NCBI GenBank assembly: GCA_026416295.1
Contig: JAOAFL010000118.1
Location: forward strand, 1 to 64,000
Origin: Burkholderiales bacterium
Lineage (GTDB): Bacteria > Pseudomonadota > Gammaproteobacteria > Burkholderiales > SG8-39
Length of the DNA: 64,000 nt
Direction: 5' to 3'
A program made the translations under genes and the position numbers. A model generated the notes under the pieces. The model had not been told where the DNA came from and searched no databases. It saw only the letters and a program-made list of their open reading frames with translations. How positions within the stretch are numbered: position 1 is the first letter of the stretch; each line of letters starts with the position of its first letter. Shown here piece after piece: positions 1 through 64,000 of this stretch.

Positions 1-2286
<2,286 letters not shown>

Positions 2287-2311
2287 CGCGCGCGCGGCGG
2301 ACGCGATCCGC

Positions 2312-5300
2312 TCACGCCGCCAGCTCCTCGCGCATGCGCAGCGCCTCGGCGACGTCGACCGCGACCACGCGCGAGACGCCCGATTCCGGCATCGTCACGC
2401 CGATCAGATGACTCGCCATCTCCATCGTGATCTTGTTGTGCGTGATGAACAGGAACTGCGTCTGCGCCGACATGCGCTTGACCAGCTCGCAGAAGCGCAG
2501 CGTGTTCGCATCGTCGAGCGGCGCATCGACCTCGTCGAGCAGGCAGAAGGGTGCCGGATTGAGCTGAAACAGCGCGAACACGAGCGCGATCGCGGTGAGC
2601 GCCTTCTCGCCGCCGGACAGAAGATGAATCGTGCTGTTGCGCTTGCCCGGCGGCTGCGCGACGACCTGCACGCCGGCGTCGAGGATCTCTTCGCCGGTCA
2701 GCACGAGCCGCGCCTCGCCCCCGCCGAAGAGCTGCGGAAACAGCGTGCCGAAATGGCCGTTGACCGCGTCGAACGTCTCGCGCAGCAGCTCGCGCGTTTC
2801 GCGGTCGATGCGCCGGATCGCGTCCTCGAGCGTTTTGGCCGCTTCCTCGAGGTCTGCGCTCTGCGCGTCGAGGAATTGCTTGCGCTCGCGCGCGGCGGCG
2901 AGCTCCTCGAGCGCCGCGAGGTTGACCGCCCCGAGGTCGGCGAGCGCCTGCGCCGCGCGCGCGATCTCGGTCTGCAGGCTCGCCGGCCGCGGTGCGCCCG
3001 CTTCGGCCTGCGCAAGCTGCGCCTCGTCGGCGCCCGACTCGGCAAGCTGTGCCGCGAACTGCTCGAGCGAAAGGCGCGCGGCCTGCTCCTTCAGGCGCAA
3101 CTCTTCCAGACTTTCGCGCAGCGGGGCGCACGCGGCCTGCCGCCGCAGCCGCTCCTCGTCCAGGGCGCGCAGCGCGCTCGCGGCCGCCTCGAGCGTCGCG
3201 CGTGCCTCGGCGAGCGACTGCTCGCGCGCAAGACGCGCCTCGACCGCGGCGGCGAGCGCGTCGCGCAAGGCGGGAATCGGGTCGCGCGCGAGCTCGGCGT
3301 CGAGCCGCGCAGCCTCGCGCTCGGCGGCGTCGATCTGCGCGTCGATCAGCTTGACCGCGCCGTCCAGCTCGCCGATCTTGGCCGCCGCCTCGCGCTCGGC
3401 GAAGCGCGCCTCCTGCGCGGCGCGCTCGGCCGAGGCGGCGCGCTCGCGCTGCTCGGCGAGCGCCGCCGCGGCGGCGTCGTAGGCGGCCTGCGCCTCGGCG
3501 AGCGCGTCGCGTGCGCCCGCGATGTTCGCCGCAAGGCGCGCAAGCGCCGCGCCGGCGGCCGCGAGGCGCGCTTCGTCGGCCGCCTGCGCCTCGGCGATTT
3601 CGCCGAGCTCGCGCTGGATCTGCGCGCTGCGCTCGCGCCAGCGCTCGCGCGCCTGGCGCAGCGTGAGCGCCGCGATTTCGCTCGCGTGCCGCTCGCGCTC
3701 GTGTTCGGCGATGCGCGCGCGCGCGTGCTCGAGCGCGGCGAGCCGTTCGGCGAGCGCAGCGTCGCAGGCCGCAAGGTGTGCGCGCGCCGCCTGCGCCGCG
3801 CGCGCGAGCTCGGCGACGCGACCCTCGAGCGCGTCGATTTCGGCCTGACGCGCGAGCATGCCGGCGTCGGCCGCGTCCGGCGCATGCAGCGCGAGCGTGT
3901 GCGCGGTGTACCGATGGCCTGCCCGGTCGACGTAGAAGGCGCCGGGGGCGAGCGCCGCGAGCGCGCTCGCGTCCGGCCGGCCTTCGCAGACGATCGCCCC
4001 GGCGAGCCATTCGCCGACCGCGTGCGCGAGCGCCGCGTCGGCGCAATGCACCTTCGCCGCGAGCGACGCGGCAGGCGGCACCGGCGCAGGGAGGTCGCTA
4101 GGCGCATAGAAGCTCGCCTTGACCGGGGGCGCTTCGTCGCCGAGGGCCCGGAGCGCCGCCGCCTCGCCCGCCTCCAGCGCGTGCAACCGCTCGCGCAGCA
4201 CCGACTCGACGGCCGTCTCCCAGCCGGGCTCGATGCGGATGCGCTGCCATAGGCGCGGCAGCGCCGCAAGGCCCTTGCGCTCGAGCCATTCGGCGAGCGG
4301 CGCGTTCGCCTCCGCCTGCGCCTGGACCTGCACGAGCGTGTCGCGCTGCGCGGCGGCGGCGGCGTGCGCCCGCACCGCCTGCTCGAGCGCGCGCGCCGCC
4401 TGCGCCTTCGCCGCCTCGGCGGCGGCCGCTTCCTCGTGCGCCTGCTCGAGGGCGCGCTGCGCCTCGGCGATCGCCGCGCCGAGCGCGGCGATGCGCGCCT
4501 CGCTTTCGGCGATCGCGTCCGCGGGCGGCTCGACGAGTTCGGCGAGCTCGGCCTGCAGGCGCGCGCGCCGCGCCTCGAGCGACTCGAGCGCGCGGCGCAG
4601 GTGCACCGCCGCCTGCTCTTCGAGCTGCGCGGCGCCCTCTTCGCGCGCGAGCGCGGCGCGTGCGGCCGCGAGCTGCTCCTGCGCCGCGCGGTACGCCCGC
4701 TCGGCCTGCGGCAGGCGGGCGGTCTCGGCCGCGCTCGCCTCGGCCGTTCGCGCCGCGGCGTCGCGCCGCTCGGCGTGGCGCGCGACCCACGCGTGCAACG
4801 ACTGCGTGAGCTGCGCGCGCTGCTCGCGCGCGCTGTCGAGCTGCGCGCGTCGCTCGCGGCGTCGCGCCGCGAGGCTCTCGCGCGCGGCTTCGGCGTGGCG
4901 CAGCTCCGCCTCGTGGCGCGCGACTTCGGCGTTCGCGCCGTAGAGCGCGGCTTGCGCGGCGTTCAGGCGTTCGGCGGCCTCGTCGTGCGCGCTGCGCGCC
5001 TGCGCAAGGCGCCCCTCGAGCGCGCGCAGCTGCGCGGTCTCCGCCTCGAGCGCCGCTTCGGTGCGCGCGATCGCCTCGGCGTGGCGCGCCCGCTCGGCGG
5101 CGGCGTCGCGCCGGCGCAGGTACCAGAGCAGCTGCTGCTTGACGCGCAGTTCCTGCTGCAGTTCGCGGTAGCGCGCGGCGACCTTCGCCTGTGCCTCGAG
5201 CTTTTCGATCTGCGCCCCGAGTTCGGCGCGGATGTCGGTCACGCGCGCGAGGTTTTCGCGCGTGTCGGCGAGCCGACGCTCGGTCTCCTTGCGGCGCTCG

Positions 5301-5854
5301 CGGTAGCGCGACACGCCGGCCGCCTCCTCCAGGAACACGCGCAACTCCTCGGGGCGCGCCTCGATCACGCGCGAGATCATGCCCTGCTCGATGATCGCGT
5401 AGGCGCGCGGCCCGAGCCCGGTGCCGAGGAACATGTCGGTGATGTCGCGCCGGCGCACCGGGGTGCCGTTGATGAAGTAGGACGATTCGCCGTCGCGCTG
5501 GATCACGCGCTTGACCGAGATCTCGGCGTAGCGCGACCACGGCCCGCCGATGCGCCCGAGAGAATTGTCGAACAGCAGCTCGACGGCGGCGCGCGCGAGC
5601 GGCTGGCGGTTCGCCGCGCCGTTGAAGATCACGTCCTGCATCGAGTCGCCGCGCAGCGCGGCGGCGCGCATTTCGCCGAGCACCCAACGCACCGCGTCGA
5701 TCACGTTCGACTTGCCGCAGCCGTTGGGACCGACGACGCCGACGAGGTTGCCGGGCAGGTGGATGACGGTCGGATCGACGAACGACTTGAAGCCGGACAG
5801 CCTGATCTGGGTGAGACGCACGGACGGTGTCGCGTTTTCGGGGGATGATACCAT
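2312..5854 (-). CDS. smc: Chromosome partition ATPase Smc
   Basis: Smc is the condensin ATPase that organises and segregates the chromosome together with ScpA and ScpB, both encoded near 22 kb in this window. The N-terminal head has SGFKSF and the Walker A sequence GPNGCGKSN. Two long Ala/Glu/Arg-rich coiled-coil arms flank a hinge around residues 500-640. The C-terminal head has the signature [18 protein letters not shown] and Walker [16 protein letters not shown] chose ATG 5854, preceded by GAAGG, which gives 1180 residues. An in-frame ATG at 5881 and a GTG at 5821 (giving [11 protein letters not shown], closest to typical N-termini) are alternatives. It is divergent from queF. Confidence 0.95.
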
Positions 5855-5892
5855 CTGCGCCTTCGCACTTTCGCCGCGCACCGAGTCGCCGC

Positions 5893-6267
5893 ATGCCTTC
5901 GAAACCGAGCCGGCGCCTGCAGACGTTCGCCAATCCGGCGCCCGAGCGCGACTATCGCATCCGCATGGAGATTCCGGAGTTCACCTGCCTGTGTCCGATG
6001 ACCGGACAGCCGGATTTCGCCACGCTCGAGCTCGAGTACGTGCCCGATCGGCTGTGCGTGGAGCTGAAGTCGCTGAAGCTCTACGTCTGGTCCTGGCGCG
6101 ACACCGGCGCGTTCCACGAGGCGGTCACCAACCGCATCCTCGACGATCTGGTGGCGGCGACGCGGCCGCGCTACATGCGTCTGGCGGCGCGTTTCAACGT
6201 GCGCGGCGGTATCGCGACCTCGGTGATCGCCGAATACCGCAAACGCGGATGGAAGCCGGCAGCGTGA
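5893..6267 (+). CDS. queF: NADPH-dependent 7-cyano-7-deazaguanine reductase QueF
   Basis: QueF reduces preQ0 to preQ1 in queuosine tRNA-modification biosynthesis. The 124-residue product is the short, single-domain type. [15 protein letters not shown] contains the nucleophilic cysteine, and [13 protein letters not shown] is the family substrate-binding motif. ATG 5893 ([12 protein letters not shown]) is preferred over the upstream ATG at 5827, which would run back over the smc start region. It stands alone between smc (divergent) and dapC, 19 bases downstream. Confidence 0.93.
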
Positions 6268-6286
6268 GCCGAACGCGGCCGCCAAG

Positions 6287-7480
6287 ATGAACCCGCTGCT
6301 CGCACGGCTGCAGCCCTACCCGTTCGACCGCCTGCGCGCGCTCGTCGCCGGCGTCGCGCCGAACGCGGCGCTCGCGCGCCTCGACCTCTCGATCGGCGAG
6401 CCGCAGCATCCGACACCGGCGCTCGTCAAGACCGCGCTCGCCGACGCGCTCGACGGTCTGGCGACGTACCCGCGTACCGCGGGCACGCGCGAGCTGCGCG
6501 AGGCGATCGCCGCCTGGATCGCGCGCCGCTACGCGCCGGCGACCGTGGATCCGGAGACCGAGGTGCTGCCGGCGAACGGCTCGCGCGAGGCGCTGTTCGC
6601 GTTCGCGCAGGCGGTGGTCGATCCCGACGGCGGCCGCGCCCGCGTCGCCTGCCCGAACCCCTTCTACCAGATCTACGAGGGCGCGGCGCTGCTCGCCGGC
6701 GCGCAGCCGGTGTTCCTGAACACCGTCGCAGCGAACGGGTTCCGCATGGATCTTTCGGCGCTCGATGCGCACACCTGGCGCGCGGTGAAGCTGATGTACG
6801 TCTGTTCCCCGGCCAATCCGAGCGGCACGGTGCTCGATCTGGACGACTGGCGGCAGATCTTCGAGATGTCGGACCGCTACGGCTTCGTCGTCGCCGCCGA
6901 CGAGTGCTATTCGGAGATCTATCCGGACGAAGGGCGGCCGCCGCTCGGGGCGCTCGCGGCGGCCGCGCAGCTCGGTCGACGCGGGTATCCGCGCCTTGCG
7001 GTGTTCTCGAGCCTGTCGAAGCGGTCGAACGCGCCCGGCCTGCGCTCGGGGTTCGTCGCCGGCGACGCGCGGCTGCTCGCGGCCTTTCTGCGTTACCGGA
7101 CGTATCACGGCTCGGCGATGAGCCTCGCGGTGCAGCGCGCCTCGATCGCCGCGTGGGGCGACGAAGCGCATGTGCGCGAGAACCGGCGACTGTACGCGCA
7201 GAAGTTCGACGCGGCGTTCGCGACGCTCAGGCCGCCGCTCGCGGCGCACCGCCCCGCGGGCGCGTTCTACCTGTGGCTGCGCGTGCCGGGCGACGACGCC
7301 GAGTTCGCGCGCGAGCTGTACCGTCACTATAATGTGCTCGTGCTGCCGGGAAGCTTCCTTGCGCGGGAGGCGCACGGCGAGAACCCCGGTCGCGGCCATG
7401 TCCGCGCGGCGCTGGTCGCGCCGCTCGCCGACTGCGTCGAAGCGCTCGCCCGCATGAACGAGTTCGCCGCCCGACTCTGA
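6287..7480 (+). CDS. dapC: Succinyldiaminopimelate transaminase DapC
   Basis: This PLP-dependent fold-type I aminotransferase (397 aa) should convert N-succinyl-2-amino-6-ketopimelate to N-succinyl-LL-diaminopimelate for lysine and peptidoglycan synthesis. Visible features are the N-terminal [13 protein letters not shown], the cofactor-binding [18 protein letters not shown], and [16 protein letters not shown] with the Schiff-base lysine near residue 245. The SKRSN-PG form is typical of proteobacterial DapC. Its stop shares one base with the dapD start (TGATG), so the two are translationally coupled. Confidence 0.92.
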
Positions 7481-8307
7481 TGTCGTTCGCCGCCGCCCGG
7501 ACCGTGATCGACGAGGCCTGGGAAAGGCGCGCCGAGCTTTCGCCCGCCGGCGCGCCCGCCGAGCTGCGCGACGCGGTCGAGACCGTGATCGCCGCGCTCG
7601 ACGCCGGGCGGCTGCGCGTCGCGGAAAAAACGGCCGAAGGCTGGATCACGCACCAGTGGCTGAAGAAGGCGGTGCTGCTGTCGTTTCGCCTGCACGACAA
7701 CCGGCTCGTACCGGGAGGGTGGACGAACTATTACGACAAGGTCGCGGCGAAGTTCGCCGATTACGACGGGGCGCGCTTCGCCGCCGCCGGCGTGCGCGTC
7801 GTGCCGCCCGCGGTGGTGCGCCGCGGCGCGTACGTGGCGAAAAACGCGGTACTGATGCCCTGCTACGTCAACATCGGCGCCTACGTCGACGAAGGCACGA
7901 TGGTGGACACCTGGGCGACCGTCGGTTCGTGCGCGCAGATCGGCAGGAACGTGCACCTGTCGGGCGGCGTCGGCATCGGCGGGGTGCTCGAGCCGCTGCA
8001 GGCGAATCCGGTGATCGTCGAGGACAACTGCTTCATCGGCGCGCGCTCCGAGATCGTCGAAGGCGTGATCGTCGAGGAAAACAGCGTGATCTCGATGGGC
8101 GTGTACCTCGGCGCGAGCACGCGCATCTACGACCGCGAGACGGGGACGGTGCTCTACGGCCGCGTGCCGGCCGGCTCGGTGGTGGTGCCCGGCACGCTGC
8201 CCGCGCCCGACGGACGCTACGCGCTCTACTGCGCGGTGATCGTGAAGAGGGTGGACGCGAAGACCCGGGCGAAGACCAGCCTGAACGAGCTGCTGCGCGG
8301 CGACTAG
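7480..8307 (+). CDS. dapD: Tetrahydrodipicolinate N-succinyltransferase DapD
   Basis: DapD transfers succinate from succinyl-CoA to tetrahydrodipicolinate, the step before DapC. The 275-residue protein has an N-terminal helical domain and then the left-handed beta-helix hexapeptide repeats, seen in [17 protein letters not shown] and [15 protein letters not shown], ending in the conserved KTSLNELLR tail. The length matches the family. It overlaps dapC by one base and lies 28 bases before the pilU-like gene. The dap genes are therefore co-transcribed in pathway order C-D-E with one insertion. Confidence 0.96.
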
Positions 8308-8335
8308 CGCGGCGCGCGCGAGGCGGAGGACGGCA

Positions 8336-9520
8336 ATGTCAGCGATGAAGCGGCTGTTCCATCTCATGGCCGAAAAGAAGGCCTCGGACATCTTTCTCTC
8401 GGTGGGCTCGCCGATCCACATCAAGATCAACGGCGTCGCGATGCCGGTCAACCAGACGGTGCTGAACGCCGACGCGGTGCGCCAGCTCCTCTACGAAGTG
8501 CTCACCGAGCGCCAGATCCGCGAGTACGAGGAGGAGCTGGAGCTGAACACCGCCTACGCGCTCGAGGGCGTCGGCTCGTTCCGCATCAGCGCGTTCCGCC
8601 AGAAGGGAACGCCCGCGGTGGCGGTGCGCTACATCCCCGCCGAGATCCCGCCGCTCGACTCGCTCGGGCTGCCCGAGGTGCTGAAGGAAATCATCATGCA
8701 GAAGCGCGGGCTGATCCTGATGGTCGGCGCGACCGGTTCGGGCAAGTCCACGTCGCTTGCGGCGATGCTCGACTACCGCAACGAGCGAAGATCGGGACAC
8801 ATCCTGACGCTCGAGGACCCGATCGAATTCGTCTTCAAGAACAAGAAGTCGATCGTCAACCAGCGCGAGGTCGGCACCGATACCAAGGCGTTCGAAATCG
8901 CGCTGAAGAACGCGCTGCGCCAGGCGCCCGACTGCATCCTGATCGGCGAGATCCGCGACCGGGCGACGATGACGATGGCGCTGCAGTACGCGCAGTCGGG
9001 GCATCTGACGCTCGCCACCCTGCACGCGAACAACAGCTATCACGCGATGAACCGGATCATCTCGTTTTATCCGCTGGAGAACCGCCCGACGCTGCTCCTC
9101 GACCTGTCGGCGTCGCTGCAGGCGATCGTGTCGCAGCGCCTGGTGCGCACCAAGACCGGCACCCGCAAGGCGGCGGTCGAGGTATTGCTCAACACCCGGC
9201 ATGTGGCCGAGCTGATCGAAAAGGGCGAGATCAACGAGATCAAGGAAGCGATGGAAAAAAGCATGGCGCCGGGCTCCCAGACCTTCGAGCAGGCGCTGTT
9301 CAAGCTGTTCATGGACGGCCACATCTCGCAGGAGGAGGCGCTCGCGAACGCCGACTCGGCGACCAACATGCTGTGGCTGATCAACCAGGCGACCGCCGGC
9401 CAGATCTCCGGACAGACGCCGCCGCCTGCAGCCGCGTCGCGCGAGGAAAAGAAGGAAGGGTTGCTCGGCGGCGCGGGCGGCGCCTCCTTCAGCGACATCA
9501 AGATCGACGTCAGCGCCTAG
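8336..9520 (+). CDS. pilU: PilT/PilU-type pilus retraction ATPase
   Basis: A hexameric cytoplasmic ATPase of the type II/IV secretion superfamily (394 aa). The Walker A is GATGSGKSTS, the Asp box is ILTLEDPIEF with VNQREVG, Walker B is APDCILIGEIRDR, and the His box is GHLTLATLHANNS. The start MSAMKRLFHLMAEKKASDIFLS and the Pro-rich, charged C-terminus fit PilU better than PilT, and pilU-like genes commonly sit between dapD and dapE in Betaproteobacteria. Other pilus genes are absent here, so the role (retraction partner of PilT) is inferred from family. GGAGG precedes the ATG. Confidence 0.85.
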   Translation: MSAMKRLFHLMAEKKASDIFLSVGSPIHIKINGVAMPVNQTVLNADAVRQLLYEVLTERQIREYEEELELNTAYALEGVGSFRISAFRQKGTPAVAVRYIPAEIPPLDSLGLPEVLKEIIMQKRGLILMVGATGSGKSTSLAAMLDYRNERRSGHILTLEDPIEFVFKNKKSIVNQREVGTDTKAFEIALKNALRQAPDCILIGEIRDRATMTMALQYAQSGHLTLATLHANNSYHAMNRIISFYPLENRPTLLLDLSASLQAIVSQRLVRTKTGTRKAAVEVLLNTRHVAELIEKGEINEIKEAMEKSMAPGSQTFEQALFKLFMDGHISQEEALANADSATNMLWLINQATAGQISGQTPPPAAASREEKKEGLLGGAGGASFSDIKIDVSA

Positions 9521-9538
9521 CGCGCCGCGGTTCGCCCC

Positions 9539-10666
9539 CTGGACAGCCCGCTCGAGCTCGCGAAGGCGCTGATCGCGCGCCCGTCGGTGACGCCGCAGGA
9601 CGCCGGCTGTCAGGCGCTCCTCGCCGAGCGGCTCGCGCGCGCCGGTTTCCGCGCCGAGCCGATGCCCTGCGGGGCGGTCGCGAACCTCTGGCTGCGCCGC
9701 GGCGAGGCGGCGCCGGTGTTCTGCTTCGCCGGCCACACCGACGTCGTGCCGCCGGGCCCGATCGACCGATGGACGAGCGACCCGTTCGTCCCCACCGTGC
9801 GGGACGGGCGCCTCTACGGGCGGGGCGCCGCGGACATGAAGTCCTCGATCGCGGCGTTCGTCGTCGCCGCCGAGGCGTTCGTGCGCGAACATCCGCGCCA
9901 CCGGGGCTCGATCGCGCTGCTGCTCACTTCCGACGAGGAGGGCCCTGCGGTCGACGGGACGGTGCGCGTCGTCGAGCGGCTCAAGGCGCGCGGCGAACGG
10001 CTCGACTGGTGCATCGTCGGCGAACCGTCCTCGGCGCGCGTACTCGGCGACACCGTACGCATCGGACGGCGCGGCTCGCTCTCGGTGCGGCTGACGGTTC
10101 ACGGCGTGCAGGGCCACGTCGCCTACCCCGAGCAGGTGCGCAATCCGATCCACCTGCTCGCCCCGGCGCTCGCCGAGATCGTCGCGACGCGCTGGGACGA
10201 GGGCAACGACGCATTCCCGCCGACCAGTTTCCAGGTCTCGAACCTCGCCGCCGGCACCGGCGCGGAGAACGTCGTACCGGGCAGCGCGACGCTGCTCGCC
10301 AATTTCCGGTTCTCGACCGCGAGCACCGAAGCGTCGCTGCGCGAGCGCTTCGAGGCGATCCTGCGCCGACACGGCCTCGAGTACGCGATCGACTGGACGC
10401 TCGGCGGCCGGCCGTTTCTGTCGGCGCGCGGCGAGCTGTTCGAGGCGGTGCGCCGCGCGGTGGCGGCGCACGCCGGGGTCGAACCGCAGGCGTCGACCGG
10501 CGGCGGCACGTCCGACGGTCGGTTCATCGTGGACATCTGCCCGCAGGTCGTCGAGCTCGGACCGGTCAACGCGAGCATCCACAAGCTCGACGAGCACGTC
10601 GAGCTGCGGGCGCTCGAGCAGCTCGCGCGCATCTACTGCGACGTGCTGCGCGCGCTGCTCGCGTGA
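9539..10666 (+). CDS. dapE: Succinyl-diaminopimelate desuccinylase DapE, probable CTG start
   Basis: DapE is a dinuclear zinc hydrolase that releases succinate from N-succinyl-LL-diaminopimelate. Metal-ligand motifs are [33 protein letters not shown] and [11 protein letters not shown]. The conserved N-terminus [20 protein letters not shown] is encoded from about 9551, but no ATG, GTG or TTG occurs between the in-frame pilU stop (9518-9520) and GTG 9587, which falls inside that motif. The only plausible codon giving the usual 375-residue length is CTG at 9539. A sequence error at the start codon is the alternative. The stop overlaps prmB (GTGA). Confidence 0.92.
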
Positions 10667-11517
10667 CCGCGGGCGACATGGTCGCGGCGCTCGCGCGGCG
10701 TTTCCGCGCCGCGCGGCTGCATTTCGGCCACGGCACCGCGTGCGCGCGCGACGAGGCGGCGTGGCTGGTCGCGCACGCGACCGGCGCGCCCCCGGCGTCG
10801 CTCGATCCGCGCGCGCGCATCGGCGCCGAGCAGGCGCGCAGGATCCGGGCGCTCGCCGCGCGCCGTATCCGCGAGCGCATCCCGCTCGCCTACCTCCTCG
10901 GCGAGGCATGGCTCGCGGGGCGGCGCTTCTACGTCGATCGCCGCGTGATCATCCCCCGCTCCTTCATTTCGGAGCTGCTCGCCGGAGATCTGCGCCACTG
11001 GCTTCAGCGGCCGGTCGGCCGCGTCCTCGACCTCGGCACCGGCTCGGGCTGTCTTGCCGTGCTCGCGGCGCTCGCGTTCCCGAAGGCGCGCGTGGACGCG
11101 ACCGACGTCTCGGCCGACGCGCTCGAGGTCGCGCGGCGCAACGTGCGCCGCCATCGCCTGACGCGTCGTGTGCGCCTGATCCGTTCGGATCTGTTCGGCG
11201 CGCTCGGGCGGCGGCGCTACGATCTCATCCTCGCCAACCCGCCCTACGTGCCGGCGCGCACGATGCGACGGCTGCCGCCGGAGTACGACTACGAGCCGCG
11301 TCTTGCGCTCGACGGGGGGCGCGACGGGCTGGCGTACGTACGCCGCATCCTCGCGGGGGCGCGCGCGCACCTTTCGCCGCGCGGGCTGCTCGTGTGCGAA
11401 GCGGGCGACGCCCGGCGCGCGCTCGAGCGCGCCTATCCGCGCACGCCGTTCGCGTGGCCGGAGGTGTCGGAGCCCGGCACCGTGTTCGTGCTGGTGCGCG
11501 AGGCGATCCCCGCGTAG
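10663..11517 (+). CDS. prmB: Ribosomal protein L3 glutamine methyltransferase PrmB
   Basis: An SAM-dependent N5-glutamine methyltransferase of the HemK/PrmC/PrmB group (284 aa). The SAM-binding motif is [14 protein letters not shown], the catalytic motif is NPPYVP, and the N-terminal helical domain includes [16 protein letters not shown]. The PRSFISELL sequence in the linker is characteristic of PrmB rather than PrmC, which has PRPETE. The GTG start at 10663 overlaps the dapE stop by four bases; ATG 10678 is an alternative. Confidence 0.87.
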
Positions 11518-11533
11518 CGCCACCGGAAAAAGA

Positions 11534-11609
11534 TGGGGTGGCCGATGGGACTCGAACCCACAACAACCGGAATCACAATCCGGGACTCTACCGTTGAGCT
11601 ACGGCCACC
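11534..11609 (-). tRNA. tRNA-His (GTG)
   Basis: A full cloverleaf is visible on the minus strand. The acceptor stem is GTGGCCG/CGGCCAC, with the extra G at position -1 that identifies tRNA-His. The anticodon loop is TTGTGAT with anticodon GTG, the T arm contains GGTTCGAGTCC, and CCA is encoded. A short T-rich run (TCTTTTT) follows the 3' end. It is the last of a Pro-Arg-His tRNA unit. Confidence 0.96.
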
Positions 11610-11646
11610 GTCGGTCGCGCACCCGCCCGCGGTTCCGCCGGGCGAC

Positions 11647-11723
11647 TGGCCTGCCCGGCGGGGATCGAACCCACAACCCCCAGCTTAGAAGGCTGGTGCT
11701 CTATCCGGTTGAGCTACGGGCAG
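11647..11723 (-). tRNA. tRNA-Arg (TCT)
   Basis: A minus-strand cloverleaf with acceptor stem CTGCCCG/CGGGCAG, anticodon stem-loop CCAGC-CTTCTAA-GCTGG (anticodon TCT), T arm GGTTCGATCC and encoded CCA. It lies 37 bases upstream of tRNA-His in the same transcription unit. Confidence 0.96.
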
Positions 11724-11743
11724 CTCGCGCTCGCCGTCGGGCG

Positions 11744-11820
11744 TGGTCGGGGTGGGGAGATTCGAACTCCCGACATCCTGCTCCCAAAGCAGGCGCGCTG
11801 CCAGGCTGCGCCACACCCCG
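11744..11820 (-). tRNA. tRNA-Pro (TGG)
   Basis: A minus-strand cloverleaf with acceptor stem CGGGGTG/CACCCCG, anticodon stem-loop CCTGC-TTTGGGA-GCAGG (anticodon TGG), T arm AGTTCGAATCT and encoded CCA. It is the first gene of the tRNA trio and is divergent from dksA, with 92 bases between them. Confidence 0.96.
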
Positions 11821-11912
11821 CGAAGCGGGCGCCAATGATACCCTCTTTCGGCTTGCTCCGGGGGGGCTTTTCTGCTACAAAGCCTGCTTCTTTTTTCGGC
11901 CCGAGAGCCTCG

Positions 11913-12338
11913 ATGGCGCTGGATGTGACGCGAAAGAACTTCACGCCCTACGTACCGAAGAAGGGCGAGGAGTACATGAACGCCCGGCAGCGGGCGCACT
12001 TCCGCAAGATCCTCGAGAATCTGCGCGCCGAGTTGTCGGCGGAGATCGACCGCACCGTGCACGCGATGCAGGAGGAAGCGACGGTATTCGCCGATCCGAA
12101 CGACCGCGCGAGCCAGGAATCGGACATGGCGCTCGAGCTGCGCAACCGTGACCGCGAGCGCAAGCTGATCAAAAAGATCGACGAAACCATCGCGCGTATC
12201 GACGCGAACGAATACGGCTACTGCGAAAGCTGCGGCGTCGAGATCGGCCTGAAACGCCTGGAAGCGCGCCCGACGGCCACGCTCTGCATCGACTGCAAGA
12301 CGCTCGACGAGCTGCGCGAGCGCCAGATCGCGAAGTAG
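11913..12338 (+). CDS. dksA: RNA polymerase-binding transcription factor DksA
   Basis: DksA binds the RNA polymerase secondary channel and, with ppGpp, retunes rRNA and amino-acid promoters. The 141-residue product has the long N-terminal coiled coil with DPNDRASQESDMALELRNRD, carrying the acidic tip, and the C-terminal four-cysteine zinc finger CESC-X17-CIDC. I chose ATG 11913 because it gives the family length; longer forms would read into the tRNA genes. A weak promoter candidate, TTGCTC-N17-TACAAA, ends near 11881. Confidence 0.96.
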   Translation: MALDVTRKNFTPYVPKKGEEYMNARQRAHFRKILENLRAELSAEIDRTVHAMQEEATVFADPNDRASQESDMALELRNRDRERKLIKKIDETIARIDANEYGYCESCGVEIGLKRLEARPTATLCIDCKTLDELRERQIAK

Positions 12339-12347
12339 CCGCCGGCG

Positions 12348-12377
12348 CGCGGCCGCCGCGCCGCCGGCGCGGCCGCG
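12348..12377. terminator. GC-rich dyad between convergent dksA and pnp
   Basis: CGCGGCC and GCGCC pair with GGCGC and GGCCGCG around a GGC-sized loop, giving 12 base pairs with one 3-base bulge. It occupies the 52-base gap where dksA and pnp converge. There is no T-tract on either side, so it may slow polymerase or protect 3' ends rather than act as a classic intrinsic terminator. Confidence 0.4.
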
Positions 12378-12390
12378 AGGCCACGTCCTC

Positions 12391-14499
12391 TCAGCCCTGT
12401 TTGGCGGTCGTCGGCTGCTCGTTCACCGCCTTCATCGAGAGGCGCACGCGGCCCTTGTCGTCGGCCTCGAGCACCTTCACGCGCACGATCTGACCTTCCT
12501 TGAGGTAGTCGGACACCGAGTTCACGCGCTCGTTGCTGATCTGCGAGATGTGCAGCAGGCCGTCGCGGCCCGGCATCAGCTGCACGATCGCACCGAAGTC
12601 GAGCAGACGCAGCACCGGTCCTTCGTAGATCTTGCCCACCTCGACGTCGGCGGTGAGTTCCTGGATCCGGCGGCGCGCCGCCTCCCCGCCTTCGGCCGAG
12701 ACGCAGGCGATCGAGATCGTGCCGTCGTCCTCGACCTCGATCGTGGTGCCGGTCTCCTCCTGGATGCCGCGGATCACCACGCCGCCCTTGCCGATCACGT
12801 CGCGGATCTTGTCCGGGTTGATCTTCATCTTGATGATGCGCGGCGCGTAGGTGGACAGTTCGCTGCGCGAGCCCTCGATCGCCTGGCGCATCAGCCCGAG
12901 GATGTGCAGCCGCGCCTCGCGCGCCTGCGCGAGCGCCACCCGCATGATCTCCTTGCTGATCGACTCGATCTTGAGGTCCATCTGCAGGGCGGTGATGCCT
13001 TTTTCGGTGCCGGCGACCTTGAAGTCCATGTCGCCGAGATGGTCCTCGTCGCCGAGGATGTCGGTGAGTACCGCGAAGCGGTTGCCTTCCTTGATGAGCC
13101 CCATCGCGACGCCGGCGACGTGCGCCTTGATCGGCACGCCCGCGTCCATCAGGGCGAGGCTGCCGCCGCAGACCGAGGCCATCGAGGACGAACCGTTCGA
13201 TTCGGTGATTTCCGACACCACGCGCAGCGAATAGCCGAACTCCTCGGGCGAGGGCAGCAGCGCCTCGAGCGCGCGCTTCGCGAGGCGCCCGTGGCCGATC
13301 TCGCGCCGCTTGGATGGCCCGAGTCGGCCGGTCTCGCCGGTCGCGTACGGCGGCATGTTGTAGTGGAGCATGAAGCGCTCGCGGTACTCGCCGGTGAGCG
13401 CGTCGATGATCTGCTCGTCGCGCCCGGTGCCGAGCGTGACGGTCACGAGCGCCTGCGTCTCGCCGCGGGTGAAGAGCGCCGAGCCGTGCGTGCGCGGCAG
13501 CACTCCGACGCGGATATGGATCGGCCGCACCGTGCGCGTGTCGCGGCCGTCGATGCGCGGCTCGCCCGCGAGGATCTGGCTGCGCACGATCCTCGCCTCG
13601 AGCGCCGAGATCATGTCGCGCACAACGTTCGCCGCCGGGCCGCCTTCGGTGCCCGCGCCGGTCGCCTCGAGCACCCGGCGGCGGATCGCCTCGAGCGCTT
13701 CGTTACGCGCCTGCTTCTGCCGCAGCGTGAACGCCTGGCGCAGGTCGGCTTCGGCCAGCTCGGCGATGCGTCGCTCGAGCGCCTCGTCGCGCGCCGGCGG
13801 CTGCCAGTCCCAGGCCGGCTTGCCGGCGATCTCCGCGAGCTCGTCGATCGCGCGGATCACCGCCTGCATCTGCTCGTGGCCGAAGACGATGCCGCCGAGC
13901 ATCCCCTCCTCGGAGAGTTCGCGCGCGTCCGATTCCACCATCAGCACGCCTTGATCGGTACCGGCGACGACCAGGTTCATCTGCGACTGCTTCAGCTGGC
14001 TCATGGTCGGATTGAGCACGTACTGGCCGTCGATGTAGCCGACGCGGCAGGCGCCGATCGGACCGTTGAACGGAATGCCCGAGAGCGTGAGCGCGGCGGA
14101 GGCGGCGATCATCGCCGGGATGTCCGAGTCCACCTCCGGGTTGAGCGACACCACGGTCGCCACCACCTGCACCTCGTTGTAGAAGCCGTCGGGGAAGAGC
14201 GGTCGGATCGGCCGGTCGATCAGCCGGCTGGTGAGGATTTCCTTTTCCGAGGGCCGTCCCTCGCGCTTGAAAAACCCGCCGGGGATCTTGCCGGCGGCGT
14301 AGGTCTTTTCGACGTAATCGACGGTGAGCGGGAAGAAGTCCTGGCCCGGGCGCGGCTGCTTGGCCGCGACCACCGTGGCGAGGACGACCGTGTCGTCGAT
14401 GGTGCACAGCACCGCACCGTGCGCCTGGCGCGCGATCTCGCCGGTTTCCAGCGTGACCTGGTGCTGGCCGTAGGTGAACGTCTTCTTGATCGGTGTCAA
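12391..14499 (-). CDS. pnp: Polyribonucleotide nucleotidyltransferase (PNPase)
   Basis: PNPase degrades RNA phosphorolytically from the 3' end. It has two RNase PH-like domains (catalytic [18 protein letters not shown] in the second), a KH domain ([15 protein letters not shown]) and a C-terminal S1 domain ([11 protein letters not shown]). The product has 702 residues, the usual length. The start is TTG at 14499 with a good Shine-Dalgarno (AGAGGA, about 7 bases upstream), giving an N-terminus [19 protein letters not shown] that matches the family. Upstream ATG choices add non-conserved sequence. It follows rpsO across an 81-base gap holding a large hairpin. Confidence 0.96.
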
Positions 14500-14523
14500 G
14501 GGGTTTCCTCTGTGTGCGTGCGA

Positions 14524-14565
14524 GCGCCTGCGGTGCGCTCCGTCGGGCGGGCGCACCGGCGGCGC
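14524..14565 (-). promoter_or_regulatory. rpsO-pnp intercistronic hairpin
   Basis: In the rpsO-pnp gap, GCGCC...GGTGCGC pairs with GCGCACC...GGCGC (5 plus 7 base pairs separated by a 3x3 internal loop, 12-base terminal loop). In E. coli the equivalent spacer forms a hairpin cut by RNase III that mediates PNPase autoregulation. The position and size here suggest the same role, but that is an inference. Confidence 0.5.
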
Positions 14566-14580
14566 ATGCGGAGACGGGCG

Positions 14581-14850
14581 TTACTTGCGCAGACCAAGCC
14601 GGTCGATCACCGAGCGGTACTTTTCCGCGTCCTTCCGCTTCAGGTAATCGAGCAGCTTGCGCCGCTGGCTCACCAGCTTGAGCAGGCCGCGGCGCGAGTG
14701 CAGGTCCTTCGCGTGCGTCTTGAAATGCTCGCCGAGGCTGTTGATGCGCTCGGTGAGAAGCGCGATCTGCACTTCCGGCGACCCGGTGTCGTTCGCCGAA
14801 CGCTGAAACTGCTTCACGATGCGCTGTTTCTGCGCAACCTGTAAAGCCAT
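14581..14850 (-). CDS. rpsO: 30S ribosomal protein S15
   Basis: S15 is a primary 16S rRNA-binding protein of the small subunit platform. The 89-residue product is full length. It contains the conserved [23 protein letters not shown]-like [20 protein letters not shown] and the C-terminal [12 protein letters not shown]. Start ATG 14850 ([11 protein letters not shown]) is preceded by GAGAGAGAA. The gene lies between truB and pnp, its standard place. Confidence 0.97.
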
Positions 14851-14870
14851 GGATTCTCTCTCGTGGCTGT

Positions 14871-14917
14871 ATTCCGCGGAACGCGGAATTTTAACCGGGA
14901 ACCGTGCGTTTTCACAA
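14871..14917 (-). promoter_or_regulatory. Candidate rpsO promoter with a dyad at the start site
   Basis: Reading on the minus strand, TTGTGA (14912-14917) and TAAAAT (14888-14893) are separated by 18 bases. Just downstream lies a perfect inverted repeat, ATTCCGCG-GAA-CGCGGAAT in plus-strand terms (14871-14889). It would straddle the transcription start, so it looks more like an operator than a leader hairpin. It is the only clear promoter between truB and pnp. Confidence 0.45.
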
Positions 14918-14932
14918 GTTTTGCCCGCTGCA

Positions 14933-15838
14933 TCAGCCGGTTGCGATCGCGCTCGCGGGGTTCGCGACGAGGCGCTCCGGCCGTAGCAGGCCGTCGGCGC
15001 CGACGGTGCCGACGCCGAGCAGCGCGCCGTCGTGCGCAAGGACGCAGCAATCGCCGCGCGCCGCCCGCGCGGCGGGCACGGGCTGGCCGTGGCAGAAGCG
15101 CCGCGCGCGCTCGCCGTCGAGGCGGATCGCCGGCAACCCGTCGAGCAGGCGCGCAGGCGGAATCAGCCGCGCGCGGCGCGCGTGCACCGGCAGCGCCCGG
15201 AGCGCCTCCAGCCCGATCGCGTCCTCCACGCGGAAGCGGCCCGCCGCGAGGCGGCGCAGCGCGGCGAGGTGCGCGCCGCAGCCGAGCGCCTCGCCGAGGT
15301 CGGCGGCGAGCTGGCGCACGTAGGTGCCCTTGCTGCAGCGGATGCGCAGCTGAAGCAGGTCCCCTTCGTGGGAAAGGAGCGTCAGCTCGCTCACGCGCAC
15401 GCGGCGCGGCGCCCGCTCGACGTGTTCGCCGGCGCGCGCGAGCGCGTAGAGCGGTCGTCCGTCGCGCTTGAGCGCCGAATAGATCGGCGGCACCTGCGCG
15501 ATGTCGCCGCGAAACCGCTCGAGGGCCGCCTCGACGGCGGCGCGGTCGGCGTGCACCGTCCGGCGCGCGATCACCTCGCCTTCGGCGTCGCCGGTCGCGG
15601 TCGCGACGCCGAGACGGACTGCCGCGAGATAAGTCTTGTCCGCCTCGAGCGCAAAGCGCGCGAACTTGGTCGCTTCGCCGAACAGGATGACGAGCAGCCC
15701 CGAGGCGAGCGGATCGAGCGTTCCGCCGTGTCCGGCGCGGCTTGCCGCGAGCAGCCGTTTCGCCTGCTGCAGCGCCGCGTTCGAGGTGATGCCGACCGGC
15801 TTGTCGAGCAGCAGCACCCCGTCGGGGCCGCGGCTCAT
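14933..15838 (-). CDS. truB: tRNA pseudouridine-55 synthase TruB
   Basis: TruB makes the universal pseudouridine 55 in the T loop of tRNA. The 301-residue protein has [15 protein letters not shown] at the N-terminus, the catalytic aspartate in [18 protein letters not shown], and the [20 protein letters not shown] motif. A C-terminal PUA-like extension covers about residues 225-301. Its ATG at 15838 overlaps the rbfA stop by four bases (ATGA), so the two are coupled. Confidence 0.96.
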
Positions 15839-16188
15839 GTGTCGCGCGGGCGCACGCTCTCGATCAGCCGCGCGAGCCGGTCGCCGCGTTCGATGGATTC
15901 GTCGTAGACGAAGCGAAGCTGCGGCGTCTCTCGCAGCCGCATGCGGCGCGCAAGCTGCGAGCGCAGAAAGCCCGCGGCGCGCTCGAGCGCCGCTTTCGCC
16001 TCGGGCGCGCGCGCGGCGTCGAGGCAGGTGAAATACACCGTCGCGTACGCGCAGTCGGGCGACATGTCCACCGCGGTGAGCGTGACCAAGCCGACGCCCG
16101 GGTCGCGCAGCTCGCGCTGCAGGACGTCGGACAGCTCGCGCTGGATCTGGTCGCCGACCTTCTGCGCCCTGCCCGCGCGCCGTCCCAT
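15835..16188 (-). CDS. rbfA: 30S ribosome-binding factor RbfA
   Basis: RbfA is a KH-fold assembly factor needed for 16S rRNA 5' end processing and cold adaptation. The 117-residue product starts MGRRAGRAQKVGDQIQREL and contains DPGVGLVTLTAVDMSPD and the C-terminal LRFVYDESIERGDRL, all family-typical. It lies nine bases after infB and overlaps truB by four bases. Confidence 0.95.
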   Translation of the reverse strand: MGRRAGRAQKVGDQIQRELSDVLQRELRDPGVGLVTLTAVDMSPDCAYATVYFTCLDAARAPEAKAALERAAGFLRSQLARRMRLRETPQLRFVYDESIERGDRLARLIESVRPRDT

Positions 16189-16197
16189 GGACCGCTC

Positions 16198-18729
16198 CTA
16201 GAGGGTGCGCGCGACTTCGAGCACCTCGAAGACCTCGAGCTGGTCGCCCTCCTTCACGTCCTGGAAGCCTTTCAGCGACAGCCCGCACTCGAAGCCGGCT
16301 TTCACCTCGCGCACGTCTTCCTTGAAGCGCTTGAGGGTCTCCACTTCGCCGGTGTGGATGACGACGTTGTCGCGCAGCACGCGCACGAGCGCGCCGCGTC
16401 GCACCACGCCCTCCTGCACGTAGCAGCCGGCCACCGTGCCGACCTTGGAGATGCGGAACACCTTGCGCACCTCGACCAGACCGATGACGTTTTCCTTCTT
16501 CTCCGGCGCGAGCATGCCGGCGAGCGCCGCCTTCACGTCCTCGACCGCGTCGTAGATCACGTTGTAGTAGCGCACCTGTACGCCGCTCGTCTCGATCAGC
16601 TTGCGCGCCGCCGCGTCGGCGCGCGTATTGAAGCCGACGATGATCGCGCGCGAGGCGAGCGCGAGATTGACGTCGGACTCGGTGATGCCGCCGACGCCCG
16701 CGTGCACCACGTTCACGCGCACCTCGTCGGTCGAGAGCTTCGCGAGCGCGTGCACGAGCGCCTCCTGCGAACCCTGCACGTCGGCCTTGAGCACGATGGC
16801 GAGCGTCTTTTTCTCGCCCTCGCCCATCTGTTCGAGCACGTTCTCCAGCTTCGCCGCCTGCTGGCGGGCGAGCTTGACGTCGCGGAACTTGCCTTGGCGG
16901 AACAGCGCGACCTCGCGCGCCTTGCGCTCGTCGCCGATCACGATCATGTCGTCGCCGGCGCGCGGCACGTCCGACAGTCCGAGCACCTCGACCGGGATGG
17001 AGGGGCCCGCCGAGGCCACGGGGCGGCCGTTTTCGTCGAACATCGCCCGCACGCGCCCGAACGCCGCGCCCGCGAGCACGACGTCGCCGCGCTTGAGCGT
17101 GCCCGACTGCACGAGCAGCGTCGCGACCGGGCCCCGCCCCTTGTCCAGGCGCGCTTCGATCACCACACCCTTCGCCGGCGCGGCGACCGGCGCGCGCAGC
17201 TCGCGGATCTCGGCCTGCAGCAGCACCTGCTCGAGCAGCGCGTCGATGCCCATGCCGGTCTTCGCCGACACCGGCACGAACGGCGCCTCTCCGCCGAGCT
17301 CCTCCGGCACGACGCCGTGGGCGAGCAGTTCGCGCTTGACCTTTTCCGGGTTCGCGTCCGGCTTGTCCATCTTGTTGATCGCGACGACGATCGGCACGCC
17401 GGCGGCGCGCGCATGGTTGATCGCCTCCACGGTCTGCGGCATGACGCCGTCGTCGGCGGCGACCACGAGGACGACGATGTCGGTCACTTTCGCGCCGCGC
17501 GCCCGCATCGCGGTGAACGCCTCGTGGCCCGGGGTGTCGAGGAACGTGATCACGCCGCGCGGCGTCTGAACGTGGTAGGCGCCGATGTGCTGCGTGATGC
17601 CGCCCGCCTCGCCCGCCGCCACCTTCGTGCGCCGGATCGTGTCGAGGAGCGAGGTCTTGCCGTGATCCACGTGGCCCATCACGGTGACCACCGGCGGCCG
17701 AGGCAGCAGTTCCGCCTCGCCCGCCTGCGCGAGCGTTTCGGTGAGGTACGCCTCGGGATCGTCGAGTTTCGCGGCTTTCGCCTTGTGACCCATTTCCTCG
17801 ACGACGATCATCGCCGTCTCCTGGTCGAGCGACTGGTTGATCGTCGCCATGATGCCGAGCTTCATGAGCACCTTGATCACCTCGACGGCCTTCACCGCCA
17901 TGCGGTGCGCAAGCTCGCCCACCGTGATCGTTTCCGGCACCGCGATTTCGCGCACCACCGGTTCGGCCGGCGGCGTGAAGCCGGTCTCGGCGCCCGCCTG
18001 CGCGCGGCGCGCGCCGGCCGCTTTCGGCCCGTGCCAGCCGGCGACCCCGCCGCCCGCGTCGCCGCGCGTCTTGATCGCGCGCCGGCGCACGCTGTCGTCG
18101 GCGAGCACCGTGGTCTTGATCTTCTTCGCCTTCTTGTCGGCCTTCGCCTCTACCGTTTTCGGGGCGTGCAGCGTGCCCTCGCGCGCCGGCGCGGGCGCGG
18201 GCGGCGCCGGCTCCGCGGGCGCCGCCGCCTGCTGCTCGCGCTGCTCCGCCTCGCGGCGCTCGCGCTCCTGCTTGTCGCGCAGCTCCGCCGCCTGCAGGTC
18301 GGCGAGCTGCTGCTGGCGCCGTTGCTCTTCCTCGCGCAGCTCGCGTTCGCGTTCGTCGAGCGGCAGCGCCGAGGCGGGCGCGCCCGACGCCGCCGTCTCG
18401 GCCGCCGCCGCAGCGGTGCCGAGTTCGCCCGGATCGCGCTTGACGAACACCCGCTTTTTGCGCACTTCGACCTGGATCGTGCGCGACTTGCCGCTCGCGT
18501 CCGCCTTGCGAATCTCGCTCGTCTGCCGGCGCGTGAGCGTGATCCGGTTCTTCGGCTCAGCCGAGCCGTGCGCGCGCCGCAGGTAGTCGAGCAGGCGCGA
18601 TTTGTCCTGTTCGGTGAGCGGGTCTTCGGGAACGCGCTTGTCGACGCCCGCCGCGCGCAGCTGCTCGAGCAGCACCGACGGCGGAACCTTCAGTTCGCTC
18701 GCGAACTGCGCGACGCTCGTCTGCGCCAT
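16198..18729 (-). CDS. infB: Translation initiation factor IF-2
   Basis: IF-2 is the GTPase that delivers fMet-tRNA to the 30S subunit (843 aa). An N-terminal IF2-N domain ([20 protein letters not shown]) is followed by a low-complexity Ala/Glu/Arg/Gln region at about residues 130-240 and a second IF2-N-like segment. The GTPase domain has [20 protein letters not shown] and NKMDKP, and domains II-IV follow. The gene begins one base after the nusA stop (TAGgATG), so coupling within rimP-nusA-infB-rbfA-truB is tight. Confidence 0.97.
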
Positions 18730-18730
18730 C

Positions 18731-20230
18731 CTAGGCCGCCTCCTCGCTCTGGGCTTCGGCGGCGAACCAGTGCGCGCGCGCCGCCATGATGAGCCTCTTT
18801 GCGCGCTCCTCGTCGACGCCGGCGGCTTCGGCCAGTTCGTCCACCGCCAGATCGGCCAGTTCGTCGCGGGTACGGATGCCCCGACGCGCGAGCGTCGCCG
18901 CGAGCTGATTGTCCATGCCCTCCAGGCGCAGCAGCGCCGGATCGACGCCCTCCAGGCTTTCCTCGCTCGCGATCGCCTCGACCAGCAGCGCGTTGCGCGC
19001 GCGGCTGCGCAGTTCGTTCACGGTTTCCTCGTCGAGCGCCTCGATCTCCAGCATCTCCTGGATCGGGACATAGGCCACTTCTTCCAGCGAGGAAAAACCC
19101 TCCTGCACGAGGATGTCGGCGACCTCCTCGTCGACGTCGAGCTTTTCCATGAACAGCCGCCGGGCGCGCTCGCTTTCCTCCTGCTGCTTCTTCCTCGATT
19201 CCTCCTCGGTCATCAGGTTGATCGTCCAGCCGGTGAGCTCCGAGGCGAGGCGTACGTTCTGACCGCTGCGGCCGATCGCAATCGCGAGGTTCTGCTCGTC
19301 CACCACCACGTCCATCGCGTGCTTTTCCTCGTCCACCACGATCGAGGTGACCTCGGCGGGCGCGAGCGCCCCGATCACGAACTGCGCCGGGTCCGGCGAC
19401 CACAGGACGATGTCCACGCGCTCGCCCGCGAGTTCCTGCGTCACCGCCTGCACGCGCGAGCCGCGCATGCCGACGCAGGTGCCGATCGGGTCGATGCGCT
19501 TGTCGAGCGCGTGCACCGCGATCTTCGCGCGGATCCCCGGGTCGCGCGCCGCCGACTTGATCTCGAGCAGCCCCTCCTCGATCTCCGGCACTTCCAGCTC
19601 GAACAGCTTGATGATGAACTGCGGCGCGGTGCGCGACAGGATCAGCTGCGGGCCGCGCGCCGCGCGGTCCACCTTCATCACCCAGGCGCGCACGCGGTCG
19701 CCGACGCGCAGGTTCTCCTTCGGGATCATCTGATCGCGCGGCAGCAGCGCCTCCAGGCGGCCGGACTCGACGATCGCGTTGCCGCGCTCCATGCGCCGGA
19801 TCGTGCCGGTGACCAGTTCGTCGCCGCGCGCGAGGAAGTCGTTGAGAATCTGTTCGCGCTCGGCCTCTCGGATGCGCTGCAGGATGACCTGCTTCGCGGT
19901 CTGCGCGCCGATGCGGCCGAACGGTATGTTTTCGAGCGGCTCCTCGACGACGTCGCCGAGCTTGAGTGCGGGATCGCGCGCCTGCGCCTGCGAGAGCGCG
20001 ATCTGCTGCGCGGGGTTTTCCAGCGCCTCGTCGGGCACGACCTTCCAGCGCCGGAAGGACGCGTACTGGCCGGTCGCGCGGTCCACCGCCACGCGCACGT
20101 CCACGTCCTCGCTGAAACGCTTCTTGGTGGCCGAGGCGAGCGCGAGCTCCAGCGCGCCGAACACCACGTCGCGCGCGACGTTTTTTTCGCGCGCGAGCGC
20201 ATCCACCAGCATCAGTATTTCCCGGCTCAT
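18731..20230 (-). CDS. nusA: Transcription termination/antitermination factor NusA
   Basis: NusA modulates pausing, termination and antitermination. The 499-residue product has the RNAP-binding N-terminal domain ([21 protein letters not shown]), an S1 domain, two KH domains around residues 230-345 ([18 protein letters not shown]) and two C-terminal acidic repeats ending in a helix-hairpin-helix-like segment. ATG 20230 gives the canonical start; the longer frame upstream runs over the rimP stop region. There are 28 bases between rimP and nusA. Confidence 0.97.
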
Positions 20231-20258
20231 CCCGCTCCTCGTCCTGCCTCGTGCGTCT

Positions 20259-20711
20259 TCAAACCTGCGGCACCAGCCGCGCCCGGTCGATCGCGTCCAG
20301 CCGCACCGCAACCTCCTCTCCGTTCACCTCGAGCGTCGCCACCCCCTCGTGCGCGCCGCGCAGCAGGCCGGTGTAGCGCCGACGCCCGGCGGCATCGGGC
20401 GAACGCAGGCGCACGCTCACCTGCCGCCCGGCAAAGCGGGCGAAATCGCGCTCGCCGCTGAGCGGACGGTCGAGGCCGGGCGAGGACACTTCCAGCCGCT
20501 CGTACGCCACGCCTTCGACCGCGAAGAGATGGGTGAGATGCCGGCTCACCGTGGCGCAGTCCTCGACCGTCACGCCGGTTCCGGCCGCGCGGTCGATGAA
20601 CACGCGCAGCAACCCGCCACGACCTGCGAGCTGCAGGTCGACCAGCTCGAACCCCATCCCGGTCAAGGTGGGCTCGACGATCGTCCTCACGCGTTCTACG
20701 GCTCCTTTCAT
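20259..20711 (-). CDS. rimP: Ribosome maturation factor RimP
   Basis: RimP assists 30S maturation. The 150-residue product has [33 protein letters not shown] and [12 protein letters not shown], the family signature. ATG 20711 is the best start; upstream in-frame codons would read through the terminator-like hairpin in the leader. It is the first gene of the rimP-nusA-infB-rbfA-truB operon. Confidence 0.94.
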
Positions 20712-20740
20712 CGAGCGTTCTCGGCGCGCGCCGCTCAAAC

Positions 20741-20762
20741 AAAAAATGGGCCGAAGCCCATT
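20741..20762 (-). terminator. Intrinsic terminator-like hairpin in the rimP leader
   Basis: On the minus strand AATGGGC-TTCG-GCCCATT is followed by a T-tract running on from the stem (TTTTTT), a textbook intrinsic terminator with a stable TTCG loop. It lies downstream of the promoter at 20779-20807 and only 29 bases before the rimP start codon, so it would attenuate the rimP operon as well as terminate rluB transcription. Confidence 0.8.
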
Positions 20763-20778
20763 CCCCATTAGCGACGAA

Positions 20779-20807
20779 AGTATACCGAGTTTCGACCTGC
20801 GGAACAA
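20779..20807 (-). promoter_or_regulatory. Sigma-70-type promoter for rimP-nusA-infB operon
   Basis: On the minus strand TTGTTC (20802-20807), a 17-base spacer and TATACT (20779-20784) lie directly after the rluB stop codon. The predicted start of transcription, near 20772, is just upstream of the terminator-like hairpin, so every transcript from here must pass it. Confidence 0.65.
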
Positions 20808-20811
20808 CGGC

Positions 20812-21633
20812 TCAGGGCGTCGCGCGCAACGCCTGCAAGGCGCGTCGCACCTGCGCCGGATCGGCTTCACACCAGCGGCCCGGGGCGAGGCCCTCGGGCA
20901 GCGCGAACGGCCCGAAGCGCACGCGAACGAGCCGGCTCACCTGCCGGCCGAGGGCCTCGAACAGGCGGCGGACCTCGCGCTTTCGCCCTTCGGCGAGTAC
21001 CACGCGGTACCAACGGTTCGCCGAGGTCGGGGAGCCGGCGGCAAGCGGCTCGATGTGGCGCACCCGCGCGATGCCGTCCTCGAGCGCGACGCCGGCGCGC
21101 AGCCGCCGCAGCTCCGCGTCCTCGAGCGGCCCGAGCACGCGCACCCGGTACTCGCGCTCCACGCCGTAGCGCGGGTGCATCAAGCGCGCGGCGACCTCGC
21201 CCGCGTTCGTGAAAAGGAGCAGCCCGGCGCTGTTCATGTCGAGCCGGCCGACCGCGATCCAGCGCCCGCGCGCCAGCGCCGGCATACGGTCGAAAACCGT
21301 CGGACGCCCCGCCGGATCGCGCCGCGTCACCAGCTCGCCGACCGGCTTGTGGTAAAGCAGGACGCGGGGCATGACCGCCGGGCGCAGCGCGACCGGCTTG
21401 CCGTCGACCGCGATGCGGTCGGATGCCGTCGCGCGCTCGCCGAGCCGAGCGATGCGGCCGTTCACGGTGACCCGACCGGCGCGGATCCACTCCTCGATTT
21501 CGCGCCGCGAGCCGAGACCCGCGTGCGCGATGAGCTTTTGCAGCCGCGCGCCGCGCGCGCTACTCGGCGCCGACGGGGCGGGCGTCGGCCGGCGCTTCGG
21601 CGGCAGGCTGCGTCGCGGCGGCTTCGAGTTCAA
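20812..21633 (-). CDS. rluB: 23S rRNA pseudouridine synthase, RluB family
   Basis: A RsuA/RluB/RluE/RluF-type pseudouridine synthase (273 aa). An N-terminal basic, Pro-rich tail leads into an S4 RNA-binding domain ([21 protein letters not shown]). The catalytic domain has the active-site aspartate in [16 protein letters not shown], and [12 protein letters not shown] lies near the C-terminus. The length and the ScpB neighbour favour RluB (position 2605) over RsuA. The start overlaps scpB by 74 bases; the S4 domain begins about 28 codons in, so a shorter start is possible but no better codon is seen. Confidence 0.87.
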
Positions 21634-22162
21634 GGGTTCTCGCCACCTCCTCGAGCGGCGGCAGCTCTTCCAGCGAGCGCAGGCCCAGATCGTCGAGGAA
21701 GCGGGTCGTGGTGCCGTAGAGCGCCGGGCGCCCCGGCGTTTCGCGATGGCCGACGACGTCGATCCAGCCTCGCGCTTCGAGGGTCTGAAGGATCTGCGCC
21801 GAGACAGACACGCCGCGGATCTCCTCGATGTCGCCGCGGGTCACCGGCTGGCGGTAGGCGATGATCGCGAGCGTCTCCAGCACGGCGCGGGAGTACCGCG
21901 GCGGCTTTTCCGGGTGCAGGCGCGCGAGGAACGGCAGGAATTCCCTGCGCGTCTGAAAGCGCCAGCCGCCGGCGAGCTGCACGAGTTCGACCGCGCGCTC
22001 GGCCCATTCCGCGCGCAGCTCCTCGAGCAGCCGGCGGATCGTGTCGGCGCCGATCTGGCCGTCGAACAGCCGCCGCAGATCGGCGAGCGGCACCGGCTCG
22101 GGCGACGCGAGCAGCGCCGCCTCGAGGATGCGCTTCGCCTCAGTGGGACCGAGCATCGGCAA
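21560..22162 (-). CDS. scpB: Segregation and condensation protein ScpB
   Basis: ScpB is the winged-helix dimer that binds ScpA in the Smc complex. The 200-residue product has two winged-helix domains, with [24 protein letters not shown] and [14 protein letters not shown] as the family motifs. A C-terminal acidic/Ala-rich tail overlaps the start of rluB. It overlaps scpA by 23 bases. Confidence 0.94.
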
Positions 22163-22931
22163 GGCGCACGTAGATCGGTGCGAACGCGCCCGACTGCGTG
22201 ATCTCGACGAGCGCTTCGCGCGCGAGCTCGAGCAGCGCGAGGAACGTGACGACGAGCACCGCGATGCCGCGCGCCGGGTCGAAGAGCTCCGCGAATTCGA
22301 GCACCCGGTGCACGCGCAGGCTGCGCAGGATCCGGCTCATGTACTCGCGCACCGAGAGCGCCTCGCGCGTCACCGTGTGATGCGCGCGCAGCCGCGCGCG
22401 CGCGAGCAGCGCGCGCCAGGCCTCCGCGAGGTCGCGCGCGTGCACCTGCGGCAGCCGCACGACGGCCTCGCGCTCGACGGCGACCGCGACCGCGAACAGG
22501 TCGCGCCCGAGCTGCGGCAATTCGTCGAGCTTGCGCGCCGCGAGCTTCATCTTCTCGTACTCGAGCAGCCGGCGCACGAGTTCGGCGCGCGGGTCCGCCG
22601 TCTCCTCCGCCTCGGTCGCCGGCGGCCGCGGCAGCAGCATGCGCGACTTGATCTCCATCAGGATCGCCGCCATGACGAGGTATTCGGCGGCGAGTTCCAG
22701 ATTGCGCCGGCGCATCAGCTCGACGTAGTCGAGGTACTGGCGCGTGAGCGGCGCCATCGGGATGTCGAGGATGTTCATGTTCTGGCGCCGGATGAGATAG
22801 AGCAGCAGATCGAGCGGCCCCTGGAACGCCTCGAGCATCACTTCGAGCGCGTCCGGCGGAATGTAGAGGTCGGGCGGCAGGGTCTCGATCGGCGCGCCGT
22901 AGAGCCGCGCGACCGGCGCCGCGCTAGTCAT
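22140..22931 (-). CDS. scpA: Segregation and condensation protein ScpA
   Basis: ScpA is the kleisin that bridges Smc heads. The 263-residue product contains [20 protein letters not shown] near the N-terminus, [15 protein letters not shown], the membrane-like [20 protein letters not shown] helix, and the C-terminal winged helix ([18 protein letters not shown]) that binds the Smc cap. The ATG at 22931 overlaps the end of trpS by 8 bases. Confidence 0.94.
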
Positions 22932-24126
22932 AGCCGAGTCCCATCGCCTCGCGCACGTCGCGCATCGTCTCGGCGGCCAGTTCGCGCGCGCGCTCGCAGC
23001 CGTCGGCGAGGACGTTTCGCACGAGCGTCGGGTCGTCGAGATAGGCCTGCGCGCGCTCGCGGATCGGCGCAAGCTCCGCGAGCACCGCCTCGACCAGCGG
23101 CTGCTTGCACTCGAGGCAGCCGATGCCGGCGCTCGTACAGCCTTCGCGCACCCAGGCGCGGCGCGCCTCGTCGGAATACACCTTGTGCAGCTCCCACACC
23201 GGGCAGCGCTCCGGGTTCCCCGGATCGTTGCGCTTGACGCGCGCCGGGTCGGTCGGCATGGTGCGGATCTTCTTCGCGACCGAGTCCGCCGGCTCGCGCA
23301 GCTCGATCGCGTTGCCGTAGCTCTTCGACATCTTCTGGCCGTCGAGTCCGGGCAGCCGCGCCGCCTCGGTGAGCAGCGCTTCCGGTTCGACGAGGATGCG
23401 CCGGCCGCCCCCCTCCAGCCAGCCGTAGAGCCGCTCGCGGTCGCCGCGCGACAGGTTCTGCTGCTCGGCAAGAAGCGCGTGTGCGCGCGCGCGCGCCTCG
23501 GCGTCGCCCGCCTCGAGGAACTTGCGGCGCAGCTCGTTGAACAGGCGCGCCTTCTTCGAGCCCATGCGCTTGACCGCGGCTTTCGCCTTTTCCTCGAAGC
23601 CCGGCTCGCGCCCGTACAGATGATTGAAGCGGCGCGCGATCTCGCGCGTGAACTCGATGTGCGGCACCTGGTCCTCGCCGACCGGCACGTAGCGCGCGCG
23701 GTAGATGAGGATGTCGGCCGCCTGAAGCAGCGGATAGCCGAGAAAGCCGTAGGTCGAAAGGTCGCGGTCGGCGAGCTTTTCCTGCTGATCCTTCCACGTC
23801 GGCACGCGCTCGAGCCACCCGAGCGGCGCGATCATCGAGAGCAACAGATGCAGCTCCGCGTGCTCCGGCACCTGCGACTGCACGAAGAGCGTCGCCTGGT
23901 TCGGGTCGACGCCGGCGGCAAGCCAGTCCACCACCATCTCGCGCGCGTTCTTCGGCACGTCGCCCGGCCGCTCGTAGTCGGTCGTGAGCGCGTGCCAGTC
24001 GGCGACGAAGAACAGGCACGGATACTCGGCCTGGAGCCGCACCCAGTTCTTGAGCACGCCGTGGTAGTGGCCGAGATGCAGCGCCCCGGTGGGGCGCATG
24101 CCCGAGAGGACACGCGTTTCGTACAT
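22924..24126 (-). CDS. trpS: Tryptophanyl-tRNA synthetase
   Basis: TrpS is a class I synthetase that charges tRNA-Trp (400 aa). The HIGH motif is HLGHYHG, and the KMSKS motif is present in GLDGQKMSKSYGNAI. The protein is longer than the ~334-residue E. coli type because of inserts typical of betaproteobacterial TrpS, including a cysteine-bearing segment (CTSAGIGCLEC) in the anticodon-binding region. The start shares one base with the M50 protease stop (TGATG). Confidence 0.96.
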   Translation of the reverse strand: MYETRVLSGMRPTGALHLGHYHGVLKNWVRLQAEYPCLFFVADWHALTTDYERPGDVPKNAREMVVDWLAAGVDPNQATLFVQSQVPEHAELHLLLSMIAPLGWLERVPTWKDQQEKLADRDLSTYGFLGYPLLQAADILIYRARYVPVGEDQVPHIEFTREIARRFNHLYGREPGFEEKAKAAVKRMGSKKARLFNELRRKFLEAGDAEARARAHALLAEQQNLSRGDRERLYGWLEGGGRRILVEPEALLTEAARLPGLDGQKMSKSYGNAIELREPADSVAKKIRTMPTDPARVKRNDPGNPERCPVWELHKVYSDEARRAWVREGCTSAGIGCLECKQPLVEAVLAELAPIRERAQAYLDDPTLVRNVLADGCERARELAAETMRDVREAMGLGYD

Positions 24127-24791
24127 CAGATCTGGAACACCGTGCCGATCAGCCGGTAGGAAAGCGCGACCAGCGGCGCGAGGATCACGCCGAGCGCGCT
24201 CGTGAACAGCAGCACGAGCAGGATCGGAAAGCCCCACGGCTCGAGCTTCGCGTAGCGCCAGGCGAGCCGCGCCGGCAGCAGGCTCGCGACGATGCGCCCG
24301 CCGTCGAGCGGCAGGATCGGCAGCAGGTTGAGCAGCATCAGCACGACGTTCACTTCGATGCCCGCCTGGCCCATGCGCAGCGCCGGCTCGGTGAAATAGT
24401 TCGCCGGCAGCGCGTCGGCGAGCTTGAAGATCGCCGCCCAGCCGAGCGCCATCGCGAAGTTCGCGCCCGGACCGGCGGCCGCGACCCAGAGCATGTGCTG
24501 GCGCGGCCGGCGCAGCGCGGAATAGTTCACCGGGACCGGTTTCGCCCAGCCGAAGAGCATCCCGGGGCCGCCGAGCAGCTTGCTCGTGGCGAGGATCAGC
24601 ACCGGCACGAGGACCGTGCCGACCGGATCGATGTGACGCAGCGGGTTCAGGCTGACGCGCCCCTGCGCGTAGGCGGTCATGTCGCCGAAGTGGCGCGCTA
24701 CGAATCCGTGCGCCGCCTCGTGCAGCGTGATCGCGAACAGGACGGGGAGCGCATAGATGGCGACATTCTGAACGAGCGCGTTGACGTCCAT
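24126..24791 (-). CDS. Site-2 protease family membrane metalloprotease (M50)
   Basis: A short polytopic zinc protease (221 aa) of the FtsH-independent, sporulation SpoIVFB/YwhC-like M50 group. The zinc motif HEAAH lies in an early membrane segment (about residues 24-28) and the second motif NLLPILPLDGGR near residue 160. About five membrane segments are predicted from hydrophobicity. No PDZ domain is present, unlike RseP. Substrate unknown. The ATG directly abuts the stop of the yciO-like gene (TAGATG). The neighbourhood with trpS and scpAB is conserved in Betaproteobacteria. Confidence 0.88.
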   Translation of the reverse strand: MDVNALVQNVAIYALPVLFAITLHEAAHGFVARHFGDMTAYAQGRVSLNPLRHIDPVGTVLVPVLILATSKLLGGPGMLFGWAKPVPVNYSALRRPRQHMLWVAAAGPGANFAMALGWAAIFKLADALPANYFTEPALRMGQAGIEVNVVLMLLNLLPILPLDGGRIVASLLPARLAWRYAKLEPWGFPILLVLLFTSALGVILAPLVALSYRLIGTVFQI

Positions 24792-25418
24792 CTATGCGGC
24801 GAATTTTAACAGACGCTCCGCGCCCTTCCCGCGGCGCACGACGACCGGCTCGGCGCCCGAAAGGTCGACAACCGTCGTCGGCTCGACGCCGCAGGGCCCG
24901 CTGTCGACGACGAGGTCGAGCGCGTGCTCGAGCCGCGCGCGGATCTCGGCCGGATCGTCGAGCGGCTGAGGCTCGCCCGGCAGCACGAGCGTCGCCGACA
25001 GCAGCGGCTCGCCGAGCGCGGCAAGCAGCGCCTGCGCGACCGCATGATCGGGCACGCGTACGCCGATCGTACGGCGCCGCGCATGCAGACGGCGCGGCAC
25101 TTCGCGCGTCGCGCGCAGCACAAAGGTGAAGCTGCCGGGCGTGAGCGCGCGCAGCAGCCGGTACTGGATGTTGTCCACGATCGCGTACGTCGCGATTTCG
25201 GCGAGGTCGCGGCACACGAGCGTGAAGAGGTGCCTGTCGTCCAGGCTGCGCAGCGCGCGCAGGCGCGCGAGCGCGCGCGCATCGCCGATCCGGCAACCGA
25301 GCGCGTAGCACGAGTCGGTCGGATACGCGAGGAGTCCGCCGGAACGCACGATCGCCGCCGCCTGCCGGACCAGCCGCGGTTGCGGGTGCGTCGGATGGAT
25401 GCGGAAGTACTGCGCCAC
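24792..25418 (-). CDS. Sua5/YciO/YrdC-family protein (YciO-like)
   Basis: The YrdC fold in this family binds ATP, bicarbonate and threonine in tRNA t6A synthesis, but YciO-type paralogues are weak or uncertain in that activity. The 208-residue product has the core motifs GGLLAYPTDSCYALGC, PGSFTFVLRATREVPRRL and RRTIGVRVPDH. It starts with GTG at 25418 (VAQYFRIHPTHPQPR), sharing one base with the hydrolase stop. The sequence YFRIHPTHPQPR at the N-terminus is YciO-like rather than TsaC-like. Confidence 0.88.
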   Translation of the reverse strand: MAQYFRIHPTHPQPRLVRQAAAIVRSGGLLAYPTDSCYALGCRIGDARALARLRALRSLDDRHLFTLVCRDLAEIATYAIVDNIQYRLLRALTPGSFTFVLRATREVPRRLHARRRTIGVRVPDHAVAQALLAALGEPLLSATLVLPGEPQPLDDPAEIRARLEHALDLVVDSGPCGVEPTTVVDLSGAEPVVVRRGKGAERLLKFAA

Positions 25419-26287
25419 TACGCGCCGAGGAAGTCCTCGATCAGGCGCGCAAGGCGCGCCGGCTGGTCGTGGTGCAGCATGTGGCCGGCGTCCGCGATCG
25501 TCTCGAAGCGCAGGCGCCGGAACGCCGCGCGCCGCTCGGCGAGCGCTTCGGGTGCGAGCTTCATGCGCTGCGCGCTGTCGCTGTCGCGCGCCTCGACCCA
25601 GAGCACCGGTGCGGCGACCTCGCGCCAGAGCGCGCGCGCCTCCTCGTAGCGGTAGAGCACCGGATTGACGACCTTGTGCGCCGGATCTGCGCGCAACGTC
25701 ACCGTGCCGTCCGGCTCGACGCGGCCCCAGTGGCGCGCGAGAAACTCGGCGCGCTCGCGCGCAAGGCGCGGGTTGTTCGCCTGCAGCCGGTCGGCGAGCG
25801 CCGCGAAGCTCGGATAGGCGCGCAGCCGCGGCGGCGCGCGCAGCTCCTGGAGCCAGCGCCGCAGCCGGGCCGGCGCCTGTTCCGGCCGCGTCGGCGCAAG
25901 GCCGAAGCCCTCGAGATTGACGAGCGTCGCGACGCGCTCGGGTCGCACGCCGGCATAGAGCGCGGCGACGTTGCCGCCCAGGCTGTGGCCGACGAGATGC
26001 ACCGGGGCCTGCGGGCTCAGGCGCTCGAGCAGCGCGTCGAGGTCGGCGAGATAGTCCGGAAACCAGTAGCTGTCGGCACCGCTCCATTGCGTCAGACCGT
26101 AGCCCCGCCAGTCGGGCGCATACACGTCCCAGTGCGGCGCGAGCGCATCGACGAGAAACTGGAACGACGCCGAGACGTCCATCCAGCCGTGCAGCAGCAC
26201 GAGCGGCGGCGTGCGGTCGCCCGGCCAGCGGCGCACGTGGTAGCGCAGGCCCCGGATCTCGAAGAACAGCGATTCGCTCGCGCGCAT
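25418..26287 (-). CDS. Alpha/beta-fold hydrolase
   Basis: A 289-residue soluble hydrolase. The oxyanion-hole motif is LLHGWMDVSASF, the nucleophile elbow is GHSLGGNVAALYAG, and the catalytic acid is probably in VEARDSD. The histidine lies in DAGHMLHHDQP near the C-terminus, followed by LARLIEDFL. The fold resembles epoxide hydrolases and MhpC-type C-C hydrolases; the substrate cannot be read from sequence. It is the promoter-proximal gene of the yciO-M50-trpS-scpAB-rluB operon, divergent from the carbonic anhydrase gene across 24 bases. Confidence 0.87.
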   Translation of the reverse strand: MRASESLFFEIRGLRYHVRRWPGDRTPPLVLLHGWMDVSASFQFLVDALAPHWDVYAPDWRGYGLTQWSGADSYWFPDYLADLDALLERLSPQAPVHLVGHSLGGNVAALYAGVRPERVATLVNLEGFGLAPTRPEQAPARLRRWLQELRAPPRLRAYPSFAALADRLQANNPRLARERAEFLARHWGRVEPDGTVTLRADPAHKVVNPVLYRYEEARALWREVAAPVLWVEARDSDSAQRMKLAPEALAERRAAFRRLRFETIADAGHMLHHDQPARLARLIEDFLGA

Positions 26288-26311
26288 GCCGCCCGCTATC
26301 ATAGCGGCCCG

Positions 26312-26857
26312 ATGCCTGTGTTCCGCGTGGGCGACCGCCGCGTCGAATTCCGCGGCGCGCGCCACTTCGTCGCCTGGAACGCGACCCTCGCCGGCGCGAT
26401 CGTGCTGGAGGAGGACGCGAGCGTGTGGTTCGGCGCAGTGCTGCGCGCCGACAACGAGCGCATTCACGTCGGTCCGCGCTCGAACATTCAGGACGGCGCG
26501 GTGCTGCACGTCGACCCGGGTTTTCCGCTCGCTCTCGGGGCCGGCGTGTCGGTCGGACACAAGGCGATGCTGCACGGCTGCACGGTCGGCGACGGTGCGC
26601 TGGTCGGCATCAACGCGGTGGTGCTGAACGGCGCGCGCATCGGCGCCGGCGCGCTCATCGGCGCGAACGCGCTGGTGCCCGAGGGCCGCGAAATCCCGCC
26701 GGGCGTGCTCGCGGTCGGCTCGCCCGCGCGCGTGGTGCGCGAGCTGCGCCCGGAGGAGCGCCTGCGGCTTGCGCAGGTGGCCGAGAGCTACGTCGAGCGT
26801 GCGGCGTTCTATCGCGCCCGGCTGAGCGAGGAGCCGCTGCCGCCGTCTGCGCGCTGA
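26312..26857 (+). CDS. Gamma-class carbonic anhydrase family protein
   Basis: A left-handed beta-helix trimer (181 aa) related to gamma-carbonic anhydrase/YrdA. The three zinc histidines are visible in GAVLHVD and VGHKAMLHGC (H-X4-H). Hexapeptide repeats run from about residue 20 to 140, ending with GSPARVVRELRPEE and a C-terminal helix. Many family members lack measurable anhydrase activity, so the reaction is likely but not certain. A TATCAT hexamer lies nine bases before the ATG. Confidence 0.9.
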   Translation: MPVFRVGDRRVEFRGARHFVAWNATLAGAIVLEEDASVWFGAVLRADNERIHVGPRSNIQDGAVLHVDPGFPLALGAGVSVGHKAMLHGCTVGDGALVGINAVVLNGARIGAGALIGANALVPEGREIPPGVLAVGSPARVVRELRPEERLRLAQVAESYVERAAFYRARLSEEPLPPSAR

Positions 26858-26930
26858 GCGCGCCGCCTGCCCTCTCCCGGGTCGCTCCGGCGCTCGCTGA
26901 TCGAGCGGGATCGCCTCGCCGTGCGGCCCG

Positions 26931-26979
26931 CTATCGAGGCGCCATGCGGATCGCACCGTCCAGCCGGATCGTCTCGCCG
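26931..26979 (+). repeat. Copy of the SDR gene's 3' end (49 bp, 48 identical)
   Basis: This 49-base segment repeats 27072-27120 in the same orientation, 141 bases away, with a single mismatch. In minus-strand terms it encodes the last residues [15 protein letters not shown] and the stop of the SDR gene. The one difference is synonymous (a proline codon), as expected of a fragment from a paralogous coding sequence. It is probably a relic of a lost tandem duplicate. Confidence 0.85.
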
Positions 26980-27071
26980 TGCGGCGCGTTCTGGTGTCGG
27001 CCGCGGCCGGCGGCCGCTTGACGTTGGTTGCGCAAACGTCAGCCTCCCCCGAACGCGCCGCGAACGGCGCT

Positions 27072-27120
27072 CTATCGCGGCGCCATGCGGATCGCACCGT
27101 CCAGCCGGATCGTCTCGCCG
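27072..27120 (+). repeat. Second copy of the 49-bp repeat, inside the SDR gene
   Basis: This is the functional copy, the final 15 codons and stop of the SDR gene. Its partner at 26931-26979 lies downstream of the stop. Between the copies is a 7-bp dyad (TGACGTT...AACGTCA, 27019-27041) that could end SDR transcription. Confidence 0.85.
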
Positions 27121-27833
27121 TTCAGCATCTCGTTCTCGACGATGTGGAGCGCGAGCTGGGCGTACTCGGACGGTCGGCCGAGGCGCGACGGAAACGGCAC
27201 CTGCTTCGCGAGCGATTCCTGCACCTCCTTCGGCATGCCGAGGAGCATCGGCGTCTCGAAGATGCCGGGTGCGATGGTGCAGACGCGGATCCCGTTGCGC
27301 GCGAGGTCGCGCGCGACCGGCAGCGTCATGCCGACCACGCCGCCCTTCGACGCCGAGTAGGCCGCCTGGCCGATCTGTCCGTCGAATGCGGCGACCGAGG
27401 CGGTGTTGACGATCACGCCGCGCTCGCCCGCGGCGTTCGGTGCGCCCTTCGCCATCGCGAACGCCGCGAGCCGGATCATGTTGAACGTGCCGATCAGGTT
27501 GACGGTCACCACGCGCACGAAATGCGCGAGGTCGTGCGGCCGGTCCTTGCCGATGGTGCGCTCCGCGGTGCCGATGCCGGCACAGTTGACGAGCACGTGC
27601 AGGCCGCCGAATTCGCGCAACGCCGCCTCCACCGCCGCCTGGCCGTCGGCTTCCGACGTGACGTCGCAGCGCACGAAGCGGCCGCCGAGCTCGCGCGCGA
27701 GCTTTTCGCCCGCGTCGCTCTGCAGATCGGCGATGACGACTTTCGCGCCGCCTTCGGCCGCCAAGCGCGCGGTCGCCGCGCCGAGCCCCGACGCGCCTCC
27801 GGTGACGAGAAACACGCTGTTCTTCACCTGCAT
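27072..27833 (-). CDS. Short-chain dehydrogenase, 3-hydroxyacyl-CoA dehydrogenase type II-like
   Basis: A 253-residue NAD(P)-dependent SDR. The cofactor-binding motif is [11 protein letters not shown] and the structural motif [10 protein letters not shown]. The catalytic Ser-Tyr-Lys triad is seen in [30 protein letters not shown] after the second strand places an acidic residue there and favours NAD. The overall pattern ([42 protein letters not shown]) matches type II 3-hydroxyacyl-CoA dehydrogenases of fatty-acid or branched-chain beta-oxidation. GGAGG precedes the ATG. It is divergent from the large flavoprotein gene. Confidence 0.9.
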
Positions 27834-27881
27834 ACGCCCTCCGTGTCGAGGGCGCGATGCTAGCACGGCGCGCCGCGCCCG

Positions 27882-27906
27882 TATAATCGTTTGATGCCCA
27901 AACGAT
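27882..27906 (+). promoter_or_regulatory. -10 element overlapped by a perfect inverted repeat (operator)
   Basis: TATAAT at 27882-27887 is a consensus -10 box. It runs into a perfect 8-base inverted repeat, ATCGTTTG-ATGCC-CAAACGAT (27886-27906), covering the expected transcription start. This is the geometry of a repressor operator (for example a TetR-type site). It sits in the 89-base divergent gap between the SDR and the flavoprotein, so it may govern both. No regulator gene is adjacent. Confidence 0.55.
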
Positions 27907-27926
27907 CGCTGTCGCTGCGCGCGTGA
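27894..27926 (+). CDS. Possible leaderless 10-codon mini-ORF coupled to the flavoprotein
   Basis: ATG 27894 lies exactly six bases after the TATAAT box, so a transcript starting there would begin with the start codon. It encodes [10 protein letters not shown] and its TGA overlaps the GTG of the big flavoprotein (GTGA). The main gene has no obvious Shine-Dalgarno, so translation of this mini-ORF could deliver ribosomes to it. It could equally be chance, since the ATG sits in the centre of the inverted repeat. Confidence 0.3.
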
Positions 27927-30900
27927 TCGCCGCCGGCTCGCCGCCCGCGCCGCAGGACCTCTACAGCCGCGAAGGGCTCGCGCGCATCGACGCGCGCTTC
28001 CTCGCGTTCCTCGCCGACGCTGCGCCGGCGCTCGCCGAGCGCCTCGCCGCCGCGCGCACGGCGCCGCAGGCGCTCGCGCCGAAGGAGGAATCGGCGCTGC
28101 TTCTCGCGCTCGCGCCGCACCTGGAGGATTTCCTCGCGCGCCTTTTCGGCATCGTCGCCGAGGCGCAGGCGCTCGCGGCACGGCACCGCGCGCTTCGGCC
28201 GCTGTGGTCGGTGAAGCGCAATTTCGTCCAGCGGCGCGCGCTGCACAAGGTAAGACCCGAGGAGGCGTCGCCAGAGCCGCTCGAGCGCCTGCTGCCGTGG
28301 CCGTTCACCGAGCTCGAGTTCGCGCAGCAGGTGAGCCGCTGGCTCGCCGACGAGGTCGCGAACGCCGAGGCGCTCGAGGCGGCCGCGCGCTACGCCTGCT
28401 GGGCGGTGACGACCGACGCGGGGCGCGCGCGCCACGGTGCAGGCGTGCTCTTCAAGGCGCCGCACAAGCTCGACCCGATGCGCCTCGTGCCGGTCGAGAC
28501 CGATACCGTGCAGGGCTACGCGCGCCACCGCCTTTCGCACCTGCGCCGGCGCGAGGGCTTCGCCCTCACCGATCCGGGGACCGACCTCGCCGGCGCGCTC
28601 GATCAGGCGAACTACTGCATCTGGTGTCACGAGCAGGGCAAGGACTCGTGCTCGAAAGGGTTGCGCGAAAAGCCCCCGGCCGAGGGCTTTCGCCGCACGG
28701 TGTTCGGCGTGCCGCTCGCCGGCTGCCCGCTCGAAGAGCGGATCTCCGAATTCCACACGCTGAAGGCGCAGGGGCTCGCGCTCGCCGCGCTCGCGATGAT
28801 CTGCGTCGACAATCCGATGGTGGCGGCGACCGGCCATCGCATCTGCAACGACTGCATGAAAGCGTGCATCTACCAGAAGCAGACGCCGGTCGACATCCCG
28901 CAGGCCGAGACGCGGACGCTCAAGGACGTGCTCGAGCTGCCGTGGGGCTTCGAAATCTACTCGCTGCTCACGCGCTGGAATCCCCTCGACCTGCGCCGCC
29001 CGCTGCCGCTGCCCGAGACGGGAAAAAAGGTGCTCGTCGTCGGCCTGGGACCCGCCGGCTTTACGCTCGCGCACCATCTGATGAACGACGGCCACACCGT
29101 GGTCGCGATCGACGGCCTGAAGATCGAGCCCCTCGCCCCGGACCTGAGCGGTGTGGACGCCGCCGGGCGCCGCGTGCCGTTCCGCCTGATCCGCGACGTA
29201 CGCGAACTGAACGAACCGCTCGAGTCGCGCGTGATGGCCGGCTTCGGCGGCGTGGCCGAGTACGGCATCACCGTACGCTGGGACAAGAACTTCCTGAAGA
29301 TCGTGCGCCTGCTGCTCGAGCGGCGCGCGCAGTTCGCGATGTTCGGCGGCGTGCGTTTCGGCGGCACGTTGACGCTCGAGGACGCCTGGCGCCTCGGCTT
29401 CGACCACGTCGCGCTGTGCGTCGGCGCCGGCCGGCCGACGGTGCTCGACATCCCGAACGGCCTTGCGCGCGGGGTGCGCGCCGCTTCCGACTTCCTGATG
29501 GCGCTGCAACTCACCGGCGCGGCGAAGGCCGACTCGATCGCCAACATGCAGCTGCGGCTTCCGGTGGTCGTGGTGGGCGGCGGGCTCACCGCGATCGACA
29601 CCGCGACCGAATCGCTCGCCTACTACGTCGTGCAGGTCGAGAAGTTCCTCGCGCGCTACGAGGCGCTCGCCGCCGAGCGCGGCGAGGAAGCGGTGCGCGA
29701 AGGCTGGGACGACGAGGAGCGCGAGACTGCGGAAGAATTCCTCGCCCACGCGCGCGCGATCCGCGCCGAGCGCGCGCAGGCGGCGCGCGAAGGCCGCGCC
29801 CCGCGCATCGTCGAGCTGCTGCAGCACTGGGGCGGCGTCACCATCGCCTACCGGCGCCGGCTCGTCGACAGCCCCGCCTACACGCTCAACCACGAGGAGG
29901 TGCAAAAAGCGCTCGAGGAAGGCGTCTGGTTCGCCGAGCAGCTCGCGCCGGTGGCGATCGAGGTCGATCACTACGGCGCCGCGCGCGCGATCGTCATGCG
30001 CCATCAGCCGAGCGGCCGCGAACAGCGCCTGCCCGCGCGCACCGTGTTCGTCGCCGCCGGCACGCAGCCGAACACCGTGCTCGCGCGCGAGCATGGCGCG
30101 CCGTTCTGCCTGGACGGCAAGTATTTCGCGGCGTGCGACGAGGAGGGGCGCCCGGTGCGCCCGGAGCCGGCGAGCGCGAAGCCGCGCGCGGCGCAGGTGC
30201 TCCTTGCGCGCGAGCCCGACGGCCGGTTCGTCAGCTTCTTCGGCGACGTGCACCCCTCCTACTTCGGCAACGTGGTCAAGGCGATGGCCTCGGCCAAGCA
30301 GGGCTATCCGCAGGTCACGCGCGTGCTCGCAAGGCGCGCGGCCGCGAGCCCGATGCCGCGCGAGGCGTTTTTCGCGCGCCTCGCGGCCGCGCTGCTCGCC
30401 ACTGTCGAGCGCGTCGAGCGCCTGACGCCGACGATCGTCGAAGTGCAGGTGCGCGCGCCCCTTGCCGCGCGCAACTTCCGGCCCGGCCAGTTCTTTCGCC
30501 TGCAGAACTTCGAGACGCTCGCCCCGCTCGTGTGCGGTACCCGCATGCAGATGGAGGGGCTCGCGATGACGGGCGCCTGGGTCGATCCGGACCGAGGGCT
30601 GGTGTCGGTGATCGCACTGGAGATGGGCGGCTCGAGCAACCTGTGCGCGATGCTGCAGCCCGGCGAGCCGGTCGTCCTGATGGGACCGACGGGGTCGCCG
30701 ACCCGTATCGCCGGCGGCGAAACCGTGGTGCTCTGCGGCGGCGGGCTCGGCAACGCGGTGCTCTTTTCGATCGGTGCGGCGCTGCGCGCGGCCGGCTCGC
30801 GCGTGCTCTACTTTGCCGGCTACAAGCGGCTCGCCGATCGCTACAAGGTCGCCGAGATCGAGCAGGCGGCCGACGTCGTCGTCTGGTGCTGCGACGAGGC

Positions 30901-31372
30901 GCCGGGGTTCGCGCCGGGCCGGCCGCAGGACCGGGCGTTCGTCGGAAACCTCGTTCAGGCGATGGACGCCTACGCCGAAGGCCGGCTCGGCACACCACCG
31001 ATCCGGCTGGAGGAGGCCGACCGCATCATCGCGATCGGCTCGGACCGCATGATGGCGGCGGTCGCGCGCGCGCGCCACGAGGTGCTGCGCGCGCACCTGA
31101 GACCGCGGCATGTCGCGATCGGCTCGATCAACTCGCCGATGCAGTGCATGATGAAGGAGATCTGCGCGCAGTGCCTGCAGCCGCACCGCGATCCCGCAAC
31201 CGGCGAGACGCGCGTCGTCTTCTCCTGCTTCGACCAGGACCAGGACCTCGACCGGGTGGACTTCAGATCGCTCAACGACCGCCTGCGCCAGAACTCGCTC
31301 GCGGAGAAGCTCACCGCACGCTGGCTCGCGCACTGCCGGCCCGAGCTGGCGCGCGCGCGTCGGCTCGTCTGA
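27923..31372 (+). CDS. Large single-chain FAD/NAD(P) iron-sulfur oxidoreductase (NfnAB/GltD-like fusion)
   Basis: A 1149-residue flavoprotein of unknown substrate. The N-terminal ~230 residues are helical and unassigned. Cysteine clusters follow ([12 protein letters not shown] near 232; [11 protein letters not shown] near 308) that resemble the Fe-S region of GltD/NfnB. An FAD Rossmann motif ([14 protein letters not shown], ~370) and an NAD(P) motif ([16 protein letters not shown], ~550) come next. From about 830 a ferredoxin-reductase module begins ([26 protein letters not shown]) with a C-terminal [10 protein letters not shown] plus VFSCFD, like the 2Fe-2S site of NfnA/PyrK. This suggests electron transfer between pyridine nucleotides and another carrier in one chain. 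The start is GTG 27923. It is convergent with pfkA. Confidence 0.85.
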
Positions 31373-31385
31373 GTCCGGGGCGCGC

Positions 31386-32498
31386 TCAGTCGCCGAAGCA
31401 GATGCCGAGCCCGCGCGCGGTGCGCACCGTGTCGGAGTTAGGCGGCACGCGACGGATGCGCCGCGCGACGCGCGAAAGCGGCACGTAGCGAACGCTCGGC
31501 GGATCGAGCGCGACCATGACGCCGCGCCGCCCTTCGGCGAGCGCGCGCACCGCCGCCGCCCCGAAGCGCAGCGAAATCAGCCGGTCGAACGTGGTCGGCG
31601 AGCCGCCGCGCAGAAGGTGTCCGAGCACGACGTGGCGCGTCTCCTTGCCGGTGCGCGGCGCGAGCGCCTTCGCCACGCGCTCGCCGATACCGCCGAGACG
31701 CTCGCCGCCGCCCAGCCGCTGCTCGACGATCGCGCGCGCGCCCCCCTTCGGCCGCGCGCCTTCGGCGACGACGACGATCGAGTAGTTCTGCCCGGCTGCT
31801 TCGCGCGCGCGAAGCGCAGCCGCGACCTTGTCGATGTCGAACGGTATTTCGGGGATGAGGATCGCGTGCGCGTCGGCCGCGACCCCGGCGTTCAGCGCGA
31901 TCCAGCCGGCATAGCGCCCCATCACCTCGACCACGATCACGCGCCGGTGCGAGGCGGCGGTGCTGTGCAGCCGCTCGATGCATTCGGTGGCGAACGAGAC
32001 CGCGGTGTCGAAGCCGAAGGTGATGACGGTGTGCGCGAGATCGTTGTCGATCGTCTTCGGCACGCCGACGACCCACAGGCCCTTTTTCGCGAGCCCGTGC
32101 GCGATCGACAGCGACCCGTCGCCGCCGATCGCGACCAGCGCGTCGATGCCCTCGCGCTGGAAGGCGCGCATCAGCTCGTCGGAGCGATCGCGCAGCACGA
32201 CCTTGCCGTCGGCGCGGCGCACGGGGTAGCGGAACGGATCGCCGGCGTTGGTGGTGCCGAGGATCGTGCCCCCGAGCCAGGTGATGCCTTCCACCCGTTC
32301 GGGCGTCAGCGGCACCAAGCCGCCGCCGCGCATCGGCGCGAGCAGGCCGTCGTAGCTGTCGCGGATGCCGACGCACTCCCAGCCGTAACGCCGCGCGGTG
32401 AGCACGGCGCCGCGGATCACCGCGTTCAGGCCCGGCGCGTCGCCGCCGCCGGTATTGATCGCGATGCGGCGGATCGGCCGCGCGTTCGCCTTCGCCAT
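31386..32498 (-). CDS. pfkA: 6-phosphofructokinase (PfkA family)
   Basis: Phosphorylates fructose 6-phosphate in glycolysis (370 aa). Motifs are NTGGGDAPGLNAVIRG, LGTTNAG, AIGGDGSLSIAHGL, VPKTIDNDL, EVMGRYAGWIAL and HLLRGGSPTTFDRL. The two residues that sort donor use are glycine in GGDG (ATP-like) and lysine in PKTIDND (found in PPi-dependent and some ATP-dependent long forms), so the phosphoryl donor is not certain. Start ATG 32498 has GAGGG upstream. It lies alone between convergent genes, and the 227 bases behind it show no gene. Confidence 0.88.
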   Translation of the reverse strand: MAKANARPIRRIAINTGGGDAPGLNAVIRGAVLTARRYGWECVGIRDSYDGLLAPMRGGGLVPLTPERVEGITWLGGTILGTTNAGDPFRYPVRRADGKVVLRDRSDELMRAFQREGIDALVAIGGDGSLSIAHGLAKKGLWVVGVPKTIDNDLAHTVITFGFDTAVSFATECIERLHSTAASHRRVIVVEVMGRYAGWIALNAGVAADAHAILIPEIPFDIDKVAAALRAREAAGQNYSIVVVAEGARPKGGARAIVEQRLGGGERLGGIGERVAKALAPRTGKETRHVVLGHLLRGGSPTTFDRLISLRFGAAAVRALAEGRRGVMVALDPPSVRYVPLSRVARRIRRVPPNSDTVRTARGLGICFGD

Positions 32499-32725
32499 GC
32501 GCTGCCCTCGTTTGCGTGCCGACGTCCGGGCGAATCTTACCCTGCGCCCATCGCCTGGCGGCGCCGCACGCTCGCGAGTCGGATCCGCCGCCGCCGTCGC
32601 CGTGCGCGGCAGAAAAGCCGGAGCGGACCGCAGGTCAGCGGACTCGCGCGCTCGGCGATCGAGGCCGGGGCCGGTCCGATCGGCGCTCGCCCGCGACGGC
32701 GCACGGGCGGGCGCCGCGAGGCCGC

Positions 32726-34138
32726 TCAGACGCCTGGCGGTCGGCGTCGGTGCCAGTCGGTTTCGCGTTGGTAGGCGTGACCCAGGCGCAGTAGCAGCGC
32801 CTCGGCGAAGGGACGGCCGATCAGCTGGAACGCGCACGGCAGCCCGTTCGGCTGAAAGCCGCAGGGGACGGCGAGCGCGGGAACGCCGAGGAAGTTCGCA
32901 GGCCGTACGAGCCGCGTGACGCTCGCGAGCACCTCGGTCATGCGCGCGCCGCCCCGCACGTCGGTTTCGGCGATCGTCGGCGTCGCGAACGAGACGACCG
33001 GCGCATGCAGCGCGTCCACTTTAGACATCACGTGCGCGAGCCACTGCTTGAGCGCCCGGTCGCGCAGCCGAAGCGCATTGATGTACTGCACGGCGCCGAT
33101 GCAGGCACCGAGCTCCAGCCGCGCACGCAGCTGCTCGGAATAGTCCTGCGGCCGCTCGCGCAGCCAGCGCGCGTGCAGCGCCGCCGCCTCGGCAGCGATG
33201 ATCGCGGTGCCCGCGTGGTTCCAAGGCTCGAGGTCCGGCAAGTCCACTTCGACGATGCGGCAGCCGAGCGCGGCGAACACGTCGAGGCTCTCGCGCACCG
33301 GGCGCTCGATCGCGGGATCCACCCCGTCGTAAAAGTAGCGCCGAGGAACCCCGATGCGAAGGCCTTCGACGGGGCGCTCGAGGTCCGCGACGTAATCGGG
33401 CACCGGAAGCGGGCTGCTCGTCGCATCGAGCGGGTCGTTGCCCGCGATCGCCTGCAGAAGAAGGGCGCAGTCCTCGACCGTGCGCGCAAGCGGCCCGACC
33501 GTGTCCATCGAGTACGCGAGCGGCATCGCGCCGGCGCGCGAGACGCGGCCCCAGGTGGGTTTCAGTCCCGTCACGCCGCAGAAATGCGCTGGAAGCCGGA
33601 TCGAGCCGCCGGTGTCTGAGCCGAGCGCGGCGAAGTTCGCGCGCGCGGCGACCGAGGCGCCCGAGCCGCTGGACGAGCCGCCGGTGATGTACGACGGGTT
33701 CCAGGCGTTGCGGCAGTGGCCGAGGTGATAGTTGTGCCCGGTGGGCCCGTAGGCGAACTCGGTCATGTGAAGCACGCCGAACTGGATCGCGCCGGCGGCA
33801 TCGAGCCGCTTGAGCACCGTCGCGGTGGCCGGGGCCGGGCGCGCGGGACCGATCCTCGAGCCGAGGCTCGAGGCGACGCCTTCGCGATAGAACATGTCCT
33901 TGTGCGCCATCGGCACGCCGTGGAGCGGGCCGGCCACCGCGCCGCGCGCAAGGCTTCGGTCGGCGGCCTCCGCCGCAGCGAGCGCCTCTTCTGCGTCGAT
34001 GCGCACGAAACAGTTGAGCCGTGCGTGCGCTCGCTCGGCCGCCGCGAGCGTCGCCTGCATCACTTCGCGGGCGCTCGCCTTTTTCGCGCGCAGCAGCCGG
34101 GCGAGTTCTGCCGCGCCCGCGTGCAAAAGCTCGCTCAC
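32726..34138 (-). CDS. Amidase-signature hydrolase (AtzE/GatA-like)
   Basis: A 470-residue amidase-signature enzyme. The Ser-cisSer-Lys triad is complete: lysine in HGVPMAHKDMF, serines in GGSSSGSGASVAA and SDTGGSIRLPA. The C-terminus, ALAVPCGFQPNGLPCAFQLIGRPF, is typical. The GTG start at 34138 overlaps the stop of a 65-residue AtzG-like gene (GTGA), the arrangement seen for AtzE amidases that need a small partner subunit. The natural substrate is unknown (an amide, carboxybiuret-like compound or N-acyl product). GatA is less likely because gatB is absent and GatC is replaced by the AtzG-like protein. Confidence 0.88.
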   Translation of the reverse strand: MSELLHAGAAELARLLRAKKASAREVMQATLAAAERAHARLNCFVRIDAEEALAAAEAADRSLARGAVAGPLHGVPMAHKDMFYREGVASSLGSRIGPARPAPATATVLKRLDAAGAIQFGVLHMTEFAYGPTGHNYHLGHCRNAWNPSYITGGSSSGSGASVAARANFAALGSDTGGSIRLPAHFCGVTGLKPTWGRVSRAGAMPLAYSMDTVGPLARTVEDCALLLQAIAGNDPLDATSSPLPVPDYVADLERPVEGLRIGVPRRYFYDGVDPAIERPVRESLDVFAALGCRIVEVDLPDLEPWNHAGTAIIAAEAAALHARWLRERPQDYSEQLRARLELGACIGAVQYINALRLRDRALKQWLAHVMSKVDALHAPVVSFATPTIAETDVRGGARMTEVLASVTRLVRPANFLGVPALAVPCGFQPNGLPCAFQLIGRPFAEALLLRLGHAYQRETDWHRRRPPGV

Positions 34139-34332
34139 GACGCGCCTCGCGCGAGCGTCGCGACGAAGGAGGACGGTTCGACCTCGAATTCGAGCGTACC
34201 GGTCGCCGCGCGCTCGGCCGCGAGCTGCCGCGCGAGCGTTTCGGCGATCGCGCCGATTCGCGCCTGTGGGATCGCGACGCCCGCGAGCGCGGCGTACGTG
34301 CGCAACGCTTCCGTCTTCTCGTCCATGCTCAT
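34135..34332 (-). CDS. Small AtzG-like (DUF4089-type) partner of the amidase
   Basis: A 65-residue protein that starts MSMDEKTEALRTYAALAGVAIP. Its plan, a short N-terminal helix, a VAIPQARIGAIAETL helix and a hydrophobic-acidic tail (LEFEVEPSSFVATL), resembles AtzG, the GatC-like belt peptide that stabilises and completes the active site of AtzE. It overlaps both neighbours by four bases (ATGA upstream, GTGA downstream), which argues for stoichiometric co-translation. The match is by pattern, not by search. Confidence 0.65.
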   Translation of the reverse strand: MSMDEKTEALRTYAALAGVAIPQARIGAIAETLARQLAAERAATGTLEFEVEPSSFVATLARGAS

Positions 34333-35480
34333 GCCTGCGGAACGAGGGCCTGCGCGAGCGCGGGCTGCCGCTCGAGCGCGACCTCGAGGTAGTCGCAGCG
34401 CGAGGGCACGTCGGGCGCGACGTGCATCGCGCCGCGCGCAAGCTCCATCACGACCGAGGCGACCGACTCGATCCGCAGATACCAGGGCGCCTGCGGGTCG
34501 GGCCGCCGGCAGACGGACGACAGCCCGTCGCTTTCGTCGCGCAGCAGTGCCTGCAGGTCCTGCGGACCGAGCCTCGCCCGCGAGGCGACGAACGCGCGCG
34601 CGCGCTCAAGGCGCGGCCGCGACGACAGGCTCTCGGCAGGCGCCGCCTCGCCTGCCGCGAGCGCCGGATCGAGAAAGTGATTGGTATGACAGAGCACGCC
34701 GCCTTCGGCGCGCACGACGCCCGCGCCGGCGGGCGACAGCTCGAAGCTCGCGATGCTGCCCGCGGCATCCGCGCAAAGGATGTTCGACGAGGCCGCGTAG
34801 CGCAGGCGCCCGACGAGCGCCTCGGCCTCGCCGACGCGCTCGCACGCGAGGAGCCTGCGAAGCAGTACGTGCACCGGAACGCCGGGCCGCAACCCGTCGT
34901 CCCGCGAGCGCAGGATGTTCAGGCAGACGCCGAGCCCGCGCTCGTTCAGGCCGATCTTCGCGAGCATACCCGCCTCCGTGAGCGTGAGGTAGGCCGTGGA
35001 GCCCGTCTGCGCACGAATGAGGACCAGCGCCTGCCGTTGAGTCCCCAGCCAATCCCAGTTCTGTGCGAGCAGCGCGCCGCCCGTCGCGCTCCGACCCGGC
35101 CCGACCGCGATCGCCGTGCATTCGCCGAGGTCCGCCGCGCGCCGGGCCGCCGCAAGCCACGTCTCGTGCGCCGGCTCCGGAAAACTCGGCGGCAGGAGTT
35201 CGGTGCGGCAGTTGAGCGCGAGGATATCGGCCACGCCGTAGCCGCTTCCCGCGGCGATGCCTTCGATCTCATCGAAGAGCGCGGCATCCAGCTCGCGGAT
35301 CGGGCCCGCGTAGCGGCCGGCGAGCGCCTGCACTTCGCTCCAGTCGAGGCCGCAGCGTGCAAAAAGCGCCCGGTAACTCGCGATCGAGACGCCGATTCGC
35401 TCGCGCGCTGCCCTTCCGTAGGCCGCGCCGCGCTCGAACGGGCTGCCGGAAAGCTCGATCAAGGGAAACATGCCCGCCAT
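34329..35480 (-). CDS. C45-family autoproteolytic acyltransferase/hydrolase
   Basis: A 383-residue Ntn-hydrolase related to isopenicillin-N acyltransferase (C45). Visible are GSPFERGAAYGRAARERI near the N-terminus, the expected self-cleavage/nucleophile site GECTAIAVGP (cysteine), AQNWDW, the LTEAGMLAKIGLNERGLGVCLN block, and CHTNHFLDP. Family members process into two chains and act on amide bonds of acylated amines. ATG 35480 begins one base after the stop of the membrane-protein gene (TAGgATG); ATG 35471 (MFPLIEL) is an alternative. It overlaps the AtzG-like gene by four bases. Confidence 0.85.
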   Translation of the reverse strand: MAGMFPLIELSGSPFERGAAYGRAARERIGVSIASYRALFARCGLDWSEVQALAGRYAGPIRELDAALFDEIEGIAAGSGYGVADILALNCRTELLPPSFPEPAHETWLAAARRAADLGECTAIAVGPGRSATGGALLAQNWDWLGTQRQALVLIRAQTGSTAYLTLTEAGMLAKIGLNERGLGVCLNILRSRDDGLRPGVPVHVLLRRLLACERVGEAEALVGRLRYAASSNILCADAAGSIASFELSPAGAGVVRAEGGVLCHTNHFLDPALAAGEAAPAESLSSRPRLERARAFVASRARLGPQDLQALLRDESDGLSSVCRRPDPQAPWYLRIESVASVVMELARGAMHVAPDVPSRCDYLEVALERQPALAQALVPQA

Positions 35481-35481
35481 C

Positions 35482-35898
35482 CTACCCTGCGCCGCCGAAG
35501 GCGGCGGGCGCGGTTTCGCTGCGCAGCGTCGCCACCGTCGCCCCGAGCACCGCGAGCACCGGAACGACGAAAAGCGCAAGGCTCAACGCGAGGCCGGCGC
35601 GCGGCGGGCGCGCCGCGCGCCAGCGCGTCCAGGCGGTGAGCAGCACGAGCGCTCCCATCGCCCAGCAGAAGAGTTCGAGGAGCGGCCCGCTCCAGCGCCA
35701 GCCGACGAGCAGGCCGACCCCGCCCGCGAACCCCATCAGCCACAGGCCGAAGAGGATCGAATCGTCCACCACGCGCGCCGCGAGCTGCGCGCGGTCGCCG
35801 CGCAGATGCACCGCGATCACGATCCAGGCGCCGGCGAGCAGCGCCGCACCGCAGACGAGCGCGTAGAGCCAGCCGATCAACTCGACGGAAAGCAGCAT
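35482..35898 (-). CDS. Small four-helix membrane protein of unknown function
   Basis: A 138-residue protein with about four hydrophobic segments (roughly residues 5-28, 45-65, 68-88 and 102-122) and the short motif VVDDSILFGLWLMGFAGGVGLL. I do not recognise a family. It opens the C45-AtzG-amidase operon and is followed by the C45 gene after one base. A TAGAGT hexamer lies nine bases before its ATG. Confidence 0.7.
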   Translation of the reverse strand: MLLSVELIGWLYALVCGAALLAGAWIVIAVHLRGDRAQLAARVVDDSILFGLWLMGFAGGVGLLVGWRWSGPLLELFCWAMGALVLLTAWTRWRAARPPRAGLALSLALFVVPVLAVLGATVATLRSETAPAAFGGAG

Positions 35899-35905
35899 TG
35901 CCCGG

Positions 35906-36223
35906 CTACTCTACGCACATTTGCGCTCGCGCGCACGACCGGCGGCTCGGGAGCCCGGGATCGGTCGTCCTCAGGAAGGCCGGAACGGCCGGTACCCCGG
36001 ACCGCGCGAGCGAACGGAGGCCACAGTCGATGCGCTCGCGCGGGGTCGCCATCGCGCAAGGTCTGCGGTGCGCGGCCGCGCGCGACCTCTCGACCTTCGC
36101 CGACGAGGCGTTCTCGCCGCCCGGCAGGATGAAGTCCTTCGTTCGGTCGATGCAATCGTGCGGATGCCGCGCCGGGAATACGCCTGAGCGCATCCCACGA
36201 TAGACGAACGCCTCTGGGCCCAC
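35906..36223 (-). pseudogene. Remnant of an acyl-CoA synthetase (AMP-binding) gene
   Basis: In one minus frame the sequence reads RHPHDCIDRTKDFILPGGEN followed by ASSAKVE. This corresponds to the hallmark C-terminal hinge of AMP-forming acyl-CoA ligases, HPDGY-I-DRSKD-I-SGGENISS-EVE. Downstream, AAAHRRPCAMATPRER parallels the usual HPAV-AVVA-PDERWGE. The upstream two-thirds of such a gene and its adenylation motifs are missing, and spacing is compressed by deletions. It is therefore a decayed fragment, in keeping with the loss of coding character in the flanking 300 bases. Confidence 0.5.
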
Positions 36224-36507
36224 TCTCGGGTTTTCGAGCGGCCGAGCACGCCGGTGTTATCGCGATCGGTCATGTCGCGCATCGCCGGCCTTGCGCTTCT
36301 CGCGAGCGTGAAAGTGGACGAAAAAAATCGGATCACCCTGCTGTGCCGGCTCGGTCAACCGCGATGGAAACGACGCGGTGCCGATCGGCGCTGCGTTCGC
36401 GCGCCGGGGATGGTTTTTTCGCGGCGCAGCATTCCGCGTTCTACGCCTGGCCATCGCTCGCTTCTGCGTTTACACTGTGCGGCGATCTAATCCATGGAGG
36501 AGGCCCG
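36224..36507. other. Non-coding stretch before the transporter operon
   Basis: No convincing gene is seen on either strand. Base composition is less GC-rich than around it (for example GACGAAAAAAATCGGATC near 36318), as expected after decay of the neighbouring ligase gene. At its right end TGGCCA-N17-TACACT (about 36449-36478) is a possible promoter, followed by the strong Shine-Dalgarno GGAGGAGG eight bases before the transporter binding-protein start. Confidence 0.5.
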
Positions 36508-37686
36508 GTGAAGAAACTCGCTTTGGCAGTCGCGCTCGCGTTGGCCGCCGGCGGCACGCTCGCGCAGGAGAAGACGGTGCGCATTTCCGGCTTCGGCGCG
36601 AAGACCGGCCCGGTGCGCTCGTTCGGCATCAACAGCGAAGCGGCGATGCTCGCGGCCGCCGACCTCATCAACAAAGGGGGCGGTGTGCGGCTCGCCGACG
36701 GTTCGAAGGCGCGAATCGTCGTGGACTTCTACGACGACGCCTGCAACGCCGAGCAAGGCATTTCGGTCATCCGCCGCATCGCCGGCACCGACGCGCTGGT
36801 CGCGATCGGTCCGACCTGCTCGAACGTCGCCGAGCCGCTCTTCGGCATCCTCCAGAAGAAGGTCGACGACCCGGGCGACACCGGGCTGCAGTTTCCGGTG
36901 TTCACCGACGTCGCGATCAAGATCGGGCTGGCGCGGATCTCCGAGTGGGCGTTCCGCAACGTGCCGAACGAGATGACGATGTACTCGTCGCTGTTTTACT
37001 GGCTGCGCCAGAAATACCCGGACCTGAAGACGGTCTGGGGCGGCGTCGAGGAGGATTTTGCGCACTCGCGCACGACCTGGCACGTGGTGATGAAAGATCG
37101 CGCAACGGCGAACAACTTCCAGGTGCTCGGCGAATCGAAATGGCTGCTCGCCGACACCAACTTCGCCACCCAGGTGCGCGAGATGAAGAAGGCGAACGCC
37201 GACATCATCGCGATCTCCGCGCATCCGTTCAGCATGTGCGGCGCGCTGAAGGAGATGCAGCGCCAGGGGGTGAAGCCGAAGGTGCTGGTCGGCCTGACCA
37301 GTTCCTCGTCGCTCGAAACGCTGCAGGGTTGCGCCAAGCAGGCGCAGGGCATGATCATCCCGACCTCGTTCGCGCCGGTGAACAAGGAGGCCAAGTTCGC
37401 CGCCGAGCAGACCGCGAAGTTCAAGGGCACCGCCGACCTGCACTCGATGGCCGCCTGGGAGAACATGTTCATCCTCAAGCAGGTGATGGAGTCGGAGAGA
37501 ATCTCCGGCGACAAGAGCCAGATCCAGGCCGACCGGCGCAAGATCCGCGACGGGCTGGCGAAGCTGAAGGTGACCAAGGGGCTGCTCGGCGACACCAAGC
37601 GCACCGACGACCGCGAGGCGGACAAGCCCTACCTGTTCGTTCAGGCGAGGGGCAACGAATGGGTCGTGCTGCACAATCCGCTGTAG
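36508..37686 (+). CDS. Branched-chain-type ABC transporter substrate-binding protein
   Basis: A periplasmic type I binding protein (392 aa) of the LivJ/LivK-like family. The signal peptide is VKKLALAVALALAAGGTLAQ, with cleavage after the Ala-Gln region. The mature chain has VRISGFGAKTGPVRSFGIN, DDACNAEQGISVIRRIAG and a second lobe containing GMIIPTSFAPVNKEAKF. Binding proteins of this divergent type often take aromatic or aliphatic acids rather than leucine. GTG 36508 is chosen because GGAGGAGG precedes it. It is followed by a strong terminator and then the permease genes, so it is probably expressed above them. Confidence 0.92.
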   Translation: MKKLALAVALALAAGGTLAQEKTVRISGFGAKTGPVRSFGINSEAAMLAAADLINKGGGVRLADGSKARIVVDFYDDACNAEQGISVIRRIAGTDALVAIGPTCSNVAEPLFGILQKKVDDPGDTGLQFPVFTDVAIKIGLARISEWAFRNVPNEMTMYSSLFYWLRQKYPDLKTVWGGVEEDFAHSRTTWHVVMKDRATANNFQVLGESKWLLADTNFATQVREMKKANADIIAISAHPFSMCGALKEMQRQGVKPKVLVGLTSSSSLETLQGCAKQAQGMIIPTSFAPVNKEAKFAAEQTAKFKGTADLHSMAAWENMFILKQVMESERISGDKSQIQADRRKIRDGLAKLKVTKGLLGDTKRTDDREADKPYLFVQARGNEWVVLHNPL

Positions 37687-37702
37687 CGTGAGGGACTGAC
37701 CG

Positions 37703-37733
37703 GAGCGCGGCCGCCGGGCCGCGCTCTTTTTTT
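37703..37733 (+). terminator. Strong intrinsic terminator between binding protein and permease
   Basis: GAGCGCGGCC-GCCG-GGCCGCGCTC forms a perfect 10-base-pair stem with a four-base loop, followed immediately by seven Ts. The next gene's ATG begins at 37734, directly after the last T. Partial read-through would set a high binding protein to permease ratio. Confidence 0.9.
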
Positions 37734-38612
37734 ATGCTCGACTTCCTGCAGGCGGTCTCCGACGGGGTGCTGTTCGGCGCGACGTACGCGCTGATCGGCA
37801 TCGGCTTCACGCTCGTCTTCGGCGTGATGCACAAGATCAACATGGCCTACGCGGCGGCGTCGATCGGCGCCGCCTACAGCGGCCTGCTGCTTCTCGAGGT
37901 GATGGCGGGCGCGCCGCCCGCGGCGGTGTTCGCCTGCGCGTTCCTCGCCGGCGGGCTCCTCGGCTGGGTGGTCTATCTCGCCTGCTTTCACTTCATCCCG
38001 CTTTCGCACCCGCTCGCGACGCTGATGTCCACCGTCGGCATGCTGTTGCTCATCGACGAGGTAGTGGTGCACGCGACCGACGGCATGCCGCAGAACTACC
38101 CGGCGATGTTCGACGACGTGATGCTGCACGCGGGCGAATTCACGCTGCGCGGCGACCTGTTGCTCGTCTTCGGCGTGTGCGTCGCGGCGATGGCCTGTCT
38201 GCTCGCGCTCCTCTACCGCACGCGGCTCGGGCTCGCGACGCGCGCGGTATCGCAGCAGCCGATCGCGGCGCAGCTCTGCGGCATCCAGGTCGCGCAGGTG
38301 AACGCGATCACGTTCGTGATCACCGGGCTGCTCGGCGGCCTCGCCGGCGCGATGATCGGGGCGTCGGTGGGTACCCTTTCGCCGTTGCTCTCCGGGCCGC
38401 TCACGGTGAAGGGCCTCGTCGTCACCGTGATCGGCGGGCTCGGGAGCATCCCGGGCGCGATCGTCGCGGGGCTGCTCGTCGGCGGCTTCGAAAACGTGTT
38501 CCAGCTCTACCGCGGCGTCACCGAACGCGACCTCTACGTCATGCTGCTGCTTTTCGCCTTCCTCGTCTTTCGCCCGGGCGGAATCTTCGCGCCGCGCGGC
38601 GGGCGCGACTGA
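37734..38612 (+). CDS. livH: Branched-chain-type ABC transporter permease LivH (first copy)
   Basis: An inner-membrane permease (292 aa) with about eight membrane segments. The N-terminal LLFGATYALIGIGFTLVFGV and the conserved ATRAVSQQPIAAQLCGIQ cytoplasmic loop (contacting the ATPase), followed by VTVIGGLGSIPGAIVAGLL, mark it as LivH. The ATG sits directly after the T-tract of a terminator, so no normal Shine-Dalgarno is available. No later in-frame start keeps the first membrane segment. It pairs with the livM gene three bases downstream. Confidence 0.92.
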   Translation: MLDFLQAVSDGVLFGATYALIGIGFTLVFGVMHKINMAYAAASIGAAYSGLLLLEVMAGAPPAAVFACAFLAGGLLGWVVYLACFHFIPLSHPLATLMSTVGMLLLIDEVVVHATDGMPQNYPAMFDDVMLHAGEFTLRGDLLLVFGVCVAAMACLLALLYRTRLGLATRAVSQQPIAAQLCGIQVAQVNAITFVITGLLGGLAGAMIGASVGTLSPLLSGPLTVKGLVVTVIGGLGSIPGAIVAGLLVGGFENVFQLYRGVTERDLYVMLLLFAFLVFRPGGIFAPRGGRD

Positions 38613-38615
38613 GCC

Positions 38616-39479
38616 ATGGATTTCTACTTCGGACTGATCCAGCTGATCGGCGTGCATACGCTGCTCGGGCTCTCGGCCTACATCGTGCTCCTCACCGGCC
38701 AGGTGTCGCTCGCGCAGGCGGCCTTCTACGCGATCGGCGCCTACGTGTCGGGCATGCTCACGGTGCTCGCCGAATGGCACATCGTGCCCGCGCTCGCCGT
38801 CGGGGGGCTCGCCGGTGCCGCGGCCGCGTGCGCGGTCGGCTTCCCGGCGCTGCGGGTGAAGGGGCTGATGCTCGTGATCGCCACCCTCGCCTTCGGCGAG
38901 GGCGTGCGCATCTTCTTCTTCAACTTCGACTACCAGATCGCGAAAGGCGACATCAAGGTCGGGCCGCTCGGCGGCGAGGGGTTCCGGCAGATCCGCTTTT
39001 TTCCGGAAAACGGCTGGACCACGTTCGACGTGATGCTCTTCATCTGGCTGTTCGTCGTCCTCGTCATGGCGCTGCTCTGGTGGTTCGACCGCTCGCGCTA
39101 CGGCGCGGTGCTGCGCGCAGTGGGCGAGGACGAGGTCGCGGCGCAGTCGGTGGGCGTCAACCTGACGGCGGTCAAGGTGAGCGCGATGACCGTCGGCGGC
39201 GCGATCGCCGGCATCGCCGGCTGCCTCTACGCCCACTACACGACGCACATCGAGCACGCGAGCTTCAACGTGCTCGTGGCGACCTTCGCGATCGCCTATC
39301 CGATCGTCGGCGGCCTGCAGAGCGTATTCGGCACGCTCGCCGCGGTGGTGTTCGTGCAGGGGTTTCTGGTCGAAGGACTGCGCGAGCTGGGCGACTGGCG
39401 AAATCTCCTGTTTGGCGCGCTCATCGTGCTCGCGATGAACCTGCGGCCGCAGGGCCTGTTCTGGAGGCGCGGTGCTTGA
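38616..39479 (+). CDS. livM: Branched-chain-type ABC transporter permease LivM (first copy)
   Basis: A second permease subunit (287 aa). The family motifs are GQVSLAQAAFYAIGAYVSGML near the N-terminus and LRAVGEDEVAAQSVGVNLTAVKV, the EAA-like loop that docks on the ATPase. IVGGLQSVFGTLAAVVFV follows. About eight to nine membrane segments. The end overlaps livG by eight bases, so the permease and ATPase are coupled. Confidence 0.93.
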   Translation: MDFYFGLIQLIGVHTLLGLSAYIVLLTGQVSLAQAAFYAIGAYVSGMLTVLAEWHIVPALAVGGLAGAAAACAVGFPALRVKGLMLVIATLAFGEGVRIFFFNFDYQIAKGDIKVGPLGGEGFRQIRFFPENGWTTFDVMLFIWLFVVLVMALLWWFDRSRYGAVLRAVGEDEVAAQSVGVNLTAVKVSAMTVGGAIAGIAGCLYAHYTTHIEHASFNVLVATFAIAYPIVGGLQSVFGTLAAVVFVQGFLVEGLRELGDWRNLLFGALIVLAMNLRPQGLFWRRGA

Positions 39480-40221
39480 GCTGAAGGGCGTGACGCGCCA
39501 CTTCGGCGGGGTGCGCGCGGTCGACGGCCTCGATCTCCTGGTCCCCGAAGGATGCATCTTCGGGCTGATCGGCCCGAACGGCTCGGGGAAAAGCACCACG
39601 GTGAACCTCATCACCGGTCTTTTCCCGCTCACCGCAGGCACGATCTTGTTTCGCGGCGAGCGGCTGGACGACCTGCCGACGCACCGCCGTCTGCAGAAGG
39701 GCATCGCGCGCACCTTCCAGAACATCCGACTCTTCGGCCGACTCACCGTCTGGCAGAACCTGTGGGTCGCGCAGAACTCGCCCGAAGACCGGGCGCGGCG
39801 GAGCTTTTTCGCGCGCTGGCTGGGCGGCCGGCGTCGCGCGCGCGACGAGATCGCGCATCTGCTCGAATTCTCCGGCCTTGCGCACAAGGCGGACGAATTC
39901 GCCGCGAACCTCTCGTTCGGCGAACAGCGGCGGCTGGAACTTGCGCGCGCGCTCGCCGCGCGGCCGAGGCTGCTGCTGCTCGACGAGCCGGCGGCCGGGA
40001 TGAACTCCGAAGAGATCGGTCAGCTGCGCGAGCGCATCCTCGCGCTGCGCGCGCGCGGCATCACCATTCTCCTGATCGAACACGTGATGGAGCTGGTGAT
40101 GGGCGTGACCGACCGCATCGCGGTGCTCAACTTCGGGCAGAAGATCGCCGAGGGCTCGCCGGCCGAGATCCAGGCCGATCCGGTGGTGCGCAAAGCCTAT
40201 CTCGGGGGCGGGGCGACATGA
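39472..40221 (+). CDS. livG: ABC transporter ATPase LivG
   Basis: A cytoplasmic ATPase (249 aa). Walker A is GPNGSGKSTT, the signature is LSFGEQRRLELARAL, and Walker B is LLLLDEPAAGM. HVMELVMGVTDRIAVLNFG is the switch histidine region. AAGMN after Walker B and the longer helical subdomain are typical of LivG. The GTG start at 39472 lies inside the livM end. It overlaps livF by four bases (ATGA). Confidence 0.95.
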   Translation: MLELKGVTRHFGGVRAVDGLDLLVPEGCIFGLIGPNGSGKSTTVNLITGLFPLTAGTILFRGERLDDLPTHRRLQKGIARTFQNIRLFGRLTVWQNLWVAQNSPEDRARRSFFARWLGGRRRARDEIAHLLEFSGLAHKADEFAANLSFGEQRRLELARALAARPRLLLLDEPAAGMNSEEIGQLRERILALRARGITILLIEHVMELVMGVTDRIAVLNFGQKIAEGSPAEIQADPVVRKAYLGGGAT

Positions 40222-40937
40222 GCGCGATGCTCGAGGTGCGGGACCTCGTCACCGCCTACGGCAAGATCGAGGCGCTGCGAGGCGTCTCGCTCGAGGTGCA
40301 AGCGGGCTCGATCACCTGTCTGCTCGGGCCGAACGGCGCGGGCAAGACCACGCTGATGATGACGATCGCGGGAATCCTCAGGCCGCGCGCCGGATCGGTG
40401 CGGTTCGCCGGCCGCGAGATCGCCCGCCGGCCGCCGCACGAAATCGTCGGCGCGGGCGTCGCGCTCGTACCGGAGAACCGGCTGGTCTTTCCCGGCATGA
40501 GCGTGCGCGAGAACCTGTACGCGGGCGCGTACCTGCGCCGCGACGGCGAGATCGAGGCCGACCTCGAGCGGCTCTTCGAGCGCTTTCCGCGGCTGCGCGA
40601 GCGCGCCGGGCAGGACGCCGGCACGCTCTCCGGGGGCGAGCAGCAGATGCTCGCGGTGGCGCGCTCGCTGATGAGCCGGCCGAAGCTGCTCCTGATGGAC
40701 GAGCCGTCGCTCGGCCTGGCGCCGCTCGTGGTCGAGGAAATCTTCCGCATCGTCGCCGACCTGCACCGCGACGGCACGACGATCTTCCTCGTCGAGCAGA
40801 ATGCGCACATGGCGCTGCGGGTTGCCCACCACTTCTACCTCATCGAACAGGGGCGGATCACGTTTTCGGGCGACCCCGGCTCGCTCGCCGAGGACGAAGT
40901 GATCCGTCGCGCTTACCTCGGATCGGCGCGCCGATAG
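40218..40937 (+). CDS. livF: ABC transporter ATPase LivF
   Basis: The partner ATPase (239 aa). Walker A is GPNGAGKTTL, the signature LSGGEQQMLAVARSLM, Walker B LLLMDEPSLGLAPL, and the switch VEQNAHMALRVAHH. ALVPENRLVFPGMSVRENL is the LivF-specific Q-loop stretch. LivF and LivG form the ATPase heterodimer that would serve both permease pairs in this operon. Confidence 0.95.
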   Translation: MSAMLEVRDLVTAYGKIEALRGVSLEVQAGSITCLLGPNGAGKTTLMMTIAGILRPRAGSVRFAGREIARRPPHEIVGAGVALVPENRLVFPGMSVRENLYAGAYLRRDGEIEADLERLFERFPRLRERAGQDAGTLSGGEQQMLAVARSLMSRPKLLLMDEPSLGLAPLVVEEIFRIVADLHRDGTTIFLVEQNAHMALRVAHHFYLIEQGRITFSGDPGSLAEDEVIRRAYLGSARR

Positions 40938-40942
40938 GCCGG

Positions 40943-41818
40943 GTGCTCGCCGATCTGCTGCAGAACACCCTCGACGGTCTGGCCGCCGGCGCCTCGTACG
41001 CGCCCGTCGCGCTCGGCTTCGCGTTGATCTTCGGCGTGCTGCGGCGCGCCAATCTCTCCTACGGTCCGGCGATCATGCTCGGCTGCTATGCGGCCGCGCT
41101 CGCGCACGGGCGCTTTCCCGGCCTTGGTCTCGGGGCGCTCGCCGCGATCGCGTTGCTCGCCGCGGTGCTCGCCGGGGCCTACGTCGAGCGGCTGTGTTTC
41201 GCGCCGCACCGGCGCGGTTCGGCCGTCGCGGCGATGGTGGCCAGTTTCGCGCTCTGGATGCAGCTCGAGGAGATCGCGACGCTGATGCTGCCGCGCCATG
41301 TGGTCGCGTTTCCGGCGCTCTACGAAGGCGAGCCGCTCGCGATCGCCGGCCTCGTACTGCGGGTCGAGGCACTCGCCGCGATCGCCACCGCCGCTGCGGT
41401 CTGCGCGCTGCTCGCCGCGATCCTCTACCGCAGCCGCTTCGGACTCGCGGTGCGCGCGCTGGTCGCCGCGCCGCTCGCCGCCGAGCTTTCCGGCATCCGC
41501 CCGGCGCGCGTGTTCTTTCTGGTCTTCGCCCTCGCCTCGGCGATCGGAGGCACGGCCGGATTCCTCGTCGCCGCGACCGACGCGCAGATCACGCCGATGA
41601 TGGGTCTGTGGCTGACGTTCAAGGGACTGCTCGCGACGATGCTCGGCGGGCTCGGATCCCTGCCCGGCGCGGTCGCCGGCGCGCTCGTTCTCGGCCTGGT
41701 CGAAGCGCACGCGCAATGGTTCCTCGGCCCGCAGCTGCGCGATTTCGTCGTGTACCTGCTGCTCTTTTCGCTGCTCGCCGCCGCGCCGCGATGGATGCGT
41801 ACGCCGTCTCCGTCCTGA
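40943..41818 (+). CDS. livH: Branched-chain-type ABC transporter permease LivH (second copy)
   Basis: A second LivH-type subunit (291 aa), GTG start. It has NTLDGLAAGASYAPVALGFALIFGVLRRANL at the start, the docking loop AVRALVAAPLAAELSGIRPA, and ATMLGGLGSLPGAVAGALVLG. It differs clearly from the first LivH, so it is not a recent duplication. It begins six bases after livF and overlaps the second LivM by 28 bases. Confidence 0.9.
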   Translation: MLADLLQNTLDGLAAGASYAPVALGFALIFGVLRRANLSYGPAIMLGCYAAALAHGRFPGLGLGALAAIALLAAVLAGAYVERLCFAPHRRGSAVAAMVASFALWMQLEEIATLMLPRHVVAFPALYEGEPLAIAGLVLRVEALAAIATAAAVCALLAAILYRSRFGLAVRALVAAPLAAELSGIRPARVFFLVFALASAIGGTAGFLVAATDAQITPMMGLWLTFKGLLATMLGGLGSLPGAVAGALVLGLVEAHAQWFLGPQLRDFVVYLLLFSLLAAAPRWMRTPSPS

Positions 41819-42678
41819 CCAACATCGGCCTGCTCGGCTTCCTCGCGCTCTCGGCCTATCTCGTGCTTCTCGCCGGCGAGATGTCGTTCGGCCAGCAGGC
41901 CTTCTTCGGCATCGGCGCCTACTGCGGCGGTATGCTTACGGCGATGGCCGGATGGCCGCTACCGCTCGCGGCGCTCGCGGCGATGGCCGCGGGGGCAGCG
42001 GCGGCAGTCGCGGTCGCGCTTCCGACGCTGCGCCTTCGGGGCCTTTACTTCGCGATGGCGACGCTCGCTGCGGCCGAGATGGCGCGGATCGGCTTCGAGC
42101 TGCTGCACTGGCAGGTAGAGGTCGCCGGCGAGCCGGTCGGCCCCGACGGCACGCAAGGGTTTCGCGGCATCCGCTGGGTGTTCGAGGCGGGGCTTGCGCC
42201 CGAAGGCTACGCCGTGCTCGTATGGACGGCGCTCGCGGCGGTGACGGCGCTTCTTGCGGTCGCCGAGCGCGCGCGGCTCGGCGCGACGCTGCGCGCTGTG
42301 GGCGAGGATCCGGCGCTCGCCGCCGCGCTCGGGCTCGACGTCCACCGGTTCAAACTGGGCGTGATCGCCGCCTCGGGCGGGCTCGCGGCGCTCGGCGGCG
42401 TGCTTTTTGCGCACCACAACACCTACATCGAACCGCGCAATTTCGACGTGATGCTCGGCGTACACGGCCTCGCGTACGCGCTGATCGGCGGGCTCGGCAC
42501 CGTGTTCGGCGCGCTCGTGGGGGTCGCGCTCGACGTCGGGCTGCTCGAGGGGGTGCGCGTGTTCCAGGGGTATCGCATGATCGTGTTCGGCGGCCTGGTC
42601 GCGCTGCTGCTCGTGCTGCGGCCGCGAGGATTGCTCGACGAGGAGACCGTGCGATGGATCGGAAGGCGTTTTTCCTGA
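41791..42678 (+). CDS. livM: Branched-chain-type ABC transporter permease LivM (second copy)
   Basis: A second LivM-type subunit (295 aa). GEMSFGQQAFFGIGAYCGGML and LRAVGEDPALAAALGLDVHRFKL are the family motifs, with ALIGGLGTVFGALVGVAL near the end. With the neighbouring LivH it makes a second complete permease heterodimer in an operon that has only one ATPase pair and one binding protein. The start ATG 41791 lies within the preceding gene. Confidence 0.9.
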   Translation: MDAYAVSVLTNIGLLGFLALSAYLVLLAGEMSFGQQAFFGIGAYCGGMLTAMAGWPLPLAALAAMAAGAAAAVAVALPTLRLRGLYFAMATLAAAEMARIGFELLHWQVEVAGEPVGPDGTQGFRGIRWVFEAGLAPEGYAVLVWTALAAVTALLAVAERARLGATLRAVGEDPALAAALGLDVHRFKLGVIAASGGLAALGGVLFAHHNTYIEPRNFDVMLGVHGLAYALIGGLGTVFGALVGVALDVGLLEGVRVFQGYRMIVFGGLVALLLVLRPRGLLDEETVRWIGRRFS

Positions 42679-43046
42679 TCGCGGCGCTCGCTGCCGCGCC
42701 GGCGGCGGCGCAGCGGACCGAGGCGCAGCTCGAATGCCGCTTCACCGGTACCGATTTCGTCTACGACTGCGCGCTGCGCCTAGAGCGCGGCGCGACGCCG
42801 ATCGAGGGCGCGCGCGTGACCGTCGGCGCCGACATGCCTTCGATGCCGATGGCGCACCACGTCAGGCCGGTCGAGGCGAAGCCGGGCGCCGCGCCGGGCG
42901 AGTATCGATTTCGTCTCGCCCTCGAGATGCCGGGCGAATGGGCGGTGAAGCTGCGCCTGGACGGCCCGGTGCGCGAGCAGCTCGTGCTTCGCTACGAGTT
43001 CGACGACAAGGGGGCGCGGCCTGCGGTTCGCCGCGCGCGCAAGTAG
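42654..43046 (+). CDS. Exported YtkA/FixH-like domain protein
   Basis: A 130-residue secreted protein. It has a signal peptide (MDRKAFFLIAALAAAPAAAQ) and a beta-sandwich domain with VTVGADMPSMPMAHHVRP, GEYRFRLALEMPGEWAVKLRLDG, the pattern of YtkA-like domains also found in FixH and copper-handling proteins. The Met/His-rich PSMPMAHH could bind a metal. The function is unknown. It overlaps the second livM by 25 bases, so it is the last gene of the transporter operon, an unusual partner for such a system. Confidence 0.8.
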   Translation: MDRKAFFLIAALAAAPAAAQRTEAQLECRFTGTDFVYDCALRLERGATPIEGARVTVGADMPSMPMAHHVRPVEAKPGAAPGEYRFRLALEMPGEWAVKLRLDGPVREQLVLRYEFDDKGARPAVRRARK

Positions 43047-43061
43047 GCGAGGCGGCCCGCG

Positions 43062-43646
43062 TCAGACGACGCGGCACGCTTCGTCGAACGAAAGCCGCGG
43101 ATTGCGCGGGAAGACCTTCGCCGGATCGCCGCGGCCGAGATTGCACAGGAAGTTCGACTTCCAGCGGCCGTCGGGGAAAAAGGCCGCGTCGACCGCCGCG
43201 TTGTCGAAGCCGGACATCGGCCCGCAGTCGAGCCCGAGCGCCCGCGCCGCGAGGATCAGGTAGGCGCCCTGCAACGAGCCGTTCCTGAGCGCCGTGGTCG
43301 CGATGTGCGCCTCCTTGCCCTCGAACGCCGCGCGCGCGTTCGGGTTGTTCGGGAACGTGCGCGGCAGGTTCTCGTAGAAGCGCAGGTCGTAGGCGACGAT
43401 CACGGTGACCGGCGCCGCCATCGTCTTTTCGACGTTGCCGGGGCTGAGCGCCGGCCGCAGCTTCTCCTTCGCCTCGCGCGAGCGCACGAACACGAAGCGC
43501 GCCGGCTGCGAATTCATCGTCGTCGGACCCCACTTGAGCAGGTCGTAGAGCGCGCGCAGGTCGTCGTCGGTGACCGGATGGTCGAGAAAGCCGTTGTGCG
43601 TGCGCGCGGCGCGGAACAGAACGTCGAGCGAGCGGTCGTCGAGCAT
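43062..43646 (-). CDS. rutE: Nitroreductase-family malonic semialdehyde reductase (RutE/HadB type)
   Basis: An FMN-dependent reductase (194 aa). [45 protein letters not shown], split over residues ~10-53, closely follows E. coli RutE, as do [37 protein letters not shown] and the ending [12 protein letters not shown]. RutE reduces malonic semialdehyde to 3-hydroxypropionate in pyrimidine breakdown. No other rut genes are nearby, so here it may detoxify semialdehydes or act on other electrophiles. GGGAG precedes the ATG by nine bases. It is divergent from the CoA-transferase gene. Confidence 0.88.
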
Positions 43647-43668
43647 CTCGTCAGTCTCCCTTCGCAAA

Positions 43669-43692
43669 GCGGCCGATGGTAGCATCGGCCGC
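43669..43692. promoter_or_regulatory. Perfect 9-bp inverted repeat in a divergent gap
   Basis: GCGGCCGAT-GGTAGC-ATCGGCCGC lies in the 48-base gap between rutE and the CoA-transferase gene, two bases before the plus-strand start codon. Its position suits an operator shared by the two genes. It could also form a hairpin in the short plus-strand leader. No clear -10 box is seen. Confidence 0.4.
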
Positions 43693-43694
43693 CG

Positions 43695-44873
43695 ATGATC
43701 CGGCTGGCGGAAGTGATCCGGGCCGCCGACGGGGTGCTGATCGGCCAGGCGTCGGCCGAGCCGCAGACGCTCACCGAGGCGCTGGTGGCCGGCCGCGCGG
43801 CGTATCCCGGCGCGCGGCTCTTCCTCGGCGTCAATTACGCGGGCATCGTGCGGCCGGAACACGCCGACCATCTGCGGCTTTCGGCCTACTGCGGCGCCGG
43901 CGCGAATCGGGCGCTGGCGGACGCCGGCGTACTCGACATCCATCCGCATCCCTACTCGCGTTTTGCGGCGCTCATTCGCGAGAAGAAAATCCCCTCCGAT
44001 GTCGTCCTCGTGCAGGTGAGCCCGCCGAACGAGGCGGGCGCGCACAGCCTCGGCATCGCGGCGGAGTATCTGGTGCCGGCGCTTGCCGCCTGCCGTGCGA
44101 TCGTCGCCGAGATCAACGACCGGGTGCCCTGGACGCACAGCGAGCGGCTTCTCCGCAAGGGCGACTTCGCGCTTTCGGTGTCCACCTCGCGCCCGCCGGC
44201 GCTGCCGCGCTCGAGGTCGCCCTCGGAGGCCGAGCGCACGATCGCGCGGCACGCGGCGCGCTTTATCGGCGACGGGGCGACGCTCGAATTCGGGCTGGGC
44301 GCGCTCCCCGACGCGGTGTGCGCGGAACTCGGCGGCCGGCGGCGGCTTCGCGTGCACAGCGGCGCCCTCGGCGACGGGGTCGTCGATCTGATGCGCGACG
44401 GGATCGTGGAGGAAGCCGATTGCGGGCTGCTCCTCGGCAGCGAAAAGCTCTTCGCGTTCGCGCACCGCAACCCCGCGATCCGCCTGCGCTCGAGCGAATA
44501 CACCCACGACCCGCGCGTGCTCGGGGCGATCGAGCGCTTCGTCGCGATCAACGCCGCGGTCGAAGTCGATCTCACCGGCCAGGTGAACGCGGAGGTCGCC
44601 GCTGGCCGATACGTCGGCGCGGTGGGCGGCGCGCTCGATTTCGTGCGCGCCGCGAACCACTCCCCGGGCGGCGTGTCGCTGCTGCTCGTGCGCGCCGACC
44701 GAATCGTCGCCGAGCTTTCCGGGCCGGTCGCCACACCCCGCAGCGAAGCGGGCGTCGTCGTCACCGAATACGGCGCCGCCGACCTGCGCGGGCTGACGCT
44801 CGCGGAGCGCCGCGCGGCCTTGCTCGCCGTCGCGGCGCCCGAAAACCGCGCGCGCCTTGCGCGCGCGACCTGA
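43695..44873 (+). CDS. Acetyl-CoA hydrolase / 4-hydroxybutyrate CoA-transferase family protein
   Basis: A 392-residue class I CoA-transferase fold protein. [47 protein letters not shown], the [12 protein letters not shown] segment with the presumed catalytic glutamate, and the final [29 protein letters not shown] are the hallmarks. It probably transfers or releases CoA from short acyl-CoAs. With the nearby transporter and MFS genes it suggests short organic-acid use. It is slightly shorter than typical 4-hydroxybutyrate CoA-transferases (~430). Confidence 0.87.
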
Positions 44874-44897
44874 GCGCAGGCAAAGCGCCCCTGTTTC

Positions 44898-46115
44898 TCA
44901 GCGAAACTCGCGCAACCCGGGCACCGCGAGGAACGGCACCGCCGCGAGCGCAAGGCAGCCGAGCGCGAACGCGCAGCCGGCGACGTAGCCGCCGGTCGCG
45001 TCGTGCAGCAGCCCGCCGGCGAGCGAACCGAGCGCCGCGCCGAGCGCGTTGGTCGCGTAGATCGTGCCGTAGATGGTCGCAACGCGCGGGCCGGCGAAGT
45101 GGCGCGTGCAGACCGACGAGATGATCGGGCCGCGCACCCCCATGCAGAGGCCGAACACCGGCACGAACAGCGCAACGAGCACCCACGACGGCTTCCAGAG
45201 CACGGCGAGCAGGAGAAGCACCCCGGTCATCGAGCCGGCGAAACTCGCGGTCACCGTGCGCGCGTAGCCGAAGCGCTCGGCGACGAAGCCGCTCGACATC
45301 ACGCTCACCGACGACAGCATCCCGGTCAGGCCGTAGACCGTCGCCGCCGCGAGGGGGGAGAAACCTGCGTCGATCAGGAACGCGACCAGCTGCACGACCA
45401 CCGCGAACATGCCGGTCGCGGTGCAGAAAAACACCTGCGCGAGCCCCCAGTAGACGGGCGAACCCAACGCCCGCGCAAGCGTCCAGCCGCCGGCCGCCTC
45501 GCCCGCGCGACGCGGCGCCGGTCCGAGCGACGGATCGCCGGCGGCGAAGCGCCGCCAGGGAAGCGCGGCGCCGGTCAGCGCCGCCGCGCCGAGCAGCAAT
45601 GCACCGAGCGTGTGGTATGCCGTGCGCCAGGACCAGCCGCTCACCAGATACTGCGCGAACGGCACCAGCACGACGGTGCCGACGCCGATCCCGGAGAACG
45701 CGATGCCGATCGCGATCGAGAGCTTCGCGCGGTACCAGCGCGCGAGCAAGGCGGACGCCGGCACCATGCCGGTGCAGCTGACGCCCACGCCGACCATCGC
45801 GCCGACGAGGAGGTAGAAATGCCAGAGGTTCTGAAGCGACCCGGCGAGCACGAACGCGGTGCCGAGGATCGCGAGTCCCGCGGTGTAGACGAGGCGCGGC
45901 CCGGCGCGATCGAACGCGAGCCCGACGAGCGGCGCGAGCAGGCCGTTCACCAGCAGATACACCGAGTACACGCTCGTCAGCTGCGAACGGTTCCAGCCGA
46001 ACTCGCCTTCGATCGGCTTGAGGAACACGGTGTAGGTGTCGCCCATGCCGCGGCCGAGCAGGTTGAGCGCGAAGCAGGTCGCGAGCACCGCGGTGGCCGC
46101 GGACCGCAGGCGCAC
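44898..46115 (-). CDS. MFS transporter, monocarboxylate/oxalate-type
   Basis: A 405-residue carrier with twelve membrane segments. MSF-style motifs include GPRLVYTAGLAILG after the second helix and FGYARTVTASFAG in the second half. The N-terminal NLLGRGMGDTYTVFLKPIEGEFGWNRSQLTSVYSVYLLVNG (split over residues 18-57) resembles the oxalate:formate antiporter and MCT-like group, suggesting carboxylate transport. The GTG start follows the pncB stop by one base (TAGcGTG), so the two are co-expressed, hinting at nicotinate uptake as an alternative role. Confidence 0.87.
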   Translation of the reverse strand: MRLRSAATAVLATCFALNLLGRGMGDTYTVFLKPIEGEFGWNRSQLTSVYSVYLLVNGLLAPLVGLAFDRAGPRLVYTAGLAILGTAFVLAGSLQNLWHFYLLVGAMVGVGVSCTGMVPASALLARWYRAKLSIAIGIAFSGIGVGTVVLVPFAQYLVSGWSWRTAYHTLGALLLGAAALTGAALPWRRFAAGDPSLGPAPRRAGEAAGGWTLARALGSPVYWGLAQVFFCTATGMFAVVVQLVAFLIDAGFSPLAAATVYGLTGMLSSVSVMSSGFVAERFGYARTVTASFAGSMTGVLLLLAVLWKPSWVLVALFVPVFGLCMGVRGPIISSVCTRHFAGPRVATIYGTIYATNALGAALGSLAGGLLHDATGGYVAGCAFALGCLALAAVPFLAVPGLREFR

Positions 46116-46116
46116 G

Positions 46117-47301
46117 CTAGTCGGTCTTGGCCGGTTCCAGGCCGAACACTTGGCGCAGGTACGCGAGGTAGCCCGGGTCCTTGCTCACCGTCTTGCCGGG
46201 GGCGTCGGACACCTTCGCGACCGGCTGGCCGTTGCACTCGGTCATCTTGATCACGATGTTGAGCGGCTCATAGCCGAGGTCGTTGGTGAGGTTGGTGCCG
46301 ATGCCGAAGGCGGTGATCGCGCGGCCGCGAAAGCGGCGCGCGATCTCGATCGCGAGCGGAATCGAGAGCTGGTCGGAGAACACGAGCGTCTTCGTGCGCG
46401 GGTCGACGCGATTCTTGCGGTAGTGCGCGATCAGCCGCTCGCCCCACTCGAACGGGTCGCCCGAGTCGTGGCGCGCGCCGTCGAAAAGCTTGCAGAAATA
46501 CATGTCGAAGTCGCGCAGGAACGCGTCCAGCCCGTAGGTATCGGAGAGCGCGATGCCGAGGTCGCCGCGGTACTCCTTTGCCCAGGTATCGAAAGCGAAA
46601 ACCTGAGAATCGCGCAGCCGCGGCCCGAGCGCCTGGCACGCCTGCATGTACTCGTGCGCCATCGTGCCGAGCGGCGTCACGCCGTGTTTCATCGCCAGCC
46701 AGACGTTGGAGGTGCCGGCGAAGCGCTCCGGGATTTCGCGCCTGAGGGTCGCGACCACCTCGTCGTGCCAGGCGCGCGAGAAGCGTCGCCGCGTGCCGAA
46801 GTCCGAGATGCGGAAGTCGAGGTCCGGTTCGAGGCCGCGCACGATCGCGATCTTGGCCGCCAGGCGCCGGCGCCCTTCCTCGAAATCCGGCTGCGGCTGC
46901 GTGCGCCGGAAGTAGATTTCGGACACCATCGCGAGCACCGGAATCTCGAAGAGGATCGTGTGCAGCCACGGGCCGCGGATCGCGATCGCCAGTCCCGGAG
47001 GTTCGGGCGTACGCTCGACGCGGATGTACTTCGGGTTGAACTGGAAAAGCCCGAGAAAATCGACGAAATCGGACTTCATGAAGCGCAGGCCGCGCAGGTA
47101 CGCGAGCTCCTCCTCGCGAAAGCGCAACCGGCACAGGTCCTCGACGCCTGAGCGGATCGCGTCGACGTCGGGCGAAAGGTCCGCCCCCGGGGTGCGGCAG
47201 CGGAATTCGTATTCGACCTGCGCGCCCGGAAAGTGATGCAGCACGACCTGCATCATCGTGAACTTGTAGAGGTCGGTGTCGAGCAGCGACTCGACGATCA
47301 T
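46117..47301 (-). CDS. pncB: Nicotinate phosphoribosyltransferase PncB
   Basis: PncB makes nicotinate mononucleotide from nicotinate, PRPP and ATP in NAD salvage. The 394-residue product has [33 protein letters not shown], the phospho-accepting histidine region [13 protein letters not shown], and [16 protein letters not shown]. It is full length. TAGAAT lies exactly six bases before the ATG, so the mRNA may be leaderless. It is the first gene of a pncB-MFS unit and is divergent from the SRAP gene. Confidence 0.95.
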
Positions 47302-47333
47302 GCGCCGATTCTAACCCGCGCTAATATCGTGCC
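47302..47333. promoter_or_regulatory. Back-to-back -10 boxes in the pncB/SRAP gap
   Basis: The 32-base divergent gap contains TAGAAT on the minus strand (47308-47313) and TAATAT on the plus strand (47322-47327). Each is exactly six bases before its start codon. No good -35 boxes are seen, and neither gene has a Shine-Dalgarno, consistent with leaderless transcription of both. Confidence 0.45.
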
Positions 47334-48002
47334 GTGTGCGGCCGTTTCGCCCTGCACGCGAGCCCGGAGGTGATCGCGCTCGAGTTCGCCCTGGCGGCGG
47401 TGCCGGCGTTCGCGCCGCGCTACAACATCGCGCCCGGCAGCGACATCCTCGCGGTGCGCGCGCGCGACGGTGCGCGCGAGGCGGTGCTCGTGCGCTGGGG
47501 ACTGGTGCCCGCGTGGGCGAAGGACGCGCGGGTCGGCGGCGCGCGCATGATCAACGCGCGCGCCGAGACGGTGGCCGAAAAGCCCGCGTTTCGCGCCGCG
47601 TACCGGCGCCGGCGCTGTCTCGTTCCGGCGAGCGGCTTCTTCGAGTGGCAGGCGCGCCCGGGGGGCAAGCAGCCGTGGTACATCCGGCCGCGGACGGGCG
47701 AGCTGTTCGCTTTCGCCGGGCTCTGGGAACGCTGGTCGGGCCCGGAGGGGCCGCTCGAGACCTGCGCCATCGTGGTGACGCAGGCGAACGAGGCGCTCGC
47801 GCCGGTACACGACCGCATGCCGGTCATCGTCGCGCCGGAGCACTGGCAGCGCTGGCTCGACTGCAGCGCGCCCGCAGGCGTCGACGATCTGCTTCGCCCC
47901 TGCGATCCGGCGCTGCTCGTCCTGTACCCGGTCGGCCGCGCGGTGAACGACGCCCGCCGCGACGAGCCCTCGCTCGTTCGCCCGCTCGCTGCGCCGGCGT
48001 GA
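47334..48002 (+). CDS. SOS response-associated peptidase (SRAP/HMCES/YedK)
   Basis: SRAP proteins cross-link abasic sites in single-stranded DNA through Cys2 and shield them. The 222-residue product begins MCGRF after removal of the initiator (GTG start), with the catalytic cysteine in place. [52 protein letters not shown] and the histidine in HDRMPVI are all present. It lies 65 bases before lexA on the same strand. Confidence 0.94.
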
Positions 48003-48017
48003 GGGGCGCGTCGGCGG

Positions 48018-48050
48018 TTGCGGGGCGCTCGATACTGGATATAATTCCAT
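48018..48050 (+). promoter_or_regulatory. Candidate lexA promoter/operator
   Basis: TTGCGG (48018-48023), a 16-base spacer and TATAAT (48040-48045) lie between SRAP and lexA. The -10 box sits within an imperfect dyad CTGGATATAATTCCAT. That matches the CTGT-N8-ACAG LexA consensus only partly (CTG and CA retained), so LexA autoregulation is plausible but weakly supported. Confidence 0.4.
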
Positions 48051-48067
48051 CGACTGGACGCATCGCC

Positions 48068-48691
48068 ATGGGCGCGCCGCTCACCGAACGTCAGGCCGAG
48101 ATTCTGCGGCTCATTCGCGAGCTGACCGAGGTGTCCGGCTTTCCGCCGACGCGCGCCGAAATCGCCGAACGCATGGGGTTTCGCTCGGTGAACGCCGCCG
48201 AGCAGCACCTGCGGGCGCTCGAGCGCAAGGGCGCGATCGAGATCTCCTCAGGCGCCTCGCGCGGCATCCGCGTGCGCGCAGGCGGCGCGCGCCTCGGGCG
48301 GCTGCTCGAGCTGCCTGTGATCGGCCGCGTCGCCGCCGGTCAGCCGGTACTCGCCGAGGCTCACGTGCAGGGGCGGTACGCGCTCGATCCGAACCTGTTC
48401 ACGCCGCGCGCCGACTACCTGCTGCGCGTGCGCGGCATGTCGATGCGCGATGCCGGCATCCTCGAAGGCGATCTGCTCGCGGTGCACCGCACTGCGGAAG
48501 CCGCGAGCGGCCAGATCGTCGTCGCGCGCGTCGGCGGCGAGGTGACCGTGAAGCGCCTGCGCAGGCGCGGCTACAGCGTGCAGCTGCTCCCCGAGAACCC
48601 GGACTTCGCCCCGATCGAGGTCGACGCGCGCGACGAGACGTTCGCGATCGAAGGGATCGCGGTCGGGGTGATCCGCAACGGCAGGATGTAG
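48068..48691 (+). CDS. lexA: SOS repressor LexA
   Basis: LexA represses DNA-damage genes and self-cleaves when RecA is active. The 207-residue protein has an N-terminal winged helix ([41 protein letters not shown]) and a C-terminal S24 peptidase domain. The Ala-Gly cleavage site lies in VAAGQPV, the catalytic serine in [10 protein letters not shown] and the lysine in VTVKRL. A perfect LexA box precedes imuA 10 kb away. Confidence 0.95.
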
Positions 48692-48722
48692 CCGTCTCGC
48701 GGCCCGCGCGCGCGCTTGCCCC

Positions 48723-48728
48723 TATAAT
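48723..48728 (+). promoter_or_regulatory. -10 box of the histidine kinase gene
   Basis: TATAAT lies 11 bases before the kinase start codon. No convincing -35 box or Shine-Dalgarno is seen, so the 5' leader would be only a few bases long. Confidence 0.4.
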
Positions 48729-48739
48729 CGAAGCGCGCG

Positions 48740-50554
48740 ATGACCGATTCCGCCGCATCCGTCGCCGCCGTCCCGAAGTCGCGCTCCGCGCCGGTGCCAT
48801 TGCAGGGCGTCGATGCGCGCAGCCTCCTCGCCGACCGGGTCGAACAGCTCTACTGGCAGCTGCCGCTCGGGGTGGTCGCGACGGTGGTGGTCAGCTTCAT
48901 CGCCGCTTTCGAGTTGCGCGCCGGCCGTTATGCCGAGATCGTCGCCGGCTGGGGGGCGTTGGTGCTCATCATCTCGGCCGCACGCATGGGGCTTTACCTC
49001 TACTGGGTCCACTACGCCGGCCGCGGCGTGGTGGCGCCGGAACAGTGGCTGCGCTGGCTGGGAATCGCCGCCCTCGCAAGCGGCGCCACCTGGGGCATCG
49101 CGGCCTCGGTTTTCTTTCCGTCGCACGCCGACGAGCAGCAGGTGTTTCTCGCACTCCTGCTCACCGGGGCGATGGCGGGCGGCATCTCGATGTACGCGGC
49201 GTCCTGGCCGATGTACGCCGTCTACGGCGCCGGCATCGCGCTGCCGTTCACCTACGTGCTCGCGACGTTCGGCAACCGGCTGTTTACCGAGGTCGCGGTG
49301 CTCGTGCCGGCGTTCTACGCGGTCTGTGTCGCGATCGCCTGGCGGCTGAACGAGGTGTTCGACTCCGGCTACCGACTGCGGCACGCCTATCGGCGTCTGA
49401 CCGACGCCAACGCCGAGCTGAATCAGCGGCTGCAGCAACAGCTCGCCGAGCTGACAGAAGCGCGCCGCCAGGTGGAAGCATCCGGGCGCAAGCTCGCGCT
49501 CTTTGTCGAGCGCTCGCCGATCGCGGTCCTCGAACTCGATCCCGACGGGCGAATCCGCGAGATCAACCGCGCCGCGGAACTGATCTTCAGCTACGCACCG
49601 GACGAGATCGTCGGCGAATCGGCGCGGCGCCTCGTCCTTCCCGAGCATCACGCCGAGTTCGACGCCCAATGGCGGCACCTGATCGAGACGCGCGAGCCCC
49701 TCGCGCGCCTTCGACTGCGCAACGTGCGCCGCGACGGTATCCCGATCGTCTGCGAGTGGACCGTGACTCCGCTCGTCAACCCGGGCGGCGAGGTCGTCTC
49801 GGTCATCGCGCAAGGCCGCGACATCACGCAGGAGCTGGAGGCCGAGCGCGTGAAGAAGGAATTCACCTCGACGCTGTCGCACGAGCTGCGCACCCCGCTC
49901 ACCTCGATCATCGGCTCGCTGCAACTCGTCAATTCGGGAGTGATGGGCGAGCCGGACAAGGAGGTCCTCGAACTCACCGTCGTCGCCGAGCGCAACGCCC
50001 AGCGCCTGCTCGACCTGATCAACGACATCCTCGACATCGAGAAGATCGAGTCGGGCAAGCTCACGCTCGCGCCCGAGCCGCTCGCGCTGGAGGACGTGCT
50101 GCGCGAGGCGCTGGTGCTCAATCGGGCGTTCGGCGAGCGCTTCCGCGTGCGCTTCGAGCTGCGCGCCGAGCCGCCCTCGGTCCGGGTGCACGCCGACCGC
50201 AAGCGCCTGCTGCAGGTGCTCACCAACCTGCTGTCGAACGCTGCCAAGTTCTCGCCCGAGGGCGGCACCGTCGAGGTGAGCCTGGAACAGCGCGGGGCGC
50301 GAGTGCGGGTCGGCGTGCACGACCGCGGCCCGGGGATTCCGGAGAATTTCCGCGCGCGGATCTTCAGCCGCTTCGCGCAGGCGGAGTCGGCGGCGACGCG
50401 CCAGAAGGGCGGCACAGGCCTGGGACTCGCGATCTGCAAGCGGCTGGTCGAGATGATGCAAGGCACGATCGGTTTCGCAGACCGCGAAGGCGGCGGCACG
50501 ACGTTCTTTTTCGAACTTCCGGTGCTCGACGCCCCCGCCGCGCGCGCTGCCTGA
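48740..50554 (+). CDS. Membrane PAS-domain sensor histidine kinase
   Basis: A 604-residue sensor kinase. About six membrane segments (residues ~35-215) form an unrecognised integral sensor, followed by a short coiled coil (NAELNQRLQQQLAELTEARR) and a PAS domain (~250-365, FVERSPIAVLELDPDGRIREIN). The HisKA domain has the phospho-accepting histidine near residue 381 in LSHELRTPLTSI. The ATPase domain has N-box LTNLLSNAAKFSPEGG and G-boxes DRGPGIP and GTGLGLAICKRL. It lacks its own receiver; a separate receiver gene follows after 8 bases. Confidence 0.93.
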   Translation: MTDSAASVAAVPKSRSAPVPLQGVDARSLLADRVEQLYWQLPLGVVATVVVSFIAAFELRAGRYAEIVAGWGALVLIISAARMGLYLYWVHYAGRGVVAPEQWLRWLGIAALASGATWGIAASVFFPSHADEQQVFLALLLTGAMAGGISMYAASWPMYAVYGAGIALPFTYVLATFGNRLFTEVAVLVPAFYAVCVAIAWRLNEVFDSGYRLRHAYRRLTDANAELNQRLQQQLAELTEARRQVEASGRKLALFVERSPIAVLELDPDGRIREINRAAELIFSYAPDEIVGESARRLVLPEHHAEFDAQWRHLIETREPLARLRLRNVRRDGIPIVCEWTVTPLVNPGGEVVSVIAQGRDITQELEAERVKKEFTSTLSHELRTPLTSIIGSLQLVNSGVMGEPDKEVLELTVVAERNAQRLLDLINDILDIEKIESGKLTLAPEPLALEDVLREALVLNRAFGERFRVRFELRAEPPSVRVHADRKRLLQVLTNLLSNAAKFSPEGGTVEVSLEQRGARVRVGVHDRGPGIPENFRARIFSRFAQAESAATRQKGGTGLGLAICKRLVEMMQGTIGFADREGGGTTFFFELPVLDAPAARAA

Positions 50555-50562
50555 GGAATCCC

Positions 50563-50955
50563 ATGCCCCAGCGACCGCTCAATCGCATTCTTTACATCGA
50601 AGACGAGGAAGATATCCAGCGTATCGCAAGGCTCGCCCTGGAGCGGATCGGCAAGTTCACCGTCGAGGTGGTCGGCGATCCGCTCAAGGCGATGGAGGCG
50701 ATCGCGGCGTTCGGTCCGGACCTGGTGCTGCTCGACTGGATGATGCCCGGCATGGACGGCCCGACCCTCTTTCGCCGCCTGCGCGAGGACGAGCGAACGA
50801 AGCACCTGCCGGTGGTGTTCATGACCGCGAAGGCCTCCGCTGCCGAGCTCGCGGAGCTGCAGCAGCTCGGTGCGGCCGGAACAATCTCCAAGCCGTTCGC
50901 GCCGAAGGAGCTTCCGGACCAGCTGCGCGCGATCTGGAACGCGCTGCCCGACTAG
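50563..50955 (+). CDS. Single-domain response regulator
   Basis: A CheY-like stand-alone receiver (130 aa). The acidic pocket is in YIEDEEDI, the phospho-accepting aspartate in LVLLDWMMPGMDG, the switch threonine in VVFMTAKAS and the lysine in TISKPFAPKEL. GAGGAA lies before the ATG. It has no output domain, so it is expected to pass phosphate to an Hpt protein or act by protein binding. It directly abuts the stop codon of the convergent receiver-kinase gene. Confidence 0.92.
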   Translation: MPQRPLNRILYIEDEEDIQRIARLALERIGKFTVEVVGDPLKAMEAIAAFGPDLVLLDWMMPGMDGPTLFRRLREDERTKHLPVVFMTAKASAAELAELQQLGAAGTISKPFAPKELPDQLRAIWNALPD

Positions 50956-52224
50956 TCAGGCGAGCTTCTGAGTCGATTCGGCGCCCGCGGCGCCGAGGCC
51001 CTGATCATACTTGCGCGACAGAAAACCGATCACCTCGTCGGCGTTGCGAAAGCGCGCGTCGCGGTCTTTTTCGAGCAGCTTGTCGAGCAGCGGCTGGTAG
51101 CGTGCGAGCGCCTGCGGCAGCGGCGGCGGCGGCGTGTTCAGATGATGCAGCGCCACCTCGACCGCGGTTTCGCCGTCGAAGAGGTGTCGGCCGACCAGCA
51201 TCTGGTAGAGCAGCACGCCGGCGCTGTAGATGTCGGTGCGCGTGTCGAGCGCGACGCCGCGCACCTGCTCCGGGCTCATGTAGCGCGGCGTGCCGAGGAT
51301 CTCGCCCGCCGCAGTGCGGTCCACCGCGTCGACGTGCTTGGCGATGCCGAAGTCGACGATTGCCAGGCTGCCGTCGGCGCGGAACATCAGGTTCTGGGGC
51401 TTGAGATCGCGGTGCAGGATCCCCTGTTCGTGGATGTCGCCGAGCGCGTACATCAGCTCGCGAAAGATGCGCAGCGCCTCCGCCGGCGGGAGCGCCCTGC
51501 CCCCGAGCCGCTGACCGAGGTCGCCGCCTTCGAAGAACTCCATCACGAGGTACGCGTGCTCCTCGGCCACGCCGTGGCCGTAGATGCGCGCGACATGCGG
51601 GCTGCGGATGCGGGCGATCAGGTTGTACTCTTCGAGGAACCGCTCGAGCGCCCTGCGGCTCGCCATGATCTCGCGGCGCAGGATCTTGACCACCAACGGC
51701 TCGTCGTCGCCCTCGCGCGAGGCGAGATAGACGCGCGAGGTGCCGCCTTCGCCGATCAGCCGCAGCACGCGCACGCCGGGAATGCGAATGCGCGCCCCGA
51801 GGAGGTGCCCCTCCATGCGCGCCGCGACCTCGGGCGGGACGGTCTTCTCTTCGCGGCTGCGGGTGAGTTCGCGCACCGCCATGACGAGGCGCTCGCGCGT
51901 CAACTCCTGCTTGCGTTGATAGTCGTCGGCGCCCGCCTTCATCGCGCGCACCGCCACGCTCTCGTTGCCGGCGCCGGTCAGGAAGAGCACCGGCGGGCAG
52001 TCCGGGCGGCGCTTGAAGGCGGCGAGCCACTCGAGGCCGTCGCCGCGGCCGAGCATGTAGTCGAGGATGACGAGCGCGTAGTCGCCGAGCGGGAAGCGCT
52101 CGTCGGGCATGTCGTGCACCAGCGGATCGAGCTCTCCGATCTCGACGCCCGGCCATTCCTGCTTCAGGTAATGCGCGAGCAGCCCCCGCAGGTCCTCGTC
52201 GTCGTCGATGATCAAGATGCGCAC
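50956..52224 (-). CDS. Receiver domain fused to a Ser/Thr protein kinase
   Basis: A 422-residue two-domain signalling protein. The N-terminal receiver (about 1-125) has IIDDDEDL, the phospho-accepting aspartate in LVILDYMLGRGDG and the switch threonine in VLFLTGAGN. A Hanks-type kinase domain (about 150-405) follows with the glycine loop GEGGTSRVYL, the lysine in LVVKILRRE, the catalytic HRDLKPQNL, DFGIAKH and the activation segment GTPRYMSPEQV. It suggests a phosphorelay that controls Ser/Thr phosphorylation. There is no transmembrane segment. It lies six bases after the receiver-cyclase gene. Confidence 0.92.
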   Translation of the reverse strand: MRILIIDDDEDLRGLLAHYLKQEWPGVEIGELDPLVHDMPDERFPLGDYALVILDYMLGRGDGLEWLAAFKRRPDCPPVLFLTGAGNESVAVRAMKAGADDYQRKQELTRERLVMAVRELTRSREEKTVPPEVAARMEGHLLGARIRIPGVRVLRLIGEGGTSRVYLASREGDDEPLVVKILRREIMASRRALERFLEEYNLIARIRSPHVARIYGHGVAEEHAYLVMEFFEGGDLGQRLGGRALPPAEALRIFRELMYALGDIHEQGILHRDLKPQNLMFRADGSLAIVDFGIAKHVDAVDRTAAGEILGTPRYMSPEQVRGVALDTRTDIYSAGVLLYQMLVGRHLFDGETAVEVALHHLNTPPPPLPQALARYQPLLDKLLEKDRDARFRNADEVIGFLSRKYDQGLGAAGAESTQKLA

Positions 52225-52230
52225 GGGGCC

Positions 52231-53343
52231 TCAGGCCGCCACCCGCAGCGCGACGACGTCCACCGGACCGGCTTTGCCCTTCAGCGCGAGCCGGCGCCGA
52301 TCGAGCACGGTCGCGCGTCCGAGCACCTCGGCGAGCGACAGCATCGCGCGCGGACCGATCAGGATCTCGTTCGGCTGCGCGTTCTGCATCAGGCGCGCGG
52401 CGACGTTCACCGCGTCGCCGATGATGGTGTAGGTGACGAAGTTCGGCGCGCCGACGTTTCCCGCCACCACCTCGCCCGCCTCGATGCCGACGCCGATACC
52501 CGTGGCAAGCCCGTAGCGCACGCGCCAGCGCTCGCCGAGCGGCGCAAAGCGCCGGATCATGTCTTCGGCGCACGTGAGCGCCCGTACGGCGGCGTCGGGC
52601 TGCTGCACTGGGATGTTGAACCCGACGAGCAGGCTGTCGCCCGCCATGCTGAACACCGTGCCCTCGTGATCGTGCGCCGCCGCGGTGAGGATCGTGAAGA
52701 ACTCGTTCAGCATGGGCACCACCTCGGCCACCGGCACGACTTCCGACAAGTGCGTAAAGCCGCGCAGGTCCGCGAACAGGGCGACCACCGCGCGCCGTTC
52801 GCTCAGATCGCGGAAAACGTCGCGCCCGGCCGACGCTTCCGCGAGCACGCGCTCGACGAGCCGCGGCGACAGGTAGCGCGCGAACGTCCGGCGGATCGCC
52901 TCCTTCTGCGCGATCTCGGCGGCGAGACGCCGCGCCTCCAGCTCCTTGCGCGTCTCGTGCAGGCGCCGCAGCGTCTTCACGCGCGCGATCAGCTCTTCGC
53001 GATGGATCGGTTTGGACAGGAAGTCGTCCGCCCCCGCTTCGATCCCGCGCACCCGGCTCTGGGCATCGTCGAGCGCGGTGACGAGCACCACCGGAATGAG
53101 CGCCGTCGCCTCGTTCGTCTTGAGGCGCCGGCACACCTCGAAGCCGTCCGGGCCGGGCATCAGGACATCGCAAATGACGAGATCCGGTGGGGCGGCCTGC
53201 ACTGTCGCGAGCGCCGCGTTACCGTCGTGCGCGACGACCGTGTGCATGCCTTCGCGCTTCAGCCACATCTCCAGGAACGCGGCCATGTCCGGGTCGTCGT
53301 CCACCACGAGCACCCGGAACGGGGCCGCCGTCTGCTCAGGCAT
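52231..53343 (-). CDS. Receiver domain fused to a class III nucleotide cyclase
   Basis: A 370-residue protein. The receiver (about 1-120) has VVDDDPDM, LVICDVLMPGPDG, VVLVTALDD and FLSKPIHREEL. A coiled-coil linker (ETRKELEARRLAAEIAQKEAI) leads to a class III cyclase domain. Metal aspartates lie in LFADLRGFT and MAGDSLLVGF, and the transition-state Asn/Arg lie in GDAVNVAARL. The lysine that normally reads the adenine base is replaced by serine (VFSMAGD), so substrate or activity is uncertain. Its ATG overlaps the Hpt stop by eight bases. Confidence 0.9.
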   Translation of the reverse strand: MPEQTAAPFRVLVVDDDPDMAAFLEMWLKREGMHTVVAHDGNAALATVQAAPPDLVICDVLMPGPDGFEVCRRLKTNEATALIPVVLVTALDDAQSRVRGIEAGADDFLSKPIHREELIARVKTLRRLHETRKELEARRLAAEIAQKEAIRRTFARYLSPRLVERVLAEASAGRDVFRDLSERRAVVALFADLRGFTHLSEVVPVAEVVPMLNEFFTILTAAAHDHEGTVFSMAGDSLLVGFNIPVQQPDAAVRALTCAEDMIRRFAPLGERWRVRYGLATGIGVGIEAGEVVAGNVGAPNFVTYTIIGDAVNVAARLMQNAQPNEILIGPRAMLSLAEVLGRATVLDRRRLALKGKAGPVDVVALRVAA

Positions 53344-53641
53344 AGACGACCCGGACCCGGGCGAGGTAATCCGCGTACGCGGCGATGCAAGTTTCGAGCG
53401 CGGCGCGGTCGCCAGAGGTCGCGCCCTCCTCGATCTGGCGACCGATCTCGGACACGCGGGCGAAACCGTAGGAGTTCCCGACACCCTTCATGCGGTGTCC
53501 GAGATGGCGCAGCTGCGCCATGTCGCCCCCCGCGAGCGCCGCGCGCAGCGCTTGCAGCTCTTTTGCGCGGTTCGCGAGGAAGGTCGGAATCAGATCCTCG
53601 AGGTCTTTTGCGACCGTGACGGTGTAGGCGTCTTCGTTCAT
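53336..53641 (-). CDS. Histidine phosphotransfer (Hpt) domain protein
   Basis: A 101-residue single-domain phosphotransfer protein. HLGHRMKGVGNSYGF contains the phospho-histidine near residue 49, in the usual H-X-X-K-G context. It is all helical, with FLANRAKELQALRAALAGGD before the site. ATG 53641 is preferred over ATG 53668 because a TATAAT box lies between them, exactly six bases before 53641. It heads the Hpt, receiver-cyclase, receiver-kinase operon and is the natural bridge from the facing sensor kinase and receiver. Confidence 0.9.
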   Translation of the reverse strand: MNEDAYTVTVAKDLEDLIPTFLANRAKELQALRAALAGGDMAQLRHLGHRMKGVGNSYGFARVSEIGRQIEEGATSGDRAALETCIAAYADYLARVRVVYA

Positions 53642-53647
53642 CGGCGC

Positions 53648-53653
53648 ATTATA
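53648..53653 (-). promoter_or_regulatory. -10 box of the Hpt operon
   Basis: Minus-strand TATAAT lies six bases before the Hpt ATG, placing the expected transcription start on or next to the start codon. No clear -35 box is seen at 16-18 bases. It marks the operon as probably leaderless. Confidence 0.5.
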
Positions 53654-53700
53654 GGGAAGCGGCTGCACTCCCGGGGGGACAAGCGCAGCGATGAGGCGAT

Positions 53701-56700
53701 TCAGTGGAAGTCGCGCGAACGCGCCGCGAGCGGGCCGAACGTCCGCGCGAGCAACGGATCGTGATTTTCCAGCCGCCGCGCGACCAGGTGCACCGTTTCG
53801 CCCTGGCGTTCGATCACCCCGGCGGCGCCGAGCAGCCGCGCCCCGAGCAGCGCCCGCCGTTCGCGCTCAACGACATCTCGCCCGACGATCACGTTGGCGC
53901 AGCCGGTTTCGTCCTCCAGCGTCACGAACACGACGCCGCTTGCGGTGTCGGGCCGCTGCCGGCAAGTGACGAGGCCCGCGGTGCGCATCCGCGCACCGTG
54001 CCGGGCGGCCGAGAGCGCCGCCGTACTCGCAAAACCGAGCGTCGCAAGCTGCGGCCGCAGGAGTGCGAGCGGATGGCGCCCGAGGGTGAGGCCGAGGCTT
54101 GCGTAGTCGGCAGCGATCTCGGCCGCCTCGGTCGGCGGCGAAAGCGCGGCTGCGCTGTCTTCGCGCGGCGCGGCCATCGGCGGCCGAGGCTCGATCCCGG
54201 AAGCCTGCCAGCGGGCGGCTCGCCGATGCCCCGCGAGCGAGGCGAGCGCGCCGGCTGAGGCAAGACAGCCGAGGTCCTTGCGATCCAATCCCGCCCGCAG
54301 CGCCAGCTCGGCGACCGAGCCGAGCGGCCGCGCCGCGACGATGCGCCGCGCGGCCGCCTCCGACAACCCTTTCACCATGCGCAAGCCCAGACGCACCGCC
54401 TTGCCGCGCTCGCCCTCTTCGAGCGTACAGTCCCAGTCGCTTGCGCAGACATCCGGCGGGCGCACCTCCACCCCGTGGCGGCGCGCATCTTGCACGAGTT
54501 GCGCCGGCGCATAGAAGCCCATCGGCTGGCTGTTCAGCAACGCGGCGAGGAACGCCGCCGGATGATGGCGTTTGAGCCAGGCCGAGACGTATACGAGCAG
54601 CGCGAAACTCGCCGCGTGCGATTCCGGAAATCCGTAGTCGCCGAAGCCGAGGATCTGGCGGTAGATCGCATCGGCGAATTCGGGCGCGTAGCCGTTTCGC
54701 GCCATGCCTTCCTTCAGCCGCGTCTCGAAATGCTCGAGCCCCCCCTTTTTTCTCCACGCCGCCATTGCGCGGCGAAGCTGATCGGCCTCGCCCGGCGTGA
54801 AGCCGGCGGCGACCATCGCGAGCTGCATCACCTGCTCCTGGAAGATCGGCACGCCGAGCGTGCGCGCGAGCACTTTTTCGACCGCGGCACTCGGATAGGT
54901 CACCGGTTCCAGTCCCTGGCGGCGCCTGAGGTACGGATGCACCATGCCGCCCTGAATCGGACCCGGGCGCACGATCGCCACCTGGATCACCAGGTCGTAG
55001 AAGTTTTCCGGCCTCAGGCGCGGCAGCATGCTCATCTGCGCGCGCGACTCGATCTGAAAGACGCCCACGGTGTCGGCGCGCCGGATCATGGCGTAGGTTT
55101 CCGGGTCTTCCGGCGGCACCTCGTCCATGCGCAGGCCGACGAAAGCGAGCGCCTTGCGGATCGCGCTGAGCATGCCGAGGCCCAGCACGTCCACCTTGAG
55201 GAGCCCCAGCGCCTCCAGATCGTCTTTGTCCCACTGGATCACGGTACGCTCCGCCATCGCCGCGTTCTCGACCGGCACCAGCGCCGAGAGCGGCCCCCGC
55301 GAGATCACGAAGCCGCCCACATGCTGCGAAAGATGCCGCGGAAAGCCGACGAGTTCGGTCGCGAGCGCGGCAAGCTGCTGCGTGCGCCGATCGGCCGGAT
55401 CGAGCCCGGCTTCGGCAAGGCGCGCAGGCAGCACCGCACGTCCGTCCCACCACGAGACGGTCTTCGCGATCCGATCCACCTGCGCGGGCGGGAAACCGAG
55501 CGCCTTGCCGATGTCGCGCAGCGCGCTCCGCGGCCGGTAGCAGATGACGGTCGCGGCGAGCGCCGCCCGCTCGCGGCCGTATTTCTCGTACACGTACTGG
55601 ATCACCTCTTCGCGCCGCTCGTGCTCGAAATCGACGTCGATGTCGGGCGGCTCGTTCCGCTCGCGCGAGACGAACCGCTCGAAGAGCAGGCTCATGCGCG
55701 CCGGGTCCACTTCGGTGATGCCGAGGCAGTAGCAGACGGCGGAATTGGCGGCCGAACCGCGCCCCTGGCAGAGGATGCCGCGCGAGCGCGCAAAGCGCAC
55801 GATGTCGTGCACGGTGAGAAAGAACGCCTCGTAGCCGAGCTCGGCGATGAGCGCGAGTTCGTGTTCGACCAGCGCGCGTACGCGCGCCGGCGCGCCCTCC
55901 GGGAAACGCCACGCGAGACCCTCCATCGTCAGCCGGCGCAGCCAGCTCGCCGGCGTCTCGCCGGCGGGGACCAGCTCTTCGGGGTATTCGTAGCGCAGCT
56001 CCTCGAGCGAAAACGCGCAACGCTCGGCGATCGCGAGCGTTTCGGAAAGAAGCGCCGGCGGATAGAGACGCGCAAGCCGGAGCCGCGAGCGAAGGTGCCG
56101 TTCGCCGTTCGGAAAAAGCGCCCGACCGCATTCGGCGACGGGCCTGCCCAGCCGCACCGCGGTGAGCGCGTCCTGCAGACGCCGGCGCGAGCGCACGTGC
56201 ATGTGCACATCGCCTGCGGCCACAAGCGGCAGGCCGCTTGCGCGCGAAAGCTCGCCGAGCCGCGCAAGCTCTGCGCGGTCGTCGGGCCCGCAGTGAAGTT
56301 CCGCCGCGATCCAGGCGCGGCCCGCGAAGCGCTCGGCAAGCCATGCCGCCCAGTGCTCTCCCCCTTCGTGCGGAACGAGCAGGGCGAGCAGGCCGTCGCC
56401 GCTTGCGCGCTCGAAGTCCTCGGGCGCGACCGCATAGGTGCCCTTGGGAGCGCGCCGGCGGGCGGCGGTGACAAGCGTACAAAGCGCACCGTAGGCGCGC
56501 CGGTCGGGCGCGAGAAGGACGAGCTTTGCGCCTTCCGGCAGGCGGAACTCCGCGCCGACGAGAAGCTTCAGGCTCGCCTCTCTCGCCGCCAGGTGCGCCC
56601 GTACGATCCCGGCGAGCGAACACTCGTCGGTGAGCGCGAGCGCCGCGTAGCCGAGCGTGGCGGCCCGCGCGACGAGTTCTTCCGGGTGCGAGGCGCCGCG

Positions 56701-56769
56701 CAGAAAAGTGAAGTTCGAAAGGCAGTGCAGCTCGGCGTAGCCGGGCAGCGTTTCACGCAAAGAGGCCAT
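53701..56769 (-). CDS. dnaE2: Error-prone DNA polymerase DnaE2 (ImuC)
   Basis: The catalytic subunit of the SOS-inducible mutasome (1022 aa). An N-terminal PHP domain ([22 protein letters not shown]) is followed by the C-family polymerase core with the catalytic aspartates in [16 protein letters not shown]. Fingers contain [17 protein letters not shown], a tandem HhH region follows, and an OB-fold ([14 protein letters not shown]) is C-terminal. It lacks the long DnaE1 tail that binds tau. Start ATG 56769 overlaps imuB by 17 bases. It is the third gene of imuA-imuB-dnaE2. Confidence 0.95.
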
Positions 56770-57976
56770 GCAGCCGCCAGCCCTGCGCATCGCGGTAGAT
56801 CCAGAGGAGCGAATCCCGGGCACGCGCGACGAAGTAGTCGCGCCGGATTTCGGCGCCGTCCCACCAGCCGCTCTCGATCCGCTCGGGGCCGGCGAGCAGT
56901 TCGAACTCGCCTTCGGCGAGCGGTCGCGGCGGATCGAGCAGCCACAGCGGCCGCGCTCCGTAGGCGGGCAAGACGATGCCTGCCGCCCCCTCGGGCGCAA
57001 GGCGCAGCCAAGCGCGCTCGGGCCGGTGCTCGGAACGAAGCCCGAGACCGTGCACCGCGTCGGTTCCCAAACGCGCCTGCAACCGATCGAGGAGCCGCCG
57101 CCAGTCCTCGCTCGCCTCTTCCGGTCCGGGGAAAAGCGCGCCAGTGCGGCCGGGAAGCGGCTCGATCTCCACCGCCGCGAGGCGCACCGCCTCGGCCGGT
57201 GCCGGAAGCGAGAGCCGCTCGAGCCGCTCGCGAAGCAGCCGCGCGAAGTGCTCCGCATCGCGCGCCGGCGCGGCAAGGCCTACTTCTACCGTCGTCGCTG
57301 CACGCTTCGGGTGCAGGAGTTCGAGCACGAAGCGGCGCACGCCGCTACAGCGCGCGACGAGAAAGCCCTCCAGTTGCGCGAGCAACCGGCGCGCGGCGAA
57401 AAGCGTCGCCTGCGCTTCGGCGACCGGCGCCGGCAATTCCAGCCTCGCCGCAAAGCGCGCCGGCGGCACATAGAGCGTCCTCGCCTCGGGTAGCCGCCCG
57501 AGCGCGCGATCCAGTTCATCCACCAGCGTCTGCCCGAAGCGTCTTGCCACGCCTTCGCGCGGCAGGCGCATCAGCGCACCGAGCGTGTGCACACCCAGGG
57601 CGTCGAGCAGTTCCTCGCGGTCCGGATCGAGCCCGAGCACGGCGACCGGCAGCGCCTCGAGCGGCAGTCCGCCGCCGGCCGCGCGCCAGAGCGCCGCGCG
57701 TGCGGTCGGCGCGAACGCGATCCGTGCGTCGAAGCCGAGCTGCGCGAGCCCGGCGCGGATTTCGCGCGCGAGCCTTCCCGCGCCGCCGTAGCGCTTCAGG
57801 CTCGCGCCGAGTTCTGCGGCTAGACCCTCGGGTGGCTCGAGCGACACCTTCGGCGTATAGCGCTCCATCCAGAGCGCCACCGCCTCCAGCGCCGCGCGCG
57901 CCGCTTCAGGCGACGCATGCCCGCGCGCGCGCGCCTGCGATTCGAGCTGCGGCAGGTGCAGCGCCACCCACAGCAT
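56753..57976 (-). CDS. imuB: Mutasome scaffold ImuB (Y-family-like)
   Basis: ImuB resembles Y-family polymerases but lacks their catalytic acids and serves as the hub linking the clamp and DnaE2. The 407-residue product starts [44 protein letters not shown] and the HhH region [25 protein letters not shown] are family-typical, and [15 protein letters not shown] closes the protein. The start overlaps imuA by 71 bases. Expression should follow the LexA box at 58604. Confidence 0.92.
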
Positions 57977-58601
57977 GAAACGGCTTCTTCAGAGCGAGGA
58001 CGATCGGCGCGCGCGCCGGTGCGCCGCGGCGCTTGAGCAGGCGCACCGCAAGCGGCCCGCCGGCGGGCTCGAGCAGCAAGCGCAGCGGCGCGGGCGAGAG
58101 CTCCCGCGCCGCCTGCGGCGCGCGAAAGAGCAGCGCGAACGCCGGCCCGCCCTCGGCCGCCACCGCGAGCTGGCGCAGTTCCGCGTAGTCTGCACGCCGC
58201 AGCCAGAGGAGAATCGCCTCGCAGACCCGAGAGCGCAGCACCTGTTCCGCCGCCCAGAGCGCATCGCGCCGCGAAGGCGCTCCCACCACGGTGAAGCGCT
58301 CGAGCGCGACGCCTGCGGCGGCAAGGGCGGGCGCATAAGGCAGGTGCGGCGGCGAAATCCAGGCGATGCGGCCGCCTGATGCACTCGCCCGCGCGAGCGC
58401 CGGCAATACGAGCTGGAGCTCGCCGATCCCTTCGCAGGGCGCGAGGATTTCGACGAGCGCTCCCCGGGGCCAACCGCCGCCGGGAAGTTCCCGGTCGAGC
58501 GCCGCATAGCCGGTGGGCAGCGCAGGGTGTGTGACCTCGCCGACGGGGGCCGTGCCGCGCCAGAGGTCTCCGCGCCGGAGCAGGGCTTCGAGCGAACGCA
58601 T
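57906..58601 (-). CDS. imuA: Mutasome accessory protein ImuA (RecA-like)
   Basis: ImuA/SulA-like proteins bind RecA and ImuB in the mutasome. The 231-residue product has LPTGYAALDRELPGGGWPRGALVEIL, a RecA-like core in which the P-loop is degenerate (APCEGIGELQL), and GGRIAWISPPHLPYAPAL. The C-terminus is basic. ATG 58601 sits immediately beside a perfect LexA box and opens the imuA-imuB-dnaE2 operon. Confidence 0.9.
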   Translation of the reverse strand: MRSLEALLRRGDLWRGTAPVGEVTHPALPTGYAALDRELPGGGWPRGALVEILAPCEGIGELQLVLPALARASASGGRIAWISPPHLPYAPALAAAGVALERFTVVGAPSRRDALWAAEQVLRSRVCEAILLWLRRADYAELRQLAVAAEGGPAFALLFRAPQAARELSPAPLRLLLEPAGGPLAVRLLKRRGAPARAPIVLALKKPFHAVGGAAPAAARIAGARARACVA

Positions 58602-58603
58602 GG

Positions 58604-58625
58604 ATACTGTATTTATATACAGTAT
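58604..58625 (-). promoter_or_regulatory. LexA box (SOS operator) of imuA-imuB-dnaE2
   Basis: CTGTATTTATATACAG (58607-58622) is a perfect CTGT-N8-ACAG LexA site. The symmetry extends to nine-base arms, ATACTGTAT and ATACAGTAT. It ends three bases before the imuA start codon, and a TATAAA lies within it on the minus strand, so LexA bound here would block the -10 region. Confidence 0.93.
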
Positions 58626-58688
58626 TCTTCGGTTCCGCAAGCTCCGGGTTGAGGGGCCGGACCCGGCGCGGCCCGCGCCGCCTTCGAC

Positions 58689-58694
58689 TACAAT
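58689..58694 (+). promoter_or_regulatory. -10-like box six bases before the coiled-coil gene
   Basis: TACAAT lies exactly six bases upstream of the ATG at 58701, so the message would start at or beside the start codon. No -35 box is evident. Confidence 0.4.
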
Positions 58695-58700
58695 CGCGCC

Positions 58701-58925
58701 ATGACCGAGGGCACGGAAAACCTGATCCTCGAGCACCTGCGCGCCATCCGCGCGAAGCTCGATCAGCACAGCGAGGAGTTCCGAGCGATCAAGCTGCGGC
58801 TCTCGTCGCTGGAGACGCAGATGGCGAACGTGCACTCCGATCTGGCGATCCTGCACGGCCGCATCGACGCGGTCGAGGAGCGGCTCGACCGGATCGAAAA
58901 GCGCCTCGACCTCGCCAGCGCTTAG
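58701..58925 (+). CDS. Small coiled-coil protein of unknown function
   Basis: A 74-residue protein, almost wholly a heptad-repeat coiled coil: NLILEHLRAIRAKLDQHSEE, then LRLSSLETQMANVHSDLAIL and IDAVEERLDRIEKRLDL. Similar small coiled-coil proteins are common in proteobacteria, but I know no defined function. It is divergent from imuA (the LexA box lies 75 bases away and may also affect it) and convergent with the T6SS gene tagH. Confidence 0.75.
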   Translation: MTEGTENLILEHLRAIRAKLDQHSEEFRAIKLRLSSLETQMANVHSDLAILHGRIDAVEERLDRIEKRLDLASA

Positions 58926-58976
58926 CGCGGCCTGCGCCGGCGGGTGTTCTGGAGCCGGAACCGGGCCGGCGCCCGC

Positions 58977-60509
58977 CTACTTTCTGCGCAGTTGCTTCGT
59001 CTGCGCCATGTAGGCGGCGATGAAGTCGCGGCCGAACGCCTTGTTGAAATCGTCCTCGGCCTCGCGCGCGAGCTTCTGCTGATACGCGGAGAAAAGGTCC
59101 CACAGCCGCGCCTTGCGGTTCAGACCGAGTCCGCCGGAAGCCTTGGCGAGCTCCTCCTCCAGCCTCTTCGGATCGAAACGCCGCAGCGCACCGAGCACCG
59201 CGGCACGCATGCCGGCGACGAGCGCCGCCTCGTGCGCGCGCACGTCGTCGAAGGCGTCGGTGACCGCCTGCACCGGCGGCAGAAACCCGCTGGTGCCCTC
59301 CTGGGTATCGAGGAGAAAATCGATCGCCTCCCGCGGGTCGCTCATCAGCTTCAGCGGATTGTTGTCGCGCGAAGCGACCATGGTGCGGTCTTCCGCCCTG
59401 AACTCCTTCTTCGCCTCGGCACGCGCCGCAAGGAGCGCCATCACGCCTTCGACCGCCGCGCGTACGATGGCGCCGCTCTGCCGCAGGAACATTTCGATTT
59501 CCCGCTCGTCGCCGAACGACCGCTCGGGCAGCCCCGCGCCTTCGAGAAACGCCCTCGCTGCGCGCTGCAGACCGTCGAGCGCGCTCGCCGGCGACGAAAT
59601 GCCGATCAGCGTCGGTTCGGCGAACCGAGGTCCCTCGGCCGCCAGCTCGCTCTGCTCGGTCCCTGGCTCGACGAACGCTGCCCTTTCGGATGCCGCCTCC
59701 AGAGCGGCGGCCTCGCCCTCGTCCGTTGCGAGCGGCCCGGCTGAAGTTCCGTCCGCCGGCGCCTCATCGAAGATTCCGCGCTCCGGCAGCGGCAGCTGAC
59801 CTCGAAGCTGCGTCACCTCCAGAAGCACGCTGTCTTCGACCGAGATCACCGCCTGCGCCGCAAGCGTCCCTTTTCCGACGAAGGTCGGCTCGTCGAAGAT
59901 CTCGCCCGGCATCGCCACGCCGACGCCGGTCGCCTCGGCGAAAATCCTTTCTTCGGAAGTCACCGGGGGAACGTCGGGCGTTGCGGCCGACCCGGTCGCA
60001 TCGACACGTTCGACGAGGGGCGACCGCCGCTCCGAAATCTCCGCAGGCGGCACGGCTTCCTCGGTGCCCGGCGCGGTGATTTCTGCCTGCGATGAGCCGA
60101 TATCGGCTTCGGCGACGAAGCTTTCGTCCTGTGGTCCGCAAGACGCGTCGTCTGCGTCTGCGGGCAGCGGCGCGGCCGTCTCCGCGGGAATCGGAAACGC
60201 CAGCAGCTCGAGTTCGTACTCGCCGATCTCCAGCCGGTCGCCGGCCTGCACTTGCAGACGGCTGCCCGACCCGTGGCGATGCCCGTTCACGAACACAGGG
60301 TTGACCTTCGACAAGACCGTGAGCCACAGCGCATCGCCCTCGAAGGCGAGTTCGGCGTGCGTTCGCGATACCCACTTCTTGGGATCGTCCAGCGCGAGGG
60401 TGCATTCCGCGCCGCGCCCGATCGTGAGGCGCAGCGCCTCGAACGTGCGCTCGCCGAGAAACAGCACGTTCTCCGGGCCTTTGCGGTAGAGCCGCAGCGC
60501 GATCGTCAT
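58977..60509 (-). CDS. tagH: Type VI secretion FHA-domain protein TagH
   Basis: TagH/Fha scaffolds act in post-translational control of T6SS firing by binding phosphothreonine. The 510-residue product has an N-terminal FHA domain (residues ~5-95) with IGRGAECTL, VSRTHAEL and PVFVNGHRHG. A long acidic, repetitive linker (about 110-300) contains the repeated EPTFVG and EPTLIG phrases. The C-terminal T6SS-specific domain includes NNPLKLMSDPREAIDFLL and FGRDFIAAYMAQ. It overlaps tagF by four bases. EPT(F/L) threonines in the linker could be phosphorylation targets. Confidence 0.9.
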   Translation of the reverse strand: MTIALRLYRKGPENVLFLGERTFEALRLTIGRGAECTLALDDPKKWVSRTHAELAFEGDALWLTVLSKVNPVFVNGHRHGSGSRLQVQAGDRLEIGEYELELLAFPIPAETAAPLPADADDASCGPQDESFVAEADIGSSQAEITAPGTEEAVPPAEISERRSPLVERVDATGSAATPDVPPVTSEERIFAEATGVGVAMPGEIFDEPTFVGKGTLAAQAVISVEDSVLLEVTQLRGQLPLPERGIFDEAPADGTSAGPLATDEGEAAALEAASERAAFVEPGTEQSELAAEGPRFAEPTLIGISSPASALDGLQRAARAFLEGAGLPERSFGDEREIEMFLRQSGAIVRAAVEGVMALLAARAEAKKEFRAEDRTMVASRDNNPLKLMSDPREAIDFLLDTQEGTSGFLPPVQAVTDAFDDVRAHEAALVAGMRAAVLGALRRFDPKRLEEELAKASGGLGLNRKARLWDLFSAYQQKLAREAEDDFNKAFGRDFIAAYMAQTKQLRRK

Positions 60510-61096
60510 GTCAGTGCCGCCGGTCTGCCCGCGAGCATCTCGCAATAGCGCTCGGGGCCCGGCATGCCTTCGATCGAGAACTGCCATCCCGGCGCGAGTT
60601 CCGAATCGCGCGTCTGCCAGGCGCTGCGCGGGGCGCCGCGGTCCGCTGTCCCCGAAGGCGACGGCGGAGGCGCAAGCGCGCCGACCGCCGCGTCGAAGTC
60701 CTCCGGACCGATCGCCGGCGAGAGCGCCGCGGTCGCGACCCGCTCGGCCGCGTCCAGCCAGCCGCTCAACGTCGTCAGCGCCGCATCGACCGCAAGCGGC
60801 CTCGCGCCGAGCGCATACACGAGGGTCAGCGGGTAATAGCGACCGACGCAGTCCACGCTGGGCGCCATCACGCCCGTCCAGCCGGAAGGCGTCAGAACCC
60901 CGGGCGCGAGCACGAAGCGCCACACCGGCGCCGTGAGAAACCGCTCGCGCCAGGCCGCACCGAGCGCCTCGCGGCTTGCGTCGATCAGCCCGTCGAGCCA
61001 ACGCTCCCACGGCGCGCGGAACTCGGCGGGAACCCTGCGAACGAGGAAATCGCCGCTCGAGGGCAGCTTGCCGATCCAGCCGCAGGCGCCGTTCAC
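60506..61096 (-). CDS. tagF: Type VI secretion accessory protein TagF (ImpM)
   Basis: TagF/ImpM is a negative post-translational regulator of T6SS assembly, often acting with the FHA protein. The 196-residue product has CGWIGKLPSSGDFLVRRVP at the N-terminus, APGVLTPSGWTGVMAPSVDCVGRYYPLTLV and a C-terminal WQFSIEGMP. The family core is complete and no PppA phosphatase fusion is present. GTG 61096 overlaps the tssM stop (GTGA), and its own stop overlaps tagH (ATGA). Confidence 0.9.
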   Translation of the reverse strand: MNGACGWIGKLPSSGDFLVRRVPAEFRAPWERWLDGLIDASREALGAAWRERFLTAPVWRFVLAPGVLTPSGWTGVMAPSVDCVGRYYPLTLVYALGARPLAVDAALTTLSGWLDAAERVATAALSPAIGPEDFDAAVGALAPPPSPSGTADRGAPRSAWQTRDSELAPGWQFSIEGMPGPERYCEMLAGRPAALT

Positions 61097-63006
61097 GAGC
61101 GTGCTCCCTGCGCGAGCCGTTCGCGCGCCTGCCGCACGAGCGCCTCGTCGGCACGCTGCGGCGGCCCCTCGGCAAGACCTGCGCGCACGTGGCGCGCAAG
61201 GCTCGCCGCGACGTCGCCGCCCCAGTACGTCGCGAGCACCGAGGCGATTTGCGCGGCCTCTCCCGCCCTCGCTTCGCAGAGCGCGAGGTAGGCCGCAAGC
61301 GACGCCTCGAGCGTCGCGCTGCCGGGCGCTTCGCGCACCGATTTCTCGAGTGCGGCCGCCGCGAGCGGGGTCAGTGCGTCGCGCAGCGCCGCACGATAGG
61401 CGCGGCGCGCCTGCGCGATCACTTTCTCGTGCTGCGAGAGCCCGACGCGCTGCACGAGCGGGACCGGCGTCGTGGCAAGCCGCTCGAGCGTGTCGAGTGC
61501 CCGGAGCAGCGGCGGTGCAGGCGCTACGGCGCGCGCGGCTGCGGCGAGCTGCACGCGCGCCTCGCGTACGGCGGCGCCTGCGTCGCCGATCCACCCGCGG
61601 TTGCCGAAGTAACTCGCTGTCCATGCCGCGGCGAGCGCGACGCTTGCCGCCGCGATCGCGGCGTACGCGAGCGGCCGCCAGGCGCGCCGGCGCTTGTCAG
61701 GACGGGCGAGTCCCTGCTCCGGAAAGATGACTTCCTGCAGCAGCCGGCGGATGAAGAACGCCTTGCCGCTCGGGCTCGCCGCGTGCGCCGGCGCCCGCTC
61801 CAGGTCGAAAGTGCGCGCGATCGCGCCGAGCACCCGATCGATCGGATTGCCTTCCTGCGTGCCGCTGGTGAAATAAACCCCGCGCAGCATCGGCGGCTCG
61901 TGGTTCTGCTGCTGCGCGAACGCGAGCACGAGAAACTCGCTCAGGAGCGGTCCGAGCGCATGAAACTGCTGCGGAAAGCGGTAGATCGCGGCGCGCCGCT
62001 GCAGGTCGGGCTCCCGATGCAACCGCTCGATCAGAAGCGCGTGCAGGCGCTCTTCGAGCGCCGCGAACTCGGCCTCGAACCTTCCCGCGGCGCCTGTCTG
62101 CCCCGACACCGTCTCCGGGTCGAACGTCACGCCCCAGACGCGCGCACGCGCCTCGGCGTCCAGCTCGCCGAAGAATTCCATGAAGCCGGCGAGCAGGTCG
62201 GCCTTGGTCACCATCACGTACACCGGAAACCGCAGGCCGAGTCGCGCGTAGAGTTCCGCAAGCCGCATACGCACGTGGCCCGCATAGCGCAGCCGCTCTT
62301 CGCGCGTCCATAGCAGCAGATCGGATACGCTGACGGTCACGATCGCCCCGTTGAGCGGCAGCCGCGGGCGGAACTGCTTCAGCAGGTCGAGGAAGCCGTA
62401 CCACGCCGCGGCGTCGGCCTTGCGGTCGCTCTCCTGCGTCGTATAGCGGCCGGCGGTGTCGAGCAGCACCGCCTCGTCGGTGAACCACCAGTCGCAGTTT
62501 CGCGTTCCGCCGACGCCCTGAACCGCCGGCGCGCCGCTCGCCCCGCCGAGGATGAAGCGCAGGCCGGAGTGCACGAGAGCCGTGGTCTTGCCGGATCCCG
62601 GCGCGCCGATGAACACGTACCAGGGCAGCTCGTGGAGTCGCTGCGTCTCGCCGCCCGGTCCCGTGAAGCGGGCCTGTTTGAGCACCGCAGCCGCGGCGAC
62701 GAAGCGCGCGCGAAGGATCTCGATTTCCTCCGCGGCGCGCGCTGCCGAGTCGCCTTCGGCGCCCGCCTGCGCGATCGCATCGAGCATGCGCCCGGCCGCC
62801 TCGCGGGCGCGCCGCGTACGAAACCATTCCCAGCAAAGCCACGCGGCGCCGGCGAGCGCGATGCACACGATCCGCTGCCAAGGCGCATCGAGCGGTCGCA
62901 GATCGCCCACGCCGACCGCGTCGCCCGCGAACCAGACGACCAGAGCGAAAGCGAGCCAGGCGGCGGCGCCGATCGTCCAGCGGTTTGCGGCGTTGCGCCA
63001 GTTCAC
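61093..63006 (-). CDS. tssM: Type VI secretion membrane protein TssM, unusually short
   Basis: TssM (IcmF-like) spans the inner membrane and with TssJ/TssL anchors the apparatus. This product has 637 residues, against about 1,100-1,300 in most systems. Two N-terminal membrane segments (~11-30 and ~46-62), the NTPase domain with Walker A GAPGSGKTTAL and DTAGRYTTQ, and the third membrane segment near 440-462 are intact. Only about 170 residues of the periplasmic part remain, and the usual IcmF C-terminal domains that bind TssJ are absent. The stop overlaps the tagF start, so this is an ordered gene end, not an obvious frameshift. GTG start. Confidence 0.87.
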   Translation of the reverse strand: MNWRNAANRWTIGAAAWLAFALVVWFAGDAVGVGDLRPLDAPWQRIVCIALAGAAWLCWEWFRTRRAREAAGRMLDAIAQAGAEGDSAARAAEEIEILRARFVAAAAVLKQARFTGPGGETQRLHELPWYVFIGAPGSGKTTALVHSGLRFILGGASGAPAVQGVGGTRNCDWWFTDEAVLLDTAGRYTTQESDRKADAAAWYGFLDLLKQFRPRLPLNGAIVTVSVSDLLLWTREERLRYAGHVRMRLAELYARLGLRFPVYVMVTKADLLAGFMEFFGELDAEARARVWGVTFDPETVSGQTGAAGRFEAEFAALEERLHALLIERLHREPDLQRRAAIYRFPQQFHALGPLLSEFLVLAFAQQQNHEPPMLRGVYFTSGTQEGNPIDRVLGAIARTFDLERAPAHAASPSGKAFFIRRLLQEVIFPEQGLARPDKRRRAWRPLAYAAIAAASVALAAAWTASYFGNRGWIGDAGAAVREARVQLAAAARAVAPAPPLLRALDTLERLATTPVPLVQRVGLSQHEKVIAQARRAYRAALRDALTPLAAAALEKSVREAPGSATLEASLAAYLALCEARAGEAAQIASVLATYWGGDVAASLARHVRAGLAEGPPQRADEALVRQARERLAQGARS

Positions 63007-63016
63007 GCGTTGCCCC

Positions 63017-64000
63017 TCACGACGCCTCCAGCACGATCACCACGCGCCGGTTGCGCGCGCGGTTCACCTCGCTGTCGTTCGGCGCGACCGGCTCGGAGTC
63101 CGCGACGCCTTGGGCCTTCAACCGCTTCGGGTCGGAAAGGCGGCGCGACATCAGCTTCACGACCGTCTCGGCTCGCGCTGCCGACAGTTCCCAGTTCGAG
63201 TGAAAGCGCGCAGTCCGGATCGGCACATTGTCCGTGTGCCCGGTGACGACGATCGTTCCGGGGACGCGCTCGAGCGCGTCGGCGATGCGCAGCACGATCG
63301 GCTCGACGTCCGGTGCGAGCCGCGCGCTGCCCGAGGCGAAAAGCCGGTCGCTGCGAACGACGATCGTGCTGCGTTGCGCGTCCTCGGTCACCGCGACTTG
63401 CCCGGCGCGGATCGCCTCGGCGAGCTGCGGCGCGACGCGCTCGACCGGCCCGGCGACGGATGCCGGTGTCGGCGGGGCGAGCGGCCTCGGCACCGCGTTC
63501 GCAAGCTGCGCGAGGTCGCGCGCGACCGGGTCGGACCTTTCCCCGAGCGAAAAGGCGAACGCGAGGTAGAGGGTAACGAGCGCCACCGCCGCACCGGAGA
63601 GCGCCGCCCAGAGCGCGAGCGCACCCGGGATCTCTCGCCGCCGCGTCTCCACCCCGCGCCAGCGCACCGACAGCTCGCCGTCTTCGTGCAGGGGCCGGCG
63701 CATGCGCACCTGCGCATAGACGCGCCCGGCGATCGCCTGCAGCGCGTCTCGGCCACCCTCGACGTCGCGGTATCTGCCTTCGTAGCCGAGCGCGAGGCAG
63801 GCATAGAAGAATTCGAGCAGATCGGCGTTCGCGACCGGATCTCCCAGCGCGCGCTCGAGGTCGTCGAAGAATTTTTGCCCGGCGGTGTCTTCGCCGAGGA
63901 GCATCCGAACCAACCCGTTTTCCCGCCAGCTCGCGCCCCACGGCGTGCGCGAGGCCGACTCGTCGAGCAGGGCGCAAAGCGCGTAGCGAGCGACCGCGAT
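63017..64000 (-). CDS. tssL: Type VI secretion protein TssL with OmpA domain, N-terminus missing
   Basis: A partial TssL (DotU/IcmH-like): 327 residues are present and the frame runs off the contig edge. The visible DotU part has ARYALCALLDE, TPWG, QKFFDDLERAL and LLEFFYACLALGYEGRYR. One membrane segment lies near GALALWAALSGAAVALVTLYLAF. The C-terminal OmpA-like peptidoglycan-binding domain has VTGHTDNVPIRT, SNWELSAARAETVV and NRRVVIVLE, the evolved form of TssL. It precedes tssM by ten bases. The rest of the T6SS cluster should lie beyond 64000. Confidence 0.92.
   Translation of the reverse strand: MAVARYALCALLDESASRTPWGASWRENGLVRMLLGEDTAGQKFFDDLERALGDPVANADLLEFFYACLALGYEGRYRDVEGGRDALQAIAGRVYAQVRMRRPLHEDGELSVRWRGVETRRREIPGALALWAALSGAAVALVTLYLAFAFSLGERSDPVARDLAQLANAVPRPLAPPTPASVAGPVERVAPQLAEAIRAGQVAVTEDAQRSTIVVRSDRLFASGSARLAPDVEPIVLRIADALERVPGTIVVTGHTDNVPIRTARFHSNWELSAARAETVVKLMSRRLSDPKRLKAQGVADSEPVAPNDSEVNRARNRRVVIVLEAS

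Follow-up and report, generated by a model that had tools for sequence, protein, structure and literature searches.

Within the window studied here (the whole 64,000-nucleotide stretch of DNA that was analysed), a promoter-like sequence on the minus strand lies directly after an rluB-type gene and is followed at once by a hairpin and then by rimP. The gene order on this strand is scpA, scpB, rluB, then promoter and hairpin, rimP, nusA, infB, rbfA, truB (Table 1); the products of the rimP-nusA-infB operon serve ribosome assembly or are transcription factors. Which gene does the hairpin serve? Does it end the transcript coming from rluB, or does it attenuate the rimP operon, as a first-pass annotation of the sequence had proposed, and which factor could then gate it?

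Table 1. Features of the rimP leader and of the neighbouring genes in the window
Feature	Coordinates	Strand	Basis
-35 element TTGTTC, 3/6 consensus match	20802..20807	-	sequence; TTGTyC at the same place in most family relatives
-10 element TATACT, 5/6 match, 17-nt spacer	20779..20784	-	sequence; TAAACT/TATACT in relatives
Predicted transcription start region	20770..20773 (+1 ~20772)	-	inferred from -10 spacing
Terminator stem-loop AATGGGC-TTCG-GCCCATT with rimP-leader GGGc(...)gCCC core	20745..20762	-	sequence, folding, shuffles; conserved and covarying in relatives
Interrupted T-tract TTTTGTTTG	20736..20744	-	sequence; T-R-TTT pattern conserved
rimP (PF02576, PF17384)	20259..20711	-	ATG at 20711, possibly GTG seven codons in
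nusA	18731..20230	-	gene calling/domains
infB (IF-2)	16198..18729	-	gene calling/domains
rbfA	15835..16188	-	gene calling/domains
truB	14933..15838	-	gene calling/domains
rluB-type pseudouridine synthase (S4 + PseudoU_synth_2), upstream gene	20812..21633	-	domains

The promoter had been described as good. Its two elements are indeed present after rluB with the expected spacer, but the adjective was generous: together they match the consensus at 8 positions out of 12 (3/6 and 5/6), and the promoter is of moderate strength. The predicted +1 falls about 7 nt after the -10 element and about 10 nt before the stem. An automated promoter and terminator scan of the window called neither the rimP promoter nor the hairpin. 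The promoter was left unlisted because its -35 element fails the 4/6 rule of the scan, and the hairpin probably because G-U pairing lets the stem absorb the T-tract.

The TTCG-loop terminator with its T-tract was found as annotated, roughly 10 nt past the predicted start and 29 nt before rimP, this last distance being counted from the end of the first T-run (20741) to the ATG. The stem is a perfect 7-bp helix (AATGGGC/GCCCATT) closed by a UUCG loop; it folds at -9.9 kcal/mol, and 0 of 200 shuffles were as stable. It has the anatomy of an intrinsic terminator, a GC-rich stem followed by a U-tract, and on this ground it is predicted to be one. RNA release is predicted at about 20741-20737, which would give a leader RNA some 32-36 nt long. 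Only two terminators with a perfect stem of the same quality were detected in the 64-kb window, the rimP leader and a site at 37703 on the plus strand, while 30 dinucleotide-shuffled windows yielded one in total. At the latter site (37703-37726), seven T follow a very strong, GC-rich stem-loop of 10 bp; the window has no clean intrinsic terminator besides these two. Across the 2.87-Mb genome only five sites combine GGGC-loop-GCCC with a T-run, and the GCCCATTTTT ending occurs at the rimP leader only. Since 0.00 chance occurrences of the exact motif are expected and the motif is conserved before rimP, the hairpin is not a product of chance.

Conservation was followed from the family to the whole of GTDB. 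Close relatives have not lost the hairpin, a loss that had been named as evidence against the attenuator: it stands at 30 of 30 rimP loci of the family, same-genus genomes included, with a GCCCT variant at L026. In the order, the exact motif precedes 94 of 116 rimP genes at a median of 38.5 nt from the RimP_N domain, and 19 of the other 22 carry variants with a longer loop, a GCCCG or GCCCT arm, or an altered but still pairing core (GAGCC..GGCTC in L222 and L243, GGCC..GGCC in L209). From the remaining 3 of the 116 (L248, L251 and L253) the hairpin is apparently absent. The class sample comprised 60 rimP loci, mostly one genome per family. A majority of them show the hairpin, often as GTGGGC..GCCCAC, and in others the sole hairpin is a CCCC..GGGG one that follows tRNA-Met. 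A motif search in the class returned 15 matches, all 13 with a listed rimP position being directly 5' of rimP; the reversed control returned 0 matches in the same class. Finally, GTDB genomes were scanned with the pattern GGGC-N3-9-GCCCATTTTTTRTTTG. Among the 80 matches listed, 78 precede rimP, or 78 of the 79 that can be tested, the stretch of L038 ending too early to judge. The exception, L031 (Massilia sp. IC2-477), carries the exact motif with no rimP downstream in the examined stretch and is the sole such case among the matches listed. At L033 (JAEUQQ010000305.1, labelled Acidobacteria) the motif lies directly 5' of a rimP homologue, so that either the motif is more widely spread or the contig has been misbinned.

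Base pairing is maintained along with the motif. Among 91 sequences selected by RimP, all 91 have A-U, G-U or G-C as the second pair outside the core, and 71, versus 52 expected by chance, have a standard first pair inside it. The form of the T-tract is also conserved, as four or five T, a purine and three T, with T-runs in essentially all of the 91. The rimP hairpin is conserved across beta- and gammaproteobacteria.

The promoter-then-hairpin order, the very feature to be checked in relatives according to the first-pass annotation, is conserved in the family, the order and the class. Most family members keep TTGTyC-N17-TAAACT or TTGTyC-N17-TATACT, at 15-68 nt between the -10 box and the stem, and 9 -10 boxes were counted 5' of the hairpin, versus 1.3 in shuffles. 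In the order, 23 of 26 loci have a -10 box 6-51 nt from the hairpin (9.9 in shuffles), and in the class 12 of 36 loci have one 5' of it (5.9 in shuffles).

Can the hairpin nevertheless be a plain intrinsic terminator of the scpA-scpB-rluB transcript, the promoter-like sequence being incidental? In the family, rluB is directly upstream on the same strand at 26 of 29 loci, and no other terminator was seen between rluB and the hairpin. Outside the family the association dissolves: among 36 motif-bearing loci of the class, tRNA-Met is upstream of the same hairpin in 20 and rluB in none, and several gammaproteobacterial loci have a separate CCCC..GGGG terminator first and the rimP hairpin after it. 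Moreover, nine relatives (L218, L225, L224, L228, L221, L235, L238, L162 and L174) have a divergent upstream gene, and the gap before rimP still contains the -10 box and the hairpin. Their divergent neighbours encode, by Pfam domain, TM_HPP (L218), a class-V aminotransferase, glutaminyl/glutamyl-tRNA synthetase, MFS, a class-I/II aminotransferase, DUF1841, secretin and HD; the neighbour in L225 was assigned as a sequence homologue of the L218 TM_HPP protein, the Pfam scan having been run on L218 only. A hairpin kept where nothing upstream needs terminating is a leader element of rimP, which agrees with the initial view that it is not a pure rluB terminator, and this provides clean comparative evidence that it goes with rimP rather than with its upstream neighbour. 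The comparisons thus largely refute rluB termination as the sole role of the hairpin, and we rate the plain-terminator reading as highly improbable. The two roles are compatible: rluB transcripts pass the same hairpin in the source genome, and the hairpin may additionally end such read-through. As a separate observation, tRNA-Met adjoins rimP upstream in most of the gammaproteobacterial families sampled (L193, L203, L206-L208 and others), like metY in E. coli.

A different reading would assign the hairpin and the U-rich tract a main role in mRNA stability or translation: the stem would shield the 5' end of the message, or the U-rich tract would let ribosomes land on a gene usually lacking a Shine-Dalgarno sequence. 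The first in-frame rimP start of 90 relatives is a median of 24 nt past the stem core, and an SD-like 4-mer was found in only 24 of them; starts being so close and SD sequences so few, the hairpin and T-tract are often within the ribosome-binding region. Neither role, however, needs the perfect terminator anatomy or the T-runs present in essentially all sequences, and the hairpin-to-RimP_N distance varies widely, from about 30 to more than 200 nt. We consider this reading quite improbable. In the source genome, no clear Shine-Dalgarno was seen 5' of the rimP ATG (20676-20711, minus strand). An AAAGGAG lies just inside the ORF and an in-frame GTG 11 nt after it, which makes this GTG a possible rimP start; the starts of relatives fall between the ATG and the GTG.

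Attenuator-type rimP leaders in other proteobacteria, mentioned in the first-pass annotation, are on record: the rimP-leader was described by Naville & Gautheret 2010 (PMC2965389) and ranked first among attenuation-regulated genes. That element lies in the 5' region of the rimP-nusA-infB operon, 4-130 nt from the gene, with a GGGc(...)gCCC terminator stem, a T-stretch and no visible antiterminator. The source genome shows each of these features, the distance being 29 nt from the end of the first T-run to the ATG and the lack of an antiterminator following from the predicted start and the folding. With no essential difference between the two, the element is the published rimP-leader in a short form. 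Rfam family RF01770, the gammaproteobacterial rimP leader, shares the gene context; unlike the present element, its 102-position model matches E. coli and not the source genome. A known longer Rfam element in the leader was considered and dropped, no match rising above noise: RF01770 gave none in the window at the gathering score or up to E<=10, none in the source genome and none above the cut-off among 60 order genomes, where two sub-threshold matches both lie away from rimP. The element is therefore outside the family by Rfam criteria and inside it by the published motif, and the Rfam model overlooks the short form throughout an order. The attenuator itself has been known since 2010, and the present case is well placed but ordinary; what is new is that promoter and hairpin keep their order in relatives, that the hairpin persists beside divergent neighbours, that it has been counted across the order and that the promoter lies very close to the stem, along with the Rfam gap.

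We infer promoter use, partial termination and regulation by NusA from these elements. Quite probably, the short-form rimP-leader is a promoter-proximal attenuator of rimP-nusA-infB-rbfA-truB, most likely gated by NusA. RNA polymerase would start about 10 nt 5' of the hairpin and, at about +32 to +36, either release a tiny leader RNA or read through into rimP. Release would be incomplete and would depend on elongation factors because the stem is short and closed at its base by A-U pairs, and the U-tract is interrupted; a weak A-U/G-U stem base and an interrupted U-tract have been reported for Nus-dependent terminators (PMC8060035). The 10 nt or so in front of the stem would offer no room for a competing upstream structure, and proteins that act on the polymerase at the hairpin would then be left to exert control. 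Given the predicted start site, control by a leader peptide or in the manner of a riboswitch is very unlikely. An RNA-only antiterminator was rejected, there being no upstream room and folding giving the terminator only. A second AATGGG copy in the leader, which could do no more than pair with that 3' arm in another hairpin, was also discarded, as the copy is not conserved. RNA-only switching being nearly excluded in so short a leader, factor-dependent termination should be easy to examine in vitro.

By analogy with known systems, a protein-gated decision with NusA feedback is the most likely mechanism. NusA is the leading candidate because it is encoded in the operon, represses the operon of E. 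coli and autoregulates in B. subtilis. The E. coli metY-rimP-nusA-infB operon is given as repressed by NusA (PMC6511841; as cited in PMC2965389). Its leader, with t1/t2, likewise has terminators between promoters and rimP, whereas it has tRNA-fMet and several promoters upstream where the source genome has rluB and one predicted promoter. In B. subtilis, according to a review (PMC12288461), NusA autoregulates by stimulating intrinsic termination within the leader of its own operon. This precedent makes NusA feedback plausible here, in a leader of about 60 nt in total, 10 of them or so before the stem, versus about 180 nt in B. subtilis (PMC2965389). NusA, the product of the second gene, would most likely promote release, so that high NusA would lower expression of its own operon.

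Gating of the attenuator by another factor (NusG, RimP or the general elongation rate) appears rather unlikely. Within the T-tract is a TTRTTT, a sequence of the NusG pause-motif form, and among four same-genus genomes in which NusG was typed, three have the N-T dipeptide of the pro-pausing type at the position of S85-V86 in E. coli, the fourth having S-T; NusG was not found in the source assembly. However, T-R-TTT is just as well conserved across the class sample, gammaproteobacteria included, to which group the E. coli-type NusG is mostly restricted. The dipeptide is thus not specific evidence, and the NusG type as cause of TTRTTT conservation is weakened. As for RimP, its binding is put forward only as a hypothesis in PMC2965389. 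Help from NusG at the rimP leader is possible. In an unlikely combination of the two, a minimal protein-only attenuator, NusA and a pro-pausing N-T NusG would together determine, no more than about 36 nt from the start, whether the RNA is released, reading the conserved weak stem base and TTRTTT; if so, the operon would directly sense the supply of elongation factors. Elsewhere in the window, three tRNA genes lie in a row at 11537-11820 on the minus strand.
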